Under the pieces are notes generated by a model. The model was not told where the DNA came from. It worked only from the letters and a program-made list of their open reading frames with translations, and made no database searches. 64,000 bases of DNA, taken from the NCBI RefSeq assembly GCF_029961155.1, contig NZ_JASBRH010000001.1, positions 1 to 64,000 of the forward strand. The letters are read 5' to 3'. Shown piece by piece: positions 1 through 64,000 of the stretch (position 1 is its first letter; every line of letters starts with the position of its first letter). This stretch comes from Pontibacterium granulatum (GTDB lineage: Bacteria > Pseudomonadota > Gammaproteobacteria > Pseudomonadales > Balneatricaceae). A program made the translations under genes and the position numbers.

Positions 1-339
1 TTCTTCCTGGACTGGATCGAGATCACGCTGATTATCCTGCCGCTGCTGGCACCGGTAGTCTCCGCCCTGGGCCTGGATATCAACGGCTACGGTGTTGTGG
101 ATAACCCTGAGCTGGTGTGGTTTGTGATGTTGGTGGCGATGGCCTTGCAGACATCGTTCCTTACACCACCGGTCGGATTCGCGCTGTTCTACCTGAAGGG
201 TGTATGCCCACCGAACGTCAAGCTGTCCGACATCTACAAAGGGGTGATCCCGTTTATCTTGCTGCAGTTACTTGGCCTGCTCATTCTGGTGTTCTGGCCA
301 CAACTCGTCCTGTGGCTGCCAGCAACGGCTTACGGCTAA
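1..339 (+). CDS. TRAP transporter large permease, DctM-type (C-terminal part only)
   Basis: The open frame runs in from the left edge without a start codon, so only the last 112 residues are present. The visible part is very hydrophobic and carries the family's C-terminal signature: FFLDWIEI, then a conserved LQTSFLTPPVGFALFYLKGV stretch and a final membrane helix. DctM subunits are the 12-helix permeases of tripartite ATP-independent periplasmic transporters, which use a sodium gradient and a separate solute-binding protein to import organic acids. The substrate cannot be read from this fragment. The next gene encodes a likely D-lactate dehydrogenase, so lactate or a related 2-hydroxy acid is a reasonable guess (inference). 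A terminator follows directly. Confidence 0.9.
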   Translation, partial: FFLDWIEITLIILPLLAPVVSALGLDINGYGVVDNPELVWFVMLVAMALQTSFLTPPVGFALFYLKGVCPPNVKLSDIYKGVIPFILLQLLGLLILVFWPQLVLWLPATAYG

Positions 340-355
340 ACACGGCCAATCCCTT

Positions 356-391
356 GGCCGCCACTACCGCCCGCGTAGTGGTGGCCTTTTT
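356..391 (+). terminator. Rho-independent terminator after the TRAP permease
   Basis: GGCCGCCACTA at 356-366 pairs with TAGTGGTGGCC at 376-386 (one G-T pair), followed by TTTTT at 387-391. It lies 17 bases after the permease stop, so the next gene probably has its own promoter. Confidence 0.85.
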
Positions 392-462
392 CCCCATAAG
401 AAAAACACATAAGAATAACTGTCGAATAACAGGCAGAAGAGCGTTGGTGAGGTTAATGGGCT

Positions 463-3336
463 ATGAAACAGCAGTATCAGGCGTTTCATGATCAGTTGAA
501 ATCCTTTATTCCAGACACACGTCTGATCAGCGATCCGCTGAGAACACTGGCATACGGTACCGATGCCAGCTTTTACCGTCTTATACCGCAGATCGTAGTG
601 CGCGTTGAATCTGCCGATGAAGTATCCCGTATCGTAAAACTGGCATCCGACAGCCAGATTCCTGTGACCTTCCGCGCGGCCGGTACCAGTCTGTCCGGGC
701 AGGCGATCACCGATTCCGTGCTGATCCAATTGGGTGATGGCTGGAAAGGTTACGAGATTTCCGACGATGCCAGCAGCATCAAACTGCAACCGGGTGTGAT
801 CGGTGGCCATGCCAACAAATACCTGGCTCCGTTTAACAAAAAAATCGGTCCCGACCCGGCTTCGATCAATGCGGCCAAGATTGGCGGTATTGCTGCCAAC
901 AACGCCAGCGGCATGTGTTGTGGTACAGCCCAGAACAGCTACCGTACGCTGAAAAGCATGAAACTGGTGCTGTCTGACGGCACCCAGCTGGATACCGGTA
1001 GCGATCAATCTCTTGTTGCATTCCGTGAGTCCCACAAAGGATTGCTGGATGCATTGGATGCCCTGGCACGCCAGACCCGTGAGAACGACGCGCTGCGTCA
1101 GCGTATTAACCATAAATACCGCCTGAAAAACACCACCGGCTACTCGCTGAACGCCCTGGTCGATTACGAAGATCCGATCGATATCCTGCAGCACCTGATG
1201 ATCGGGTCCGAAGGTACACTGGGCTTTATGTCCGAGATCACCTATCACACGGTGGATGAATTCCCGGACAAAGCCTCCGCCCTGATCTTCTTCGACACCG
1301 TTCGCACCACCTGTGAAGCAGTGGCCATTCTGAAGAGCACGCCGGTGTCTGCCGTAGAGCTGATGGACCGTGCCGGCCTGCGCTCGGTGGAAAACAAAGA
1401 GGGCATGCCAGACTTCATCCGCGAACTCCCGGAAGATGCGGCCGCCCTGCTGGTTGAAACCCGTGCGCCAGAAGCAGGCCTGCTGGCTGATCAGGTAGAG
1501 CAGATCAAAGCATCAATTGCGCACCTGCAAACCTCTAAACCGGTTGAGTTCACCACCAACCCGGAAGAGTACGCCAAGTACTGGGCGATCCGTAAAGGTC
1601 TGTTCCCGGCGGTAGGAGCCGTCCGAATGACCGGTACCACGGTGATCATTGAAGACGTGGCCTTCCCGGTTGAGCAACTTGCGGATGCCGTTCACGACCT
1701 GCACCAGATCTTTGAAAAGTACCACTACGACGAAGCCCTGATCTTTGGTCACGCACTGGAGGGGAACCTTCATTTCGTATTTACCCAGGCATTCGACAAC
1801 GATGAAGAGCTGGCCCGTTACGAAGGCCTGATGGACGACGTTGGCAAGATGGTCGTGGAAAAATACGACGGCTCTCTGAAAGCAGAACACGGTACCGGCC
1901 GTAACATGGCCCCATACGTTGAGATGGAATGGGGTACCGATGCCTACGCGTTGATGTGGGAGCTGAAAGAGCTACTCGACCCGAAAGAGATCCTTAACCC
2001 GGGCGTTATCCTCAACCGCAACAAGCAGGTGCATCTGGAAAACCTGAAACCGATGCCTGCCGCCGACGAGATTGTGGATAAGTGCATCGAGTGCGGTTTC
2101 TGTGAACCGACCTGCCCGTCACGCGATCTGACCCTGAGCCCACGCCAGCGCATTGTCCTCTGGCGTGAAATTGCGCGCCTTGAAGCAACCGGCGAAGATG
2201 CAGAGCGTCTGGCCGAACTGCGGAAAGAGTATCAATACCAGGGGACCGACACGTGTGCGGCTTGTGGTCTGTGTTCAACCACCTGCCCGGTCGGTATCAA
2301 CACCGGCAACCTGACCCGCTCTATCCGCAGCCGCAACAACGAAAACCACACCAAGTTGGCGCAGTGGGTGGCTGACCACTACGGTGGCATCACCAAAACC
2401 ACCAAAGCAGCCTTCAAGATCGCCGATGCGACCCATGCTGTACTGGGCACCAAAATAATGTCAGCAGTGACTGGCTTTGCCCGCAAAGCCAGCGGTGGCA
2501 CAGTGCAGCAATGGACACCGTCCATGCCGACGGCAGCACCTAAGATCGACACCCACAAACCAATCACTGATCCAAATGCACCGAAGGTGGTTTATCTGCC
2601 TAGCTGTGCCAGCCGTACCATGGGTCCCGCCCGTGGCGATGAAGACCGCACCTCTTTGGCAGATAAAACCGAAGCCCTGCTACGTAAAGCGGGTTTTGAG
2701 GTGATCTATCCAGACGATATGGACAAGCTGTGCTGCGGTATGCCGTTTCAGTCCAAGGGAATGTTTGAGGCTGCGGACTCCAAGTCGAGTGAAGTCGAAC
2801 GGATCCTGATGCAGGCGACCAACAACGGCGAGTTGCCGGTATATTCGGACACCAGTCCGTGCACCTTGCGGCTGCGCGAGAACATCAGCGAACGGATAAA
2901 GCTGTATGACACCGTCGATTTTATCGACCAGTTCCTGCTCGACCGTTTGGTGTTCGAACCAATCAACGAGCCGGTGGCACTGCACATTACCTGCAGCGCG
3001 ACCCGCATGGGCCAGGCCGACAAACTGAAGCGCATCATGAATGCTTGCTCCAGCGAAGTTGTGATTCCGGATCAGATCACCTGCTGTGGCTTCGCCGGGG
3101 ACAAAGGCTTTAGTACGCCGGAGTTGAACGCATCGGCACTGCGCACGCTGAAAGACAGTGTAAGCAGCTGTAAAACCGGTTACTCCACCAGCCGTACCTG
3201 TGAGATTGGCCTCAGCCATCACAGCGGTATCGATTACAAATCGATCGTGTATCTGGTCGACCGTGTCACTCAGCCCAAATTGAGTGCCACGGCAAGTACC
3301 GACGAAAACCAACGTATTCAGGCCACCTCGGTCTGA
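463..3336 (+). CDS. FAD-binding and Fe-S-binding oxidase, D-lactate dehydrogenase-like
   Basis: A 957-residue flavo-iron-sulfur protein. The N-terminal half is a PCMH-type FAD domain (RAAGTSLSGQA near residue 70; IGGIAANNASGMCCG near 145) followed by an FAD-oxidase C domain. Two 4Fe-4S motifs follow at about 541-552 (CIECGFCEPTCP) and 598-609 (CAACGLCSTTCP). Last come two CCG cysteine-rich domains (CCGMPFQSKGM and CCGFAGDKGF). This order matches the membrane-associated, NAD-independent Fe-S D-lactate dehydrogenases of Pseudomonas (about 940 residues) and the larger YdiJ proteins, which oxidise D-2-hydroxy acids and feed electrons to quinone. D-lactate is preferred because of the length and the TRAP neighbour; D-2-hydroxyglutarate is the alternative. 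GAGG lies a few bases before the ATG. Confidence 0.88.
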   Translation: MKQQYQAFHDQLKSFIPDTRLISDPLRTLAYGTDASFYRLIPQIVVRVESADEVSRIVKLASDSQIPVTFRAAGTSLSGQAITDSVLIQLGDGWKGYEISDDASSIKLQPGVIGGHANKYLAPFNKKIGPDPASINAAKIGGIAANNASGMCCGTAQNSYRTLKSMKLVLSDGTQLDTGSDQSLVAFRESHKGLLDALDALARQTRENDALRQRINHKYRLKNTTGYSLNALVDYEDPIDILQHLMIGSEGTLGFMSEITYHTVDEFPDKASALIFFDTVRTTCEAVAILKSTPVSAVELMDRAGLRSVENKEGMPDFIRELPEDAAALLVETRAPEAGLLADQVEQIKASIAHLQTSKPVEFTTNPEEYAKYWAIRKGLFPAVGAVRMTGTTVIIEDVAFPVEQLADAVHDLHQIFEKYHYDEALIFGHALEGNLHFVFTQAFDNDEELARYEGLMDDVGKMVVEKYDGSLKAEHGTGRNMAPYVEMEWGTDAYALMWELKELLDPKEILNPGVILNRNKQVHLENLKPMPAADEIVDKCIECGFCEPTCPSRDLTLSPRQRIVLWREIARLEATGEDAERLAELRKEYQYQGTDTCAACGLCSTTCPVGINTGNLTRSIRSRNNENHTKLAQWVADHYGGITKTTKAAFKIADATHAVLGTKIMSAVTGFARKASGGTVQQWTPSMPTAAPKIDTHKPITDPNAPKVVYLPSCASRTMGPARGDEDRTSLADKTEALLRKAGFEVIYPDDMDKLCCGMPFQSKGMFEAADSKSSEVERILMQATNNGELPVYSDTSPCTLRLRENISERIKLYDTVDFIDQFLLDRLVFEPINEPVALHITCSATRMGQADKLKRIMNACSSEVVIPDQITCCGFAGDKGFSTPELNASALRTLKDSVSSCKTGYSTSRTCEIGLSHHSGIDYKSIVYLVDRVTQPKLSATASTDENQRIQATSV

Positions 3337-3358
3337 TCCGATAGCAGAGGAAATAACG

Positions 3359-3847
3359 ATGGCACTTCCAGCGATGAACACCATCCTGTACACCACTTCC
3401 CTGGGCAAGCACACCCGCCCGGTTTTCCGTCATGCGGTTAACCTGGCGCATCAGTTCAACGCTAAAATCATCATGCTGCACGTGGTTGAACCTATCGGTG
3501 AACTGGGCCATGCGCTCATCCAAAACTACCTCGATGAGTCCCTGGTGAAGAAGATGCATGATGAGGGCATCAACGCCATTAAGGACCAGATGCGCGAGCG
3601 TGTTGCAGCATTCTGTGCAGATGAGCTGCAGAGCCTGCCGGAACCGTTCGATCTGGACATCGAGCACGTGGTCATCGAGGGTAACCACACCGATTCCATC
3701 CTGCGCGAAGCAAACGCAATTAATGCAGATATGATCGTAATCGGCTCGGAAAACACCTTCGGCCACCACAGCCACACCACCCAGCAAGTCGTTAAAAGCG
3801 CAAAGGTGCCTGTACTTGTGGTGCCAACCGGTAAAAAATACGCCTGA
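3359..3847 (+). CDS. Universal stress protein, UspA family
   Basis: A 162-residue single Usp domain. The N-terminal beta strand (MNTILYTTSLG) and the C-terminal VVKSAKVPVLVVPTG strand, typical of the fold, are present. The usual ATP-binding G-x2-G-x9-G(S/T) motif is poorly kept: the region reads IGSENTFGHHSHTTQQVVKS. The ATG at 3359 is chosen because AGAGGA lies just upstream; an in-frame extension to 3284 would overlap the dehydrogenase. The gene starts 22 bases after the dehydrogenase stop and is probably co-transcribed. The family has stress-related roles, but nothing here shows a specific one. Confidence 0.9.
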   Translation: MALPAMNTILYTTSLGKHTRPVFRHAVNLAHQFNAKIIMLHVVEPIGELGHALIQNYLDESLVKKMHDEGINAIKDQMRERVAAFCADELQSLPEPFDLDIEHVVIEGNHTDSILREANAINADMIVIGSENTFGHHSHTTQQVVKSAKVPVLVVPTGKKYA

Positions 3848-3874
3848 TTTATCACTAGGCCCTAGGACACTGCA

Positions 3875-4768
3875 ATGGAAGACACTTCACTCGCCCTGAT
3901 CGAACGCATCTTCCTTACGGTGTTCCCTCTGGTGGCGGTCGTTTCGGTCGGCTTCTTTTACGGGCGTGTCCGTAAGCCCGACATGAGCACCGCCAACCAG
4001 ATCAACATGGACCTGTTCTGCCCAGCCCTGATCTTCTCGGTGCTCTCGTCCAAGTCGTTTGACCCGGGGACCTACCAAAACCTCGCCATTGGTGCCGCAA
4101 TCGTCGTACTCGGTTCCGGCTTGCTGCTCTGGCCCCTGTGTCGCCTGATTGGCGTAAAGGCAAAAACCTTTCTACCACCGATGATGTTCAGCAACAGCGG
4201 CAACCTCGGCCTGCCGCTGATCGTACTGGCGTTTGGCGAAGAAGCCCTGCCGGTTGCGGTACTGCTGTTCCTGATCGAGAACACCCTGCATTTCTCGGTA
4301 GGCGTATATCTTCTGGATCACCGTACCCATCCGCTGGCCCTATTCCGCATACCAATGATCCAAGCGTCCGTCCTGGGCATCCTCTGGGGCACGTTCAAGC
4401 TGCCGCTGCCTGAGGCGGTTGGCACGTTCATCGGCATGCTTGGCCAGATCTCGATTCCACTGATGCTCTTTGCCCTTGGCGTCAGGATGATCAGCGTGGA
4501 TTTCAGCAAATGGCGCATTGGCCTTCTGGGCGCATTACTATGCCCACTCAGCGGTGTCGCGATTGCGCTGGCGCTGCAACCGGTGCTGCAACTGAGTGAG
4601 ATGCAGTTTGGTTACCTGATCCTGTTTGGCGCTCTGCCGCCTGCCGTACTGAACTATATGGTCGCCGAGCGTTACAACCAGGAGCCGGAACAAGTTGCCT
4701 CCATCGTATTACTCGGTAATATGGGAAGTCTGATAGCAATCCCATTAACCCTGGCTTTTGTGTTGTAG
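3875..4768 (+). CDS. AEC (auxin efflux carrier) family transporter
   Basis: A 297-residue membrane protein with about ten predicted helices in two halves. It carries family features: MFSNSGNLGLPL in the first half (the unwound crossover helix with the NxGNxGLP motif) and GALPPAVLNYMVAERYNQ in the second. Bacterial AEC proteins include malate and malonate carriers and many of unknown substrate. It follows the Usp gene by 27 bases and ends 3 bases before the sugar kinase, so it is part of a rightward operon. The nearby 2-hydroxy-acid oxidase suggests an organic acid substrate, by context only. Confidence 0.9.
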   Translation: MEDTSLALIERIFLTVFPLVAVVSVGFFYGRVRKPDMSTANQINMDLFCPALIFSVLSSKSFDPGTYQNLAIGAAIVVLGSGLLLWPLCRLIGVKAKTFLPPMMFSNSGNLGLPLIVLAFGEEALPVAVLLFLIENTLHFSVGVYLLDHRTHPLALFRIPMIQASVLGILWGTFKLPLPEAVGTFIGMLGQISIPLMLFALGVRMISVDFSKWRIGLLGALLCPLSGVAIALALQPVLQLSEMQFGYLILFGALPPAVLNYMVAERYNQEPEQVASIVLLGNMGSLIAIPLTLAFVL

Positions 4769-4771
4769 ACG

Positions 4772-5683
4772 ATGCGAATTGGTATTGATCTGGGTGGCAC
4801 TAAAATTGAAGCAGTGGCGCTGGATCAATGCGGCGAGACCCTGTTTCGAAAACGGGTAAGCACTCCACAAGGTGATTACGTTGGAACCTTGGACTGTATC
4901 TGTGAGCTGGTGCGGGAAGCCGATCAGGTTCTGGGAAGGCGCGGCTCAGTGGGTGTCGGCATCCCTGGTACCATCTCCCCCTCAACCGGCCGGGTTAAGA
5001 ACGCTAACTCCGTCTGCCTTATCGGCAATCCGCTCGATCAGGACCTAAGCGAACGCCTCGACCGACCTGTACGTTGCGCCAACGACGCCAACTGCTTTGC
5101 CCTGTCCGAAGCCTCCGACGGCGCGGCTGCAGGGGCCAATTCAGTCTTTGGCGTCATCCTGGGCACGGGTGTCGGCGGCGGACTGGTGATCAACGGCCAG
5201 ATCGTGTGCGGACCGAACTCTATCACCGGCGAATGGGGACACAACCCTCTACCCTGGCCCAACAACAGCGAAATCTCTATCGTACCCTGTTATTGCGGCC
5301 AGACCGGTTGTATCGAGACCTGGCTGAGCGGTCCGGCACTCAGTCGGCAATACCTGAAACTCAGCGGCCTGGATCTCAGTGCAGATCAGATCTGGAAGCT
5401 GGTGCGTGACAATGATCCGCTGGCACAGGCGATCAGCCAGCAGTACTACCGCCGCCTGGCGAAAAGCTTAGCTTCGGTTATCAATATTATCGATCCGGAG
5501 GTGATTGTACTGGGTGGGGGGCTGTCCAACGAAAGCTCGCTGTATGAAGCAGTACCGTCCTTGTGGGGGGAATACGTATTTTCGGATAGCGTAGCAACCC
5601 GTTTGGTGCCCGCACAGTTCGGCGACGCCAGTGGTGTACGCGGCGCCGCCTGGTTATGGCCACAGACGCCGGTTAAGGCTTAA
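4772..5683 (+). CDS. mak: Fructokinase, ROK family (Mak-like)
   Basis: A 303-residue ROK sugar kinase very close to E. coli Mak along its whole length. The phosphate loop is at residues 3-11 (IGIDLGGTK). The catalytic base is D105 in CANDANC. A zinc site is formed by H157 (GEWGHNPLPW) and C173, C175 and C180 (CYCGQTGCIE). The C terminus SGVRGAAWLWP is the same as in Mak. The expected reaction is ATP-dependent phosphorylation of fructose at position 6; mannose and other hexoses are minor substrates of some members. The start lies 3 bases after the AEC transporter stop, which suggests translational coupling. Its last 11 bases overlap the convergent comEA-like gene. Confidence 0.9.
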   Translation: MRIGIDLGGTKIEAVALDQCGETLFRKRVSTPQGDYVGTLDCICELVREADQVLGRRGSVGVGIPGTISPSTGRVKNANSVCLIGNPLDQDLSERLDRPVRCANDANCFALSEASDGAAAGANSVFGVILGTGVGGGLVINGQIVCGPNSITGEWGHNPLPWPNNSEISIVPCYCGQTGCIETWLSGPALSRQYLKLSGLDLSADQIWKLVRDNDPLAQAISQQYYRRLAKSLASVINIIDPEVIVLGGGLSNESSLYEAVPSLWGEYVFSDSVATRLVPAQFGDASGVRGAAWLWPQTPVKA

Positions 5684-5978
5684 CCTCCGCTACGGCCGGT
5701 TTGCCTACAATGATCAGATGGCGGTTTTTCTCCACTGTCGCTTTGCCGATCCCCTTCACTTTGGCCAGATCGTCCACATTCATAAACGGTCCGTTCGCAC
5801 TGCGATAGTCCACAATGGCCAAGGCTTTCTTTTTGCCGATACCGGCAAGGTTTTTAGCGATCTCCTGAACACTGGCGGTGTTCAAATCGATTGGCTCGGG
5901 CTGAGCCGCGATTGAAGAAAGTGAGAAGGAAAGAAAAAGAACAGCGAGCAGCGCCCGCACTGAACTAAGCAGGGTCAT
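5673..5978 (-). CDS. ComEA-like helix-hairpin-helix DNA-binding protein
   Basis: A 101-residue exported protein. Residues 1-25 form a signal peptide ending at SIAAQ. The rest is one helix-hairpin-helix domain: DLNTASVQEIAKNLAGIGKK, then VDDLAKVKGIGKATVEKN, with the two GIGK-type hairpins that contact the DNA backbone. It resembles the small periplasmic ComEA of naturally competent gammaproteobacteria, which binds and ratchets incoming DNA. It is last in the leftward block and separated from pyrF by a terminator, so it is probably transcribed alone. GGAG stands 8 bases before the ATG. Note that a ComF homologue is also encoded at 47.7 kb. Confidence 0.88.
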   Translation of the reverse strand: MTLLSSVRALLAVLFLSFSLSSIAAQPEPIDLNTASVQEIAKNLAGIGKKKALAIVDYRSANGPFMNVDDLAKVKGIGKATVEKNRHLIIVGKPAVAEVKP

Positions 5979-6001
5979 ACAACTATCTCCGTGTCATTGA
6001 T

Positions 6002-6030
6002 AAAAAAGGCCGGTTAATCCATAACCAGCC
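6002..6030 (-). terminator. Terminator downstream of pyrF
   Basis: On the minus strand GGCTGGTTA and TAACCGGCC form a 9-bp stem with one mismatch, followed by six T. It closes the leftward transcript before the comEA-like gene. Confidence 0.75.
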
Positions 6031-6070
6031 CTTTCTTTGTATCAAATACCCTAGCTTGGGGCAATACACT

Positions 6071-6781
6071 TTAAACCAGCGGGGCTATTTCCTTCTCGAT
6101 GTCAGCCAACGCTTGCACCGGTTCGTCAGCCTGTGTGATAGGGCGACCGATCACCAGATAGGTGCTGCCGGCTTCCAATGCCTGTGCCGGTGTCATAATA
6201 CGCTTCTGGTCACCTACTGCGGCGTTAGCTGGACGAATACCCGGGGTTACCAACTGGAACTCTGGAGAGATAATTTCACGCAGAGGCTGTACTTCCTGCG
6301 CGGAACATACGATACCGTGCAATCCACTCTCTTCAGTCAGCTTCGCCAGACGTTTTACATGCTCCAACGGCTCAATATCCAGACCGATATCGGCCAGGTC
6401 CTGCCGCTCCATACTGGTCAGCACCGTTACACCGATCAGCAGGGTATTGCTGCCGTTGACCTGTTCCAGCTCGTTACGTGCCGCTTCCATCATGCGACGG
6501 CCACCGCTGGCGTGTACGTTGACCATCCACACGCCCAGTTCTGCTGCAGCACGTACGGCTTTGGCTGTGGTATTTGGGATATCATGGAACTTCAGATCCA
6601 GAAACACTTCAAAACCCAGCGCATGCAGAGCTTCTACCACCGCTGGTCCACTGCGGGTAAATAACTCCTTCCCCACTTTCACCCGACACCGTGTCGGGTC
6701 AAGACGCTGCGCCATCGCCAATGCTTCAGCCTGGCTTGGGTAGTCGAGTGCAACGATAATACGCTTGGAATCTTTGATCAT
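6071..6781 (-). CDS. pyrF: Orotidine 5'-phosphate decarboxylase
   Basis: A 236-residue protein of normal length for the family. It converts OMP to UMP, the last step of pyrimidine synthesis. The catalytic D-x-K-x-x-D array is seen as D62, K64 and D67 in [12 protein letters not shown]. The phosphate-binding C-terminal loop is LVTPGIRP and [11 protein letters not shown]. It sits 20 bases downstream of lapB, as in Escherichia and Pseudomonas, and is probably co-transcribed with lapAB. Confidence 0.97.
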
Positions 6782-6801
6782 TAAAGCTCTCTCAAGTTAA
6801 G

Positions 6802-7995
6802 TTATTCGCCTTCCAGCCCCTGAATAGGCCTGGTCGTGCTCCATTTTTTACAGGATGGACACTGCCAATGCAGTGTCTTGCCGGAAAAACCACAGCTGAT
6901 GCAGCGGTAGATCGGCTTAGACAGCTCCAACTGGCCGGTCAGACCACGCAATACACGCAGGCTGTCGCGTGCACTTTCAGCACCGTGTTCGATATGCATA
7001 TCGATCAGGCGGTTAAACCCTTTTACGGATGGACGTTTTTTCAGCTCTTCGGTGATAAAACTGCCCGCGACATACAGGCCCTGCTCGTCTTTAACCTGCT
7101 CAGCCACCGCCAAAGTGACACTGGTTGACGGCGCCTTGGACATGCACTGTTTCAAATATGCATTCAGCTCTTTTTCGTTACGCAGATGACCATAACAGGT
7201 ACGCAGCATGTCCAGAGTTTCGCTCACAAACACCGGATCCCGATCCGCCACCAGCTTTAGATACTTGATCGCCTGGCGCCATTCACTCTGGTCCATCGCA
7301 ATACGGGCATGAAGCAGGCAACTTCGCACTCCCTGCGGATCGTAAATTTCACTCCGACGCAGGTAGGACTGTGCATCACGATACTGGTGTCGCTGGATCA
7401 GTGCCTCAGCCATCTCACAGCAATAGTGGGCCAGTTCACAGCTCAGTTTCTTGCGTTCGTCCATCGGCAACTGATCTGCTGCCGACAACGCCTTTTCCCA
7501 CTCAGCCTCTTTTTCGTAGAGAGAGATCAACAGGCGTTGGGCTTTCACCAGTGTTTCACGTACCGGACGTTGGCGGATTATTTCCAGCAGCAGATTCTCG
7601 GCACGGTCCAACAGGCCAATGGCGTAGTAATCTCGTGCCAACGCCATCTGCACACGCAGGAACTCGCTGCGATCAAGATCCGGGCGCGCTAACAGATTCT
7701 GGTGGATCTGGATCGCTCGCTCCACGTCCCCCTTGCGACGAAAGAGTTTTGCCAGTGCCAGATGGGCGGGAATGGTATCAGAATTGACTTCGAGCGCACG
7801 GATAAAGCTTTCGATCGCTTCATCGGTACGCTCGTTCAATAGATAATCGAGTCCGGCAAAGTAGTCCCGACTCATATTGTTGGAAAGGCGCTGATACTGC
7901 GCCTTATTGCGTTCCCTGCGTCCTAGCCACCAACCTGCGGCTATCGCCAGAAAAAGCGGAACGATCAGCAGGTAGTTTTCTAACTCAGGCGGCAT
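6802..7995 (-). CDS. lapB: Lipopolysaccharide assembly protein B
   Basis: A 397-residue protein (YciM). An N-terminal membrane helix (about residues 6-20, ending WWLGRRER) anchors it to the inner membrane. The middle holds a series of TPR repeats. The C terminus is a rubredoxin-like zinc site with two CxxC pairs (CISCG and CPSCK). In E. coli LapB recruits FtsH to LpxC and so limits lipopolysaccharide synthesis; it also scaffolds LPS assembly. It overlaps lapA by 11 bases, the usual lapAB pairing. Confidence 0.95.
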   Translation of the reverse strand: MPPELENYLLIVPLFLAIAAGWWLGRRERNKAQYQRLSNNMSRDYFAGLDYLLNERTDEAIESFIRALEVNSDTIPAHLALAKLFRRKGDVERAIQIHQNLLARPDLDRSEFLRVQMALARDYYAIGLLDRAENLLLEIIRQRPVRETLVKAQRLLISLYEKEAEWEKALSAADQLPMDERKKLSCELAHYCCEMAEALIQRHQYRDAQSYLRRSEIYDPQGVRSCLLHARIAMDQSEWRQAIKYLKLVADRDPVFVSETLDMLRTCYGHLRNEKELNAYLKQCMSKAPSTSVTLAVAEQVKDEQGLYVAGSFITEELKKRPSVKGFNRLIDMHIEHGAESARDSLRVLRGLTGQLELSKPIYRCISCGFSGKTLHWQCPSCKKWSTTRPIQGLEGE

Positions 7996-8290
7996 TCTTC
8001 AAACCAGCTGTTCTCAGCTGATCCAACTCCTTCTGTGCATTGGAAACACGGCGACGTTCAGCACGCAGGCGGGTGCGCAACAGCAAGATGCTCACGACGC
8101 TGATAGCCATCCCCAGGATGCCACCCAGGATAAAAGTTGCCACCAGCCATAAGGACAAGCTTGCTTCCGGCAGTTTGACCAGAACCAGATCGACCGCCAC
8201 CATTTCGGTGTTGTTGATTGTGAACATTACACCCACAAACAGAAACAACAAACACAGCAACCCGAGGATTGCACCTTTAATCCAACGCAC
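7985..8290 (-). CDS. lapA: Lipopolysaccharide assembly protein A
   Basis: A 101-residue small inner-membrane protein (YciS, DUF1049). Two hydrophobic helices (about residues 6-26 and 44-68) are followed by a basic and then coiled-coil tail (LRAERRRVSNAQKELDQL). It works with LapB in regulating and assembling lipopolysaccharide. It lies between ihfB and lapB with an 11-base overlap with lapB, the same order as in other gammaproteobacteria. Confidence 0.93.
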   Translation of the reverse strand: MRWIKGAILGLLCLLFLFVGVMFTINNTEMVAVDLVLVKLPEASLSLWLVATFILGGILGMAISVVSILLLRTRLRAERRRVSNAQKELDQLRTAGLKNAA

Positions 8291-8326
8291 TTATCTAAAC
8301 CTCTTGTGTTGAACAGTTACCGGGTA

Positions 8327-8623
8327 TCAGTACCCCTGCTCCAGGCTGGAGTTTACCTGTTCTCGCAGCTCCTTACCTGGTTTGAAATGTGGAACGTGTT
8401 TCGCGTCCAGCTCCACTGACTCACCCGTCTTTGGATTTCGTCCGACACGCGGGGCACGGTAGTGCAGGCTAAAACTACCGAAACCACGAATCTCAATCCG
8501 GTCACCTTGAGACAACGCCTCGGTCATCTGATCGAGCATCGCCTTCACCGCCAATTCTACATCCTTTACCGACAACTGGTCATGTCGATCAACCAAACGT
8601 TCTATTAATTCTGATTTGGTCAT
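8327..8623 (-). CDS. ihfB: Integration host factor subunit beta
   Basis: A 98-residue HU/IHF-family protein. The DNA-intercalating arm carries the RNPKTGE motif ([11 protein letters not shown]) and the core reads [14 protein letters not shown]. With IhfA it forms the DNA-bending heterodimer used in replication, recombination and transcription. It follows rpsA, as in Escherichia and Pseudomonas; a hairpin lies between the two genes. Confidence 0.96.
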
Positions 8624-8698
8624 GGCTAGCCTCTGGATTTTCGTTTTTATTTCTTGAGTCGCCTATGGTCCGCGACAGCAGAATCCCTACAAACGAAA

Positions 8699-8719
8699 GA
8701 GGAGAGCTACGCTCTCCTC
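8699..8719 (-). terminator. Hairpin after rpsA
   Basis: GAGGAGAGC and GCTCTCCTC pair around a 3-base loop, starting 7 bases after the rpsA stop. On the minus strand it is followed by TTTCGTTT, an imperfect T-run, so it may be a partial terminator that lets some transcription into ihfB. Confidence 0.6.
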
Positions 8720-8725
8720 CATGAA

Positions 8726-10408
8726 TCAGGACTTATCTTTATTCATCTGCGCCTTGATCAAATCACCGATGGTGGTCGGACCGGACACATCTACAGATTG
8801 CTGATTCACAGACTTCATCGCAGCTTTATCCGACTGCATCTCTGCCTGTTTAACCGAGAGATTGATCAGTCGATTACGACGATCCACACTACTGATCATC
8901 GCTTGAACTTCATCACCCACATGGAAAGCAGTTGTCATATCAGCAAGCGCATCACGACTTGCGTCGGATGCTTTCAACAGCGCTTCGACCCCTTCAGCCA
9001 GTTCAACACGCGCCTGTTTTGCTTCTACTTCGCGGATAACACCGCTGACAATACTGCCTTTACCAAACTGGTTTACATATTCCGCAAATGGATCGTTCGC
9101 CAGCTGCTTGAGGCCCAACGCGATACGCTCACGCTCGGGATCCACCGAAAGCACCTGCGCTTCAACTTCATCACCTTTGCTGAAGTTTTTCACGGCGACC
9201 TCACCCGGCTCGTCCCATGAAAGATCGGACAGATGAACCAAGCCATCGATACCGCCATCCAGACCGATAAACACACCGAAGTCCGTGATGGATTTGATCT
9301 TACCACTGAGGCGGTCACCTTTCTTATGGGTCGCCGCAAACTGCTCCCAAGGGTTCGGCTGACACTGTTTCATGCCGAGAGAGATACGGCGGCGCTCTTC
9401 ATCGATATCGAGGATCATGACCTCAATTTCGTCGCCGATCTGTACAACTTTGGAAGGGTGAACGTTTTTGTTGGTCCAGTCCATTTCGGAGACATGCACC
9501 AGACCTTCAATGCCGGATTCAATCTCAGCGAAGCAACCATAATCGGTCAAATTGGTGACCTTCGCCTTGACGCGACTACCTACATCGCAAGTTTTCTTCA
9601 ACTGCGTCCAAGGATCGTCCGCCAGCTGTTTCAGACCGAGCGATACACGGTTGCGCTCGCGATCAAAGCGCAGCACCTTTACATCAATCTCTTCGCCGAT
9701 CTTCAACACTTCGCTTGGATGTTTAACACGCTTCCAGGCAATGTCCGTAATGTGCAGCAGGCCATCCACACCACCCAGGTCGATAAACGCACCGTAGTCG
9801 GTGAGGTTTTTAACCAGACCTTTAACCACACTGCCCTCTTCCAGCTGCTCGAGCAGTTTCTCCCGTTCAATGTTGTACGCTGCTTCAAGGACCGCACGGC
9901 GAGACACAACAATGTTGTTGCGCTTGGCGTCCAGTTTGACCAGTTTAAATTCGAGATCCTGCCCTTCGAGATGGGTCGTATCGCGCATCGGGCGCACATC
10001 AACAAGAGAGCCTGGCAGGAAAGCCTGGATGCTATTCACGTTGACCGTGAAGCCACCCCGTACTTTACCGGTAATGGCACCGGTAATGATTTCATCCTGT
10101 TCAAAGGCTTTTTCCAGCTCTTTCCAGGCTTCGGCACGTTTGGCTTTTTCGCGGGAGAGGACCGTTGATCCAAAGCCATCCTCTACCGCTTCAAGGGACA
10201 CCTGAACCTCGTCACCGACGGTGATGGTCAGCTCTCCTTTGTCATCAAAAAACTGCGCTTTGGGGATCACCCCTTCAGACTTGAGTCCCGCATTAACAAC
10301 CACGAAATCACTATCGATTGCGACAACAACGCCGGTGACAATAGAACCGGGAGCCATATCCAGATCCTGGAGGCTCTCCTCGAAAAGTTCTGCAAAACTT
10401 TCGCTCAT
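8726..10408 (-). CDS. rpsA: 30S ribosomal protein S1
   Basis: A 560-residue protein of normal length with six S1 RNA-binding repeats. Repeats 3 to 6 are easy to see (for example [40 protein letters not shown] and [19 protein letters not shown], each cut here to its start). The N terminus binds ribosomal protein S2, and the repeats bring mRNA to the 30S subunit. It lies between cmk and ihfB, the conserved gammaproteobacterial order. Confidence 0.97.
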
Positions 10409-10438
10409 AGCTGTACGATCCTCACCATCTAAACAGAG

Positions 10439-11134
10439 TTAGCGGAGCCCTTTGTGTCGTACCTCTTCCAGTACAGCGGCCAGCACCTCATCGATAGAGA
10501 GCTTGGTCGAATCAAGAATGATCGCGTCCTGCGCTGGTTTCAGAGGTGCCACAGAGCGGTTCATATCACGCGCGTCACGGGCTTGAATGTCCTCTAATAT
10601 AGCTTGAAGACTAGCACCCACCCCCTTGTTAATCAACTGGTTATAGCGTCGATTGGCTCGCTCTTCTGCACTGGCATCCAGATAGATTTTCAGCGGCGCA
10701 TCGGGGAAAACGACGGTCCCCATATCACGACCGTCAGCGATCAGTCCCGGCTCGGTGGCAAACTCACGCTGACGGCTCAGCAGCGCTTCGCGCACCTCCG
10801 GAATAGAGGCAACAACGGAAGCATCACCTCCGACTTTCTCGGTACGGATGGTGTCAGTCACCTCTTCACCTTCCAATACGATGCGGACGCCATCGCTACC
10901 CTCTTCGGCGCTGAACTGCACATCCAGGTGTTCGGCCAGCACTGTCAGCGCTTCTTTATCTTCCAGTGCAACGCCATGGTGGTGTGCAGCCAATGCAACC
11001 AGACGATACAACGCACCGCTGTCCAGCAGGTTCCAGCCCAGCTCCTGAGCCAGCAGCTGGCAAAGCGTCCCCTTGCCGGAACCACTAGGCCCATCAACGG
11101 TAATTACCGCAGCTAATTCATTTCCCTCAGACAT
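10439..11134 (-). CDS. cmk: Cytidylate kinase
   Basis: A 231-residue nucleoside monophosphate kinase. The P-loop is at residues 15-23 (GPSGSGKGT). The CMP-specific insert and [13 protein letters not shown] motif are present, followed by a lid with RYNQL. It phosphorylates CMP and dCMP. Its start overlaps the tyrA/aroA stop by one base (TGATG), which implies translational coupling inside the aromatic operon. Confidence 0.96.
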
Positions 11135-13347
11135 CAGCTGTCTCCCTTAATCACGTTTAGTCCCACTTCCTGTGCCAGTTCAATAAAGGTTGGGAATGAT
11201 GTCGCCACGTTCGCGCAATCGTTGATCTTAATTTCACCACTGGAACGCAGCGCCGCAATGGTGAAGGACATCGCAATACGGTGGTCACCGTGCGCAAAGA
11301 CTTCGCCGCCATGCAGCTCGCCTCCCCGAATGATCGCGCCATCTGGAGTACCTTCAATATCGGCGCCCAACGCCTTCAGACCATCCACCATAACCTGGAT
11401 TCGGTCACTTTCTTTCACACGCAGCTCTTCAGCACCGGTCACCACTGTTTCGCCTTCCGCACACGCCGCCGCGATAAACAGGGCCGGGAACTCGTCGATG
11501 GCCAGTGGTACCTGATCTTCAGGTACGCGGATACCTTTCAACTGCGCGTAACGAATACGGATGTCAGCCACCGGCTCTCCACCCACTTCGCGCTCGTTCA
11601 GCAGTTCCAGATCAGCACCCATCAGCTTCAGGATATTGATTACGCCCACACGCGTTGGGTTGATACCCACATGCTCCAGGGTCAGATCGGATCCCGGGGT
11701 AATTGCAGCCGCGACCAGGAAGAAAGTTGCAGAGGAGATATCCGCCGGTACGTCAATCTCAGTTGCCGTCAGCTTGCCGCCGTTGCGCACAGAGACAGTA
11801 CTACCGTCAACATCAACTTCGTAACCGAAGCCCTGCAGCATACGTTCGGTGTGGTCACGGGTTGGTGCAGGTTCAGTTACCGAGGTTGTGCCGTCTGCAT
11901 AGAGGCCCGCCAGCATCAGGCAGGATTTAACCTGCGCACTCGCCATCGGCATATCGTAATGGATTGCCTTCAGTGGCTGGCCACCTTTAATTTTCAACGG
12001 TGGACGACCGCCTTCGCCGGTTTCGATCTCTGCTCCCATGAGACGAAGCGGTTTAGCAACACGTTCCATAGGGCGTTTTGCCAGGGACTCATCACCACTC
12101 AACTCCGTATCAAACTGCTGTGCAGACAGCAGACCGGACAGCAGACGGATGGTGGTACCGGAGTTACCCACATAGATTGGCCCCGGCGGAGCCTGTAATC
12201 CGTTTAGGCCCACGCCGTGAATGCGGACCTTACCTTGATTTGGCCCTTCGATAACAACACCCATATCACGAAACGCCTGCAGGGTTGCCAATGCATCTTC
12301 GCCTTCCAGAAAGCCACTCACTTCAGTGATACCTTCCGCCAGGGACCCCAGCATAATGGAACGGTGAGAGATCGATTTATCACCCGGCACACGGATGGTC
12401 CCTGCAACGGAGCCACCTGGCTGCGCGCGGAAAATTACGTTTTCATTATTCATATTATTTGAAGATGCAGTATCTGAAAGAATTCGGGAAAAATGTTCTC
12501 GGGCGGCTTTCGCACGGGTAAACGTGCCCAGCATCATATCGCCATCGCCCTCTTCGATCGCTTTTCGTAATCGGGCCAACCCCGTGGTAAAACGATCAAG
12601 CTGTCTTAAAAGCGGCTCTTTATTCGCCAGACAGACATCGTGCCACATGGTGGGGTCGCTGCCTGCGATACGTGTAAAGTCTCTGAAGCCACCGGCGGCA
12701 TAACGAAAAATATCCAGGTTTTCCTCTTCGCGCGCCAGCGTATCCACCAGCGAGAAGGCCAACATGTGCGGCAGGTGACTGGTCGCCGCCAGCACTTCAT
12801 CGTGACGTGCGACACCCATGCTAAGGACTTCTGCCCCCGTATAACGCCACATCTGATCAACCTTAGCGGTTGCATCAGGGTCAGAATCCGGGAGGGGTGT
12901 GATTATCACCTTATATCCGTTAAAAAGTTGTGAATCCGCCGCGGCAACTCCACTCTTTTCTGAACCGGCAATCGGGTGGCCCGGGATAAAGGTATTGGGT
13001 ACTGTACCGAAGACGCGCTCCGCCGCTTCCACCACGTTACCTTTGGTGCTGCCCACATCGGTCAGAATAGTACCGTCAGTCAGGTGCGGCTTAATCTGTT
13101 CCAGCACCGCCTCGGTCGCTTTCACCGGTACCGCCAGCACAATCAGATCAGCACGGGAGACCTCTTCCGCAAGCCCCGTTGCCATTTCATCGATGACACC
13201 CAGACGCAAACCGGTTTGCATCTCTTTCTCATCACGATCATAGCCAACGATACAGGCGCTAGTGCTCCGTTCCCGCAAGGCTTTCGCCAGCGAGCCTCCG
13301 ATCAGTCCTAAACCAATGACCAGGACTCTGTTCACCCAACTACTCAC
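11134..13347 (-). CDS. tyrA-aroA: Bifunctional prephenate dehydrogenase / EPSP synthase
   Basis: A 737-residue fusion. Residues 1 to about 290 are a TyrA dehydrogenase with a Rossmann loop ([13 protein letters not shown], residues 12-24) and [11 protein letters not shown] catalytic region; it makes 4-hydroxyphenylpyruvate from prephenate. Residues from about 300 on are AroA, with the EPSP synthase signature [11 protein letters not shown] and [14 protein letters not shown]. AroA joins shikimate-3-phosphate and PEP and is the glyphosate target. The fusion is known in Pseudomonas and related orders. Translation starts at a GTG that overlaps the hisC stop (GTGA). An internal ATG at 12453 (MNNENVIF), just ahead of the AroA domain, could allow separate AroA synthesis, but I see no strong ribosome site. 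Confidence 0.96.
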
Positions 13348-14447
13348 GCAGACAACACCTTAGCCAGAGCATCCAGACAACGCTGGTTCTCATTCGGCAG
13401 ACCAATACTAATTCGCAGATGATTTGGCAATCCGTAGTTAGCTACGGGCCTGACAATCACCCCTTCATGTAACAATGCCTGATACAGCGGCCCGGCATCC
13501 TGCTGCATATCTACCGTCAGGAAGTTGCCTGCTGAGGGGATCCACTCCAAGCCAAGCTTGGCCAACCCCTGCTCGAGCTGAACCATCCCTTCACGGTTAA
13601 GGCGCACCGATTCAGTCAGGTAAGCCTCGTCATTAAGCGCCGCGACCGCCGCAGCCAGTGCAATGGCATTCACGTTAAACGGCTGACGGATACGGTTCAG
13701 CAGATCGGTAATGGCTTCATTGGCCACGGCAAAACCAACACGCATAGCCGCGAGGCCATAAGCCTTGGAAAAGGTACGTGTCACCACCAGATTTGGGTAT
13801 TCACCCAACAATTTCAAACCGTCAGGAAAATCCTTCAATGCCACGTATTCGGTATACGCTTCGTCGAGCACAACGATGATATGTGACGGGACCTTTTCCA
13901 GAAAAGCACGCAGCTCGGCCTCACCCAACCAGGTTCCGGTTGGATTATTGGGGTTGGCAACAAAGATCATGCGAGTACGTTCGGTGATAGCCGCAGCCAT
14001 CGCCTCAAGATCGTGGCCATAGTTTTTGGCCGGCGTGACCACAGCGCTGGCTTCAGCCGCCTGAGTCACCAGGGCATATACCAGGAAGCCGTATTCAGAG
14101 TAGATCACCTCATCACCGGCGCGAATAAAGGTACGCCCCAGCAGATCAAGTACATCATTTGAGCCGTTGCCCAGGGTGATGCAGTTTTCGGCAATATCAA
14201 ACTTTTGGCTCAGAGCACGTTTCAGCTCAAAGCCGTTGCTGTCGGGATATCGGCTCAGATCGGTAATGACATGACTCACCGCCTGACGGACCTGTTCGCC
14301 CGGACCGCGCGGGTTTTCATTGCTGGCCAGCTTGACGATATCGCTGATCCCCAGCTCCCGCTCAAGCTCCTCTACCGGTTTACCCGGCAGGTACGGATGC
14401 AAACCCTGCACGCCCGGTGTTGCTAATGCCTTAAAGTCACAGCTCAT
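13344..14447 (-). CDS. hisC: Histidinol-phosphate aminotransferase
   Basis: A 367-residue class I/II PLP aminotransferase. The PLP lysine is K228 in TRTFSKAYGL, and NPNNPTG (near 165-171) contacts the cofactor. It lies inside an aromatic amino acid operon between pheA and tyrA/aroA, so besides histidinol phosphate it probably also serves phenylalanine and tyrosine transamination, as proposed for HisC2/HisHb proteins in Pseudomonas. It is 13 bases after pheA and overlaps tyrA/aroA by 4 bases. Confidence 0.94.
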   Translation of the reverse strand: MSCDFKALATPGVQGLHPYLPGKPVEELERELGISDIVKLASNENPRGPGEQVRQAVSHVITDLSRYPDSNGFELKRALSQKFDIAENCITLGNGSNDVLDLLGRTFIRAGDEVIYSEYGFLVYALVTQAAEASAVVTPAKNYGHDLEAMAAAITERTRMIFVANPNNPTGTWLGEAELRAFLEKVPSHIIVVLDEAYTEYVALKDFPDGLKLLGEYPNLVVTRTFSKAYGLAAMRVGFAVANEAITDLLNRIRQPFNVNAIALAAAVAALNDEAYLTESVRLNREGMVQLEQGLAKLGLEWIPSAGNFLTVDMQQDAGPLYQALLHEGVIVRPVANYGLPNHLRISIGLPNENQRCLDALAKVLSA

Positions 14448-14460
14448 CCCACAGCACTCC

Positions 14461-15552
14461 TTACAGTACCGCGCAAGGGTAAGAGCCCAACAGTTTCAGC
14501 TCATCGCTGCCGGCTGTGACTTCCGCCAATACTTTCTTCACCGCCTCATCGGAGCTGTGGCCTTCAAAATCAATGTAGAACATGCAGCCGTTGCTGAGGG
14601 CGCGAGTCTCGACACGAGTCAGACTGATCTGATGACGATAGAACGGCTCCAGCAACTGGTACAAGGCACCCGGTTTGTTCTTGGTGGACACCAGAATCGA
14701 TGTTTTATCCACACCGCTGGAATCCACAACCTGGTTACCCACAATCAGGAAACGAGTGCGGTTATCCGGCTGATCTTCGATGTTGCGAGCACCGATCTCC
14801 AGTTCGTACAGTTCTGCAGCCATATCACCGGCAATCGCCGCCATTGTGCCGTCGCAGTCCGCGATCATGCGCGCCGCTTCGCCATTGGACATCACGGCCA
14901 CACGTTCGGCATCCGGTAAGTGGCTATCAAGCCAGACACGGCACTGCGCCAAAGACTGGTGGTGAGCAACCACGCGGGTAATGCCAGACAGCTCCGCGCC
15001 GTTTTTCAGCAGCAGATGCTGATGCACCGGCAGCTCAACTTCACCACAGATGGTAACGTCGTAACGCTTAAACAAGTCCAGGGTATGATTAACAATACCT
15101 TCAGAAGAGTTTTCGATCGGCACTACACCGTAATGCGCATTACCGGACTGCACTTCACGGAACACTTCGCTCACGGAATTCAGCGGCACGCTCACTGCTG
15201 AGTGACCAAAGTGTTTGAGTGCCGCCTGTTGAGTGAAGGTACCGGCTGGCCCCAGAAATGCCACGCGCATCGGCTCTTCAAGTGCCAAACACACTGACAT
15301 CACTTCACGGAACAGACGAGCCACGTCTTTATCCGGCAAAGGGCCTGCGTTGCGCTCCATCACGCGACGCAGCACCTGTGCTTCGCGCTCAGGTCGATAA
15401 AACACCACCTCTTCATCACCCTGGTGCTTCAGTTTTACCTCGGCAACCTGCTGAGCACATGAAGCGCGCTTGTTCAGCAGTTCGTGAATCTGCTTATCGA
15501 TGGAGTCGATCTGCTGACGCAGGACGCCTAATTCCTTTTCCTGATCACTCAT
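14461..15552 (-). CDS. pheA: Bifunctional chorismate mutase / prephenate dehydratase (P-protein)
   Basis: A 363-residue three-domain protein. Residues 1 to about 90 are an AroQ-type chorismate mutase (RQQIDSIDKQIHELLNKRA). Residues about 95-275 are prephenate dehydratase, with the catalytic TRF motif in DNRTRFLIVG. The C terminus (about 285-360) is an ACT domain that binds phenylalanine for feedback inhibition; its motif here reads RVETRAL in place of the usual ESRP. It makes phenylpyruvate from chorismate. It follows serC by 23 bases. Confidence 0.96.
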   Translation of the reverse strand: MSDQEKELGVLRQQIDSIDKQIHELLNKRASCAQQVAEVKLKHQGDEEVVFYRPEREAQVLRRVMERNAGPLPDKDVARLFREVMSVCLALEEPMRVAFLGPAGTFTQQAALKHFGHSAVSVPLNSVSEVFREVQSGNAHYGVVPIENSSEGIVNHTLDLFKRYDVTICGEVELPVHQHLLLKNGAELSGITRVVAHHQSLAQCRVWLDSHLPDAERVAVMSNGEAARMIADCDGTMAAIAGDMAAELYELEIGARNIEDQPDNRTRFLIVGNQVVDSSGVDKTSILVSTKNKPGALYQLLEPFYRHQISLTRVETRALSNGCMFYIDFEGHSSDEAVKKVLAEVTAGSDELKLLGSYPCAVL

Positions 15553-15575
15553 AACAAACTCTTCTTACTTACTCA

Positions 15576-16661
15576 TTAAGCGGTATGTTGTTCTGCAAAC
15601 TGTTGCATGAATGCAATCAATGCATCCACGGAACTTTCAGGCACAGCGTTATAGATGCTGGCACGCATACCGCCCACTGAACGGTGACCTTTCAGGTTAA
15701 GAAGACCCGCTTCCTCAGCTGCGTTCAGGAAGGCCTTGTCCAGGCTGTCATCCGCCAGTGTGAAAGGGACATTCATCCAGGAACGTCCGTTAATCGCCAC
15801 CGGGTTGTTGTAGAAACTGCTGTTATCGATAAAGGCATACAGTTTGTCAGCCTTGCGCTGATTAACCTCAGCCATCGCTTCCAGGCCACCCTGCTCTTTC
15901 AGCCACTTGAACACTAAACCCGCCAGATACCAGCCGAAGGTTGGAGGCGTGTTGAGCATGGAACCATTTTCCGCATGCACGGTATAGTTCATCATGGTTG
16001 GCGCAGTTTCAGCGCAATGCCCCAGCAGGTCTTCACGGATGATAACGACAACCAGGCCTGCAGGACCGATGTTTTTCTGCGCACCCGCGTAGATCATGCC
16101 AAACTTGCTTACGTCCAGCGGACGGGACAGGATGGTGGAGGACAGATCAGCCACCAGCGGCACATCCCCCGTATCTGGGATGTAATCGAATTCCAGACCA
16201 CCGATGGTTTCGTTTGGTGTGTAGTGCACGTATGCCGCTTCCGGGTCCAGCTGCAACTCTTCCTGCGCAGGAATCGTGGTGAAGTTGGTTGCTTCGGTAG
16301 TGGCCGCGATGTTGACCTCACAGTATCGCTGCGCTTCCTGGATCGCTTTCTTCGACCAAACGCCGGTGTTGATGTAGTCCGCTTTAGACTTATCACCCAG
16401 CAGGTTGAGAGGAATCATACCGAACTGAGCGGTAGCGCCCCCCTGCAGGAAGATCACCTTGTAGTTGTCAGGAATCACCAGCAGATCACGCAGATCCTGC
16501 TCGGCTGTTTCCGCTACGGAGACAAACTCCTTGCTGCGGTGGCTCATCTCCATAATGGAGAGACCGTTACCGTGCCAATCGAGCAGTTCTTTCTGTGCGA
16601 TTTCCAGTACAGCTTCCGGCAGTGCCGCCGGGCCAGCGCTAAAGTTGTGCTTACGTGTCAT
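15576..16661 (-). CDS. serC: Phosphoserine aminotransferase
   Basis: A 361-residue PLP enzyme of standard length. The PLP lysine is in [12 protein letters not shown], and the start [20 protein letters not shown] is typical. It converts 3-phosphohydroxypyruvate and glutamate to phosphoserine and also acts in pyridoxal phosphate synthesis. It is the first gene after gyrA and a terminator-like hairpin separates the two. Confidence 0.97.
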
Positions 16662-16693
16662 AGTCGCCTTAAATAAACCATCAGTGTGCAGGT

Positions 16694-16720
16694 AAAAAGT
16701 GCGGCAATAGCCGCACTTTT
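16694..16720 (-). terminator. Terminator between gyrA and serC
   Basis: AAAAGTGCGGC and GCCGCACTTTTT form an 11-bp stem with a short loop, directly after the gyrA stop. The serC operon therefore probably has its own promoter in the short gap before 16661, or depends on read-through. Confidence 0.85.
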
Positions 16721-16723
16721 GGT

Positions 16724-19357
16724 TTATGCGTCGTCTGACGCTTCCGGGGTTTCAGCAGCATCTGCCGGCTCGGCAACTGGCTGCTCAGCGTGGGTATCGT
16801 CAGGCGCCTGCGCCTCGTCGTCCTCGCTTTCTTCCGGTTCTTCAATGCGGGCCAGGCCCACCAGACTTTCATCCTCAGCTACACGGATCAGAGTAACACC
16901 CTGGGTGTTACGTCCCAGCTCTGAAATCTCCTCGGTGCGGGTACGCACCAATGTTCCCTGGTCGCTGATCAGCATTACGTCGTCGCCTTCGAAGACCTGG
17001 ACAGCCCCTGCCAGATCACCATTACGCTCGGACCACTGCTGAGCAATCACACCCTGACCACCACGGCCTTTCACCGGGAACTCATCGATAGCGGTGCGCT
17101 TACCGTAACCGTTGACGGAGGCCGTCAGGATTACGCCGTTCTCCTGAGGAATGATCAGTGCGATAACGCGGGTTCCATCCGCCATACGGATACCACGCAC
17201 ACCGCGTGCGGTACGCCCCATCGGACGTACATCATCCTCATGGAAACGCATCGCCTTACCGGCGCTGCTCATCAGCATCACATCGTCGTTACCGTTGGTG
17301 ATTGCTGCACCTATCAGGCGGTCGCCTTCGTTCAGATCCAGTGCAATCAAACCAGACGTACGCTGACGAGAGAACGCACTCAAGGTTACTTTCTTAACGG
17401 TACCCAATTCGGTTGCCATGAAGACAAAACGATCATCGCTGTATTCGTTAACCGGCAGGATGGTGGTGATACGCTCACCCTCTTCCAGCGGCAGAATGTT
17501 GACGATAGGGCGGCCACGCGCCGTGCGGCTGGCCTGAGGAATCTCGTACACTTTCAGCCAGTACACCTTACCCCGACTGGTGAAACAGAGAATCGTGTCA
17601 TGGGTATTGGCCACCAGCAGGTGCTCGATGAAGTCCTCATCTTTCACTGCGGTCGCAGACTTACCTTTGCCACCGCGGCGCTGCGCCTGGTAATCAGTGA
17701 TCGGCTGGGTCTTGGCGTAACCACCGTGGGAGATGGTCACAACCATGTCCTCTTCGGTGATCAGGTCAGCCACGGTCAGATCCTGACGGGATGCAATGAT
17801 CTCGGTACGACGCTCATCACCGTACTCTTCCAGAACCGCTTCCAGCTCTTCACGGATCACTTCCATCAGGCGTTCGTGGGAACCCAGAATTTCCAGCAGC
17901 TCGGCAATACGCTCCAGCAGTTCCTGGTATTCGGCGATCAGCTTTTCGTGTTCCAGACCGGTCAGACGGTGCAAGCGCAGTTCCAGAATTGCCTGTGCCT
18001 GTACAGGTGACAGGTGGTAGTGACCATCACGCAAGCCGTACTGATCTTCCAAATCTTCCGGACGGCAGGCATCTTCACCTGCACGTTCCAGCATAGATAC
18101 CACGTCACCTGGCGCCCACGCCTCAGCAATCAGACGTTCTTTCGCTTCCGCGGGGGTCGGCGAGCTCTTGATCAGCTCAATCACTGGATCGATGTTCGCC
18201 AAGGCAATTGCCAGACCTTCCAGAATGTGACCACGCTCACGCGCTTTACGCAGCTCGAATACGGTACGACGGGTTACCACTTCACGGCGGTGACGGATGA
18301 AGTTTTCCAGCAAAGACTTCAAATCCAGCGTACGTGGCTGACCATCCACCAGTGCGACCACGTTGATACCGAACACGCTTTCCATCTGGGTCTGTGCGAA
18401 GAGGTTATTCACGATAACCTCTGGTACTTCGCCTCGACGCAGCTCGATCACGATACGCATACCGTCCTTATCGGACTCGTCACGCAGCTCGGTGATACCT
18501 TCCAGCTTCTTCTCTTTAACCAGCTCGGCGATCTTTTCGATCAGACGAGCTTTGTTCAGCTGGTATGGAATCTCAGTCACGATGATGGACGCTTTACCAC
18601 GGGCGTCTTCTTCCACATGGTGCTTGGCACGCACGTAGATTCGACCACGTCCGGTACGGTACGCCATCAGAATACCGGCACGACCGTTGATAATACCGCC
18701 GGTCGGGAAGTCTGGCCCGGGGATGTATTCCATCAGCTCGTCAACGGTCAGATCACCGTTTTCGATCAGGGCGATACAGCCTTTCACCACTTCCGTCAGG
18801 TTGTGGGGCGGGATGTTGGTTGCCATACCCACCGCGATACCCGCAGACCCGTTGACCAAGAGGTTCGGTACACGGGTCGGCAATACTTCAGGGATCTTCT
18901 CGGTGCCGTCGTAGTTATCTACGAAATCGACGGTCTCTTTTTCCAGATCTGCCAGCAACTCGTGGGAGATCTTGTCCATGCGGATCTCGGTGTAACGCAT
19001 CGCCGCAGCGGAGTCACCGTCAACCGAACCGAAGTTACCCTGACCATCGACAAGGGTGTAGCGCATGGCAAAATCCTGCGCCATACGAACGATGGTGTCA
19101 TATACAGCACTGTCACCATGGGGGTGGTATTTACCGATTACGTCACCCACCACACGCGCAGATTTTTTATACGGCTTGTTCCAGTCGTTGCTCAGTTCAT
19201 TCATCGCGAACAACACACGACGGTGAACCGGCTTGAGGCCGTCACGAACATCAGGAAGTGCTCGGCCCACGATGACACTCATGGCGTAGTCCAGGTAGGA
19301 CTGTTTGAGTTCATCCTCAATATTGACTGGCAAAATCTCTTTGGCTAGTTCACCCAT
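16724..19357 (-). CDS. gyrA: DNA gyrase subunit A
   Basis: An 877-residue type IIA topoisomerase subunit. It aligns without gaps to E. coli GyrA through the start, so the quinolone-determining residues can be read: S83 and D87 ([17 protein letters not shown]), the susceptible forms. The catalytic tyrosine is in MRYTEIRMD (Y122). The C-terminal beta-pinwheel carries the GyrA box QRRGGKG needed for DNA wrapping. The tail after residue 840 is acidic ([16 protein letters not shown]), a known modulator of wrapping. With GyrB it introduces negative supercoils. AAGGAT stands before the ATG. Confidence 0.98.
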
Positions 19358-19627
19358 TCACTATCCTTCGATCAGCTCATCCGGCGACTGAATCCGCCGG
19401 TTCTCTATAACCGGACGAGTATACCACATCAGAATCACAATGCCTGTAAAATGAAGACATTAGGTACAGATAGTTGAAAGTACAAAAAACGCTCCTGCGG
19501 CCTTAGAAAAGCTCTCAGAGGCATTCAATCATTTTTAGCTGTGCAAAAGTTGGACGATTTTCCCCGCTATGCGCTCCTCCGCACCAGTGGTAAAATGACC
19601 GTTCACCAAGGGAGATCTGCTGTAACC
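19358..19627. promoter_or_regulatory. Divergent gyrA / ubiG intergenic region
   Basis: 270 bases without a gene. For gyrA, a TATACT -10-like box lies at 19418-19423 on the minus strand with no good -35, and the leader holds a hairpin (CCGGCG and CGCCGG, 19381-19400) about 25 bases before the start codon. For ubiG I see no clear promoter. Sigma factor and start sites are not determined. Confidence 0.4.
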
Positions 19628-20356
19628 ATGAGCACGAATAGCCAAGCCGAAAATCTGAATGTCGACCACGAAGAGATTGCCAAGTTTGAACAACTGGCCA
19701 GCAAGTGGTGGGACCGCAATAGTGAGTTTAAACCCCTGCACGACATCAACCCCTTACGCGTGGGCTTTATCGACCAGATCGCACGCCTGGCAGGCAAAGA
19801 GGTACTGGACGTCGGTTGCGGCGGAGGTATCCTGTCCGAATCAATGGCCCAGCGCGGTGCAACCGTAACCGGCATCGACATGGGCGAAGCCCCCCTGAAA
19901 GTTGCCAAACTGCATGGCCTGGAGAGTGGTGTAAAGGTCAGCTACAAGCAGATTCCGGTCGAAGAGCTGGCAGCACAGCAGCCGGAATCCTTTGACGTTG
20001 TCACCTGCATGGAAATGCTGGAACACGTACCCGACCCATCCTCCATTGTCCGTGCCTGCTCACAGCTGGTTAAACCAGGCGGTTACGTATTCTTCTCCAC
20101 CCTGAACCGCAACCCCAAGGCCTATCTGTTTGCCATAATGGGTGCAGAACAGATCTTGAAGCTGGTGCCAAAGGGTACCCACGACTTCAAGAAATTCATC
20201 CGCCCGTCCGAGCTGGGCACCTGGATTCGCCAGAGCGGCCTTCAGAGTCTGGAGATAACCGGCTTGGTTTACAACCCGCTCACCAAAGCGTACCGTCTGA
20301 ATCCGCGTGATGTAGACGTAAACTACATGATCGCTACCCGCAAACCGGCGGAGTAA
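19628..20356 (+). CDS. ubiG: Ubiquinone biosynthesis O-methyltransferase
   Basis: A 242-residue class I SAM methyltransferase. SAM motif I is [13 protein letters not shown]; the N terminus has the UbiG mark [20 protein letters not shown]. It catalyses both O-methylations of ubiquinone synthesis. The ATG at 19628 is preferred over in-frame starts at 19541 and 19595 because it gives the family's normal length and begins directly before the conserved region. It is followed 6 bases later by mupP, the same order as in Pseudomonas. Confidence 0.95.
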
Positions 20357-20362
20357 ACACAG

Positions 20363-21040
20363 ATGAACCAGCCACTGGAAGCGGTACTGTTCGACCTGGA
20401 CGGTACCCTGCTGGATACGGCACCTGATTTTCACTGGGTGATCAATAAGTTACTACAGGAAGAGAACCGCTCACCGATATCGTTGGAGTTTCTGCGCCAG
20501 CATGTTTCCAACGGTGCCCGAGCGATGGTCTGCGCCGCCTTCGAAATCGAGATCGACAACGACCGTTTTGGCGAGCTGCACCAGCGCATGCTGGATCTCT
20601 ACCTGCAGCATCTGGATGTGCACACGGCGCCCTTCAATGGCATCAGCGACCTGCTCAACTGGCTCGACCAACAACAGATCCCATGGGGCATCGTGACTAA
20701 CAAACCGGAACTCTATACGCTACCGGTTATGCGAGGACTGAACTTGCACGACCGCGCTGGCAGCATTATCTGCCCGGATCATGTCACCGAGCGCAAACCC
20801 CATCCGGAGCCACTATTTCTGGCGTGCACCCAAATCGGCTGCACACCTGAGAACACGCTCTACGTAGGTGATCATATCCGTGATATTGAGAGCGGCCGCC
20901 GCGCCGGAATGCACACCATCGCTGCGTGCTATGGCTATATCGACGCCGATACCAATACCCTGGACTGGGAAGCTGATCACTACGTGGACTGTGCATCGGA
21001 AATTAAGCCCCTGCTACAATCAATCTACGCTTTAAATTAA
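20363..21040 (+). CDS. mupP: N-acetylmuramic acid 6-phosphate phosphatase (HAD family)
   Basis: A 225-residue HAD hydrolase. Motif I is DLDGTLLDT (from residue 11), motif II is IVTNKP, and motif IV is YVGDHIRDIESGRRAGM. It was long annotated as phosphoglycolate phosphatase (Gph). The position between ubiG and yciK is that of Pseudomonas MupP, which removes phosphate from MurNAc-6-phosphate in the cell wall recycling route that bypasses de novo UDP-MurNAc synthesis and gives intrinsic fosfomycin tolerance. That assignment is by synteny and similarity; the partner genes amgK and murU are not in this window. Confidence 0.85.
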   Translation: MNQPLEAVLFDLDGTLLDTAPDFHWVINKLLQEENRSPISLEFLRQHVSNGARAMVCAAFEIEIDNDRFGELHQRMLDLYLQHLDVHTAPFNGISDLLNWLDQQQIPWGIVTNKPELYTLPVMRGLNLHDRAGSIICPDHVTERKPHPEPLFLACTQIGCTPENTLYVGDHIRDIESGRRAGMHTIAACYGYIDADTNTLDWEADHYVDCASEIKPLLQSIYALN

Positions 21041-21052
21041 GGAACGGGACCC

Positions 21053-21793
21053 ATGTTTGATTACCAAGCTCCTGAACAACTCCTCGAGGGCCGCATCATT
21101 CTGGTCACCGGCGCAGGCGACGGCATTGGCCGCGCTGCGGCCAAAACCTATGCCGCTCACGGCGCCACCGTTGTATTGCTAGGCCGCACGTTAGAAAAAC
21201 TCGAAAGCCTTTACGATGAGATTGAAGCAGCCGGTTATCCACAGCCTGCGATTGTCCCATTGAATCTGGAAAGCGCGACCGAGCACGAGTACATGGAGCT
21301 GGCCAATACGCTGGAGCAGGAGTTCGGTCGCCTGGACGGCCTGCTGAACAACGCCGGATCGCTGGGTGTTCGCACGTCCATTGAAACTTACGACCCAACC
21401 ATCTGGAATCAGGTGATGCAGGTTAATGTCAACGCATCTTTTATGCTGACCCAAGCCCTGCTGCCACTGCTGCAGGAATCCGATGACGCCTCCATTGTGT
21501 TCACGTCCTCCGGCGTGGGCCGTAAAGGTCGTGCATATTGGGGCGCGTATGCAGTATCCAAGTTTGCCACTGAAGGCCTGATGCAGGTCATGGCTGACGA
21601 GCTGGAAAACACCAGCCCCATCCGTGTGAACTGCATCAACCCGGGTGCCACCCGCACTCAAATGCGGGTCACAGCGTATCCAGGTGAACCGCCTCAGACC
21701 AACCCGACACCGGAAGAGATCATGCCGGTCTACCTCTATCTGATGGGGGAAGACAGCAAAGAGGTTAACGGCCAGTCACTGAACGCCCAGTAA
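21053..21793 (+). CDS. yciK: YciK family short-chain dehydrogenase
   Basis: A 246-residue SDR oxidoreductase. The cofactor loop is VTGAGDGIGRAAAKTYA, and the catalytic Ser-Tyr-Lys set is in FTSSGVGRKGRAYWGAYAVSK. NNAGSLG is also present. The substrate of YciK is unknown. It starts 12 bases after mupP and forms a three-gene operon with it and ubiG, closed by a strong terminator. Confidence 0.93.
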   Translation: MFDYQAPEQLLEGRIILVTGAGDGIGRAAAKTYAAHGATVVLLGRTLEKLESLYDEIEAAGYPQPAIVPLNLESATEHEYMELANTLEQEFGRLDGLLNNAGSLGVRTSIETYDPTIWNQVMQVNVNASFMLTQALLPLLQESDDASIVFTSSGVGRKGRAYWGAYAVSKFATEGLMQVMADELENTSPIRVNCINPGATRTQMRVTAYPGEPPQTNPTPEEIMPVYLYLMGEDSKEVNGQSLNAQ

Positions 21794-21808
21794 TCTCAGC
21801 ACCAGACA

Positions 21809-21838
21809 CAAAAAAGCAGCCATAAGGCTGCTTTTTTT
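21809..21838. terminator. Bidirectional terminator between yciK and rluB
   Basis: AAAAAAGCAGCC and GGCTGCTTTTTTT pair around a short loop between the two convergent genes. A and T runs on both sides let it work in either direction. Confidence 0.9.
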
Positions 21839-21859
21839 ATTGGACGACATTCAGAACAA

Positions 21860-22705
21860 TCAGTCCTGACGACGCTTACGATCCTCAGAGCGGCGGGTGC
21901 GCTGACGCTTATAGCGACGCTTCATCTGCTCTTTCTCAGCAATCGACAAGGAACGTGACTTCTTCGGCGCCACCTCCATCATCTTGCTCAGCTCCTTCAC
22001 CTCTTTTGGCGTCATCTCACGCCAGGTGCCTGCACGTACATCACTCGGCAGGAAAACCGGGCCATAACGCACACGTTTCAGACGGCTAACCTGCAGCCCT
22101 TGTGATTCCCAAAGGCGACGCACTTCACGGTTACGCCCTTCCATGACTACACAATGGAACCACTTGTTCGCACCTTCGCCGTCGAAGTACCGCACATCGG
22201 TAAAGCGTGCCATACCGTCTTCCAGCAGCACCCCCTCGGTCAGGGTCTGCAAGGTATTGTCTTCCACTTCACCCAAAATGCGTACCGCATATTCACGGTC
22301 GATATTGGCCGATGGGTGCATCAGGGCGTTTGCCAGTTCACCGTCAGTGGTAAACAGCAGCAAGCCGGAGGTATTAATATCCAGACGACCTATAGCAATC
22401 CAGCGCCCCTCTTTAAGTGGCGGCAGGTGACGGAATACCGTTGCCCGTCCTTCAGGATCATGACGGGTGCAGATCTCACCCACCGGTTTGTTGTAAATCA
22501 GCACTCGGCGCGTGGCATCTTTGCCAAACACCAGCTTTACTTCGTGACCATCGACCTTAACCACATCCTGCGGTCCGATGCGGTCACCCAAAGTCGCTTT
22601 TTCGTTATTTACGATAACACGACCGTCTTGTATCCAACGCTCCATCTCACGACGTGAGCCAATTCCAGAGCGCGCCAAAACTTTATGCAGCTTTTCATCA
22701 GCCAT
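21860..22705 (-). CDS. rluB: 23S rRNA pseudouridine(2605) synthase
   Basis: A 281-residue pseudouridine synthase of the RsuA/RluB/E/F group. An S4 RNA-binding domain (residues 3-50, KVLARSGIGSRREMERWI) precedes the catalytic domain with the active aspartate in GRLDINTSGLLLFT. The C terminus is a basic tail (KRRYKRQRTRRSEDRKRR). It modifies U2605 in helix 90 of 23S rRNA. In many gammaproteobacteria scpAB lie just upstream; here an H-NS-family gene does. Confidence 0.94.
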   Translation of the reverse strand: MADEKLHKVLARSGIGSRREMERWIQDGRVIVNNEKATLGDRIGPQDVVKVDGHEVKLVFGKDATRRVLIYNKPVGEICTRHDPEGRATVFRHLPPLKEGRWIAIGRLDINTSGLLLFTTDGELANALMHPSANIDREYAVRILGEVEDNTLQTLTEGVLLEDGMARFTDVRYFDGEGANKWFHCVVMEGRNREVRRLWESQGLQVSRLKRVRYGPVFLPSDVRAGTWREMTPKEVKELSKMMEVAPKKSRSLSIAEKEQMKRRYKRQRTRRSEDRKRRQD

Positions 22706-22771
22706 GTCAGACGCTCCAACATATCATTGATAATGAGATCAGCGAGGGCCGGCATGCCCACGCCTCAATAA

Positions 22772-22806
22772 ACAAAAAAAGCCCGCAGGGAACATCCCCG
22801 CGAGCT
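22772..22806 (-). terminator. Terminator downstream of the H-NS-family gene
   Basis: On the minus strand AGCTCGCGGGGA and TCCCTGCGGGCT form a long, slightly imperfect stem followed by seven T. It separates the H-NS gene from rluB. Confidence 0.85.
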
Positions 22807-22834
22807 TCTCTATTCTACCAGAACGAAGCGCAAA

Positions 22835-23224
22835 TTATTTGATCAGGCAATCTTCTTTTGTGTTGCCTTTATCAAAGAACTTCTGAAAAGCGACAGGTGT
22901 ACGGCCGCGGCCGGACCATTCGTGCGTAACACCTTCGTCGTCCGTAATACGGTATTTCGGCTGGACTTTTTTCTTCGGCGCAACGTCTATGGCACCCAAA
23001 AGATCCTCCAGATCGATACCCGCGTCCTTCATAGTTTGGCGGATTACATCGATTTTCTCTTCACGAGCCTGTCTTGCAGCTTCAGCTGCTTCCTCTTCCG
23101 CGCGCTTGTCGTCAGCAATCTCTTTCAAATCTGCCAGTACTTTTTCAATTTCTTCTACAGACAGGTCAGCGCATTGCTTACGCAGAGAGTTCTTACGAGT
23201 CAGCGTTTTTAGGAAATCGGACAT
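22835..23224 (-). CDS. H-NS family nucleoid protein
   Basis: A 129-residue H-NS/StpA-type protein. The N-terminal half is a charged coiled coil (oligomerisation), and the C-terminal domain, YRITDDEGVTHEWSGRGRTP followed by a lysine and acidic end, matches the H-NS DNA-binding domain. The minor-groove hook is GRGR here, where E. coli H-NS has QGR. It binds AT-rich DNA and silences it. The ATG at 23224 is used because GGTGA lies 8 bases upstream; a GTG at 23236 would add four residues. The upstream DNA is very AT-rich, in keeping with autoregulation (inference). It is not of the MvaT type found in Pseudomonas. Confidence 0.92.
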   Translation of the reverse strand: MSDFLKTLTRKNSLRKQCADLSVEEIEKVLADLKEIADDKRAEEEAAEAARQAREEKIDVIRQTMKDAGIDLEDLLGAIDVAPKKKVQPKYRITDDEGVTHEWSGRGRTPVAFQKFFDKGNTKEDCLIK

Positions 23225-23293
23225 TTTTCTGTTCACCAATAATTCAATGTAAATACGTGGATAACTTTATAGTTAATAGATTAGAAAAAATCC

Positions 23294-23333
23294 AAAAAAA
23301 AAGCGAAAAAAAATTCATTTTTTTCGCTTTTTT
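23294..23333 (-). terminator. A/T-run hairpin between yciO and the H-NS gene
   Basis: A long inverted repeat made of A-run, GCG, A-run against T-run, CGC, T-run, with a loop of about four bases. It lies 37 bases after the yciO stop and probably terminates that transcript. It also makes a stiff A-tract region of the kind H-NS prefers. Confidence 0.7.
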
Positions 23334-23369
23334 GTATTTCGCTAAAAATACAGCAGAAATTTAATAAAA

Positions 23370-23987
23370 TTACAGCCCTTCAAGCGAGCCCGCACCCTCT
23401 CGGATAACTTCCGGCGTATCATCGACCAGGTTTACAACTGTGGTTGGCTCTATACCACAATAACCACCATCAATAACCAGATCCACCTGATGTTGCAGTA
23501 CATCACGAATTTCATAAGGATCCATCATAGGATCAGCTTCACCCGGCAATATTAACGATGTACTCATAATGGGTTCACCCAGTTCCCGCATCAACTCAAG
23601 TGCTATTTCATTTTCAGGGATACGCAAGCCAATCGTACGGCGTTTAGGATGTAATAGCCGACGAGGCACTTCTGAGGTCGCTTTCAATATAAAGGTATAA
23701 GCACCCGGCGTATGAGATTTAAGTATACGGTAGGACTGGTTACCTACCTTTGCGTAGGTACCAATCTCGCTCAGATCGCGGCATACCAGGGTAAAGTTAT
23801 GTTTATCATCTAACTGACGTATGCGCTTGATTCTTTCTAGTGCATTTTTATCACCTAGATGACACCCCAGGGCATACGCACTGTCGGTCGGGTAAACAAT
23901 CACACCACCACTATTAATGATCTCAACCGCTTGTTTAATAAGTCGTTTCTGCGGGTTTTCCGGATGAATCTGAAAGAACTGGCTCAC
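23370..23987 (-). CDS. yciO: Sua5/YciO/YrdC family protein
   Basis: A 205-residue member of the threonylcarbamoyl-AMP synthase fold. It starts with INSGGVIVYPTDSAYALGCH and KRIRQLDDKHNFTLVC, the nucleotide and substrate pocket, and resembles YciO more than TsaC because of the length and the KRRTIGLRIP motif. YciO proteins are related to TsaC, which makes the tRNA t6A precursor, but YciO itself was not able to replace it fully in E. coli. It lies next to the PHP-domain gene as usual. Confidence 0.92.
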   Translation of the reverse strand: MSQFFQIHPENPQKRLIKQAVEIINSGGVIVYPTDSAYALGCHLGDKNALERIKRIRQLDDKHNFTLVCRDLSEIGTYAKVGNQSYRILKSHTPGAYTFILKATSEVPRRLLHPKRRTIGLRIPENEIALELMRELGEPIMSTSLILPGEADPMMDPYEIRDVLQHQVDLVIDGGYCGIEPTTVVNLVDDTPEVIREGAGSLEGL

Positions 23988-24036
23988 AGCTGCTATCCAC
24001 GTCAGTTATATTAGCGCCAGTTTACCCTGTTCTTGC

Positions 24037-24888
24037 CTACGCCTGAAGCAACTTTGCCAACACGTGATTGGAATCATCCAGAACCGGAGGAAATTTACCA
24101 ATATCGGTCCATCCATAGGATGGCGAGTGAAAATCACTGCCCGCAGAGATCATAATGTCCATTTTACGCGCTAAACGTTCCAGCTCTGCCTGGTGGTTTG
24201 GTGAGATTCCAGTATATGAAGCCTCTATGGCAGTTCCACCTTCTGATACAAAGTCAGTTACAACAGATCGTATTTTTGTGAATGTCATCTTGTATTTAGT
24301 CGGATGAGCGAGCACCGCCTCACCACCAGCACCTTTAATGACTGCAATTGCTTCCTCAAAACCCGGCCAGTCCATTTTTACATCGCCAGTTTTACCGGCA
24401 CCCAGATATTGCTTAAACGCAGCCTGCTCACTGTTAACCGCACCTATATCAACCAACGCTTTAGCTATATGCGGGCGACCGATAATTGCATCAGCCGCGT
24501 GTATTTTAACCGCCGCGCAAAGTGCCTCTCGTGATATTCCGGCTTTAATCAGACGTTCACATATCTTATCTGCGCGTTTCTGACGTAGTTCATTTAGCCT
24601 CCGGAGATAACTGTTTAAATTGCAATCAGCCGGATCTACACCCAGCCCCACGATATGAAGCATGCGGTTATTCCAGTTTGCCGTTAGTTCAAGCCCCGGA
24701 ATGAACTTAAGCAGTTCATTCTTTTGCTCAATAATCTTCTTCACACCGTTCAGTGTGTCATGATCAGTAAGGGACAACACCTCGACCCTTCTATCAAGCG
24801 CTCTCTGCAAAAGCTCTTCGGGCGGTAAGCTACCGTCAGATGCGGTACTGTGACAATGGAGATCATATTTTGGGAATAGAGTAGACAT
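24037..24888 (-). CDS. rnm: PHP-domain phosphoesterase, RNase AM / YciV
   Basis: A 283-residue PHP protein. Metal ligands are visible: DLHCHSTASDG (residues 9-19), LTDHDT (near 40), ELTANW, and the C-terminal SDFHSP. YciV (RnaAM, once TrpH) is a 5'-3' exoribonuclease that trims 5' ends of rRNA and also hydrolyses 3',5'-bisphosphonucleotides. The gene lies between yciO and the divergent yciB, the normal order. Confidence 0.9.
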   Translation of the reverse strand: MSTLFPKYDLHCHSTASDGSLPPEELLQRALDRRVEVLSLTDHDTLNGVKKIIEQKNELLKFIPGLELTANWNNRMLHIVGLGVDPADCNLNSYLRRLNELRQKRADKICERLIKAGISREALCAAVKIHAADAIIGRPHIAKALVDIGAVNSEQAAFKQYLGAGKTGDVKMDWPGFEEAIAVIKGAGGEAVLAHPTKYKMTFTKIRSVVTDFVSEGGTAIEASYTGISPNHQAELERLARKMDIMISAGSDFHSPSYGWTDIGKFPPVLDDSNHVLAKLLQA

Positions 24889-24952
24889 GACTGTTTATAA
24901 CTGACCTTGGCAACCTTATACTCTAGACTTTACCAGATATTCAGCAGGCGCT

Positions 24953-25498
24953 ATGAAACTACTCCTCGATTTTCTTCCGGTCATCATCTTCTTTGCCGTA
25001 TATAAAGCCACGGATGACATCATCATAGCCACTGCAGTGCTGATTCCCGCGACACTGCTGCAGATGCTCTATACCTGGATTCGTACCCACACGATCGAAA
25101 AGATGCAGTTGGTAACACTGGTACTTGTGGTTATCTTGGGCGGTGCGACAGTACTGCTGCAGGACAAGACCTTTATCCAATGGAAGCCAACCGTCGTAAA
25201 CTGGCTGTTCGGTCTGGCTTTTCTCGGCAGCCAATTTATCGGCTCGAAACCGATTGTACAGCGAATCATGGAAAGCAATCTGGAACTACCCACTTTTGCG
25301 TGGCGTAACCTAAACTACGCTTGGGTCGTGTTTTTTATTGCCATGGGCATCCTTAATCTCATCGTTGCCTACAACTTCAGCGAGGAGACTTGGGTAAACT
25401 TTAAGCTGTTTGGCATGCTTGGCCTGACATTGATATTTATTCTGGCGCAAGGACTGTACCTATCGCGTCATATCCAAAACACCGATAACCAAGACTAA
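24953..25498 (+). CDS. yciB: Inner membrane septation protein YciB
   Basis: A 181-residue integral membrane protein with five predicted helices. It has the family start [18 protein letters not shown] and the central [15 protein letters not shown]. Known as IspZ or septation protein A, it interacts with division and elongation proteins in enteric bacteria. It is divergent from the PHP gene with only 64 bases between them, and is followed 13 bases later by yciI. Confidence 0.95.
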
Positions 25499-25511
25499 TC
25501 GGAGCACGACT

Positions 25512-25811
25512 GTGTATTACGTTATTTTTGCCGAAGATGTAGAAAACAGCCTTGAGAACCGCCTGAAGTCTCGCCCGGCCCATCTGGAGCGCCTTGAAGA
25601 GCTCAAGCAGCAGGGCCGTTTGTTTGCCGCCGGCCCGCTGCCTGCCATCGATTCTGAAGATCCCGGCGAAGCAGGCTTTACCGGCAGTTTGGTTATTGCT
25701 GAGTTTGATTCACTGGATGCGGCGCAAGCCTGGGCCGACGCCGATCCATATTTCGCCGCTGGCGTATATAAAAAGGTAACCGTAAAGCCGTATAAAAAAG
25801 TTCTGCCCTGA
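25512..25811 (+). CDS. yciI: YciI family protein
   Basis: A 99-residue YCII-domain protein with a ferredoxin-like fold. The conserved His-Asp pair is in [15 protein letters not shown] and the Asp in [13 protein letters not shown]. The function is unknown; some relatives are dehydrochlorinases. The start is GTG at 25512, with GGAGCACGAC upstream as ribosome site. It is co-transcribed with yciB. Confidence 0.93.
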
Positions 25812-25907
25812 AACCAAAGAAGAGTTTCAGTAACCGCTCAGTTAGCAGTAGCACTACATAAGAACCTGCTTAATTAGGAGTACTCAAACCCACTGTTCAG
25901 TTTGAGT
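25808..25907 (+). other. Two hairpins between yciI and the OmpA-like gene
   Basis: CTGAAAC and GTTTCAG (25808-25830) overlap the yciI stop but lack a T-run. ACTCAAAC and GTTTGAGT (25882-25889 and 25900-25907) form a perfect 8-bp dyad about 67 bases before the next ATG. The second could be an operator or an mRNA leader structure. Confidence 0.4.
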
Positions 25908-25973
25908 TAAGCGCGGTGAAGGTGTACTTCGCATACTGCAATTTATTCATCCGCCAAGTACAAGGAAAGAAAC

Positions 25974-26594
25974 ATGAAAAAGATCGCAATCGCTTCAGGC
26001 ATTCTTCTGGCAGCCGCTGCAATGACTGCTCAGGCTCACCCAGAACACGAAGGCTACGTAACTCAAACAAACGATACTATCTGGCGCACAGGTTTTGGCG
26101 AATGCTGGCGTAACGGCTTCTGGAAAGAAGAGGATGCAATGCACGCTATTGAAGGCTGTGACGGCTACCAAAAGCCTGTCGTTGCTGAGCCTGCACCCGC
26201 ACCGGCACCAGCCCCAGCTCCAAAACCTGTTGTTAAAAACATTCAGGTGACCGAACAACACATCGTATACTTCGACTTCGACAGCACTGAAGTCAAAAGC
26301 GTTGCAGAGATCACCTCTTACGTTGCTGGCTTGACTAAACTGGAAGGCATCACTCTGAGCGGTCACGCGGACAAACTGGGCGCGAGCGAGTACAACCTGG
26401 CGCTGTCTCGCAAACGTGTCAACGCTGTCGCTGACGCACTGGTAGAGGGTGGTGTTGATCGCGGCCTGATCACTACTGATTACCAGGGCGAAACCAAGCC
26501 TGTTAAAGCCTGTGCCAAAGACACCAAAACCTGTCTGGCGGAAAACCGTCGTGTAGAAGTCACCATCAACGGCGTAAAACAGGTTCAGCAGTAA
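25974..26594 (+). CDS. OmpA-family outer membrane / periplasmic protein
   Basis: A 206-residue exported protein. Residues 1-21 are a signal peptide (cleavage after AQA). Residues 22-63 contain two cysteines (GECW and EGCDGY) and aromatic residues. A proline-alanine linker (APAPAPAPAPKP) follows. Residues about 90-200 are an OmpA C-terminal domain with YFDFDSTEV and NLALSRKRVNAVADAL, which binds peptidoglycan. There is no eight-strand barrel, so it is probably a periplasmic wall-binding protein, not a porin. AAGGAAAG lies 7 bases upstream. A terminator follows. Confidence 0.92.
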   Translation: MKKIAIASGILLAAAAMTAQAHPEHEGYVTQTNDTIWRTGFGECWRNGFWKEEDAMHAIEGCDGYQKPVVAEPAPAPAPAPAPKPVVKNIQVTEQHIVYFDFDSTEVKSVAEITSYVAGLTKLEGITLSGHADKLGASEYNLALSRKRVNAVADALVEGGVDRGLITTDYQGETKPVKACAKDTKTCLAENRRVEVTINGVKQVQQ

Positions 26595-26603
26595 TCTGTT
26601 TCG

Positions 26604-26629
26604 GAGGGGCCTCGCGCCCCTCTATCTCT
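26604..26629 (+). terminator. Hairpin after the OmpA-like gene
   Basis: GAGGGGC and GCCCCTC pair around five bases, starting 9 bases after the stop. It is followed by TATCTCTT, a weak T-run. Confidence 0.7.
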
Positions 26630-26904
26630 TATTAGATACGCACTTATGAAGCCCCCTCAGCTCCGTGTTCACGGCATTATTTCTGCTATTGAGCTTGAGG
26701 CCCCATTGATTGTAAACAACTACCGGGAACAAATAGTGTGTATCAATTGCATCATGGAGAGAGCCTGCATAGCCGAGACTATGGTGAATCTCAGCAATCC
26801 TGCCGGTGGGATACTCTGTACGAAAGGGAAAAGGAAGACGCTATTATGACTAGCCTGCTCTCCGCCCCCGCTTTGCAACAAAAAAACTACTTCTACCTAG
26901 GCCC
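26630..26904 (+). other. Region between the OmpA-like gene and the rhodanese; possible leader ORFs
   Basis: The stretch has no recognisable gene. A 67-codon frame (26646-26849) has no ribosome site and no known relatives to my eye. A 20-codon frame starts at ATG 26846 with GGAAG before it and ends at 26908, so its stop overlaps the rhodanese ATG (ATGA). The 67-codon frame ends in the same way on the 20-codon start. This could be a translational coupling chain, or chance. Confidence 0.3.
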
Positions 26905-27264
26905 ATGAAATTACCCCGCTGGCTGGAGTGGATCCCTCTGGGCCGAGTTGAGGCAATCGATCCTGCAAAGCCGCCTTGCCCCGCCAACGCACTGGCAGAA
27001 CATTTCTACCTACTTGACGTACGCACCTACGCTGAATGGTCGCAAAGCCGCATTCGCGGCAGCATCAATGTACCGCTGCACCGCTTCTCCTTACCCTCTC
27101 TGGATCTGGATACGATCAACAAGCCCGTGATCTGTATCTGCCTCAGCGCCCACCGCAGTACACCGGCGGTACGCAAACTACGCCGCGCAGGTATCGAAGC
27201 CTACGAACTCAAAGGCGGCATGCTGAACTGGTGGCGCTTGGACCTGCCAACCGAAAAAAGTTAA
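26905..27264 (+). CDS. Rhodanese-like domain protein
   Basis: A 119-residue single rhodanese domain. It has the CH2A-type motif YLLDVRTYAEWSQSRIRGSINVPL and the active loop CLSAHRS, with the catalytic cysteine near residue 78, and ends with YELKGGMLNWWR. Such proteins carry persulfide sulfur from thiosulfate or other donors to acceptors. No sulfur-metabolism partner is adjacent. Its own ribosome site is weak, so translation may be coupled to the short upstream frame. Confidence 0.88.
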   Translation: MKLPRWLEWIPLGRVEAIDPAKPPCPANALAEHFYLLDVRTYAEWSQSRIRGSINVPLHRFSLPSLDLDTINKPVICICLSAHRSTPAVRKLRRAGIEAYELKGGMLNWWRLDLPTEKS

Positions 27265-27313
27265 GCGATCATTGCTATCGCCGGTGCCTCCCGATACAGC
27301 AAAATCTGTCCAC

Positions 27314-27340
27314 AAAAAAGGCGACCCGAAGGTCGCCTTT
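27314..27340. terminator. Terminator between the rhodanese and purL
   Basis: AAAAAAGGCGACC and GGTCGCCTTT pair with a 4-base loop between the two convergent genes. The A-run favours the leftward (purL) direction. Confidence 0.88.
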
Positions 27341-27363
27341 CTTAGTGCACCAGATTGGCTGAC

Positions 27364-30300
27364 TTAACCAACCCAAACGCGTGCATTACGGAACATACGC
27401 ATCCATGCACCGTCCTCATCCCATGCGTCCGGCGCCCAGGAATTCTGCAGGGCACGGAAGACACGCTCTGGGTGCGGCATCATGATGGTCACACGACCAT
27501 CCGCAGAGGTCACACCGCTGATACCGTCCGGAGAGCCATTCGGGTTAGCAGGGTAGGTTGTGGTTACCTTGCCGTAGTTATCCACATAGCGCAGTGCAAC
27601 CGCACCGCTGCCCTGCAGACCTGCCAGGTGCGCTTCGTCTTTAAACTCCGCACGACCTTCACCGTGTGCTACCGCAATCGGCATGCGCGAGCCCTGCATC
27701 CCCTGCAGGAAGATGGAGTTACTCTCCTGTACTTCAACCATCGCTACACGAGCTTCGAACTGCTCTGACTGGTTACGTACGAAGTGTGGCCACAGGTCGG
27801 TACCCGGAATCAGCTCATGCAGGTTGGACAGCATCTGACAGCCGTTACAGATACCCAGTGCGAAAGTGTCTTCACGGTTGAAGAAACTCTGGAACTGGTC
27901 ACGTGCGCGGCTGTTGAACAGGATGGACTTCGCCCAGCCTTCACCCGCCCCCAGTACGTCGCCGTAGGAGAAGCCACCACACGCCACAAGACCTTTGAAT
28001 TCGTCCAGCTCGCGACGACCTTCCAGAATGTCACTCATGTGCACGTCAACCGCATCGAAACCTGCGCGATCAAATGCCGCGGCCATCTCGATCTGACCGT
28101 TAACACCCTGTTCACGCACGATTGCCATCTTCGGACGGCTGCCGGTCTGGATAAACGGCGCTGCCACATCCTCGTTAATGTCGTAGCTCAGCTCTGCGTG
28201 TAACCCCGGATTTTCTACATCCAGCAGCGCGTCAAACTCCTGCTTCGCACACTCAGAGTTATCACGCATCGCCTGGATCTGGTAGGAGGTTTCCGCCCAC
28301 CAGCGTTGCAACTGTACACGGCTCTCCGCGTAGATCTCTTCGTCGTCGAAGTGAACACAGATCTGATCGTCTTCGTTCGGGGAACCAATCACTTTCGCGA
28401 TCTCACCCAGCCCCGCTGCGTTCAGCTCTGTCAGGACCTGTTCGGTGTTTTCACGTTTCACCTGCACCACTGCACCCAGCTCTTCTGCGTACAGGGCTGC
28501 CGCGAATTCGCTGCTGTCAGCAGCCAGCATATCCAGGTTCAGATCAATACCGGTGCGACCGGCAAATGCCATCTCCGCCACCGTGGTGAACAGACCACCG
28601 TCGGCACGGTCGTGGTAAGCCAGCAGCAGATCCTGTGTGTTCAGTTCCTGAACCGCAGCAAAGAATGCCGCCAGCTGTTCAGGGCTATCCACATCCGGCA
28701 CATCCTGGCCCACTTCGTTGTATACCTGAGCCAGCGCAGACAGACCCAGACGGTTCTGGCCGCTACCGAGATCCAGCAGGATCAGGTCGGTTTCACCCAG
28801 GTCGGTACGCAGCTGCGGCGTCAGTGTCTTACGTGCATCGGTCACCGGCGCGAAACCGGAGATGATCAGGGACATCGGCGCAGTTACAGACTTGTCTTCA
28901 CCGTTGTCGTTCCACACGGTACGCATGGACATGGAGTCCTTACCGACCGGGATGGTGATACCCAGCTGTGGACAGAGTTCCATACCCACCGCTTTAACGG
29001 TGTCGTACAGTTTTTCGTCTTCGCCCGGGTGTCCGGCTGCACACATCCAGTTTGCCGACAGTTTGATGTCGTTGATCTGCTTGATCGGCGCAGATGCCAG
29101 GTTGGTGATGGTTTCACCAATCGCCATACGACCGGACGCAGGGGAGTCCACCAGCGCCAGTGGGGTACGCTCACCCATCGCCATCGCTTCACCGGCGTAA
29201 GTATCGTAAGAAGACGTTGTGACGGCGCAGTTCGCTACAGGCACCTGCCATGGACCAACCATCTGGTCGCGGGCAACGGTACCGGTAATGGAGCGGTCAC
29301 CGATGGTGATCAGGAAGGACTTGGATGCTACTGCAGGCAGCTTCATTACACGCTCTGCCGCATCTTTCAGATCGATTGCAGACGCGTCAAATGCTGGCAC
29401 TTCGTAGGTCTTACGTTCTACGGAACGGTGCATTTTTGGTGGCTTGCCGAACAGTACGCTCATCGGCAGGTCAACCGGCTTGTTCTCAAAATGAGTGTCA
29501 CCCAGGGTCAGGTGATGCTCTTCGGTTGCTTCACCCACAATCGCGTATGGGCAACGTTCACGGGCACAGATCGCTTCGAAACGCGCCAGATCCTTGGGCT
29601 CAACCGCCATAACGTAGCGTTCCTGCGCTTCGTTACACCAGATCGCCAGCGGGGACATGCCCGGCTCGTCGTTATTGACATTACGCAGCTCGAAGTTACC
29701 GCCACGGTTGCCGTCTTTTACCAGCTCAGGGAACGCGTTGGACAGACCACCCGCGCCCACGTCGTGGATAAAGGCAATTGGGTTCTCATCACCCTGCTGC
29801 CAGCACTGGTCGATCACTTCCTGACAGCGACGCTCCAGTTCCGGGTTGTCACGCTGTACAGAGGCAAAATCCAGGTCTGCAGAGGAGGTACCGGAGGACA
29901 TGGAAGACGCCGCACCACCACCCAGGCCGATCTGCATTGCAGGACCACCCAGACAGATCAGTTTGGCACCAACAGCGATATCACCTTTTTCTACGTGCTC
30001 GCCACGGATGTTACCCAGACCACCAGCGATCATGATCGGCTTGTGGTAACCACGCACCTCTTCGCCAGCCGCACCGTTCACCTTCTGTTCGAAGGTACGG
30101 AAGTAACCGGTCAGCGCCGGACGACCAAATTCGTTGTTAAATGCCGCACCACCGATCGGACCTTCGATCATGATGTCCAGTGCGCTGACGATACGGTCTG
30201 GTTTGCCGTACTTGGACTCCCATGGCTGCTCAAAGCCCGGGATATTCAGATCGGATACGGTGAAACCGGTCAGACCCGCTTTTGGTTTGGAACCTTTACC

Positions 30301-31266
30301 GGTCGCACCTTCATCACGGATCTCACCACCGGAACCGGTCGCTGCACCCGAGTGCGGAGCGATCGCGGTTGGGTGGTTATGGGTCTCCACCTTCATCAGA
30401 ATGTGGATATCTTCTTCGTTGTAGCCGTACTGCTTGGTTTCCGAATTAGGGAAGAAACGACCCGCTTTGGCACCCACAATTACGGATGCGTTGTCCTTGT
30501 ACGCGGACAGAACGTTGTCACCGCCCTGCTCGTAGGTGTTCTTGATCATACCGAACAGGGACTTCTCCTGTGCTTCCCCATCGATATCCCAAGAGGCGTT
30601 GAAGATCTTGTGGCGGCAGTGCTCGGAGTTAGCCTGCGCAAACATCATCAATTCAACGTCGGTTGGATTACGCCCCAGCTCGTTAAAGCTGGCTACCAGG
30701 TAATCGATCTCGTCTTCCGCCAGCGCCAGACCCAGCGCAGTATTCGCTGTTTCCAGTGCAGCACGGCCACCGCCCAGAATATCCACAGTGGTCAGCGGTG
30801 CCGGAGATTCCTCCACAAACAGGGCAGATGCCGCGTCGATGCCTGGCAGAACCGCTTCAACCATACGGTCATACAGCTCAGCAACAATTGCATCCTGTGC
30901 GGCTTGATCCAGATCGCCGGATGCCTGAATATAGTACGCCACGCCGCGCTCGAGACGCTTTACACTGCTCAGGCCACAGTTGTGGGCGATGTCAGTTGCT
31001 TTGGAAGACCAAGGAGAGATAGTGCCCGGGCGGGGAACAACCAGGAATAGCTGGCCGGCAGGTTCTTCAACGTCAGCTTTTGGTCCGTAGCGCAGGATGC
31101 GGTCCAATACCTGTTGTTCGTCTGCTGATAGGTCCTGCTCCAAATCCGCAAAGTGCATGAACTCGCTGTACAGTGCTGTAACAGCAGGAACTTTGGACTG
31201 GAGAGCAGACAGCAGCTTTTCGTGACGGAAAGCAGAAAGAGCAGGTGCTCCACGCAATGCTAGCAT
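27364..31266 (-). CDS. purL: Phosphoribosylformylglycinamidine synthase
   Basis: A 1300-residue single-chain FGAM synthase of the large gammaproteobacterial type. It has an N-terminal PurS-like part, two ATP-grasp-like halves ([21 protein letters not shown] near residue 292; [11 protein letters not shown] in the second) and a C-terminal glutaminase with the nucleophile in [10 protein letters not shown] and a catalytic His-Glu near the end. It converts FGAR to FGAM in purine synthesis. It is monocistronic, divergent from mltF. Confidence 0.98.
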
Positions 31267-31374
31267 GTTTTTTACAAGCCTCTTGAAGGTTGCCGGGCAA
31301 GCCGTGGTTACAGGAGAAAATTAGGCGGTAATTTTACCCGAAAGACCCCTAGGGATACCAGAAATAGCGCGCTT

Positions 31375-32838
31375 ATGTTGTATGACTTTAAACGCAAGAA
31401 GGACATCATTGATCTGATCGGCATACTGATCCTGCTGATCATTCCGGCGCTCATTGGCTATAACAGCAAAACCGAGCTGCAAGCGATCCGTGAATCCGGC
31501 AGCCTGAAGCTGGTAACCCTCAACACACCCAGCACTTACTTCCTGGAGAAAGGCCAACCAGCAGGTTTCGAATATGAACTCGCCAAGGCCTTTGCCGATC
31601 ACATCGGCGTTTCGCTGGAAATCATTGTCGCCCCCAGTTTCAGCGACCTGTTCACCCTGGTTAAAAACCGCGATGCCGATATCGCTGGCGCCAACCTGAC
31701 CATTACACCGCAACGCCAGGAAAGCTTCGCGTTTTCGCCCTCCTACCTGCATACCAGCTCTGCGCTGATCTACCGGATCAAGCAAGGCAGTCCGGCCCCG
31801 AAAAAGCTGGAATCGGTGATCGGTCAAACCATCGTTGTCCCCACCAACAGCAGCCACATCGACGTTCTTAAGAAGCTCAAGGCCGAGAATCCGGAGCTGA
31901 CCTGGCAGGAAAGCGATGAACCCGCCATCGACCTACTGGAACAGGTGCACGAGCGCAAGGTGGACTTCACCGTGATGGACGAAGTCACCTATAACTCGCA
32001 GAGTTCCTATTTCCCGGGCGTAAATAAAAGCATGCTGCTAAACAAACCTCAGCCGCTGGCCTGGATGTACTCCCCGCATCCCGATGACTCACTGAAACAC
32101 GCACTCGAGCGCTTCTTTGCCAAAGAGAGTACGTTGGCGCTGATTGAGCAGCTTAAGACCAAGTACTTTCAGAGAGAAAACCGCCTCAATTTCTTCGACA
32201 CCATCACCTTCCGCAATCAGATGGAAACCCGTTTCCCCAAGCTGGAAGCCTACTTCCATGACGCGGAGGCCGAAACCGGCATCAACTGGCAACTGTTAGC
32301 CGCCATCGCGTATCAGGAATCCCACTGGAACCGCAAAGCGGTGTCCCCAACCGGCGTACGCGGCATCATGATGCTAACCCGGGCGACCGCAAAAGAGATG
32401 GGCATTAAGAACAGGACCAATGCGGAACAAAGCATTCGTGGCGGCGCACGTTATTTAAAGAAGGTGATCGCAAAGATACCGGAGCGTATTCAAGGAGAGG
32501 ACCGTATCTGGTTTGGATTGGCCAGCTACAACGTGGGTTACGGCCATCTGGAAGACGCCCGCATCCTGACCCAACGCGCCGGCAAGAATCCGGATAAATG
32601 GAAAGATGTACGTGAATTCCTACCTCTTCTCACCAAACCCCGCTACTACAAGACGGTTAAACGCGGGTATGCACGTGGTTATGAGCCCGTCATCTACGTA
32701 AAAAATATCCAACGTTACCTAGATCTGATTCGCTGGGAATTTCAACTACGCCAAATGCGCGAGGCCAGCAAACAAGGCCCCTTGCCGGATAGCAGCCAAA
32801 GCGCCAGCTCAATCAAGGAAGCCCCACTCACACTCTAG
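31375..32838 (+). CDS. mltF: Membrane-bound lytic murein transglycosylase F
   Basis: A 487-residue two-domain protein. An N-terminal hydrophobic segment (about residues 11-27) anchors or exports it. Residues about 38-265 form a periplasmic solute-binding (SBP_bac_3) domain that in Pseudomonas senses muropeptides. Residues about 290-450 are the SLT catalytic domain, with the glutamate in AYQESHWNRKAVSPTGVRG. It cleaves glycan strands to anhydromuropeptides. The pairing with purL in divergent orientation is conserved in Escherichia and Pseudomonas. Confidence 0.95.
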   Translation: MLYDFKRKKDIIDLIGILILLIIPALIGYNSKTELQAIRESGSLKLVTLNTPSTYFLEKGQPAGFEYELAKAFADHIGVSLEIIVAPSFSDLFTLVKNRDADIAGANLTITPQRQESFAFSPSYLHTSSALIYRIKQGSPAPKKLESVIGQTIVVPTNSSHIDVLKKLKAENPELTWQESDEPAIDLLEQVHERKVDFTVMDEVTYNSQSSYFPGVNKSMLLNKPQPLAWMYSPHPDDSLKHALERFFAKESTLALIEQLKTKYFQRENRLNFFDTITFRNQMETRFPKLEAYFHDAEAETGINWQLLAAIAYQESHWNRKAVSPTGVRGIMMLTRATAKEMGIKNRTNAEQSIRGGARYLKKVIAKIPERIQGEDRIWFGLASYNVGYGHLEDARILTQRAGKNPDKWKDVREFLPLLTKPRYYKTVKRGYARGYEPVIYVKNIQRYLDLIRWEFQLRQMREASKQGPLPDSSQSASSIKEAPLTL

Positions 32839-32843
32839 GCCAC

Positions 32844-33380
32844 TTAAGAGGCGGGATTTTTTTCCGCGTTTTCCCGTGCCGCCTGCTTCGCTGCTTTTTT
32901 CTCTGCACGGCGCTGCTGAAAAAAGCGGCTGATGCGTTCGCTGCAGCACTCGGCCAGCACTCCACCAACCGCTTCGACACGGTGATTCATCCAGGGCTGC
33001 TCAAACACCTGCCCGTTACTGCACACCGCACCGGACTTAGGCTCGGTCGCACCGTAGACCACCCTGCGAATGCGGGCATGAATGATTGCACCTGCGCACA
33101 TGGTACAGGGCTCTATCGTTACGTAGAGATCAGCATCCACCAAGCGGTAGTTCTCCACTTTCTGTGCCGCCGTACGTAGCGCCATGATCTCCGCGTGGGC
33201 GGTCGGGTCATGACCACTGATCGGGTGATTCCAGCCCTCACCTATCACTTCACCATCCAGCACAACTACCGCCCCCACGGGCACCTCTCCCACCTCAGCA
33301 GCACTTTCAGCCAACACAAGCGCACGACGCATCCAATGCTCATCCAACTGTCGCTGCACCTCAACTCTATTTGTTTCCAT
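32844..33380 (-). CDS. tadA: tRNA-specific adenosine deaminase
   Basis: A 178-residue zinc deaminase. The catalytic motif is HAEIMAL and the zinc cysteines are in PCTMCAGAI. It converts A34 to inosine in tRNA-Arg(ACG), an essential step. The ATG at 33380 is used; one TTG codon more lies in frame upstream. The C terminus is a lysine/alanine-rich tail. It converges with mltF with 5 bases between the stops, which is the common arrangement. Confidence 0.95.
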   Translation of the reverse strand: METNRVEVQRQLDEHWMRRALVLAESAAEVGEVPVGAVVVLDGEVIGEGWNHPISGHDPTAHAEIMALRTAAQKVENYRLVDADLYVTIEPCTMCAGAIIHARIRRVVYGATEPKSGAVCSNGQVFEQPWMNHRVEAVGGVLAECCSERISRFFQQRRAEKKAAKQAARENAEKNPAS

Positions 33381-33611
33381 CAAAACCGCCTAAATCAACC
33401 AGACATTGCCGCCTACATTGAGCACATATTATGACAAATCACGTGCTGAGTTATGCATAGATGCACCGTCTTCCAGCCCTATTCCATCAACCACAGCAGA
33501 CCTTCCCGCACACATCATTGCCCACAATACTTTAGAAAAAGCTTAACCATACGGTTGCAAAACCAAACGGCCAATCCAATACTTAGATACGAAACCCACT
33601 CGGAGTCTCTG

Positions 33612-33911
33612 ATGTTCAAGATTCTCGTCACGACAAGCCTGTTGTTTCTGGCCGCTGTAAGCCTCCCTGTCAGCACCACTAACAGCCATCCACCTTTGTA
33701 TCTTAGTGGTGATATGGCGCCGGATTCATCGATCACCAATGTAGACACCGACGATGATAGTGACATACCTGACCACTGGTTTCTCAAATCGGGATTCACA
33801 CCTTGGCATCAGCACCCAACGCCATGGGTCTCTCTCGTTTTGCACCGCAGGCTCCATGCCCAAACATTAAGTCTCCACCCCATCCGCGCCCCACCGGAAT
33901 CCCTGATTTGA
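33612..33911 (+). CDS. Small putative secreted protein of unknown function
   Basis: A 99-residue frame. Residues 1-22 look like a signal peptide (MFKILVTTSLLFLAAVSLPVS). The middle has an acidic patch (NVDTDDDSDIPDHWFLKSG) that resembles the start of thrombospondin type 3 or calcium-binding repeats (DxDxDxxxD with a following DxW). The rest is proline- and histidine-rich with no match I recognise, and its last 40 residues could be out of frame. GGAG stands 7 bases before the ATG. It could be a truncated exported protein. The 231 bases before it, from tadA, show nothing clear. Confidence 0.45.
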   Translation: MFKILVTTSLLFLAAVSLPVSTTNSHPPLYLSGDMAPDSSITNVDTDDDSDIPDHWFLKSGFTPWHQHPTPWVSLVLHRRLHAQTLSLHPIRAPPESLI

Positions 33912-34027
33912 TCGGATTATGCCAAGCAAGCTACATCCATTTTGACACTTGCAAACGGCACCAATCACACACCATATCAGCAACTTCTACAGCTAAATTT
34001 TGGTACAACGTATCAGGGGATTTAACC

Positions 34028-34585
34028 ATGAAAAACCTCAACCTCTACCAGACCACCGACATCGACAAGCTGGCAACACCCTCCGAAAGCCAGGAGCTTA
34101 CTCTAGACTCGCCCGCACTGGCATTCTTCACAGATTTCGCATCAACAACACCTCAAGTCATCGAAGACACCACCGCGGCAGTTGATGTTCAATGGATGAT
34201 GCAAAAAGCACATGTACGCATGAAACTCGTGGTAAATGCAGATGACCAATTTCTTGGTGTCATCAGCAGCGATCATTTGAGTGAACGCCGATTGGTACAA
34301 AAAATCTCGGAGGGGCTTAAGCGAGAAGAGATTTCCGTATCAGAACTTATGGTTTTAAAAACTGATCTAAAGGCACTCGACTACGACGAGGTCTCCCGCG
34401 CAACGATTCGTGAGGTGGTCGAGACACTGAAAGACTGGGGTGAACAACACTGTTTGGTAATCGACCAGACCACACACCATATCCGGGGCATTTTCTCCGC
34501 CAGTGACATATCCCGTAAGCTACGCTTACCTATTGATATTCAAGGACCACCGAGTTTCTATAACGTTTTTCTGGCAAAACACTAA
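34028..34585 (+). CDS. CBS-domain protein
   Basis: A 185-residue protein with one CBS pair. The first CBS (about residues 52-90) includes VRMKLVVNADDQFLGVISS and the second (about 125-172) includes QHCLVIDQTTHHIRGIFSASDISRKL. There is no catalytic or membrane part. CBS pairs usually bind adenine nucleotides; the partner is unknown. It lies near guaBA but on the other strand. AGGGGA precedes the ATG at 34028. Longer in-frame starts upstream overlap the small secreted protein and are less likely. Confidence 0.85.
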   Translation: MKNLNLYQTTDIDKLATPSESQELTLDSPALAFFTDFASTTPQVIEDTTAAVDVQWMMQKAHVRMKLVVNADDQFLGVISSDHLSERRLVQKISEGLKREEISVSELMVLKTDLKALDYDEVSRATIREVVETLKDWGEQHCLVIDQTTHHIRGIFSASDISRKLRLPIDIQGPPSFYNVFLAKH

Positions 34586-34594
34586 CGTCCACAC

Positions 34595-34618
34595 AAGCGG
34601 GTGTTGCCGCCCGCTTTT
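34595..34618 (+). terminator. Terminator after the CBS gene
   Basis: AAGCGGG and CCCGCTT form a 7-bp stem followed by TTTT, starting 10 bases after the stop. Confidence 0.75.
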
Positions 34619-34619
34619 C

Positions 34620-34653
34620 AAAAAAAACCCATTGTTTCCAATGGGTTTTTTTT
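34620..34653. terminator. Bidirectional terminator before guaA
   Basis: An A-run, CCCATT, GTTTCC loop, AATGGG and a run of eight T. It serves guaA on the minus strand and backs up the CBS terminator on the plus strand. Confidence 0.88.
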
Positions 34654-34692
34654 CAACTCTAGGGATCGGTATCTGCTAGATCAGACGCCCGA

Positions 34693-36273
34693 TCACTCCC
34701 ACTCAATCGTTGCAGGTGGCTTAGAGCTCACATCGTAAGTCACACGGGATACGTGTGGAATCTCATTGATGATGCGACTGGATACAGTTTCCAGCAGCTC
34801 GTATGGCAGGTGCGCCCAACGCGCGGTCATGAAGTCGATGGTTTCTACGGCACGCAGTGCAATTACGTACTCGTAACGACGACCATCGCCCACAACACCT
34901 ACGGACTTAACCGGCAGGAATACAGCAAATGCCTGGCTGGTTTTGTGATACCAATCAGCGTTGTGCAGCTCTTCGATGAAGATCGCATCCGCTTCACGCA
35001 GGATATCCGCGTACTCTTTCTTCACTTCACCCAGGATACGCACGCCCAGGCCCGGACCCGGGAATGGGTGACGGTAAACCATATCGTACGGCAGACCCAG
35101 TTCCAGACCGATCTTACGCACTTCATCTTTGAACAGTTCGCGCAGCGGCTCAACCAGTTCAAACGCCATATCTTCCGGCAAACCACCTACGTTGTGGTGA
35201 GACTTGATCACGTGTGCCTTACCGGTCTTCGCCGCAGCAGATTCGATCACATCCGGGTAGATAGTACCCTGAGCCAGGAAGTTAACGTCTTGCAGCTTAC
35301 CGGCTTCGTCATCAAACACTTCGATGAAAGTGTTACCGATGATCTTACGCTTCTTCTCAGGGTCATTTTCACCACCCAGGCGTCCCAGGAACAGCTCTTC
35401 CGCATCAGCACGGACCACGCGAACGCCCATGTTCTTAGCGAACATGTCCATCACCTGATCACCTTCGTTCTTACGCAGCAGGCCATTGTCTACAAACACA
35501 CAGGTCAGTTGGTCACCGATCGCCTTGTGCAGCAGTGCTGCAACAACGGAGGAATCCACACCGCCGGACAGACCCAGCAGCACCTTCTGATTACCCACCT
35601 GCTCACGCACTTTTTCGATCAGATCAGCGATGATATTTGCCGGGTTCCACAGTGCTTCGGTTGCACAGATATCACGTACGAAACGCTCCAGAATACGACC
35701 ACCTTGTTTGGTGTGAGTCACTTCCGGGTGGAACTGTACACCGTAGAAGTTTTTCTCCGGATGACACATCGCTGCGATTGGAGCAGAGTCAGTAGACGCG
35801 ATGATACCGAAACCTTCCGGCAGCTCGGTGACCTTGTCACCGTGGCTCATCCATACATCCAGCAGCAGGGAGCCGTTGTTCGCCAAGTGATCTTCAATAC
35901 CTTCCAGCAAACGGCTTGGGCTGTCGCTCAGGCGCACCTGCGCGTAACCGAATTCACGCTTGTTGGAGGTTTCTACCTTACCGCCCATCTGCGCCGCCAT
36001 GGTCTGCATGCCGTAGCAGATACCCAGTACCGGAACACCCAGCTCAAATACCACCTCAGGCGCGCGAGGAGACTCACCCTCTGTTACAGACTCAGGGCCA
36101 CCCGCCAGGATGATACCTTTCGGATTAAAATCACGAATCTCCTGTTCATCCAGGTCCCAGGCGTAAATCTCACAATAAACACCAATCTCACGTACACGGC
36201 GCGCAATCAGCTGAGTGTACTGGGAACCAAAATCCAGAATCAGAATGCGTTGAGCATGAATATCTTGTGTCAT
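34693..36273 (-). CDS. guaA: GMP synthase (glutamine-hydrolysing)
   Basis: A 526-residue enzyme of standard length. The N-terminal glutaminase has the nucleophile in [12 protein letters not shown] and the His-Glu pair in QFHPEV. The synthetase has the PP-loop [19 protein letters not shown], and the C-terminal dimerisation domain ends in PATIEWE. It makes GMP from XMP. It follows guaB with 80 bases between, containing a hairpin. Confidence 0.98.
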
Positions 36274-36300
36274 CTACTGTCACTCCAGTGGAGTATCTAA

Positions 36301-36336
36301 AAACGAAAATGGGGCGGTTTTACACCACCCCATTGA
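36301..36336 (-). terminator. Hairpin between guaB and guaA
   Basis: On the minus strand AATGGGGTGG pairs with CCGCCCCATT, followed by TTCGTTTTT. It is a terminator or attenuator inside the guaBA operon and may set guaA below guaB, or guaA may have its own promoter. Confidence 0.7.
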
Positions 36337-36353
36337 TCATAATGGATAATTAT

Positions 36354-37853
<1,500 letters not shown>

Positions 37854-37864
37854 TTAAGAGCGGA

Positions 37865-37893
37865 ATTATACAGCCATTAGACTTTTTGCTCAA
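37865..37893 (-). promoter_or_regulatory. Sigma-70 promoter of guaBA
   Basis: On the minus strand TTGAGC (37888-37893), 17 bases, TATAAT (37865-37870). It lies about 42 bases before the guaB start. The -10 is perfect; the -35 matches four of six. Confidence 0.8.
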
Positions 37894-38023
37894 TCAATCC
37901 TGACCAATCCGCAACGATAAATTCACGATCTGTATGCTGCGCTCATTCGATGACAGCAGTATAACGATTGAAAGAAAATCTCAGGCGCTGAAGCGGCATC
38001 AAAGTTGGTTTAAGATGGGCGCT

Positions 38024-39376
38024 ATGTATAACGATAATCCCAACACCACTCGCGCCATCTCCGTTTCCGAACTAAACAAGCAGGCTCGTTCGCTGCTGGA
38101 GCGCTCCTTCCTGATGATCAGTGTAGAGGGGGAGCTTTCAAATTTCGTCCGCCCCAGCTCCGGCCACTGGTATTTCACCTTGAAAGACGACAAGGCCCAG
38201 GTACGCTGCGCCATGTTCCGCAACCGCAGCCAGTTCCTGAAATACCAGCCCAAGAACGGCGATCGTGTACTCGTGCGGGCCAAGGTCAGTCTGTACGAGG
38301 GACGCGGCGACTTCCAGTTGATCTGCGATTACATGGAAGAAAGTGGTTCCGGTCGTCTGCAACAGGCCTACGAAGAACTAAAAGCCCGGCTGCACCGCGA
38401 AGGCCTGTTCGACAACCAGCATAAAAAACCGCTGCCGAGCCACCCGGCGCATATCGGGATTATCACCTCCCCCACCGGGGCCGCCATCCACGATATCCTC
38501 ACAGTAGTGAAGCGTCGCTTCCCAGGCCTTCCTGTCACACTGTACCCCACCGCGGTGCAGGGTGAAGAAGCGATTACACAGATAGAACGCGCAATTGAAC
38601 TGGCTAACCGCCACAACATCTGCGATGTGTTAATCGTTGGCCGTGGTGGCGGCTCACTGGAAGATCTGTGGGCCTTCAACGAAGAGCGCGTTGCCCGCGC
38701 AGTATTCAACAGCCGGATTCCGGTGATCAGTGCCGTGGGTCACGAAGTAGATGTGGTCATAACCGATTTTATCGCCGATGTGCGCGCACCGACCCCATCC
38801 GCTGCGGCCGAGATGGTGAGTCCTGACCAGCACACATTGCAGCTGCGCCTGAATCAGGCGAAACAGCGCCTGGCATCGCAACTCAAGCGCCAGCTCTATT
38901 TCCGTCGGGAACGGCTAGTGGCACTGCGCGCCCGTCTGCGCCATCCTGGCGACCAGCTACGCCAGCAGGCCCAACGACTGGACGACCTGGAACAACGCAT
39001 GCAACGGGCAATGCTGCGTAAACTCAGCGACCGTCAAACCCGCCTGCAGCACTTACAACAGCGCCTGCAGAACCAACAACCGAGTCAGCAGATCCGTCGC
39101 TATCGCCAGCAAGTGGTTCAATATCAGCACCAGCTACAGCAACTGCTCCAGGCGCGGTTGAGGCAAGCCCGAATGGAACTTAAAGCCCAGGCCGAGCGTC
39201 TCCATGCGGTAAGCCCTCTCGCTACTTTGGATCGAGGTTATGCCATCGTGCAGGACGAAAACGGAAAAGTGCTGCAGGACAGCCAGCAGGTAAAGGTGGG
39301 CGAACAGATTCAGACACGCCTGCAGAAAGGACGACTGCAGTGTACCGTTGACCAGATAATTACGGAGAATTGTTAA
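38024..39376 (+). CDS. xseA: Exodeoxyribonuclease VII large subunit
   Basis: A 450-residue protein. The N-terminal OB fold contains ISVSELNKQARSLLERSF and VEGELSNFVRPSSGHWYFTL. The catalytic domain has VGRGGGSLEDLWAFNEE and GHEVDVVITDFIADVRAPTPSAAAE. A long coiled coil (about 280-400) rich in Q, R and L holds the small subunits. It digests single-stranded DNA with XseB. The start could be ATG 38015 or 38024; both are in frame and neither has a strong ribosome site. A frame extension to 37934 is unlikely. The gene is divergent from guaB, as in E. coli. Confidence 0.94.
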   Translation: MYNDNPNTTRAISVSELNKQARSLLERSFLMISVEGELSNFVRPSSGHWYFTLKDDKAQVRCAMFRNRSQFLKYQPKNGDRVLVRAKVSLYEGRGDFQLICDYMEESGSGRLQQAYEELKARLHREGLFDNQHKKPLPSHPAHIGIITSPTGAAIHDILTVVKRRFPGLPVTLYPTAVQGEEAITQIERAIELANRHNICDVLIVGRGGGSLEDLWAFNEERVARAVFNSRIPVISAVGHEVDVVITDFIADVRAPTPSAAAEMVSPDQHTLQLRLNQAKQRLASQLKRQLYFRRERLVALRARLRHPGDQLRQQAQRLDDLEQRMQRAMLRKLSDRQTRLQHLQQRLQNQQPSQQIRRYRQQVVQYQHQLQQLLQARLRQARMELKAQAERLHAVSPLATLDRGYAIVQDENGKVLQDSQQVKVGEQIQTRLQKGRLQCTVDQIITENC

Positions 39377-40218
39377 TGCGTTTGCTCACTTCACTGCTCC
39401 CCCCAGCGGCTTTACTGGTTGCAAGCACATTGCTGCAAGCGGCAGACCTGCCGAAAGAATCCCGCGTACCGGGTGGCATCGCAGTTGTACCACTTCCTGG
39501 CCTGACCTCCTCCAAAGCCCCACAGGCCGACTTCCGCGGTAACCGCGTGATGGTCGTCAGCGCACAGGGTACGGAATATGAAAACCAGACCCGCTGGCTC
39601 GCCATTGTGGGTATCCCGCTAAAAGCCAAATCAGATCAACAACTGGTGATCTCCGCCGGTGGTGAAAAGTATCCGCTCACCATCCAGAACAAAGAGTACA
39701 AAGCGCAGTACCTGACCATCAAAAACAAGAAGCACGTCAACCCGGATCCGGAACAGGTGAAGCGATGGCGCCGGGAGAAAACCGAGATGGTCGCCGCCTT
39801 CAAACATTGGGAATCGATCGAACAGCCTCCGGTGAAATTTGAGCTGCCCGCTAAAGGACCGTTTAGCAGTCCATTTGGCTTGAAGCGCTTCTACAACAAA
39901 CAACCCCGCAATCCGCACAGTGGTCTGGATATTGCCGCGCCTCAGGGCGCACCGATCACCGCGCCGGCAGCAGGCACTGTGCTCACAGTGGGAGACTACT
40001 TCTTTAACGGCAAAACCGTGATCATGGACCACGGTCAAGGCCTGACCACCATGTACTGCCATATGAGCCGTATCGACGTAAAACCCGGGGACAAACTGCA
40101 AACCGGCGATCCACTCGGCGCCATCGGAAAAACGGGTCGCGTCACCGGTCCACACCTGCATTGGAGCGTAAGCTTGAATAATGTACGGGTCGACCCAATA
40201 TTATTCCTCGACAACTAA
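39376..40218 (+). CDS. M23 family metallopeptidase (exported)
   Basis: A 280-residue protein. Residues 1-22 form a signal peptide (cleavage at LQAAD). Residues about 40-115 form a beta-rich N-terminal domain. The C-terminal LytM domain has the zinc motif HSGLDIAAP and the second HxH in GPHLHWSVSL, both complete, so it should be an active peptidoglycan endopeptidase. The ATG at 39376 shares one base with the xseA stop and has GGAG upstream. An in-frame TTG lies 6 bases earlier. Confidence 0.93.
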   Translation: MRLLTSLLPPAALLVASTLLQAADLPKESRVPGGIAVVPLPGLTSSKAPQADFRGNRVMVVSAQGTEYENQTRWLAIVGIPLKAKSDQQLVISAGGEKYPLTIQNKEYKAQYLTIKNKKHVNPDPEQVKRWRREKTEMVAAFKHWESIEQPPVKFELPAKGPFSSPFGLKRFYNKQPRNPHSGLDIAAPQGAPITAPAAGTVLTVGDYFFNGKTVIMDHGQGLTTMYCHMSRIDVKPGDKLQTGDPLGAIGKTGRVTGPHLHWSVSLNNVRVDPILFLDN

Positions 40219-40261
40219 TTTGGCGGGCAACCCGCCCCCAACTCTATCTTTGGAAAGACAC

Positions 40262-40888
40262 ATGTCCGAACTGAAACTGGAAACCATCGAACAGAAAGCG
40301 AGCTACGGCATCGGTCGTCAGATGGGCGATCAGCTGGCCGCAAACAGCTTTGAAGGCGTAGACCTGGACGCTCTGGCAGCAGGCATCCGTGACTCTTTTA
40401 ACGGCGAAGCACTGGCTATCGAAGTTAACGAAATTCAGGACGCATTCAACGTAATCAACGAGCGTATCCAGGAAGCACAGAAGAAGCAGGCAGAAGAGTT
40501 CGTTAAAGCGGGCGAAGAGTTCCTGGTTGAAAACGCAAAACGCGAAGGTGTTGTGACGCTGGAATCCGGTCTTCAGTACGAAATCGTTGAAGCAGGCGAA
40601 GAAAACGGTGAAAAACCATCTGCCAGCTCTAAAGTACGCACCCACTACCACGGTACATTCATCGACGGCAAAGTCTTCGACAGCTCCTACGATCGTGGCC
40701 AGCCTGCTGAATTCCCTGTTGGCGGCGTAATCGCTGGCTGGACTGAAGCACTGCAGCTGATGACTAAGGGTGCTAAATGGCGCCTGTACATCCCTTACAA
40801 CCTGGCATACGGTGCGCAGGGTTCTCCAGGCGGTATCCCTCCGTACTCCGCACTGGTATTTGATGTAGAGTTGCTGGACATCCTGTAA
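40262..40888 (+). CDS. fklB: FKBP-type peptidyl-prolyl cis-trans isomerase (FklB-like)
   Basis: A 208-residue protein of the FKBP22 type. The N-terminal helical dimerisation domain (residues 1-90) is followed by one FKBP domain with HYHGTFIDGKVFDSSYDRG, GGVIAGWTEAL and YGAQGSPGGIPPYSALVFDVEL, the usual active-site residues. There is no signal peptide, so it is cytoplasmic. GGAAAG precedes the ATG at 40262. The coding sequence is rich in frequent codons, suggesting high expression. Confidence 0.95.
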   Translation: MSELKLETIEQKASYGIGRQMGDQLAANSFEGVDLDALAAGIRDSFNGEALAIEVNEIQDAFNVINERIQEAQKKQAEEFVKAGEEFLVENAKREGVVTLESGLQYEIVEAGEENGEKPSASSKVRTHYHGTFIDGKVFDSSYDRGQPAEFPVGGVIAGWTEALQLMTKGAKWRLYIPYNLAYGAQGSPGGIPPYSALVFDVELLDIL

Positions 40889-40902
40889 GCAGCCCTGCCT
40901 GT

Positions 40903-40927
40903 CCAGCCGGTCACTCGTACCGGCTGG
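40903..40927 (+). other. Hairpin after fklB
   Basis: CCAGCCGGT and ACCGGCTGG form a perfect 9-bp stem 14 bases after the fklB stop. No T-run follows, so it may be a weak or Rho-assisted terminator, or an mRNA-stabilising end. Confidence 0.5.
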
Positions 40928-40968
40928 CTCACCTCCCCCACTTTATCCACAACCCGGAGATACAATCC

Positions 40969-41730
40969 GTGAAACTCTTCCATCAGGTATATGGTGAAGG
41001 CGATCCGCTGATCATCATGCATGGTCTGTTTGGCACCTACGAAAACTGGGGAACGCAGATCAAAGCGCTGTCCGAGTATTTTCAGGTAATTGCTGTGGAT
41101 ATGCGTAACCACGGCCGTTCCGATCACGATTCGGTGATGGACTATCCGGCGATGGCTGCAGATATTGTCGAGTTGATGGATGACTTGGGTCTGGCGAGTG
41201 CAAATATCCTTGGCCACTCTATGGGGGGCAAAGCCGCCATGCAGCTGGCGTTGAATTACCCCAATCGGCTGCGAAAACTGATTGTGGTGGATATCGCCCC
41301 GGTGGCATACCCCCCTCACCATGACGAAGTATTTACCGGTTTGTACTCCATACAGCTGGATCAGCTTAAATCCCGGGGCGATGCCGACAAGCAACTGGCA
41401 ACCCATGTGGGTGAACTGGGTGTCCGTGCCTTCCTGCTGAAAAACCTTTATCGTGATGAAAACAAACAGTTCCGCTGGCGCATGAACCTTGATGTACTGC
41501 GCGACGAATACGCCCACATTGGTGCGGCACCGTCCGGCACACCGTTTCAGGGCAAAACCCTGTTTATCAAGGGCGAAAACTCCCACTACCTGCTACCCGA
41601 ACACCGCAATCAGGTACTGACCCTGTTCCCTAACACAAGCTACAAACTGATGCAGGGTGCTGGCCACTGGCCACACGCAGAGAAGCCATCGATCTTCGGC
41701 AAAATCGTGCTGGGATTCTTACTGGATTGA
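40969..41730 (+). CDS. ybfF: Alpha/beta hydrolase, YbfF-like esterase
   Basis: A 253-residue alpha/beta hydrolase. The oxyanion motif is HGLFGTYENWG, the nucleophile elbow GHSMGGKAAM, the acid is in the VVDIAPVAYP and later KGENSHYL region, and the histidine is in GAGHWPHAEKP. YbfF cleaves thioesters such as palmitoyl-CoA and malonyl-CoA in vitro; the natural substrate is unknown. The start is GTG at 40969 with CGGAGA upstream. Confidence 0.9.
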   Translation: MKLFHQVYGEGDPLIIMHGLFGTYENWGTQIKALSEYFQVIAVDMRNHGRSDHDSVMDYPAMAADIVELMDDLGLASANILGHSMGGKAAMQLALNYPNRLRKLIVVDIAPVAYPPHHDEVFTGLYSIQLDQLKSRGDADKQLATHVGELGVRAFLLKNLYRDENKQFRWRMNLDVLRDEYAHIGAAPSGTPFQGKTLFIKGENSHYLLPEHRNQVLTLFPNTSYKLMQGAGHWPHAEKPSIFGKIVLGFLLD

Positions 41731-41783
41731 TTTAGCAGGTTCTTAAGAAGGGAAGCAGTAGGTCGGGACCGTGAGCGTAACGC

Positions 41784-42620
41784 TCAAACCTGCTGCTCGA
41801 TAATACTGCCTGCAGGGAAGACTTTGGTAAACACGCCAGTTTCTACCAGACGGCGCTCCATCTCCAAACGGGTTTCATCCAGGGTTTTCACCCCGTCCCG
41901 TTCCGTCTCGCTCAAGCTTTCAAAGCCACCACTGGGCGCGGTGTTTTCCGACTCATCTCCACCTTCCTGCGGTGATGCGCTTGCAGGCGTCATTCCCGGC
42001 TCAGATACCGCTTCAGACCCGCCGGTTTCACCTTCGTCACCAGTCTCGTCTGGTTCCTGATTTGCCAGCTCGGCCAAGGCTTCAGCCATCAGCGCCTGCG
42101 CTTTTGCCGCCACCTGACGATCCTGCGTGGAGGGTTCAGCCGGTGCTAATGCTGCAGCGATGACAGTACGCATCTTCTCGATAGTGGCTTCCGGATCATC
42201 GGGGATTGCCGAGGTATCAACGCTGACCTCACCGCTGGCTGCATACATACGCCCGTCAGGACCACGGGTGTATTCCAGCTCAGGCGCACCGGTGTACTGT
42301 CCGCCGACATTGGCATGGGCCTGCTCATGCTGGCGTACCTCCCTGTCACGCGCCTCCAGCTCCTCAACTAGCTGCAACTCCTCTCCGGTCAGCTCAGACC
42401 CTGCCGTTGCGGTCGATTTTTTCTCGTCAGAGGCGGTGGTAGGGGTGGAGTCGCCAGATCCACTTTCCGTTTTTTCAACAGGCTTAGCCGAATGTTCAAG
42501 ATCTGCAGATGCGGATACAGCCTGAGTTTTTTCAGGCTGCACGGGTGTTTCACCCGCCGGTCGAACCGTGGGCGATGATAAAAGCGGTGGAGAAAGTGCG
42601 CTGGCGGCGTGCAGTTCCAT
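41784..42620 (-). CDS. SprA-related putative metalloprotease (CJM1_0395 family)
   Basis: A 278-residue low-complexity protein with a zinc-protease-like core. Residues 1-75 are disordered (P, S, T, E). The core reads LVEELEARDREVRQHEQAH and TYTGAPELEYTRGPDGR-like sequence, where HEQAH is an HExxH motif; it ends near KAQALMAEA (residue 175). The C-terminal third is acidic and disordered. No signal peptide is visible. The family is widespread in Proteobacteria, with no established function. It follows an 82-residue partner by 8 bases. The stop is inside a small hairpin. Confidence 0.8.
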   Translation of the reverse strand: MELHAASALSPPLLSSPTVRPAGETPVQPEKTQAVSASADLEHSAKPVEKTESGSGDSTPTTASDEKKSTATAGSELTGEELQLVEELEARDREVRQHEQAHANVGGQYTGAPELEYTRGPDGRMYAASGEVSVDTSAIPDDPEATIEKMRTVIAAALAPAEPSTQDRQVAAKAQALMAEALAELANQEPDETGDEGETGGSEAVSEPGMTPASASPQEGGDESENTAPSGGFESLSETERDGVKTLDETRLEMERRLVETGVFTKVFPAGSIIEQQV

Positions 42621-42628
42621 GGCAAATA

Positions 42629-42877
42629 TCAGACGCGAATGTTGATGTTGCCGCCTACGGTTTCAGACGCTGCGGTGACTACCTTGCTGGTTGCTGCTTC
42701 AGTTTCCTGCACAGTCGTGTCTTTTACTGCACTAACACTGGCAGGTTCACGACCTGTCGCTTCCTCAGCATGGTCTGGTTTACCGCTGCCATGCAGGTCC
42801 CCGGATGCTTTAGCGACATTATCCAGGGTTCTGTTCTGTCCGATTACGCCGGATTGCAATGCGTTGGTGACGTTCAT
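42629..42877 (-). CDS. Small protein upstream of the SprA-related gene, unknown function
   Basis: An 82-residue frame, MNVTNALQSGVIGQNRTLDN at the start, rich in A, T, S, E and V, with no cysteine. The N terminus recalls the short rod-like flagellar basal-body N-terminal helix seen in many tiny proteobacterial proteins, but the rest does not fit. AGGGGTGG stands before the ATG, and it is 8 bases from the next gene, so the pair is one operon. The ends GGNINIRV resembles those of small proteins of the same kind. Confidence 0.65.
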   Translation of the reverse strand: MNVTNALQSGVIGQNRTLDNVAKASGDLHGSGKPDHAEEATGREPASVSAVKDTTVQETEAATSKVVTAASETVGGNINIRV

Positions 42878-43007
42878 AGGACCACCCCTTTACCTTCCAT
42901 TTGATCATCAGCTGCAACACCCCGGTCCCCCAAACGACACACAGGCGCTACAACAAATACGACTTCCAGCAAGACAGTGTAGACCAGTTTCAGCGACTGG
43001 TCACGAT

Positions 43008-43697
43008 TTAGCCAGCCAACAGCCGATCGATATCGATATACTCGGCGATGTTTTCCGGTGTTGGATCGTCCAGGTGCGGGATCTCGGCCAATAGCGGTGC
43101 GCGCAACATATTAGCAATGGTATCCCGGTTTTCGTCGTAGCTATTCATATCAGGATCAACTTTGTTGGCGATCCAGCCCGCCAACGGTACACCGTCACGG
43201 GTAATGCTCTCTGCCGTCAGCAATGCGTGGTTAATACATCCGAGTTTCATACCAACCACCATAATCACCGGCACCTGTAATGACTTGGGAATCTGCGCCA
43301 TGGTTTCGCGGTAACTCAACGGTACTCGCCAGCCACCTGCCCCTTCCACCAGCACCAAATCTGCAGGTTGCATCATGGCCCCCCGACAGAAAGCCGCAAT
43401 ACGCTCACCAGAGAGCATCCGCCCTTCGTTCATTGCAGCGATATGCGGTGCGATAGGCGGCTCGAAGGCGATTGGATTCACCTGCTCATAGCTCAGCTTA
43501 ACGCTTGCGGTATTCTGCAAGATAACCGCATCAGAATTGCGCAGCCCGTCGTCGGTCTTTTCGCAACCCGCCGACACGGGCTTCAGGCCAATCGTGCGTT
43601 TACCCGCTTTGTTCCCTGCAGCCAGCAGTCCGGCCGTTACAATGGTTTTTCCCGCATCGGTGTCGGTTCCGGTGATAAAGAAACTACGCTTTGCCAT
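43008..43697 (-). CDS. bioD: Dethiobiotin synthase
   Basis: A 229-residue P-loop enzyme. The loop is FITGTDTDAGKTIVTAGLL (residues 7-17 hold GTDTDAGKT), and VEGAGGWRVPL is the conserved substrate loop. It closes the ureido ring of dethiobiotin from DAPA, CO2 and ATP. It is last in the leftward bioBFHCD cluster, 27 bases after bioC. Confidence 0.96.
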   Translation of the reverse strand: MAKRSFFITGTDTDAGKTIVTAGLLAAGNKAGKRTIGLKPVSAGCEKTDDGLRNSDAVILQNTASVKLSYEQVNPIAFEPPIAPHIAAMNEGRMLSGERIAAFCRGAMMQPADLVLVEGAGGWRVPLSYRETMAQIPKSLQVPVIMVVGMKLGCINHALLTAESITRDGVPLAGWIANKVDPDMNSYDENRDTIANMLRAPLLAEIPHLDDPTPENIAEYIDIDRLLAG

Positions 43698-43724
43698 CTT
43701 ATTCGTCGCTGTATAGAGGTTGGC

Positions 43725-44522
43725 TTAATTGGTCTGGCGCTTGGAAAGTACGCCGTAATATACATGATAGGTTGCCGGCAGATAGCCTTCAGAATGACGC
43801 TGCGATTCGTAGGCTTCGCTGAACGCCTTGATCCGCGCCCGACCTGTCAGGCCGGATGGCTGGCCTGCATTCATGTTGTGGGCGCCGATGCCTTTGAGTT
43901 CGTTGGTCAGATCACGTAAACGCGCATAGCGGCACACCCGGTATTCGGTTTCGAATCTATCCACTTGCAACATGTCCGGCAGGTCTGCCTGCAGATCATT
44001 CCAATCGATAAACCGGTTCACATGCACTTGGTCATCCACCTGCGCCCAGGCTGTGCGCAGTTCATGCAGGGTCTCCGGTCCCAGTGTACTAAACACAAAC
44101 TGACCACTGGATTTCAGCACACGCCCAATCTCGGCGAACAGCCTGTCGGTTTGCTCGCACCACTGAATCGCCAGGCTGGTAAAGATCAGATCAACGCTGT
44201 TGTCCGCCAGCGGCAGGGACTCCGCATCACCACACAACCATACGGTATCATCCAGTGGGCGCTTTTCACGGGCATAGTTGAGCATCCCTTCCGCCAAGTC
44301 CAGGCTGACAATATACGCCTGTGGATAACGCTGTTTCAGCAGTGGCGTGAAGTACCCGGTACCACTGCCCAAGTCCATTACCACCGGAGGGTTGGTGTCC
44401 GGCAGGCGCTCGAGCAGTTCATGCCCGACGCCACGTTGCAGCTCGGCCACGGAATCGTAGGAACAGGCTGCACGACTAAAGGAGTCGGCCACGCGCTTTT
44501 TATCAAAGGATGCCGGACTCAT
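43725..44522 (-). CDS. bioC: Malonyl-ACP O-methyltransferase
   Basis: A 265-residue SAM methyltransferase. Motif I is VMDLGSGTGYFTPLL; the start has DKKRVADSFSRAACSYDSVAELQR, the typical BioC N terminus. It methylates malonyl-ACP so that fatty acid synthesis can build the pimelate chain. The ATG at 44522 overlaps the bioH stop by 4 bases (ATGA). An upstream in-frame start at 44561 would lie inside bioH and is rejected. Confidence 0.95.
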   Translation of the reverse strand: MSPASFDKKRVADSFSRAACSYDSVAELQRGVGHELLERLPDTNPPVVMDLGSGTGYFTPLLKQRYPQAYIVSLDLAEGMLNYAREKRPLDDTVWLCGDAESLPLADNSVDLIFTSLAIQWCEQTDRLFAEIGRVLKSSGQFVFSTLGPETLHELRTAWAQVDDQVHVNRFIDWNDLQADLPDMLQVDRFETEYRVCRYARLRDLTNELKGIGAHNMNAGQPSGLTGRARIKAFSEAYESQRHSEGYLPATYHVYYGVLSKRQTN

Positions 44523-45289
44523 ACATGGGCCCCAGACAGAAACGCGATCACATCGTCGCACCAGCGCGAGGTGTGAGAGATAAAGGGCAGATGCCCTGCG
44601 CCTTCGTAGACTGCGGTTTTCGCTTCGGCATTCAGCGCTGCACAGCCTTCTACAGCACTCACTGGCACCAGCAGATCTTTTTCTCCAAACTGCAGCAACA
44701 CAGGTATCTCCAACTCAACCAAGGCATCACGGGCATCGGTTTCCAGCAGGGTTAGTGCAGGCGCCAACGCGGATGGCCGATCCTCTTTCAGCAGTTGCTT
44801 TAGCATTTTGAGGCTGTCGCGTCCCGCTTCTGCTCCCTGGGTTTGCAGCATGATAAAACGGGTCAGTGTTTTGGCTGGATTGTCTGCCAGTGACCCTTTA
44901 AAGCCCTGGTAGGTCTCTGTATCCATCGCGCTGACCCAGTCATCACGGGCAACAAAACATGGGTTGGACGCAACCATCACCAGCGCACTTACGCGCCCAG
45001 GCGCTTTCGCCGCAGCCGCCACTGCCAGTTGCCCCCCCAGAGACCAACCCAGCCAGTGGGCACGCTTAGGCGCCGCAGCCAACAGAGCATCAACGGCGGC
45101 ATCAAAGGTCAAGCGATCCAAGGCTGGCGATTGCCCCAACCCGGGCAGGTCGATCAGCGTGATGCTGAAGTGCTCTTCCAGCGCTGGCAAAACATTCAAC
45201 CAGATGGAGGAGTTCATACCCCATCCGTGCAGCATCACCAGTGCCGGATTCGCGGGATTACCGTGCTGTTCGGTGTACAACTGAATCAT
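44519..45289 (-). CDS. bioH: Pimeloyl-ACP methyl ester carboxylesterase
   Basis: A 256-residue alpha/beta hydrolase. [10 protein letters not shown] holds the oxyanion hole, the nucleophile is in GWSLGG, and the catalytic His is in [10 protein letters not shown]. It cuts the methyl ester of pimeloyl-ACP to stop chain growth. In E. coli bioH is away from the bio operon; here it is inside, overlapping both neighbours (ATGA with bioF and with bioC). Confidence 0.95.
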
Positions 45290-46443
45290 CGGCTGACCTT
45301 CTCCAAAACTTCCAACAGACGGGTCACCTGTGCTTCGGTGTGACTGGCACTGAAGGTGACACGCAAACGGGCACTACCCTGCGGAACGGTTGGCGGACGG
45401 ATCGCACCGATAAAGATCCCTTCAGCTTCGATTGCGGCGCTCATGCGCATCGCTTCGGCTGAATCCCCCACCATGATCGGCTGGATTGGTGTCGGAGAAT
45501 CCATCAACTCCAAGCCGAGTTGCTCGCAGCCGTCGCGGAACTGCTTGATCAGAGCGGCCAGTTTCTCCCGGCGCCACTCTTCGTCGCGCAGGATCTTCAG
45601 GCTTGCCAGGGTCGCCATCGCCACTGCCGGCGGCATACTGGTGGTGTAAATATAGGTCCGTGCGTGCTGCACCAGGATCTCGATCAGCTCTTCGCTGCCG
45701 GCGACAAACGCACCGGAAGTACCAAAGGCTTTACCCAGGGTACCCACCAATACCTGTACATCCTCCTGCCCAAGACCAAAGTGCTCGACGCAACCTCGAC
45801 CACCTTTGCCCACACAGCCAAAACCGTGGGCATCGTCCACCATCACCCAGGCATCGTGCTTTTTCGCTGTACCACAGATCTCTGGTAACTCGGCAATGTC
45901 GCCGTCCATGCTGAAGACACCGTCGGTAACCACCAGCTTACGGCGGGCTTCGCTGCGGCTCAGTTTCTGTTCGAGACTCTGGGCGTCGTTGTGCAGGTAG
46001 CGTTGGAAACGCGCGCCACTCAGAAGACCGGCATCCAAAAGAGAGGCGTGGTTAATACGATCTTCAAAAACGGCATCGCGCTTATCCAGCAGTGCGTTGA
46101 CCGCCCCCAGGTTCGCCGTGTAACCGGTAGAAAACAGCAGCGCACGGGGACGGCCGGTAAACTCGGCCAGTGCCTCTTCCAGTTCGTGGTGAGCCTGACT
46201 GTGGCCATTTACCAAGTGGGAGGCCCCACCACCCACACCGTATCGATCAGCACCGTTTTTCAGTGCTTTGATCACGTCAGGGTGGTTGGCCAGCCCCAGG
46301 TAATCGTTGGAGCAGAATGCCAGGTAGTTTTTGCCGTCCACCTGCACTTCCGGTGCCTGTGGGCTCTCCAGCATACGACGCTGGCGATAGAGAGACTGGT
46401 CTTTACGGGCGGTCAGTTCATCCCGTAACTGATCAAATGACAT
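45286..46443 (-). CDS. bioF: 8-amino-7-oxononanoate synthase
   Basis: A 385-residue PLP enzyme of the alpha-oxoamine synthase family. The PLP lysine is in [13 protein letters not shown], and [15 protein letters not shown] is the conserved loop. It joins pimeloyl-ACP and alanine to KAPA. It overlaps bioH by 4 bases. Confidence 0.97.
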
Positions 46444-46465
46444 AGACAGATCCGATCAATAAAGG

Positions 46466-46500
46466 AAGGCCGCAGGCCCCAGGGGAACAGGACCTGCGGA
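46466..46500 (-). other. Hairpin between bioB and bioF
   Basis: CCGCAGG arms at 46470-46480 and 46490-46499 form a strong stem. On the minus strand the T-run comes before the stem, not after, so it is not a classical terminator. It may protect the 3' end of bioB mRNA or be a processing site. Confidence 0.5.
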
Positions 46501-46510
46501 AAAAACTCGA

Positions 46511-47554
46511 TCAGGCTTCGTAGAAGTGCTGGCTGTCGGCCTGCTTCTGCAGGTCGCTCATGATCGCCTGCTCCTGGGTTTCATCGTTTTCGGAGATACG
46601 CTGCTCCGGTTTGATGCCCAGACGTTTGAACAGTTTCAGGTCACGGTGTGTTTCCGGGTTCGGCGTGGTCAGCAGGCACTCGCCGTAGAAGATGGAGTTG
46701 GCACCGGCCATAAAGGCCATCGCCTGCATCTCATCGCTCATGGATTCACGACCCGCAGACAGGCGCACGTGAGACGCCGGCATCATGATACGTGCCACAG
46801 CGATGCTACGCAGGAAATCCAGGTTATCCAGATCTTCAGCATTCTCCAGAGGGGTACCTTCTACTTTAACCAGCATGTTGATCGGTACACTTTCCGGCTG
46901 TACCGGCATGTTGGCGAGCTGGCGCAGCAGGCCAATGCGGTCGGTTGCGGTTTCACCCATCCCCAGAATCCCCCCGGAGCAGATCTTCATACCGGAATCA
47001 CGTACGTGCTGCAGGGTATCCAGACGGTCCTGATAAGTACGGGTAGTGATAATTTTGTCGTAGTACTCAGGCGAGGTGTCCAGGTTGTGGTTGTAGTAAT
47101 CCAGGCCTGCATCTGCCAGACGGTCCGCTTTGTCCTGATCCAGCATACCCAGGGTCATGCAGGTTTCCAGACCCAACTCTTTAACCTGGCGCACCATGTC
47201 CAGAACGTAAGGCATATCACGCTCGTGCGGATGCTTCCACGCCGCGCCCATGCAGAAACGGGAAGAGCCGGAGGCTTTTGCCTGTTTGGCTTTCTCAACC
47301 ACACGTTCCACTTCCAGCAGGCGCTCTTTTTCAAGGCCGGTACTGTAGTGGGCACTCTGTGGGCAATATTTACAGTCTTCCGGGCACGCACCTGTCTTGA
47401 TCGACAGCAACGTACTCACCTGTACTTCGTTCGGGTTGAAGTACTGACGATGCACAGTCTGCGCCTGGAACATCAGATCGTTAAACGGCAGCTCAAATAG
47501 AGCGCGCACCTCTGCTTCGGTCCAGTCGTGACGGATAGCGGTTTTATCTTGCAT
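46511..47554 (-). CDS. bioB: Biotin synthase
   Basis: A 347-residue radical SAM enzyme. The 4Fe-4S/SAM motif is in [17 protein letters not shown] (CxxxCxxC). It inserts sulfur into dethiobiotin using a second, 2Fe-2S cluster. The ATG at 47554 follows GGGGAAAG; the frame runs 20 codons further upstream to 47614, which lies downstream of the promoter but gives a non-conserved extension. It heads bioBFHCD. bioA is separate at 57.7 kb. Confidence 0.97.
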
Positions 47555-47623
47555 CGTATTTCTTTCCCCTGGAAAATCCTTTGATAAGCGGGCCCGTGAT
47601 GGCCACGCGCTCACATTGGACCA

Positions 47624-47651
47624 ATAATATAGGGACAGAAGGAACTGTCAA
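47624..47651 (-). promoter_or_regulatory. Sigma-70 promoter of bioBFHCD
   Basis: On the minus strand TTGACA (47646-47651), 16 bases, TATTAT (47624-47629). The -35 is perfect. The start would lie about 60 bases before the bioB ATG. I do not see a BirA operator of the TTGTAAACC-N15-GGTTTACAA type around it. The -35 sits within the first bases of the comF gene on the other strand. Confidence 0.75.
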
Positions 47652-47654
47652 CCA

Positions 47655-48350
47655 ATGAGAACACCCACGGATAACTACTGGTTATTTTTTAGTCAGTGCA
47701 TTTTATGCAGATCCCACACCAAACACCCGCGTGGTATCTGCCCCGATTGCCAGCGTGACCTCCCCTGGATCGATACCTGTTGCCCACGCTGTGCCCTGCC
47801 ACAGACACACAGCTACCTGTGCCCACAATGCCGTAAAGCACAGGCACCGTTCAGACAGGTACACGCCCTCTTTGACTATCAGTTTCCCATCAACGAGCTG
47901 ATTGCGCAGATCAAGTACCACGATAAACCGGTATATATGGCGGCACTGGCCGAAATGATGGCGCGCCATCTGCGCTATATAAAGCCAGAACGCAAACCTG
48001 ATCTGCTGATCCCTGTACCGATGCACAAAAAACGCCTGCGTCAGCGCGGCTACAATCAGGCTGAGATTTTGGCGCGACTGCTGGGGAAGCTACTCGGTAT
48101 CCCAGTCAACTGCGAGTTGCTCAGCAAACATCAGGCAACAGCTCAGCAGATGGCTCTCCATCGCAATGAGCGACAAAAAAACCTACGTGGTGCCTTCAGC
48201 TGCAGACCCTTCGAAGCCCAACACGTTGCATTGATCGATGACGTGATGACCACCGGCACCACCGTATCCGAGATCTGTCAGGTGTTACGGCAGTCGCCGG
48301 GACAGACGATTGATGTGTGGGTGCTGGTGCGTACTGCGGAAGATCGCTGA
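47655..48350 (+). CDS. comF: ComF family phosphoribosyltransferase-like protein
   Basis: A 231-residue protein. The N terminus is a zinc-ribbon with several Cys pairs (CILCRSH, CPDCQRD, CCPRC and CPQC). The C-terminal PRT domain has VALIDDVMTTGTTVSEICQVL, the PRPP-binding loop. ComF (GntX in E. coli) supports natural transformation by an unclear biochemical role. It is divergent from bioB, the conserved arrangement in gammaproteobacteria. AAGGA precedes the ATG. Confidence 0.93.
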   Translation: MRTPTDNYWLFFSQCILCRSHTKHPRGICPDCQRDLPWIDTCCPRCALPQTHSYLCPQCRKAQAPFRQVHALFDYQFPINELIAQIKYHDKPVYMAALAEMMARHLRYIKPERKPDLLIPVPMHKKRLRQRGYNQAEILARLLGKLLGIPVNCELLSKHQATAQQMALHRNERQKNLRGAFSCRPFEAQHVALIDDVMTTGTTVSEICQVLRQSPGQTIDVWVLVRTAEDR

Positions 48351-48360
48351 ACGCCCGACA

Positions 48361-48612
48361 TTACTTCATCAGCACCTTGCCGCCGATCACCTTATACGCA
48401 GGCGTGCCACGAATCAGGGCTTCGCGGGCAAAAACCTGTCCACAGCCCGGACAGGTACAGGGAGTCTCAGTGAAGTCTTCGCTGATGCGTTCCTTGAAGC
48501 ACTTCACCAATGCGCCTTTACCGCCCTTGCGGTAGCGGTACAGCTTGGTTTTACAACGGGCACAGACGATATCGACGGTTTTCACCGGCCCCTTGGGGTT
48601 GGGTTTAGCCAT
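48361..48612 (-). CDS. Small zinc-ribbon protein, unknown function
   Basis: An 83-residue basic protein with CARC and CTCPGCG, which would bind one zinc. KPNPKGPVKTVDIVC and RKGGKGALVKC surround the first pair. No signal or membrane segment is seen. It resembles zinc-ribbon proteins common in marine gammaproteobacteria whose function I do not know. It converges with comF with 10 bases between. Confidence 0.8.
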   Translation of the reverse strand: MAKPNPKGPVKTVDIVCARCKTKLYRYRKGGKGALVKCFKERISEDFTETPCTCPGCGQVFAREALIRGTPAYKVIGGKVLMK

Positions 48613-48724
48613 GCAACAGACAGCACATCAGAAAGTTAAAGGACGTGCCCTGTAGTCTAACATGGTGTCCTTGTACGGAAGCCGATACTATGAGCGCAGT
48701 CCAACTGTCTGCGAAGCGAGAACC

Positions 48725-49324
48725 ATGAAAGTTGCTGTATATTGCGGGTCTTCACCCGGCCCTGAAGGTTCTGTGTATATGCAAACCGCCTACGAGCTGG
48801 GACAAATCCTGGCCCGTAGCGACGTTGAACTGATCTACGGCGGCGCCACCGTTGGCCTCATGGGGGCTGTCGCGGACGGGGCCCTGTCCGAAGGCGGTAA
48901 AGTAACCGGGGTCATGCCAAGCCTGCTGACCCAAAAGGAGCTGGCTCACAAAGGCCTGAGCGAACTGATTCCGGTGCAGGACATGCATGAGCGAAAAGCA
49001 ATGATGGCCGAACTGGCTGACGGTTTTATCGCGCTGCCTGGCGGCTGCGGCACCATGGAAGAACTGTTCGAGGTGTGGTGCTGGGCTCAGTTAGGACTTC
49101 ACCACAAACCCTGTGCCCTGTATAACGTCGCCGGTTTCTACGACAAACTGATCGAATTTATCCACCACGCCCAGTCACAACAGTTCATCCGGGAAGAGTA
49201 CAGCCGCATGCTGGTTGTGGGAGAACGCCCGGATGAGATCCTGCAGGCGTTTCACGACTACCAACCACCCGCCGATAAATGGCGCAATCGCAGCGTCCTC
49301 AAGCCTGGCGCCCAAGATAATTGA
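48725..49324 (+). CDS. LOG family protein (cytokinin-type phosphoribohydrolase)
   Basis: A 199-residue Rossmann-fold protein of the TIGR00730 family. The signature PGGCGTMEELFEV is complete, and the start is MKVAVYCGSSPGPEG. Characterised relatives split nucleoside 5'-monophosphates to free base and ribose 5-phosphate; the bacterial role is mostly unclear. The ATG at 48725 is chosen since conservation starts there; the frame upstream to 48662 is not conserved-looking. Confidence 0.9.
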   Translation: MKVAVYCGSSPGPEGSVYMQTAYELGQILARSDVELIYGGATVGLMGAVADGALSEGGKVTGVMPSLLTQKELAHKGLSELIPVQDMHERKAMMAELADGFIALPGGCGTMEELFEVWCWAQLGLHHKPCALYNVAGFYDKLIEFIHHAQSQQFIREEYSRMLVVGERPDEILQAFHDYQPPADKWRNRSVLKPGAQDN

Positions 49325-49357
49325 ATTCACCCCACGAAGTAACAGACGGATGATCTG

Positions 49358-50098
49358 ATGTTTAAGAAGTTATTGGCCAGCATAGGGATTGGCGCAGCAA
49401 AAGTAGATACCATTCTGGAAACTGACACCCTGATGCCGGGTCAACCGTTCCGCGCCTCCATCGAGATCACCGCAGGCGATGTTGAACAGGATATCTCCGG
49501 CATTGAGCTGGCGCTGGTTACTCGCGCCGAAGTGGAAACGGACGATGGCGAACACACCGAAAACGTCAAACTGCAAAAATGGCAGATCAAGAACAATGTC
49601 AGCCTGCAGCCGGGCCAGACCCTCTCCGTGCCGTTTGAAGGCGTACTGCACCATGAAACGCCAATTACCGCACTGAACTGTCACGACAACCGCTGTCATG
49701 TCTGGATTGCCACTGGCCTGGAGATCGATCTGGCGCTGGACGCCTCCGATAAAGATCCACTGAACATCGTGCCAACCGACGCAATGCGTGCATTTGTTGG
49801 CGCCCTGGAAAACTGCGGTTACTACCTGCACAGTGCCGATGTGGAAAAAGGCTTGCTGCGCGGTGATGGCTTTGTCTCCACCTGCGGCGCGTATCAGGAG
49901 CTGGAATTCCGCCCGGAGAGCGGTGGTTTCTTCGGCACCAAGGAGATTGAGGTATCCTTTGTACCGGAAACGAATCGCACCCACGTGCTGCTGGAACTGG
50001 ATCGCGCCTTCCGTGGTGACGGTTTCATGTCGTTCACCCTGGAACACAGAGATCTGAATCCGGTCGCACTTGAAAAACAGCTGCGTCAGGTACTGTAA
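49358..50098 (+). CDS. Spo0M-like (SpoOM) family protein
   Basis: A 246-residue cytosolic protein. The N-terminal half has an arrestin-like beta fold typical of Spo0M: KKLLASIGIGAAKVDTILET and VSLQPGQTLSVPFEGVLHHETP, and CHVWIATGLEIDLALDASDKDP. In Bacillus, Spo0M controls sporulation and links to the cytoskeleton; many non-spore-forming proteobacteria carry a homologue of unknown role. It follows the LOG gene by 33 bases and is closed by a terminator. Confidence 0.9.
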   Translation: MFKKLLASIGIGAAKVDTILETDTLMPGQPFRASIEITAGDVEQDISGIELALVTRAEVETDDGEHTENVKLQKWQIKNNVSLQPGQTLSVPFEGVLHHETPITALNCHDNRCHVWIATGLEIDLALDASDKDPLNIVPTDAMRAFVGALENCGYYLHSADVEKGLLRGDGFVSTCGAYQELEFRPESGGFFGTKEIEVSFVPETNRTHVLLELDRAFRGDGFMSFTLEHRDLNPVALEKQLRQVL

Positions 50099-50133
50099 GA
50101 AGCACCTACACCTGCCGGATCTACAGAATCAAC

Positions 50134-50160
50134 CTCTGATCCGCAAAGATCGGAGTTTTT
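50134..50160 (+). terminator. Terminator after the Spo0M-like gene
   Basis: CTCTGATC and GATCGGAG pair around CGCAAA with one mismatch, followed by TTTTT. Confidence 0.75.
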
Positions 50161-50170
50161 ATGACCAAGG

Positions 50171-50935
50171 ATGTTTCGCCCCGTGATCGATATCCCACTG
50201 TTTTATCTGTTCGCCATCCCTGCTGTGATGATTACCGGTATCTCCAAGGGCGGTTTTGGTGGAGGGCTGGGCTTGCTGGCAGTGCCGATGATGTCCTTTG
50301 TGATTTCACCGGTCCAGGCAGCGGCTATCATGCTGCCGATCCTCTGCCTGATGGATATCTTTGGGGTAATCCGTTTTCGAAAGTTTGCCGATTGGAGCCA
50401 CCTGTCTATTCTGCTACCGGCCGCCCTGCTTGGCATCCTGCTGGGCACCTTCAGTTTCCATTACCTGGACGAAGCACAGATCAAGCTGATGATCGGTACG
50501 GTGGCCATGGCTTTTGTGGTTAACCACCTGCGCGGTAAAGGCCAGGATGAAGCAAAACCGCGCAGTGTATGGCGTGGCAGCTTTTGGGGCGTAATAGGCG
50601 GATTTACTAGCTTTGGTGTTCATGCCGGGGGCGCACCACTTAATATCTACCTGCTGCCCCTGAAGCTGGATAAAGCAGCGTTTGTCGGCACCACGGTGAT
50701 CTTCTTCACCACCGTCAATTACATCAAACTGGTGCCCTATTTCTGGCTGGGCCAGTTCACGACCGATACTCTGCTAACAGCATTGGTACTGGCGCCGCTC
50801 GCGCCGCTGGGTGTGTATATAGGCAGCTTTCTGCACCACCGCATAGACGAACGCTGGTTCTACAAGTTCTGTTACGGACTGCTGGCGCTGGCGGGTACCA
50901 AGCTATTGATCGATGGCATCAGTGGTTTGATATAA
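50171..50935 (+). CDS. TauE/SafE family sulfite or anion exporter
   Basis: A 254-residue membrane protein with about eight helices in two repeats. The first repeat has GISKGGFGGGLGLLAVPMM and the second GGFTSFGVHAGGAPLNIYLL, the paired DUF81 motif. Members export sulfite, sulfoacetate or other organic anions. The start is uncertain: the ATG at 50171 has no spacing from AAGG, and an in-frame GTG at 50183 fits the ribosome site AAGGA better. It lies 31 bases before trmO. Confidence 0.9.
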   Translation: MFRPVIDIPLFYLFAIPAVMITGISKGGFGGGLGLLAVPMMSFVISPVQAAAIMLPILCLMDIFGVIRFRKFADWSHLSILLPAALLGILLGTFSFHYLDEAQIKLMIGTVAMAFVVNHLRGKGQDEAKPRSVWRGSFWGVIGGFTSFGVHAGGAPLNIYLLPLKLDKAAFVGTTVIFFTTVNYIKLVPYFWLGQFTTDTLLTALVLAPLAPLGVYIGSFLHHRIDERWFYKFCYGLLALAGTKLLIDGISGLI

Positions 50936-50966
50936 TCAACGGTTCAATAACTCACAGGAAATCTTC

Positions 50967-51683
50967 GTGATCGACTCACTTCACCTGCAGCCGATTGCCG
51001 TTGTCCGCAGCGCGTTCAAAGAAAAATTTGGCATCCCCCGTCAGCCCGGTCTGGCCAACAGCATTATCTCCACCATTGAGCTGCTGCCGGAGTTTAGTTC
51101 TGCTGAAGCAGTAAGGGGCCTGGAACAGGCCAGTCATATCTGGCTGATCTTTGTGTTTAGTGAGTGTGTCGATAAAGGCTGGAGTACGCTGGTGCGCCCA
51201 CCGCGCCTGGGCGGTAACAAAAAGTTGGGCGTATTTGCCACCCGCTCGCCTTTCCGCCCCAATCCGTTGGGCCTGTCACCGGTAAAACTGGAAGCAGTGC
51301 GGGTAGAAGGCAATAAAGTGTTTCTGGACGTGCGTGGCGCCGACCTGCTGGACGGCACCCCTATTCTGGACATCAAACCCTACCTGCCCTACTCCGACGT
51401 GATCGACAATGCGGAGTTTGCCGTGGCCGACAAAATCGAAAAGCTCGATCTGCCCGTGGTGTTTTCCCCCGAGGCCAAGACCGTGTGTCAGCTGTATGAG
51501 CAGAATAGCGGATCATCCCTAACCGAGCAGATTTGCGATATTCTCAGCTGTGACCCACGTCCGGCGTACAAGAAAAATGATTCAGAACGCATTTATGGTG
51601 TAAAACTTCATAACTTCGATATACGCTGGCAAATAACGAACGATCACATATACGTTGAATCGATCATCAGCACGGGAACCTAG
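50967..51683 (+). CDS. trmO: tRNA (N6-threonylcarbamoyladenosine-37) N6-methyltransferase
   Basis: A 238-residue TrmO/YaeB (TsaA) protein. The SAM-binding motif is RPPRLGGNKKLGVFATRSPF and RPNPLGLSPVKLE; the substrate motif is LDGTPILDIKPYLPYSD. It methylates t6A37 in tRNA-Thr(GGU) to m6t6A. The start is GTG at 50967 with AGGAAA upstream. It follows TauE by 31 bases and may be co-transcribed. Confidence 0.94.
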   Translation: MIDSLHLQPIAVVRSAFKEKFGIPRQPGLANSIISTIELLPEFSSAEAVRGLEQASHIWLIFVFSECVDKGWSTLVRPPRLGGNKKLGVFATRSPFRPNPLGLSPVKLEAVRVEGNKVFLDVRGADLLDGTPILDIKPYLPYSDVIDNAEFAVADKIEKLDLPVVFSPEAKTVCQLYEQNSGSSLTEQICDILSCDPRPAYKKNDSERIYGVKLHNFDIRWQITNDHIYVESIISTGT

Positions 51684-51768
51684 CCAAAAGATCCATGGTC
51701 TTTATTAGACGTCCTCGCGGAGCAACAAGAAGGACCGATACTCAAACAGTCACATAGGAAGCGAGTAG

Positions 51769-53028
51769 ATGCGTATCCTAGCAGTAGACCCCAACCGCGC
51801 ATTCCACCAACTGTTGAAAAGCCAGATCCAGCCCATCGGCTGTGAACTCGATAGCTGCACCAATGGATACGAAACACTCAAGGCACTGGAAAAACACCAG
51901 TACGATCTGATCACCCTGGCCCGCTACATCCAGCCTGACGACTATCTCCCGCTACTTAAACATATCCGCGCCTTGCCCAAGTATCAGTTCACACCGATAC
52001 TGCTGGTCGCCTACGATTATGACTTCAACTTCGTAAAAGAAGCGGTCTCCCAGGGTATCACCGATGTCTTGGACCGCCACCAGCCCGAACAGCTGGTGAA
52101 CGGCATTATCCGCCTGCTGCGCAAGAGTGATTACCGCTTTGCCGATAACGTACTGCTGGTTGAAGACAGCCCGACCAACGGCCAGTTGGTCACCTCCATG
52201 TTGGAACAGCGGGGCATGACGGTGGAATGGCACCAGACCTACTCGGATGCGCTGGATGTACTGGAATACAAAGAGTTTGATCTGATCATTACCGACCTGT
52301 TGCTGGATGAGAAACACACCGGTCTGGAGTTGTTACACAACATCCGTCACCACACACGCCCAGAGATCAACAATCTACCGGTGATTGCGCTGACCGGTTT
52401 TAACGATCCATCGCGGCGTTTGCTCGCCTTCCACCTCGGTGCCGATGACTTCGTCAGCAAACCATTCTCAGAAGAGGAACTGCTGGTACGTATCGACCGT
52501 GTTCTGAGCCGTCATAAGCTGGTGACCCAGCTGCAGAAACGCGAAGCCCAACTGACCGAGATGGCTCTGTTTGATGCACTCACCAAGGTATACAACCGCC
52601 ACGGCCTGAGCGAACTGATGCGCAAACGTATCGCCAACTGCCACCGTCACGAGATCCCCGGCGTAATGTTGGTGATCGACCTGGACCACTTCAAAGAGCT
52701 GAACGATACCTTTGGTCACCCGTTTGGCGACTCTGTGCTGCGCCTGGTCGGCCAGACCCTGAACGATATTGTGCGTGATGATGATATCGCCGGTCGCTGG
52801 GGCGGCGATGAGTTCCTGCTATTCCTGCCGTACTGCGACCTGAAAGGCGCCACAACAATCGCCAAACGCATCCGTGCACGCTTGCAACAACGTAGCGATC
52901 GGGTTCGCTGCACCATCGGTCTGAGTCAGATGAAACCGGGTGACACCCTGGAAACGCTGATCGCACGGGCCGACAAAGCTCTCTACAAGGGAAAAGAGCA
53001 TAACAAGGGCGGTTACGCGATGGCTTGA
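51769..53028 (+). CDS. Diguanylate cyclase with two receiver domains
   Basis: A 419-residue response regulator of the PleD plan: REC-REC-GGDEF. The first REC (1-120) is degenerate: the phosphate-accepting aspartate is replaced (LITLARYIQP in place of LxxLDxxMP). The second REC (about 125-245) keeps DLIITDLLLD and the lysine in DDFVSKPF. The GGDEF domain has an intact GRWGGDEFLLF active site, and RDDD five residues before it matches the inhibitory RxxD site. It should make c-di-GMP from two GTP when the second REC is phosphorylated. No partner kinase is next to it. Confidence 0.94.
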   Translation: MRILAVDPNRAFHQLLKSQIQPIGCELDSCTNGYETLKALEKHQYDLITLARYIQPDDYLPLLKHIRALPKYQFTPILLVAYDYDFNFVKEAVSQGITDVLDRHQPEQLVNGIIRLLRKSDYRFADNVLLVEDSPTNGQLVTSMLEQRGMTVEWHQTYSDALDVLEYKEFDLIITDLLLDEKHTGLELLHNIRHHTRPEINNLPVIALTGFNDPSRRLLAFHLGADDFVSKPFSEEELLVRIDRVLSRHKLVTQLQKREAQLTEMALFDALTKVYNRHGLSELMRKRIANCHRHEIPGVMLVIDLDHFKELNDTFGHPFGDSVLRLVGQTLNDIVRDDDIAGRWGGDEFLLFLPYCDLKGATTIAKRIRARLQQRSDRVRCTIGLSQMKPGDTLETLIARADKALYKGKEHNKGGYAMA

Positions 53029-53106
53029 TTCAGGCAGACATCGGCATCACTCGCAAACGATTCATGGCAGGTTCAGTCAAACCCGGTTAACCTGCCTACT
53101 ATTGCT

Positions 53107-53493
53107 ATGACGAAGGTACTTCCCGTGCGCATACTGTCTCACACCCTGTTGGTTTTCTCCTTGGCGACCGTCCTGAACACTTCAACTGCCCTGGCGGAAA
53201 GTGAGCCACAACCGAATGAAACCGAGCGCTGGATCGGCGAGTTGTCGCAGAAGCTGCTGGAAAAAGGCGCAGTCAGCGGTACTTATCTGAACAACTACCT
53301 GCAGTGCCTGCAGGACGAAAAAAACCTGCGTGAAGAACCGGACTCCGACCTGGAAAAGCTCTTGCAGCAACTGCTCGGCGCGAGCCACAACTGCGCACCG
53401 ATTATTGAAGAGATGGTCGAAGCCCTGAAGAAGGACGATGCTGAGGCTGATGCATTACGCCAACAGTTGCAGGATCTGGAACGCAGCTTATAA
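53107..53493 (+). CDS. Small exported protein, unknown function
   Basis: A 128-residue protein with a signal peptide (about residues 1-31, ending TSTALAES) and a helical, acidic mature part (ETERWIGELSQKLLEKGAV; ending LRQQLQDLERSL). Two cysteines (LQCLQ and HNCAPI) could form a disulfide. I do not recognise a family. The ATG at 53107 has no ribosome site; an in-frame GTG at 53125 has AAGG 9 bases before it and may be the true start. It ends before the bidirectional terminator shared with hvfX. Confidence 0.7.
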   Translation: MTKVLPVRILSHTLLVFSLATVLNTSTALAESEPQPNETERWIGELSQKLLEKGAVSGTYLNNYLQCLQDEKNLREEPDSDLEKLLQQLLGASHNCAPIIEEMVEALKKDDAEADALRQQLQDLERSL

Positions 53494-53514
53494 CTCCTGT
53501 CTTTTCAACACACA

Positions 53515-53547
53515 CAAAAAAGGGTGCCCTCAAAGCACCCTTCTCCT
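53515..53547. terminator. Bidirectional terminator after hvfX and the small exported protein
   Basis: GGGTGC (53522-53527) and GCACCC (53535-53540) with an A-run before. On the minus strand it ends with six T after the stem, so it closes the metallophore operon. Confidence 0.88.
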
Positions 53548-53568
53548 TTCAACCCGGTCTATCAGCGG

Positions 53569-54189
53569 TCAGGATTCTACAGCCTGTGGACGGAACCTCT
53601 TCGCCAGCCAGTAATCCACGCTGAAGTAGCGACCTCCACCGGTGAAGAACAGTGCCAGCAACATGATAAAGTAGGTCACCGCAAACTCGATGCCGTTGTT
53701 CAAAATCACCACGGAACCCCGGCCGGTCAGCCAGCTGTAATTGCCGTTTTCACGCAGAATATCTTTGACACGATCCAGACGCTCAGCGGCTTCCATGACA
53801 CGATCGTTTGCCAACCAGCTGCTTGCATCAGAGATCGCCAACCAACCATTTTCCCAGTGCACGGCCAGTGCCGCCACCAGCATGGTTACCATCAGCGGGA
53901 TAGAGATCCAGCGGGTTGCAAAACCAATGACCAGAGCCAGACCACCAAAGAACTCGGTACCGGCCGCCAGAGCAGCCATTACTTCCGGCATTGGCAAGCC
54001 CAAACCCCATTCCGGATTACCAAACCAGGCCGCCGTATCTTCAAAGTGGGACAACTTGTTGTAACCCGCTTGCATCAATACCGGTGCCAGATATAAGCGC
54101 AGCAACAGTGGCGCCAGGCCGTCCATTTGACGGGTATAGTCCAGCACGTCGTGCACTTTGTTATAGGTATTTATAAGTGCGTTAGCCAT
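53569..54189 (-). CDS. hvfX: DoxX-family membrane protein of the metallophore cluster (HvfX-like)
   Basis: A 206-residue inner-membrane protein with about four helices. It has the DoxX marks LLLRLYLAPVLMQAGYNKL near the start, then EFFGGLALVIGFATRWISI and LMVTMLVAALAVHW. The C terminus is basic (WLAKRFRPQ). DoxX proteins are repeatedly found next to DUF692/DUF2063 pairs and have been named HvfX, thought to act in maturation, copper handling or export of the peptide; the exact role is not settled. It starts 117 bases after hvfC on the same strand, with GGAG before the ATG. Confidence 0.9.
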   Translation of the reverse strand: MANALINTYNKVHDVLDYTRQMDGLAPLLLRLYLAPVLMQAGYNKLSHFEDTAAWFGNPEWGLGLPMPEVMAALAAGTEFFGGLALVIGFATRWISIPLMVTMLVAALAVHWENGWLAISDASSWLANDRVMEAAERLDRVKDILRENGNYSWLTGRGSVVILNNGIEFAVTYFIMLLALFFTGGGRYFSVDYWLAKRFRPQAVES

Positions 54190-54306
54190 GTGTCAGCTCC
54201 TCAAATCCTTCACTCTTATTCTTGCCGCCGATCAATAACTGATACAGCTTTAGTTCACCCTGATGGCCCCAAGCTCGGCCATACTCAAGCTTAAGGTCAA
54301 TAATGC

Positions 54307-55083
54307 TCAGACCAGCGTACCGAGGATGACCCCGTTGACACGCAATTGTTCTAATGTTTGCAGTCCACCGGCCACAACCTGTTCCGGCTGTGGGTGCTGC
54401 AATTCTTGCGCTATCTGCACCAGCGCCTGTTGACCGGTCAGGTCTTCAGATTCGGCTAGCAGGTAGAGCAAACGGGCAGTCACGGGATTGATCTCCATAA
54501 ACTGCACCGCATCCTCCCGATTGCGGTAGGCAATCAGGTAGGTTGGCTGGTCGCCCGGCTCCTGTGGCCTGTAGTCACTACATATACAGTGCACGCGATA
54601 CTGATACGCCAGAGACCATGCCAGAGGAGACTGAACCGGGTGGCCCGCCAATAGATCCCCATTCGGATCTACCCCTTCAACAGGCAGTTCCACTTCGGAG
54701 CTATCGAGCGCCAGCTCAACCCATTCGTAATGGAGCAGCTCCTGCATAAAGGGCTGATCCTCTTCGTCCGGCGCACGGTCGCCATTGACGTATTCGATAA
54801 ATTCCTCGCCAATCTCAAGGAAATACGGCGTGTGGCAGCGGTGCTTGTCAAAAAAGTCACGCACCGTGCGATGCCAGTATGCGTCACTGGAGATCGCCTT
54901 ATACACCGGGAAGTTGCCTGCCAGAAAACCTTCCACATTGTTGTAAAACAGCTCACGGTAGATCTGCATACGGCGCTCTTCGATACCCGCCGGTGCTGCG
55001 TTCGCTTCCGGATTGCGGATATGGGCGGCAAAGCCGTACTGCAGCGCCTGGAAGTCGTCTTTGTTATGCAACGGTGCGGTCAT
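54307..55083 (-). CDS. hvfC: DUF2063 RiPP maturation partner (HvfC-like)
   Basis: A 258-residue protein. The N-terminal DUF2063 domain (about residues 10-105) has QIYRELFYNNVEGFLAGNFPVYKAI, the typical helical start; RDFFDKHRCHTPYFLEIGEEFIEY follows. The C-terminal part (about 120-258) resembles the second domain of MNIO partner proteins. Such proteins bind the precursor and the MNIO enzyme to form the active complex, like MbnC in methanobactin synthesis. The ATG at 55083 lies 20 bases inside the end of hvfB, so the two are translationally coupled. Longer frames to 55263 are rejected. Confidence 0.92.
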   Translation of the reverse strand: MTAPLHNKDDFQALQYGFAAHIRNPEANAAPAGIEERRMQIYRELFYNNVEGFLAGNFPVYKAISSDAYWHRTVRDFFDKHRCHTPYFLEIGEEFIEYVNGDRAPDEEDQPFMQELLHYEWVELALDSSEVELPVEGVDPNGDLLAGHPVQSPLAWSLAYQYRVHCICSDYRPQEPGDQPTYLIAYRNREDAVQFMEINPVTARLLYLLAESEDLTGQQALVQIAQELQHPQPEQVVAGGLQTLEQLRVNGVILGTLV

Positions 55084-55915
55084 TTCGCTTCCTCCAGGCC
55101 TGTTGATAACCACGAATCTGATCCACTTCCTGTAACAACTCCGCCATCGGAGGGATGTTGAAGTCACGTTCCAGCAAAGTCGGCACGGTTCCAAATTGGT
55201 CGTATGCCTGCTGCAGCAGTTTCCAAACCGGATCGACCACGTCGGCACCGTGAGTATCGACAATCAGGTCTTCCGCTTCGTTGTAGTGACCCGCAACATG
55301 GATATACATGATGCGATCAGCCGGCATTGCTGCCAGAAATTCTTCAGCGTTGTATTTATGGTTGATGCTGTTGACGTAGATGTTGTTCACATCCAGCAAC
55401 AAGTCACAGTCGGCCTCATCCAGTACCGCCAGTAGAAACTCCAGTTCGGTCATTTCATGGCTTGGCGCTGCGTAAAAGGAGACGTTTTCAACCGCAATCT
55501 TCTGCTCCAGTACGTCCTGAGTCTGCCGGATACGCTGCGCCACGTAGCGCACGGCCTCCTCGGTAAACGGGATTGGCATCAGATCGTACAGATGTCCGTC
55601 ATCAGTGCAGTAACTCAGGTGCTCTGAGTACCCACGGATACTGTGTTCCTTCATGAACACTTTCAGGCGGTTCAGGAAATCCAGATCAAGGGGAGACGGG
55701 CCGCCCAACGAGAGGGATAAACCGTGGGTCATTACCGGGTAACGCTCTGCCGTTTCGCGGAACTTCTTACCAAAGCGACCGCCCAGGCCAATCCAGTTTT
55801 CCGGAGCCACTTCCAGAAAATCGATCCGTGCTGGATCCACTTCTGGTAGCGTATCTGCCATGCATCGGCGATAACCAATGCCTGCACCCTTTACCGGATA
55901 ACCCTGTTCTCTCAT
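55064..55915 (-). CDS. hvfB: MNIO (DUF692) RiPP peptide maturase, HvfB-like
   Basis: A 283-residue TIM-barrel protein of the multinuclear non-haem iron oxidase family. Likely metal ligands are present: HGLSLSLGG, SEHLSY, IAVENVSFY, LLDVNNIYVNSINH, IHVAGHYN, DTHGADV and LLERDFNIP, all in the usual order. MNIO enzymes use iron and oxygen to change cysteines in precursor peptides; MbnB forms an oxazolone-thioamide pair, and Hvf enzymes act on EGKCG motifs. The protein is of full family length with no missing ligand, so it should be active. AGGAAAGG precedes the ATG. It lies 77 bases after hvfA and overlaps hvfC by 20. Confidence 0.95.
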   Translation of the reverse strand: MREQGYPVKGAGIGYRRCMADTLPEVDPARIDFLEVAPENWIGLGGRFGKKFRETAERYPVMTHGLSLSLGGPSPLDLDFLNRLKVFMKEHSIRGYSEHLSYCTDDGHLYDLMPIPFTEEAVRYVAQRIRQTQDVLEQKIAVENVSFYAAPSHEMTELEFLLAVLDEADCDLLLDVNNIYVNSINHKYNAEEFLAAMPADRIMYIHVAGHYNEAEDLIVDTHGADVVDPVWKLLQQAYDQFGTVPTLLERDFNIPPMAELLQEVDQIRGYQQAWRKRNDRTVA

Positions 55916-55943
55916 CTGTCCTTTCCTCTCACCTTGCTATAAA

Positions 55944-55968
55944 CAGGGCTTCGAATTCCGAAGCCCTG
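55944..55968 (-). terminator. Perfect stem-loop between hvfA and hvfB
   Basis: CAGGGCTTCG and CGAAGCCCTG form a perfect 10-bp stem with a 5-base loop, 25 bases after the hvfA stop. On the minus strand TTTATAG follows. A partial terminator or 3' stabiliser here would give much precursor and little enzyme. Confidence 0.75.
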
Positions 55969-55992
55969 GGGTTTTACAGGTAGAAGCGCTGA

Positions 55993-56406
55993 TCAGCTTT
56001 TACCACCGCATTTGCCTTCACCACACTTGCCTTCAGCAGTCTTTTTCTCACCGCCGCACTTGCCTTCACCGCACTTGCCTTCGGCAGTCTTTTTCTCGCC
56101 GCCGCACTTACCTTCGCCACACTTGCCTTCGGCAGTCTTTTTCTCGCCGCCGCACTTGCCTTCACCGCACTTGCCTTCGGAAGTCTTTTTCTCGCCGCCG
56201 CACTTGCCTTCACCACACTTGCCTTCTTCGGTTTTCTTGTGACCGTGGTTATCGGCCAGCTGCACCTGAGCGTAACCGGAGTCCAGTTCGGAAGCCGCGA
56301 ATGGGTTAGCAGCCGCGTTTGCTGTTGTAGCCGTTGCAACACTCGCAACCAGCGCCAGACCAACAGCAGCAACAACAGGTTTCAGAGTAGATTTAGTAGT
56401 AGCCAT
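55993..56406 (-). CDS. hvfA: RiPP metallophore precursor with EGKCG repeats (HvfA-like)
   Basis: A 137-residue exported precursor. Residues 1 to about 31 are a signal peptide (KPVVAAVGLALVASVATA, cleavage near ANA). A spacer (32-60) ends in a His-Gly-His-Lys-Lys stretch. Residues 61-135 hold five units of 16 residues, each EGKCGEGKCGG followed by EKKTA or EKKTS; the last unit is cut after CGG and followed by KS. This gives ten EGKCG-type motifs and ten cysteines, with none elsewhere. In related peptides the cysteines become copper-binding groups. The ATG at 56406 has GAGGGTGA upstream; an in-frame ATG at 56421 is possible. Confidence 0.93.
   Translation of the reverse strand: MATTKSTLKPVVAAVGLALVASVATATTANAAANPFAASELDSGYAQVQLADNHGHKKTEEGKCGEGKCGGEKKTSEGKCGEGKCGGEKKTAEGKCGEGKCGGEKKTAEGKCGEGKCGGEKKTAEGKCGEGKCGGKS
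56002..56226 (-). repeat. 48-bp tandem repeat inside hvfA
   Basis: Four full copies and one partial copy of a 48-bp unit coding EGKCGEGKCGGEKKT(A/S). The copies differ at only a few positions, mostly silent (for example CACCGC against CGCCGC). Such near-identical repeats can gain or lose units by slippage or recombination, which would change the number of cysteines. Confidence 0.95.
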
Positions 56407-56653
56407 TGTTTTCACCCTCATTCTTCTCGTAGCAAAATTTTTTAAAATTTATGGTTTCGTTTCGTATTCAAAGTGCCGATCACATCCTGTGGCTGGCATT
56501 GGAAAATGCGCTGACATCATCTACCCGCTTTTCCGATCTCCTGTCACCCATCCGGATTGTCCGGGTAGATGAATTTAATTCTTTTTCCCCTTGGCCTTGC
56601 GCTTTGACTAAATTATTATATTAGGCAATCCTAATTTACATTGGAGACCTTAA
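56407..56653. promoter_or_regulatory. Divergent control region of hvfA and the SLAC1-like gene
   Basis: 247 bases. Two dyads stand out: TCATCTACCCG (56517-56527) with CGGGTAGATGA (56562-56572), a perfect 11-bp inverted repeat 34 bases apart; and ATTAGG-CAAT-CCTAAT (56620-56635), just before the channel gene. A third, smaller stem (CCGGA and TCCGG) overlaps the right arm of the first. No clean sigma-70 promoter is seen for hvfA, so an alternative sigma factor or an activator is possible. Confidence 0.6.
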
Positions 56654-57637
56654 ATGGCTGATACTGCCACTTCATCCTCTCCTGTTTCAGCAAAGCTTCC
56701 ACATTTCCCTATCGCATTCTTTGCAATGATTATGGGAACCTCCGGCCTTACGCTGGCCTGGCAGAAAGCTACAGAGGTATTGCAACTTCCGGCACTGGTG
56801 AGTCAGGTCATGTTGATTCTGGTTACCTGTCTCTTTCTGGTCGTCTGCCTTGGGTATGCGCTCAAGATACTGCGCTTTCCTGAAATGAGCCTGAAAGAAT
56901 TTCATCATCCGATCAAAATTAGCTTTTTTCCTGCATTTTCCATTTCGCTGCTTTTGCTGAGTGTGGCGACACTACAAGTTTCGGCAGATCTATCCTTGTT
57001 TCTGTGGGCGTTGGGCTGTGTTATGCATCTGGGTTTCACCTTGTATGTGATCACCCAATGGATCCATCATCCAAAATTTCAGATTCAACACAGTACACCG
57101 GCATGGTTTATCCCTGTGGTGGGCAACATCATCGTACCAATTGCAGGTGTTACCCACGGTTTCACAGAACTGAGCTGGTTCTTCTTTAGTATTGGACTGG
57201 TGTACTGGTTGGTTTTAAAGACGCTGATCTTCAACCGCATGCTCTTTCACGACCCGCTGCCGGAGAAACTGCTACCAACCCTGTTTATCCTGATCGCCCC
57301 ACCGGCAGTAGGGTTTATCTCCTACACCAAGTTGAACGGCGGTGAGATCGATGGTTTCGCGCGTATTCTGTTCTATTCCGCGATGTTCCTGGTTTTGTTG
57401 CTGATTACTCAGCTAGAACGCTTTCGTCGTATTCCGTTCTTTCTGTCCTGGTGGGCGTACTCGTTCCCTCTGGCAGCCTCCTCTATCGCAATCCAGACGA
57501 TGTATCAAAAAACCGGCTCCAGCTTTTTGGGTTTGCTCTCCTGGGTCTCCCTTATGGTTGTCAGTCTGGTGATTGCTCTGCTGCTGTTCAAAACCTTTAA
57601 GGCAGTGCACAGCGGTGGCGTGTTCCAGCCGGATTGA
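56654..57637 (+). CDS. SLAC1/TehA-family anion channel
   Basis: A 327-residue membrane protein with ten predicted helices. The start LPHFPIAFFAMIMGTSGLTLAWQKA is the family mark, and later there is VYWLVLKTLIFNRMLFHDPLP and FILIAPPAVGFISY. Members include TehA (tellurite resistance), plant SLAC1 anion channels and yeast sulfite exporters. The anion carried cannot be told from sequence. It is divergent from hvfA with a shared 247-base upstream region; whether it belongs to the copper system is open. TTGGAG precedes the ATG. Confidence 0.9.
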   Translation: MADTATSSSPVSAKLPHFPIAFFAMIMGTSGLTLAWQKATEVLQLPALVSQVMLILVTCLFLVVCLGYALKILRFPEMSLKEFHHPIKISFFPAFSISLLLLSVATLQVSADLSLFLWALGCVMHLGFTLYVITQWIHHPKFQIQHSTPAWFIPVVGNIIVPIAGVTHGFTELSWFFFSIGLVYWLVLKTLIFNRMLFHDPLPEKLLPTLFILIAPPAVGFISYTKLNGGEIDGFARILFYSAMFLVLLLITQLERFRRIPFFLSWWAYSFPLAASSIAIQTMYQKTGSSFLGLLSWVSLMVVSLVIALLLFKTFKAVHSGGVFQPD

Positions 57638-57664
57638 TGCAGATCGCTTGAAGACCTGAGAAAA

Positions 57665-57693
57665 GCGGGCTCTAATGGGGGCCCGTATTTTAT
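57665..57693 (+). terminator. Terminator after the SLAC1-like gene
   Basis: CGGGC (57666-57670) and GCCCG (57681-57685) with a 10-base loop, followed by TATTTTATT. It lies just before bioA, which needs its own promoter or read-through. Confidence 0.65.
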
Positions 57694-57717
57694 TCAGCTT
57701 TGAGAATTCCGTACCTT

Positions 57718-59010
57718 ATGTCCGAGATCACTCCTGAACAGCTGGCGTTCGACCAGCAGCATATCTGGCATCCCTACTCCTCCATGGTAAATCCACCGCC
57801 AATGTATCCAGTGGTATCAGCGGAAGGTGTGCGTTTGACACTCAGCGATGGCCGGGAGTTGATCGACGGTATGGCGTCCTGGTGGTCGGTGATACACGGC
57901 TACAACAATCCGGTTCTGAATGAGGCGGCGCATAACCAGATCGACAAAATGTCGCATGTGATGTTTGGTGGCCTCACTCACGAACCAGCAATCGAGCTGA
58001 GCCGTAAGCTGGTTGAGATGACACCGGAACCGCTGGATAAGGTCTTCATCGCCGACTCAGGTTCCGTCTCGGTGGAAGTGGCGCTGAAGATGGCGATCCA
58101 GTACTGGCACGCCCGTGGCCAGGCCAGTAAACACAAGCTGATTACTATCCGCAACGGGTATCACGGTGACACCTTCGGTGCGATGTCGGTCTGTGATCCG
58201 GTGAACGGCATGCATGAGATTTTCACCGGTGTGCTGCCCCAGCACTTCTTTGCCCCGGCACCGCAGATCGGATTTGATGAGTCGTGGGATGACAAAGATA
58301 TTGCCGAGCTGGCACAACTGCTGGAGCAGCATCACAACGAGATTGCAGCACTGATACTGGAGCCCGTGGTTCAGGGCGCAGGCGGCATGCGTTTTTACTC
58401 TCCTGAGTATCTGAAGCGCGCCCGTACACTGTGCGACCAGTACGATGTACTGCTGATTGCCGATGAGATCGCCACTGGCTTTGGCCGCAGCGGCAAGCTG
58501 TTCGCCTGTGAGCACGCCGGTATCGTGCCGGATATCCTCTGCCTGGGTAAAGCGATCACCGGTGGCTACATGACGCTGGCCGCGACACTGACCACCTCCC
58601 ACATCGGCGAAACCATCTCCAAGGGTGGCGCCGGCTGCTTTATGCACGGCCCCACGTTTATGGGCAACCCGCTGGCATGCTCGGTGGCAAATGCCAGTCT
58701 CGGCCTGTTGCAGGCGATGGATTGGCAAAGCGAGGTCGATCGCATCGAAGCGGCCCTGAAGTCCGGCCTCGCCCCCGCCAAGGAACTGCAGAGCGTGGCC
58801 GATGTGCGCTGTCTGGGCGCGATTGGGGTGATTGAGATGAAAGAGCCGGTTGTAACTATCGAGATCCAGAAGCTGTTTATCGAACGGGGCCTTTGGATCC
58901 GCCCGTTCGGCAAGCTGGTTTACGTCATGCCACCGTACGTGATGAGTGATGCCGACCTGGACCTGCTGACCTCCGGCATGGTGGAGGGCATTCACGAATA
59001 CCGTGGTTAA
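57718..59010 (+). CDS. bioA: Adenosylmethionine-8-amino-7-oxononanoate aminotransferase
   Basis: A 430-residue class III PLP aminotransferase. The PLP lysine is in [20 protein letters not shown], and [15 protein letters not shown] and [12 protein letters not shown] are typical. It makes DAPA from KAPA with SAM as amino donor. The ATG at 57718 is chosen over 57700 since [20 protein letters not shown] is the family start. It is split by about 10 kb from bioBFHCD. It converges with the next methyltransferase with a 4-base overlap. Confidence 0.96.
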
Positions 59011-59657
59011 CCTTCAACCCCCTCCAACGGGATAAGATGAGCCACCCCCAGGATAATCGGCGATACAATACGCGGAAAATCCGGGTGGCGCTCATCCCGA
59101 ATCTGTTCAAACCGAAATCCGGCCTGTTCGATGGTTTCACGGGTCGGTCGGTTCAGTTCACAGCCACAGGCGAATGTTCGCCAGATCGGATTCAGACGGC
59201 GTTGCCAGTCCTGCAGGCGCGGTGAATCCGAGTTTGCAGCCACGTGCTCGAACACCAGCAACTGACCTTCGGGCTTGATTACGCGATGAACCTCGGCCAG
59301 CACCCGCCCGGGATCAGGCACCGTACACAGCACCAGACAACAGATCACCGTATCCAAGCTGTTATCAGCCAACGGCAGATGATGGCCATCTGCACAGATC
59401 AGCTGGATTTTATCTGCTTGCGCTGTCGGAAGTTGTTGGCGAACACGCTCAGCCCGGGCCATCACCGGAAGGTCAGGTTCCAGAGCCCAAAGGGTATCCA
59501 GTTTCTCAGAATAGAACCGAAAATTGGCCCCTGTCCCAGCCCCCAACTCCAGTACCTGCCCACAGGCCAGGGCAATAAGTTCGGTACGTTCCTTGTCCAT
59601 CTTGCCGGATGCCCAATCCAGCAAGCACGGAAAGATCCATTGCCTGTAGGGATTCAT
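59007..59657 (-). CDS. Class I SAM-dependent methyltransferase
   Basis: A 216-residue methyltransferase. Motif I is [16 protein letters not shown] and it has [22 protein letters not shown], typical of the UbiE-like/methyltransferase-11 group. [19 protein letters not shown] at the start recalls proteins labelled as phosphatidylethanolamine or arsenite-type methyltransferases, but the substrate cannot be told. It overlaps bioA by 4 bases at its end. Confidence 0.85.
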
Positions 59658-59721
59658 TTACCCACACCGTCTCTTCGAATAACATCAATAGCACTGATGT
59701 TTGTTTTAACAGGGAATTATC

Positions 59722-60153
59722 ATGGCACGCATTAAGATCGATATGCCAGAGCATTACACCTTTACCACGGACCTGCCGATCCGTATCAGCGACATCAACT
59801 ACGGCGGCCACCTCAGCAACGATGCCGTATTGTCGATGGTGCACGAAGCCCGTGTGCGCTTTCTGGCCAACTACCACTACAACGAACTGGATGTGGAAGG
59901 TGCGGGCATTATCATGACCGACTCCGCCATTGTGTATAAGTCAGAAGGTTTTTACGGCGATAACGTCCAAATCAGTGTCACCGTCGGCGACTTCAACAAA
60001 TACGGCTGCGATATTTTCTATCTACTCTCTAACAAAAAGACTGCCGTCGAAGTGGCGCACGCCAAAACCGGCATCGTGTTCTTTGATTATGACCAGCGCA
60101 AGGTGATTACCGTTCCGGAAGGTTTCCGCGCCAAAATGGAAAAGGAAGCCTGA
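59722..60153 (+). CDS. Hot-dog thioesterase family protein
   Basis: A 143-residue protein of the 4-hydroxybenzoyl-CoA thioesterase type. The catalytic region is RISDINYGGHLSNDAVLSMVHEAR, with the Asp and the G-G-H-x-x-N part kept. It should cleave acyl-CoA or acyl-ACP thioesters. The second half (ISVTVGDFNKYGCDIFYLL) completes the hot-dog fold. It is divergent from the methyltransferase, with 64 bases between, and closed by a strong terminator. Confidence 0.9.
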   Translation: MARIKIDMPEHYTFTTDLPIRISDINYGGHLSNDAVLSMVHEARVRFLANYHYNELDVEGAGIIMTDSAIVYKSEGFYGDNVQISVTVGDFNKYGCDIFYLLSNKKTAVEVAHAKTGIVFFDYDQRKVITVPEGFRAKMEKEA

Positions 60154-60171
60154 TTAAATCTGTAAAACCCC

Positions 60172-60201
60172 AAAGGCCGCAGCACATACTGCGGCCTTTT
60201 T
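60172..60201 (+). terminator. Terminator after the thioesterase gene
   Basis: GGCCGCAG and CTGCGGCC form a perfect 8-bp stem with a 6-base loop, then five T. Confidence 0.92.
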
Positions 60202-60262
60202 GTTTATAACTTGCGTTCAAAGACCCTGCGCCCCGATAAATCCGGACAGTTCAGCCGCTCGG
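60202..60262. repeat. Probable dispersed non-coding sequence next to the IS remnant
   Basis: On the minus strand this stretch continues the sequence after the broken transposase. In another frame it reads VVGFFARIMNLADRAAELSG, then FIGAQGL and a stop. I recall such tails in other marine gammaproteobacteria as non-genic dispersed sequence; this is from memory and uncertain. Confidence 0.3.
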
Positions 60263-60388
60263 TCAGCGAGATTCATTATGCGAGCGAAGAAACCAACAAC
60301 GGCGCTCGCCAGCTTCTACTTGGTCGACAACCGATAATTTAAAAGCGAGGGAATAGTCACGCTGAGTACGCTTAGTGCTTGATTTCAT
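60263..60388 (-). pseudogene. IS3-family transposase OrfA, truncated N-terminal remnant
   Basis: A 41-codon frame that starts MKSSTKRTQRDYSLAFKLSV and then VDQVEAGE, the N-terminal helix-turn-helix start of IS3-group OrfA proteins (KRTQRDYSxxFKLxVVxxVExGE). After GE the match stops and the frame runs into unrelated codons and a stop, so at least 50 residues of OrfA and all of OrfB are lost. The remnant is between two strong terminators and is probably inert. Confidence 0.6.
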
Positions 60389-60437
60389 AACACTCTCCGA
60401 TTTGTTTCTCGAAAAGTGTCAACATTATTCAGGACAG
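60389..60437 (-). mobile_element. Probable left end of the lost IS3-type element
   Basis: On the minus strand TGTCCTGAATAATGTTGACA lies 29 bases before the OrfA start, in the place and with the TG start expected of an IS3-family terminal repeat. The other end was not found. Confidence 0.45.
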
Positions 60438-60449
60438 GACAGTGGATAG

Positions 60450-60480
60450 AAAAAAGGCTGCTCCCAGAGCAGCCTTTTTT
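60450..60480. terminator. Terminator downstream of dnaB
   Basis: AAAAAAGGCTGCT and AGCAGCCTTTTTT pair with a short loop (CCCAG). It works in both directions and closes dnaB. Confidence 0.92.
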
Positions 60481-60492
60481 GTGTGTGACCTG

Positions 60493-61887
60493 TTAGTCGT
60501 CCATGCCCGCGTATTGGGCATACACATCCGGCGCCAGGTTCTCAAACTTGGTGTACTTACCGATAAACGCCAGACGGCTGGTACCGATTGGACCGTTACG
60601 CTGCTTACCGATAATGATCTCAGCGACACCTTTATCCGGTGAGTCTTCGTTATAGACCTCATCACGGTAGATAAACATGATCACGTCGGCGTCCTGCTCG
60701 ATCGCACCGGATTCACGGAGGTCGGAGTTTACCGGGCGTTTGTTGGGACGTTGCTCCAGGGAACGGTTTAGCTGCGACAAGGCGACCACCGGACATTCCA
60801 GCTCCTTCGCCAGCGCTTTAAGAGAGCGTGAGATCTCGGAGATCTCAGCAGTACGACCTTCGATGTTACCGGTCTTGATGCGCATCAGCTGCAGATAGTC
60901 GACCATGATCATGGCGATGTCGCCGTGCTCACGCACGATACGGCGGGCGCGGGTACGCATCTCGTTCGGGCTGATACCGGCGGTGTCGTCTATAAACAGC
61001 GGCTTGTCACGCATGATATTCACCGCTGTAGTCAGCTTAGGCCAGTCCTCATCTTCCAGTTTACCGGTACGGATACGGGTCTGGTCGATACGCCCAAGGG
61101 AGGACAACATACGTGTAACCAGCTGGTCCGCGGGCATCTCCAAACTGAATACCAAAACCGGACGGTTGGTCGCCATCAGGGCGTTCTCCACCAGGTTCAT
61201 GGCAAAGGTGGTCTTACCCATCGACGGACGGGCCGCCACGATAATCAGGTCGGACGGCTGCAAGCCTGCCGTCTTACCGTCCAGGTCGTCAAAGCCGGTG
61301 GTCACACCGGTCATATCGCTGTCGTTGTTAAACAGGTAATCGATACGGTCCACTGCTTTTTTCAGCAGTGGATTGATATCCAGCGGGCCGCCCTCAGTTG
61401 GGCGATCTTCCGCAATCTGGAAGATCTTGGCTTCTGCCTCGTTCAGGATTTCGTCGGACGCACGCCCTTCCGGATTAAAAGCGCTCTCGGCGATCTCATT
61501 TGCCGCGCCGATCATCTTTCGCAGCAACGCGCGATCGCGCACAATTTCGCCGTACGCACGAATGTTGGATGCACTTGGTGTGTTGCGCGCTAGGTCGACA
61601 AGGTATTCCAGGCCACCGGCGTTATCCAGCTCACCTATCCGGTCCAGCTCTTCCGACAACGTCACCACGTCGAGTGGCTGCCCGTTGTTCATCAGCTTGG
61701 TCATGGTGCGGAACACCAGACGGTGATCATGGCGGTAGAAGTTATCTTCTACTACAGTCTCCGCCACCGTATCCCAAGCATTGTTATCCAGCATCAGGCC
61801 GCCCAAGACGGATTGCTCGGCTTCTATCGAGTGTGGCGGGACTTTAATCTCTGCCAGTTCGTCCTGGCTCTGTTCAGCGTAATCCAT
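60493..61887 (-). CDS. dnaB: Replicative DNA helicase
   Basis: A 464-residue RecA-fold helicase of standard length. The N-terminal domain has PHSIEAEQSVLGGLMLD. Walker A is ARPSMGKTTFA, and Walker B and later motifs include IMVDYLQLMR, LSQLNRSLEQRPNKRP and DADVIMFIYRDE. The hexamer unwinds DNA ahead of the replisome. No intein is present. It lies downstream of rplI, as in other gammaproteobacteria, with a terminator between. Confidence 0.98.
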   Translation of the reverse strand: MDYAEQSQDELAEIKVPPHSIEAEQSVLGGLMLDNNAWDTVAETVVEDNFYRHDHRLVFRTMTKLMNNGQPLDVVTLSEELDRIGELDNAGGLEYLVDLARNTPSASNIRAYGEIVRDRALLRKMIGAANEIAESAFNPEGRASDEILNEAEAKIFQIAEDRPTEGGPLDINPLLKKAVDRIDYLFNNDSDMTGVTTGFDDLDGKTAGLQPSDLIIVAARPSMGKTTFAMNLVENALMATNRPVLVFSLEMPADQLVTRMLSSLGRIDQTRIRTGKLEDEDWPKLTTAVNIMRDKPLFIDDTAGISPNEMRTRARRIVREHGDIAMIMVDYLQLMRIKTGNIEGRTAEISEISRSLKALAKELECPVVALSQLNRSLEQRPNKRPVNSDLRESGAIEQDADVIMFIYRDEVYNEDSPDKGVAEIIIGKQRNGPIGTSRLAFIGKYTKFENLAPDVYAQYAGMDD

Positions 61888-62013
61888 AGACTCTCGGTAA
61901 AGGAAACTCGGTGAGGATAACTCAGTTGGTACAAACGGAAGATTCAGCCCAGTATGGCTGAAAAGAGGGACTGATGCAGCCCGTTGCAGCCAATTTTACG
62001 GACTCTATGAAAA

Positions 62014-62055
62014 CAAAAAAAGCACCGTCGGGTGCGAACCCATACGGTGCTTTTT
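62014..62055 (-). terminator. Terminator after rplI
   Basis: AAAAAAAGCACCG (ends 62026) and CGGTGCTTTTT (from 62045) pair. On the minus strand seven T follow. It separates the ribosomal operon from dnaB. The 120 bases from here to dnaB show no clear promoter. Confidence 0.85.
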
Positions 62056-62075
62056 CAACAGAACGTTAACAGCAA

Positions 62076-62522
62076 TTATTCAGCGACGATAGTCAGCTTG
62101 ATAGTTGCGGTTACTTCCGGGTGCAGCTGGATAGCTACTTCGAACTCACCAGTGTGACGCAGAGCGCCTTCTGGCAGACGTACTTCGCTCTTCTCAACTT
62201 CTGCACCAGCAGCAGTGATCGCATCAGCGATGTCTTTAGTACCGATAGAACCGAACAGCTTACCTTCGTCACCAGCTTTGGAAACGATAGTAACTTCTTT
62301 CTCGTTCAGTGCTTCAGCACGAGCATTAGCAGCTGCCAGAGCTTCTGCAGCAGCAGCTTCCAGCTCAGCACGACGCTCTTCGAATTTAGCAACGTTCGCT
62401 TCGGTAGCAGGAACAGCTTTACCCTGTGGAACCAGGAAGTTACGGCCGTAACCAGCTTTTACAGCAACCTTGTCACCCAGGTTACCCAGCTTACCAATTT
62501 TTTCGAGCAGGATTACTTCCAT
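62076..62522 (-). CDS. rplI: 50S ribosomal protein L9
   Basis: A 148-residue protein. The N domain has the strongly conserved [36 protein letters not shown] start, seen here in full (cut: [15 protein letters not shown]). A long helix ([20 protein letters not shown]) joins it to the C domain. It binds 23S rRNA near the L1 stalk. It is third in rpsF-rpsR-rplI, 54 bases after rpsR. Confidence 0.98.
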
Positions 62523-62576
62523 CTCGGAAACCTCTTTTTCAGTTCTCTGCCAATCACTGGCAGTTTATTTCACAGC

Positions 62577-62804
62577 TTACTTGTGGCCGTCAGTGTATGG
62601 CAGCAGAGCGATGAAACGCGCGCGCTTGATCGCAGTAGCCAGCTGACGCTGGTAGCGAGCTTTAGTGCCAGTGATACGGCTAGGTACGATTTTACCAGTT
62701 TCGGTAACGTAACCTTTCAGGGTGTCCAGATCTTTGTAATCGATCTCCTGAACACCTTCAGCGGTGAAACGACAGAACTTACGACGACGGAAAAAACGAG
62801 CCAT
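62577..62804 (-). CDS. rpsR: 30S ribosomal protein S18
   Basis: A 75-residue protein, [20 protein letters not shown] at the start and [20 protein letters not shown] near the end. It binds with S6 to 16S rRNA in the platform. The one cysteine keeps the C- type, so no zinc site is expected. It follows rpsF by 31 bases. Confidence 0.98.
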
Positions 62805-62835
62805 TTTGGTCTCTCCTCAGAATGATGTCAGGTGA

Positions 62836-63252
62836 TTACTCAGCAGAAGCTTCTTCAGATTTAGCTTCAGCTGGTGCTTCCTGTTTAGCTTCAGCAGGCT
62901 TCTCGTCACGACGAGGCTTGCGCTCTTCACGAGCTTCTGCAGCTTTGATTGGAGACACTTCAGTGATGGCTTCTTTACGACGAATAACCATGCTACGCAG
63001 CACAGCATCGTTGTAACGGAACAGGTTTTCCAGTTCGTCCAGCGCTTCCTGAGAACACTCAACGTTCATCAGAACGTAGTGTGCTTTGTGAGCGTTGTTG
63101 ATTGGGTAAGCCAGGTGACGACGGCCCCAGTCTTCCAGACGGTGAATCTGACCGTCAGCACCAGTGATAACACCAGTGTAACGCTCGATCATTGCCGGAA
63201 CCTGTTCGCTCTGGTTCGGGTGAACCAGGAATACGATTTCGTAATGACGCAT
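62836..63252 (-). CDS. rpsF: 30S ribosomal protein S6
   Basis: A 138-residue protein. The core (1-95) starts [20 protein letters not shown] and has [19 protein letters not shown] and [11 protein letters not shown]-like sequence. The C-terminal tail is long, with A, E and K ([20 protein letters not shown]); E. coli S6 gets extra glutamates added by RimK, and a tail of this kind is a natural place for that. It heads rpsF-rpsR-rplI (no priB between, unlike E. coli). Confidence 0.98.
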
Positions 63253-63334
63253 TTCAGCTCCTTACGGGTTAATAGCCTTCGGGTGACTGCCTAAATGGCC
63301 CCGAAAGCAAGGAGGTTAATATTTAAGGACGCGG
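63253..63334 (-). promoter_or_regulatory. Leader of rpsF, candidate S6:S18-binding RNA
   Basis: The leader of about 80 bases has CTTTCGGG (63300-63307) pairing with CCCGAAGG (63276-63283) around a 16-base loop with more pairing inside. S6:S18 leaders, known from many bacteria, have a stem with a bulged CCG that copies the 16S binding site; a CCCG is in this stem, but I cannot prove the fold. Confidence 0.45.
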
Positions 63335-63335
63335 C

Positions 63336-63364
63336 ATTATACGCTCAGTTACGGCTAACATCAA
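63336..63364 (-). promoter_or_regulatory. Sigma-70 promoter of rpsF-rpsR-rplI
   Basis: On the minus strand TTGATG (63359-63364), 17 bases, TATAAT (63336-63341). The start would be near 63329, giving a leader of about 77 bases. Confidence 0.82.
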
Positions 63365-63380
63365 CCAGCCTGCCGTTAGT

Positions 63381-63848
63381 TCAGAAGCAATCCAGTGCGG
63401 AATGACGGTAGTATGGCCACCAGTGATGGTGGTGATGATCGCCATATCGGTGGTATGCGGAATGGTGATGAAAATCCCACAGGCAACGCAGCCGTGCTTT
63501 TTGCCGCCCGAGGTTATAGGCTCGCACGAAGGCACCCTTCATATCCGCTGGGCAGACATCTTGGTAGTAATCGATCTGCAATCCCAACTGATAGCCGTTT
63601 GCAGGCGTGCAGTAGAGTCGGACACCCGCCTCTCGTCCTTTGAGGTATTCATCCACCTGAACCTGAACGGGCACACCGTGTTTATCACAGGACTTTTCAT
63701 GTTCGAAACGCCGCTCGGCGGAGAAACCGTTAGCACCGTCCCGCAGGCCGATATCATACCAGTTTCCAGCAACACAACTGTCTTTGCTGATTGACGCACA
63801 GCCAACCAACCCCAGACTTATCAGGCACAGACCCAAAGCTCTGTTCAT
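63381..63848 (-). CDS. DUF2799 lipoprotein with a His-rich C terminus
   Basis: A 155-residue lipoprotein. The signal peptide ends with lipobox LVGC (Cys17). The DUF2799 part (about 20-125) has NWYDIGLRDGANGFSAERRF and CTPANGYQLGLQIDYYQDVCP and five or more cysteines. The last 30 residues are unusual: CLWDFHHHSAYHRYGDHHHHHWWPYYRHSALDCF-type sequence (nine or more His among Trp and Tyr), a plausible metal-binding tail. The function is unknown. GGAGG precedes the ATG. Confidence 0.85.
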   Translation of the reverse strand: MNRALGLCLISLGLVGCASISKDSCVAGNWYDIGLRDGANGFSAERRFEHEKSCDKHGVPVQVQVDEYLKGREAGVRLYCTPANGYQLGLQIDYYQDVCPADMKGAFVRAYNLGRQKARLRCLWDFHHHSAYHRYGDHHHHHWWPYYRHSALDCF

Positions 63849-64000
63849 TGCAGCGCCTCCTCTGATTTGAGGCCGGGGCAGCCGGGTTCAACGACACCCC
63901 GGTGACGGGGATACAGACTCCATAAGGCAATACGCTCCTGATCTATCAGACTGTGAGGAGACTCGGAGGGTTCAAAACGAAAAACGGGCCACCCATTTAA
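63849..64000. other. Right end of the window, no gene seen
   Basis: 152 bases upstream of the lipoprotein. A small GC hairpin (CCCCG and CGGGG, near 63896-63909) is the only structure. No open frame of note enters from the right edge. Confidence 0.5.

Follow-up and report, generated by a model that had tools for sequence, protein, structure and literature searches.

Structured 5′ leaders and other cis-acting stem-loops can stabilise or tune the messages that carry them. The region upstream of hvfA in Pontibacterium granulatum resembles such leaders, in that tandem local hairpins precede the ribosome-binding site, with a divergent promoter region on their other side, and the structure of the array is kept while its sequence changes; it differs in that the array has no terminator and no Rfam match, and is a prediction from sequence. 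There is also a likeness to the operator pairs of AraC- and LacI-type looping regulators, in the presence of two arms 45 bp (about four helical turns) apart; here, however, the arms are not specially conserved in relatives. A third comparison is with the heavy-metal sigma-F promoter of Caulobacter, GTAACC-N16-CGAA (PMC3511200), whose description, in the sections available to us, shares with this locus the terms DUF692 and DUF2282 and the MNIO/bufferin kind of gene; the difference is that the window has GTGATC with CGAA at spacings of 13 and 18 (about 56455–56485, by eye), which does not match that motif. The chemistry of the oxazolin-type peptide family has been described in the available sections of two papers (PMC12452194, PMC13419390), and in the portions of the literature covered by a limited search no leader RNA is described for hvfA or its relatives.

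The window, by which we mean the whole 64-kb stretch of DNA analysed, contains hvfA and a divergent transporter gene, with these features:

55993–56406, minus strand: hvfA, which encodes an oxazolin/EGKCG-type copper-binding RiPP precursor and starts at 56406
56654–57637, plus strand: tdt, divergent TDT/SLAC1-family transporter gene, start at 56654
56591–56619, plus strand: sigma-70-like tdt promoter, TTGGCC-N17-TATTAT (9/12; one found against 1.1 expected in shuffles)
56620–56635, no strand: palindrome ATTAG-N6-CTAAT just after the predicted tdt −10, a likely tdt operator (predicted)

The hvfA start at 56406 was chosen because one relative, L033, has no upstream ATG at the position of 56421. 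The hvfA, hvfB, hvfC and hvfX proteins score over the cut-offs of the NCBIfam models NF050137, NF003818, NF050145 and NF050144, and hvfA falls under that of the equivalog NF050188 (77.7 against 95). Since the genes downstream of hvfA match HvfB, HvfC and HvfX (NCBIfam), the product of the cluster is probably an oxazolin-type copper-binding peptide. Between hvfA and hvfB there is a 10-bp hairpin (55944–55968), the third-ranked window of the conservation control given below (−4.7), which may act as a partial terminator or as a processing site and so hold hvfA expression above that of the maturation genes.

The transporter search found 262 relatives, from which 80 loci were kept; seven of these have a divergent hvfA-like gene, defined as at least three KCG/RCG motifs in one frame on the opposite strand upstream of the transporter. 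Three of the loci were taken for the structure work: L034 (an Oceanospirillaceae MAG), L035 (Pontibacterium sinense) and L033 (an uncultured Marinobacterium), which over the region are 75, 76 and 64% identical to the window. Four more (L036, L037, L038 and L047) align poorly there and were left out. Within the resulting set of four sequences two are 91% identical, and identity is 64–76% between the window or L033 and the others. By eye, the hexamers and spacing of the tdt promoter recur in all three relatives in the alignment. The palindrome is present at 8 of 8 loci with a divergent hvfA (the window and the seven others) and, in this or the CTAAA form, lies no more than 200 bp upstream at 19 of the 80 transporter loci, none of which falls outside the 20 listed as closest; their records name Marinobacterium, Pontibacterium, Amphritea, Neptuniibacter, Nitrincola, Ferrimonas and one Oceanospirillaceae MAG. 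Because most of the loci that carry it have no neighbouring hvfA by the KCG/RCG definition, the palindrome belongs to the transporter and not to hvfA. It is a likely repressor site; a site of the BigR/SqrR family that matches it was not found in the portions of the literature looked at.

The sequence-only reading had been drawn to a different element, a perfect inverted repeat of 11 bp with a smaller dyad overlapping its right arm. Both are present, the dyad at 56544–56572 and the arms, TCATCTACCCG and CGGGTAGATGA, separated by a spacer of 34 bases and by 45 centre to centre:

56517–56527, no strand: left arm (L) of the repeat, in the middle hairpin, on its 5′ side and in its loop
56562–56572, no strand: right arm (R) of the repeat, its outer part being the 5′ arm of the hairpin H1

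The same reading held that such a repeat is not likely to arise by chance. Within the 246-bp intergenic region this is fair: perfect repeats with arms of at least 11 and spacers of 3–60 were seen in 14 of 4000 dinucleotide shuffles, and with spacers up to 220 in 20 of 4000. It fails at the scale of the window because of the number of places to look; the repeat is unusual locally, yet about one per 64 kb is expected by chance. Over the whole window there are nine repeats with arms of at least 11 and spacers of 3–100, whereas 30 shuffled windows averaged 1.03 and never held more than 3. Of the nine, seven have spacers of 3–15 and a terminator-like look, and wide spacers occur in just two, that at 56517–56572 (34) and one at 38167–38248 (60). 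The latter, CTGGTATTTCA, is thus the sole other wide-spacer perfect repeat with such arms in the window. In the 4.66-Mb genome TCATCTACCCG has six copies, two of which are the arms themselves; judged by eye from their flanks, the other four do not look like paired sites, and genome-wide use of the arm as a site was dropped. Matches to the arm with up to two mismatches are in slight excess in the window (21 against 13.65 expected, equalled in 4 of 100 shuffles). Among 116 genomes of the family the exact pair of arms was found in this genome alone. In L034, L035 and L033 respectively the right arm keeps 8, 6 and 7 of its 11 bases and the left arm 8, 8 and 4, and the region as a whole keeps 96, 98 and 76 of 138; the arms are conserved about as much as their surroundings.

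We do not take the 11-bp repeat itself to be the functional unit. What is shared between species is an array of local hairpins around it:

56544–56572, minus strand: H1 (the smaller dyad), with 7 pairs (two of them G-U), a 1×1 loop, 5 pairs and a 3-base loop
56501–56534, minus strand: the middle hairpin (GGAAAA...TTTTCC), with 4 of 9 consensus pairs left in L033
56474–56498, minus strand: H3 (TGCC..CACA GGA TGTG..GGCA), with 6 of 8 consensus pairs left in L033
56453–56590, minus strand: the structured region in full, which is among the four sequences used for covariance model R1

H1 and H3 recur in the four species and the middle hairpin is clear in three; H1 is kept with compensatory changes in L034 and L035, and a variant hairpin stands at the same place in L033. 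Sliding consensus folds of the four sequences reached −35.25 kcal/mol (z −8.8) on the hvfA strand over alignment columns 80–170, a value as low as which was given by 0 of 100 shuffled alignments; on the tdt strand they reached −27.2 (z −6.8). The RNAalifold consensus has 28 pairs, six of them with changes on both sides; the window contributes three of these, all of them in H1, and L033 the other three, in the middle hairpin only. Of the 112 cells 89.3% are paired, matched in 0 of 500 shuffles, and the double changes were matched in 3 of 500. With the three closest sequences alone this support drops to 32 and 35 of 500, so that much of the weight is carried by L033, which keeps 19 of the 28 consensus pairs (L034 keeps 28, L035 27 and the window 26). 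There is conserved secondary structure with compensatory changes among the four sequences, and support for it is weaker with three.

On stretches chosen by eye, H1 alone scored z −3.0 to −3.5 on the hvfA strand in 4 of 4 species, against −1.4 to −2.8 on the other strand; in an unselected 40-base scan it ranked first in the window, L034 and L033, and third in L035, where it scored −3.25 on the tdt strand and −2.62 on the hvfA strand. As a control, 125 windows were scored on both strands over 3.8 kb of the four loci (250 scores, mean −0.67, sd 1.44). The lowest score, −5.5, belongs to the middle hairpin and H3 on the hvfA strand, the second, −5.1, to the same place on the tdt strand, and the fourth and fifth (−4.6 and −4.5) to two hvfA-strand windows that contain H1. 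From these comparisons we would put conservation of the hairpin array in the region at about seven in ten.

The array at 56453–56590 is most likely a structured 5′ leader of the hvfA mRNA, a reading to which we give a probability of roughly 0.45. The suggestion of a long hairpin in the hvfA leader survives in part: there is a conserved hairpin array whose consensus fold is better on the hvfA strand, and it consists of local hairpins and not of one long 11-bp helix. Such a leader would be on the minus strand, with its hairpins some 166 to 68 bases upstream of the start codon. Its role would likely be post-transcriptional, either to shield the message of a small and probably abundant peptide from decay or to tune its translation. 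R would serve as the 5′ arm of the first hairpin and L would be a second, similar partner sequence within the middle hairpin; with the perfect match between R and L in this species, the leader could also refold into a long-range helix. We infer that the array is transcribed, its strand, and that it affects expression. The odds are set a little under even because the single-sequence folds are inconsistent as to strand, because no sigma-70-like promoter is seen ahead of H1 and because of the position of a promoter-like motif in L036 and L037.

On the hvfA strand, the sequence ahead of H1 yielded no sigma-70-like promoter. In L036 and L037 a promoter-like motif, GAAACTTT..GTCACA, starts 116 and 149 bases before the start codon respectively, and H1 spans bases 166–138; the identification of the motif as the hvfA promoter is our reading of the letters. 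If the hvfA start site has not moved from that motif, at least H1 would not be transcribed with hvfA. In L036 (Marinobacterium jannaschii), some 105–131 bases before hvfA, a hairpin of 12 pairs (one G-U), AATTTAAGGTTT/AAACTTTAAATT, overlaps the GAAACTTT motif. Promoters were surveyed in 30 hvfA upstream stretches (L113–L142), these being the loci obtained from 38 matching genomes; three of the 30 (L115, L116 and L129) are from the window's own clade, and at several an internal ATG had been taken as the start, so that distances there were not used. Three motifs emerged: GAAACTTT-N12..16-GTCACA in 9 of 30, GTAAGGA-N12..18-CGACT in 7 and TTTCAG-N5-TTTCAG before TATAGT in 7. These promoter-like motifs of other clades are absent from the window and its three nearest relatives. 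With at least three of them in the family, control of the copper peptide may have been rewired repeatedly.

Of the alternatives, the one that survives best, and which we consider unlikely, is that the hairpins and the repeat are traces of template switching, where one arm is copied onto the other in replication to give perfect stems and apparent compensation with neither selection nor function; this mechanism has been described for RNA hairpins (PMC8794818, in the sections available). A perfect 11-bp match in this species only, imperfect in L034 and L035, is the expected trace of one copying event. However, the neighbouring hairpins recur in four species despite identities of 64–76% between the window or L033 and the others, and changes on one side would be expected to break pairs if there were no selection, yet pairing is kept in 89.3% of the cells.

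Less probable again is that a DNA-binding regulator of hvfA or tdt uses the arms as half-sites, in which case R, the 3′ arm of H1 and L would be up to three CNGATGA-like half-sites. A CAGATGA/GCGGATGA-like half-site can be read in the sequences of L034 and L035 also, and the promoter-like motif of L036 and L037 is downstream of, or overlaps, the position of H1, where an upstream activator site could lie. Set against this, the arms show about the same conservation as their surroundings, the pair is present in 1 of 116 genomes, no regulator was identified, and the inner stem of H1 stays paired though its sequence changes, unlike a protein site.

It is more doubtful still that the structure is a separate small RNA or an RNA of the tdt strand. 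The hairpins do score on that strand too (z down to −6.8, and −5.1 in the control), and folded singly over the whole region (138–142 bases) the window is more stable there, with z −3.6 against −1.7 on the hvfA strand; such folds are level for L034 and slightly favour the tdt strand for L033, with L035 alone favouring the hvfA strand. On the other hand the predicted tdt promoter at 56591–56619 reads away from the structure, and both the consensus fold and a census of the consensus helices favour the hvfA strand, on which there are nine G-U pairs against two A-C mismatches (the helices having been predicted on that strand).

The pairing of R with L could itself be functional, the leader then switching between two states as R takes the 3′ arm of H1 or L for its partner; we regard this as very unlikely. 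The long-range helix and the three-hairpin fold are mutually exclusive in the predicted structures, with energies of −36.3 and −32.1 respectively in the window, −28.1 and −31.5 in L034 and −24.8 and −32.4 in L035. The folds thus compete in the window and L034, by 4.2 and 3.4 kcal/mol in opposite directions, and column 26 of alignment A2 changes in step with its partner in both helices. The three-hairpin fold is favoured over the long helix by 3.4 kcal/mol in L034 and 7.6 in L035; the predicted minimum of L035 is a third fold (−32.9 against −32.4 for the three hairpins), and the long helix is the predicted minimum in the window species only. In the three closest species 84.8% of the cells of the 11-bp helix pair, against 30–46% when it is slid. 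However, covariation of the helix is unsupported, 180 of 500 shuffles scoring as high in what is a low-power test on three sequences; the long helix is poor in L035 and by eye its counterpart was not seen in L033. On these predictions the perfect repeat is a species-specific strengthening of a competing pairing, whether through drift, template switching (PMC8794818, in the sections available) or selection. That a two-state leader under copper or redox state controls the precursor of the copper-binding RiPP, with this species shifted towards the long-range helix, has the slimmest chance of the readings to which we attach one.

Finally, a pair of operator half-sites for a looping regulator, which the sequence-only reading had proposed and had made to depend on conservation of the arms in close relatives, is not supported and fails on that count, since alignment of the regions upstream of related hvf clusters shows arms about as conserved as the region around them and just one of 116 genomes has the exact pair.

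Other types of leader element were tried and rejected. For an intrinsic terminator or attenuator (a GC-rich hairpin followed by a U run), the two terminator-like sites in 56000–57500 are both inside the hvfA coding region and none is in the leader. An upstream peptide was dropped because its short frame is not conserved: the window has two 23-residue frames (56480–56551 and 56449–56520, minus strand), L034 and L035 have one of 22 residues each, in which by eye the differences are mostly residue-changing, and L033 has no ATG frame of at least 15 codons. A CsrA site was likewise rejected; ACAGGATGT in H3 resembles the CsrA motif in the window and L033, but by eye it is missing from that place in L034 and L035.

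Model R1 was searched against 116 genomes of the family, where its matches were just the four genomes that built it, at a single site in each, upstream of hvfA (by construction), and against 293 genomes of the order, where the sole match was the window's own genome; both searches were run under strict filters, by which weak matches are lost. Within these searches the structure is a feature of one small clade. Rfam gave only two matches over 55900–56800 (E 1.6 and 4.5); neither lies in the leader, and each falls far short of its gathering score.

The finding is real but small and limited to one lineage. The striking perfect repeat was a poor guide, and its unremarkable neighbour is the conserved part. 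In the portions of the literature looked at, little is said about the control of oxazolin-type copper peptides; should the leader prove real, it would add a post-transcriptional layer to that control, in the form of a small and directly testable element.
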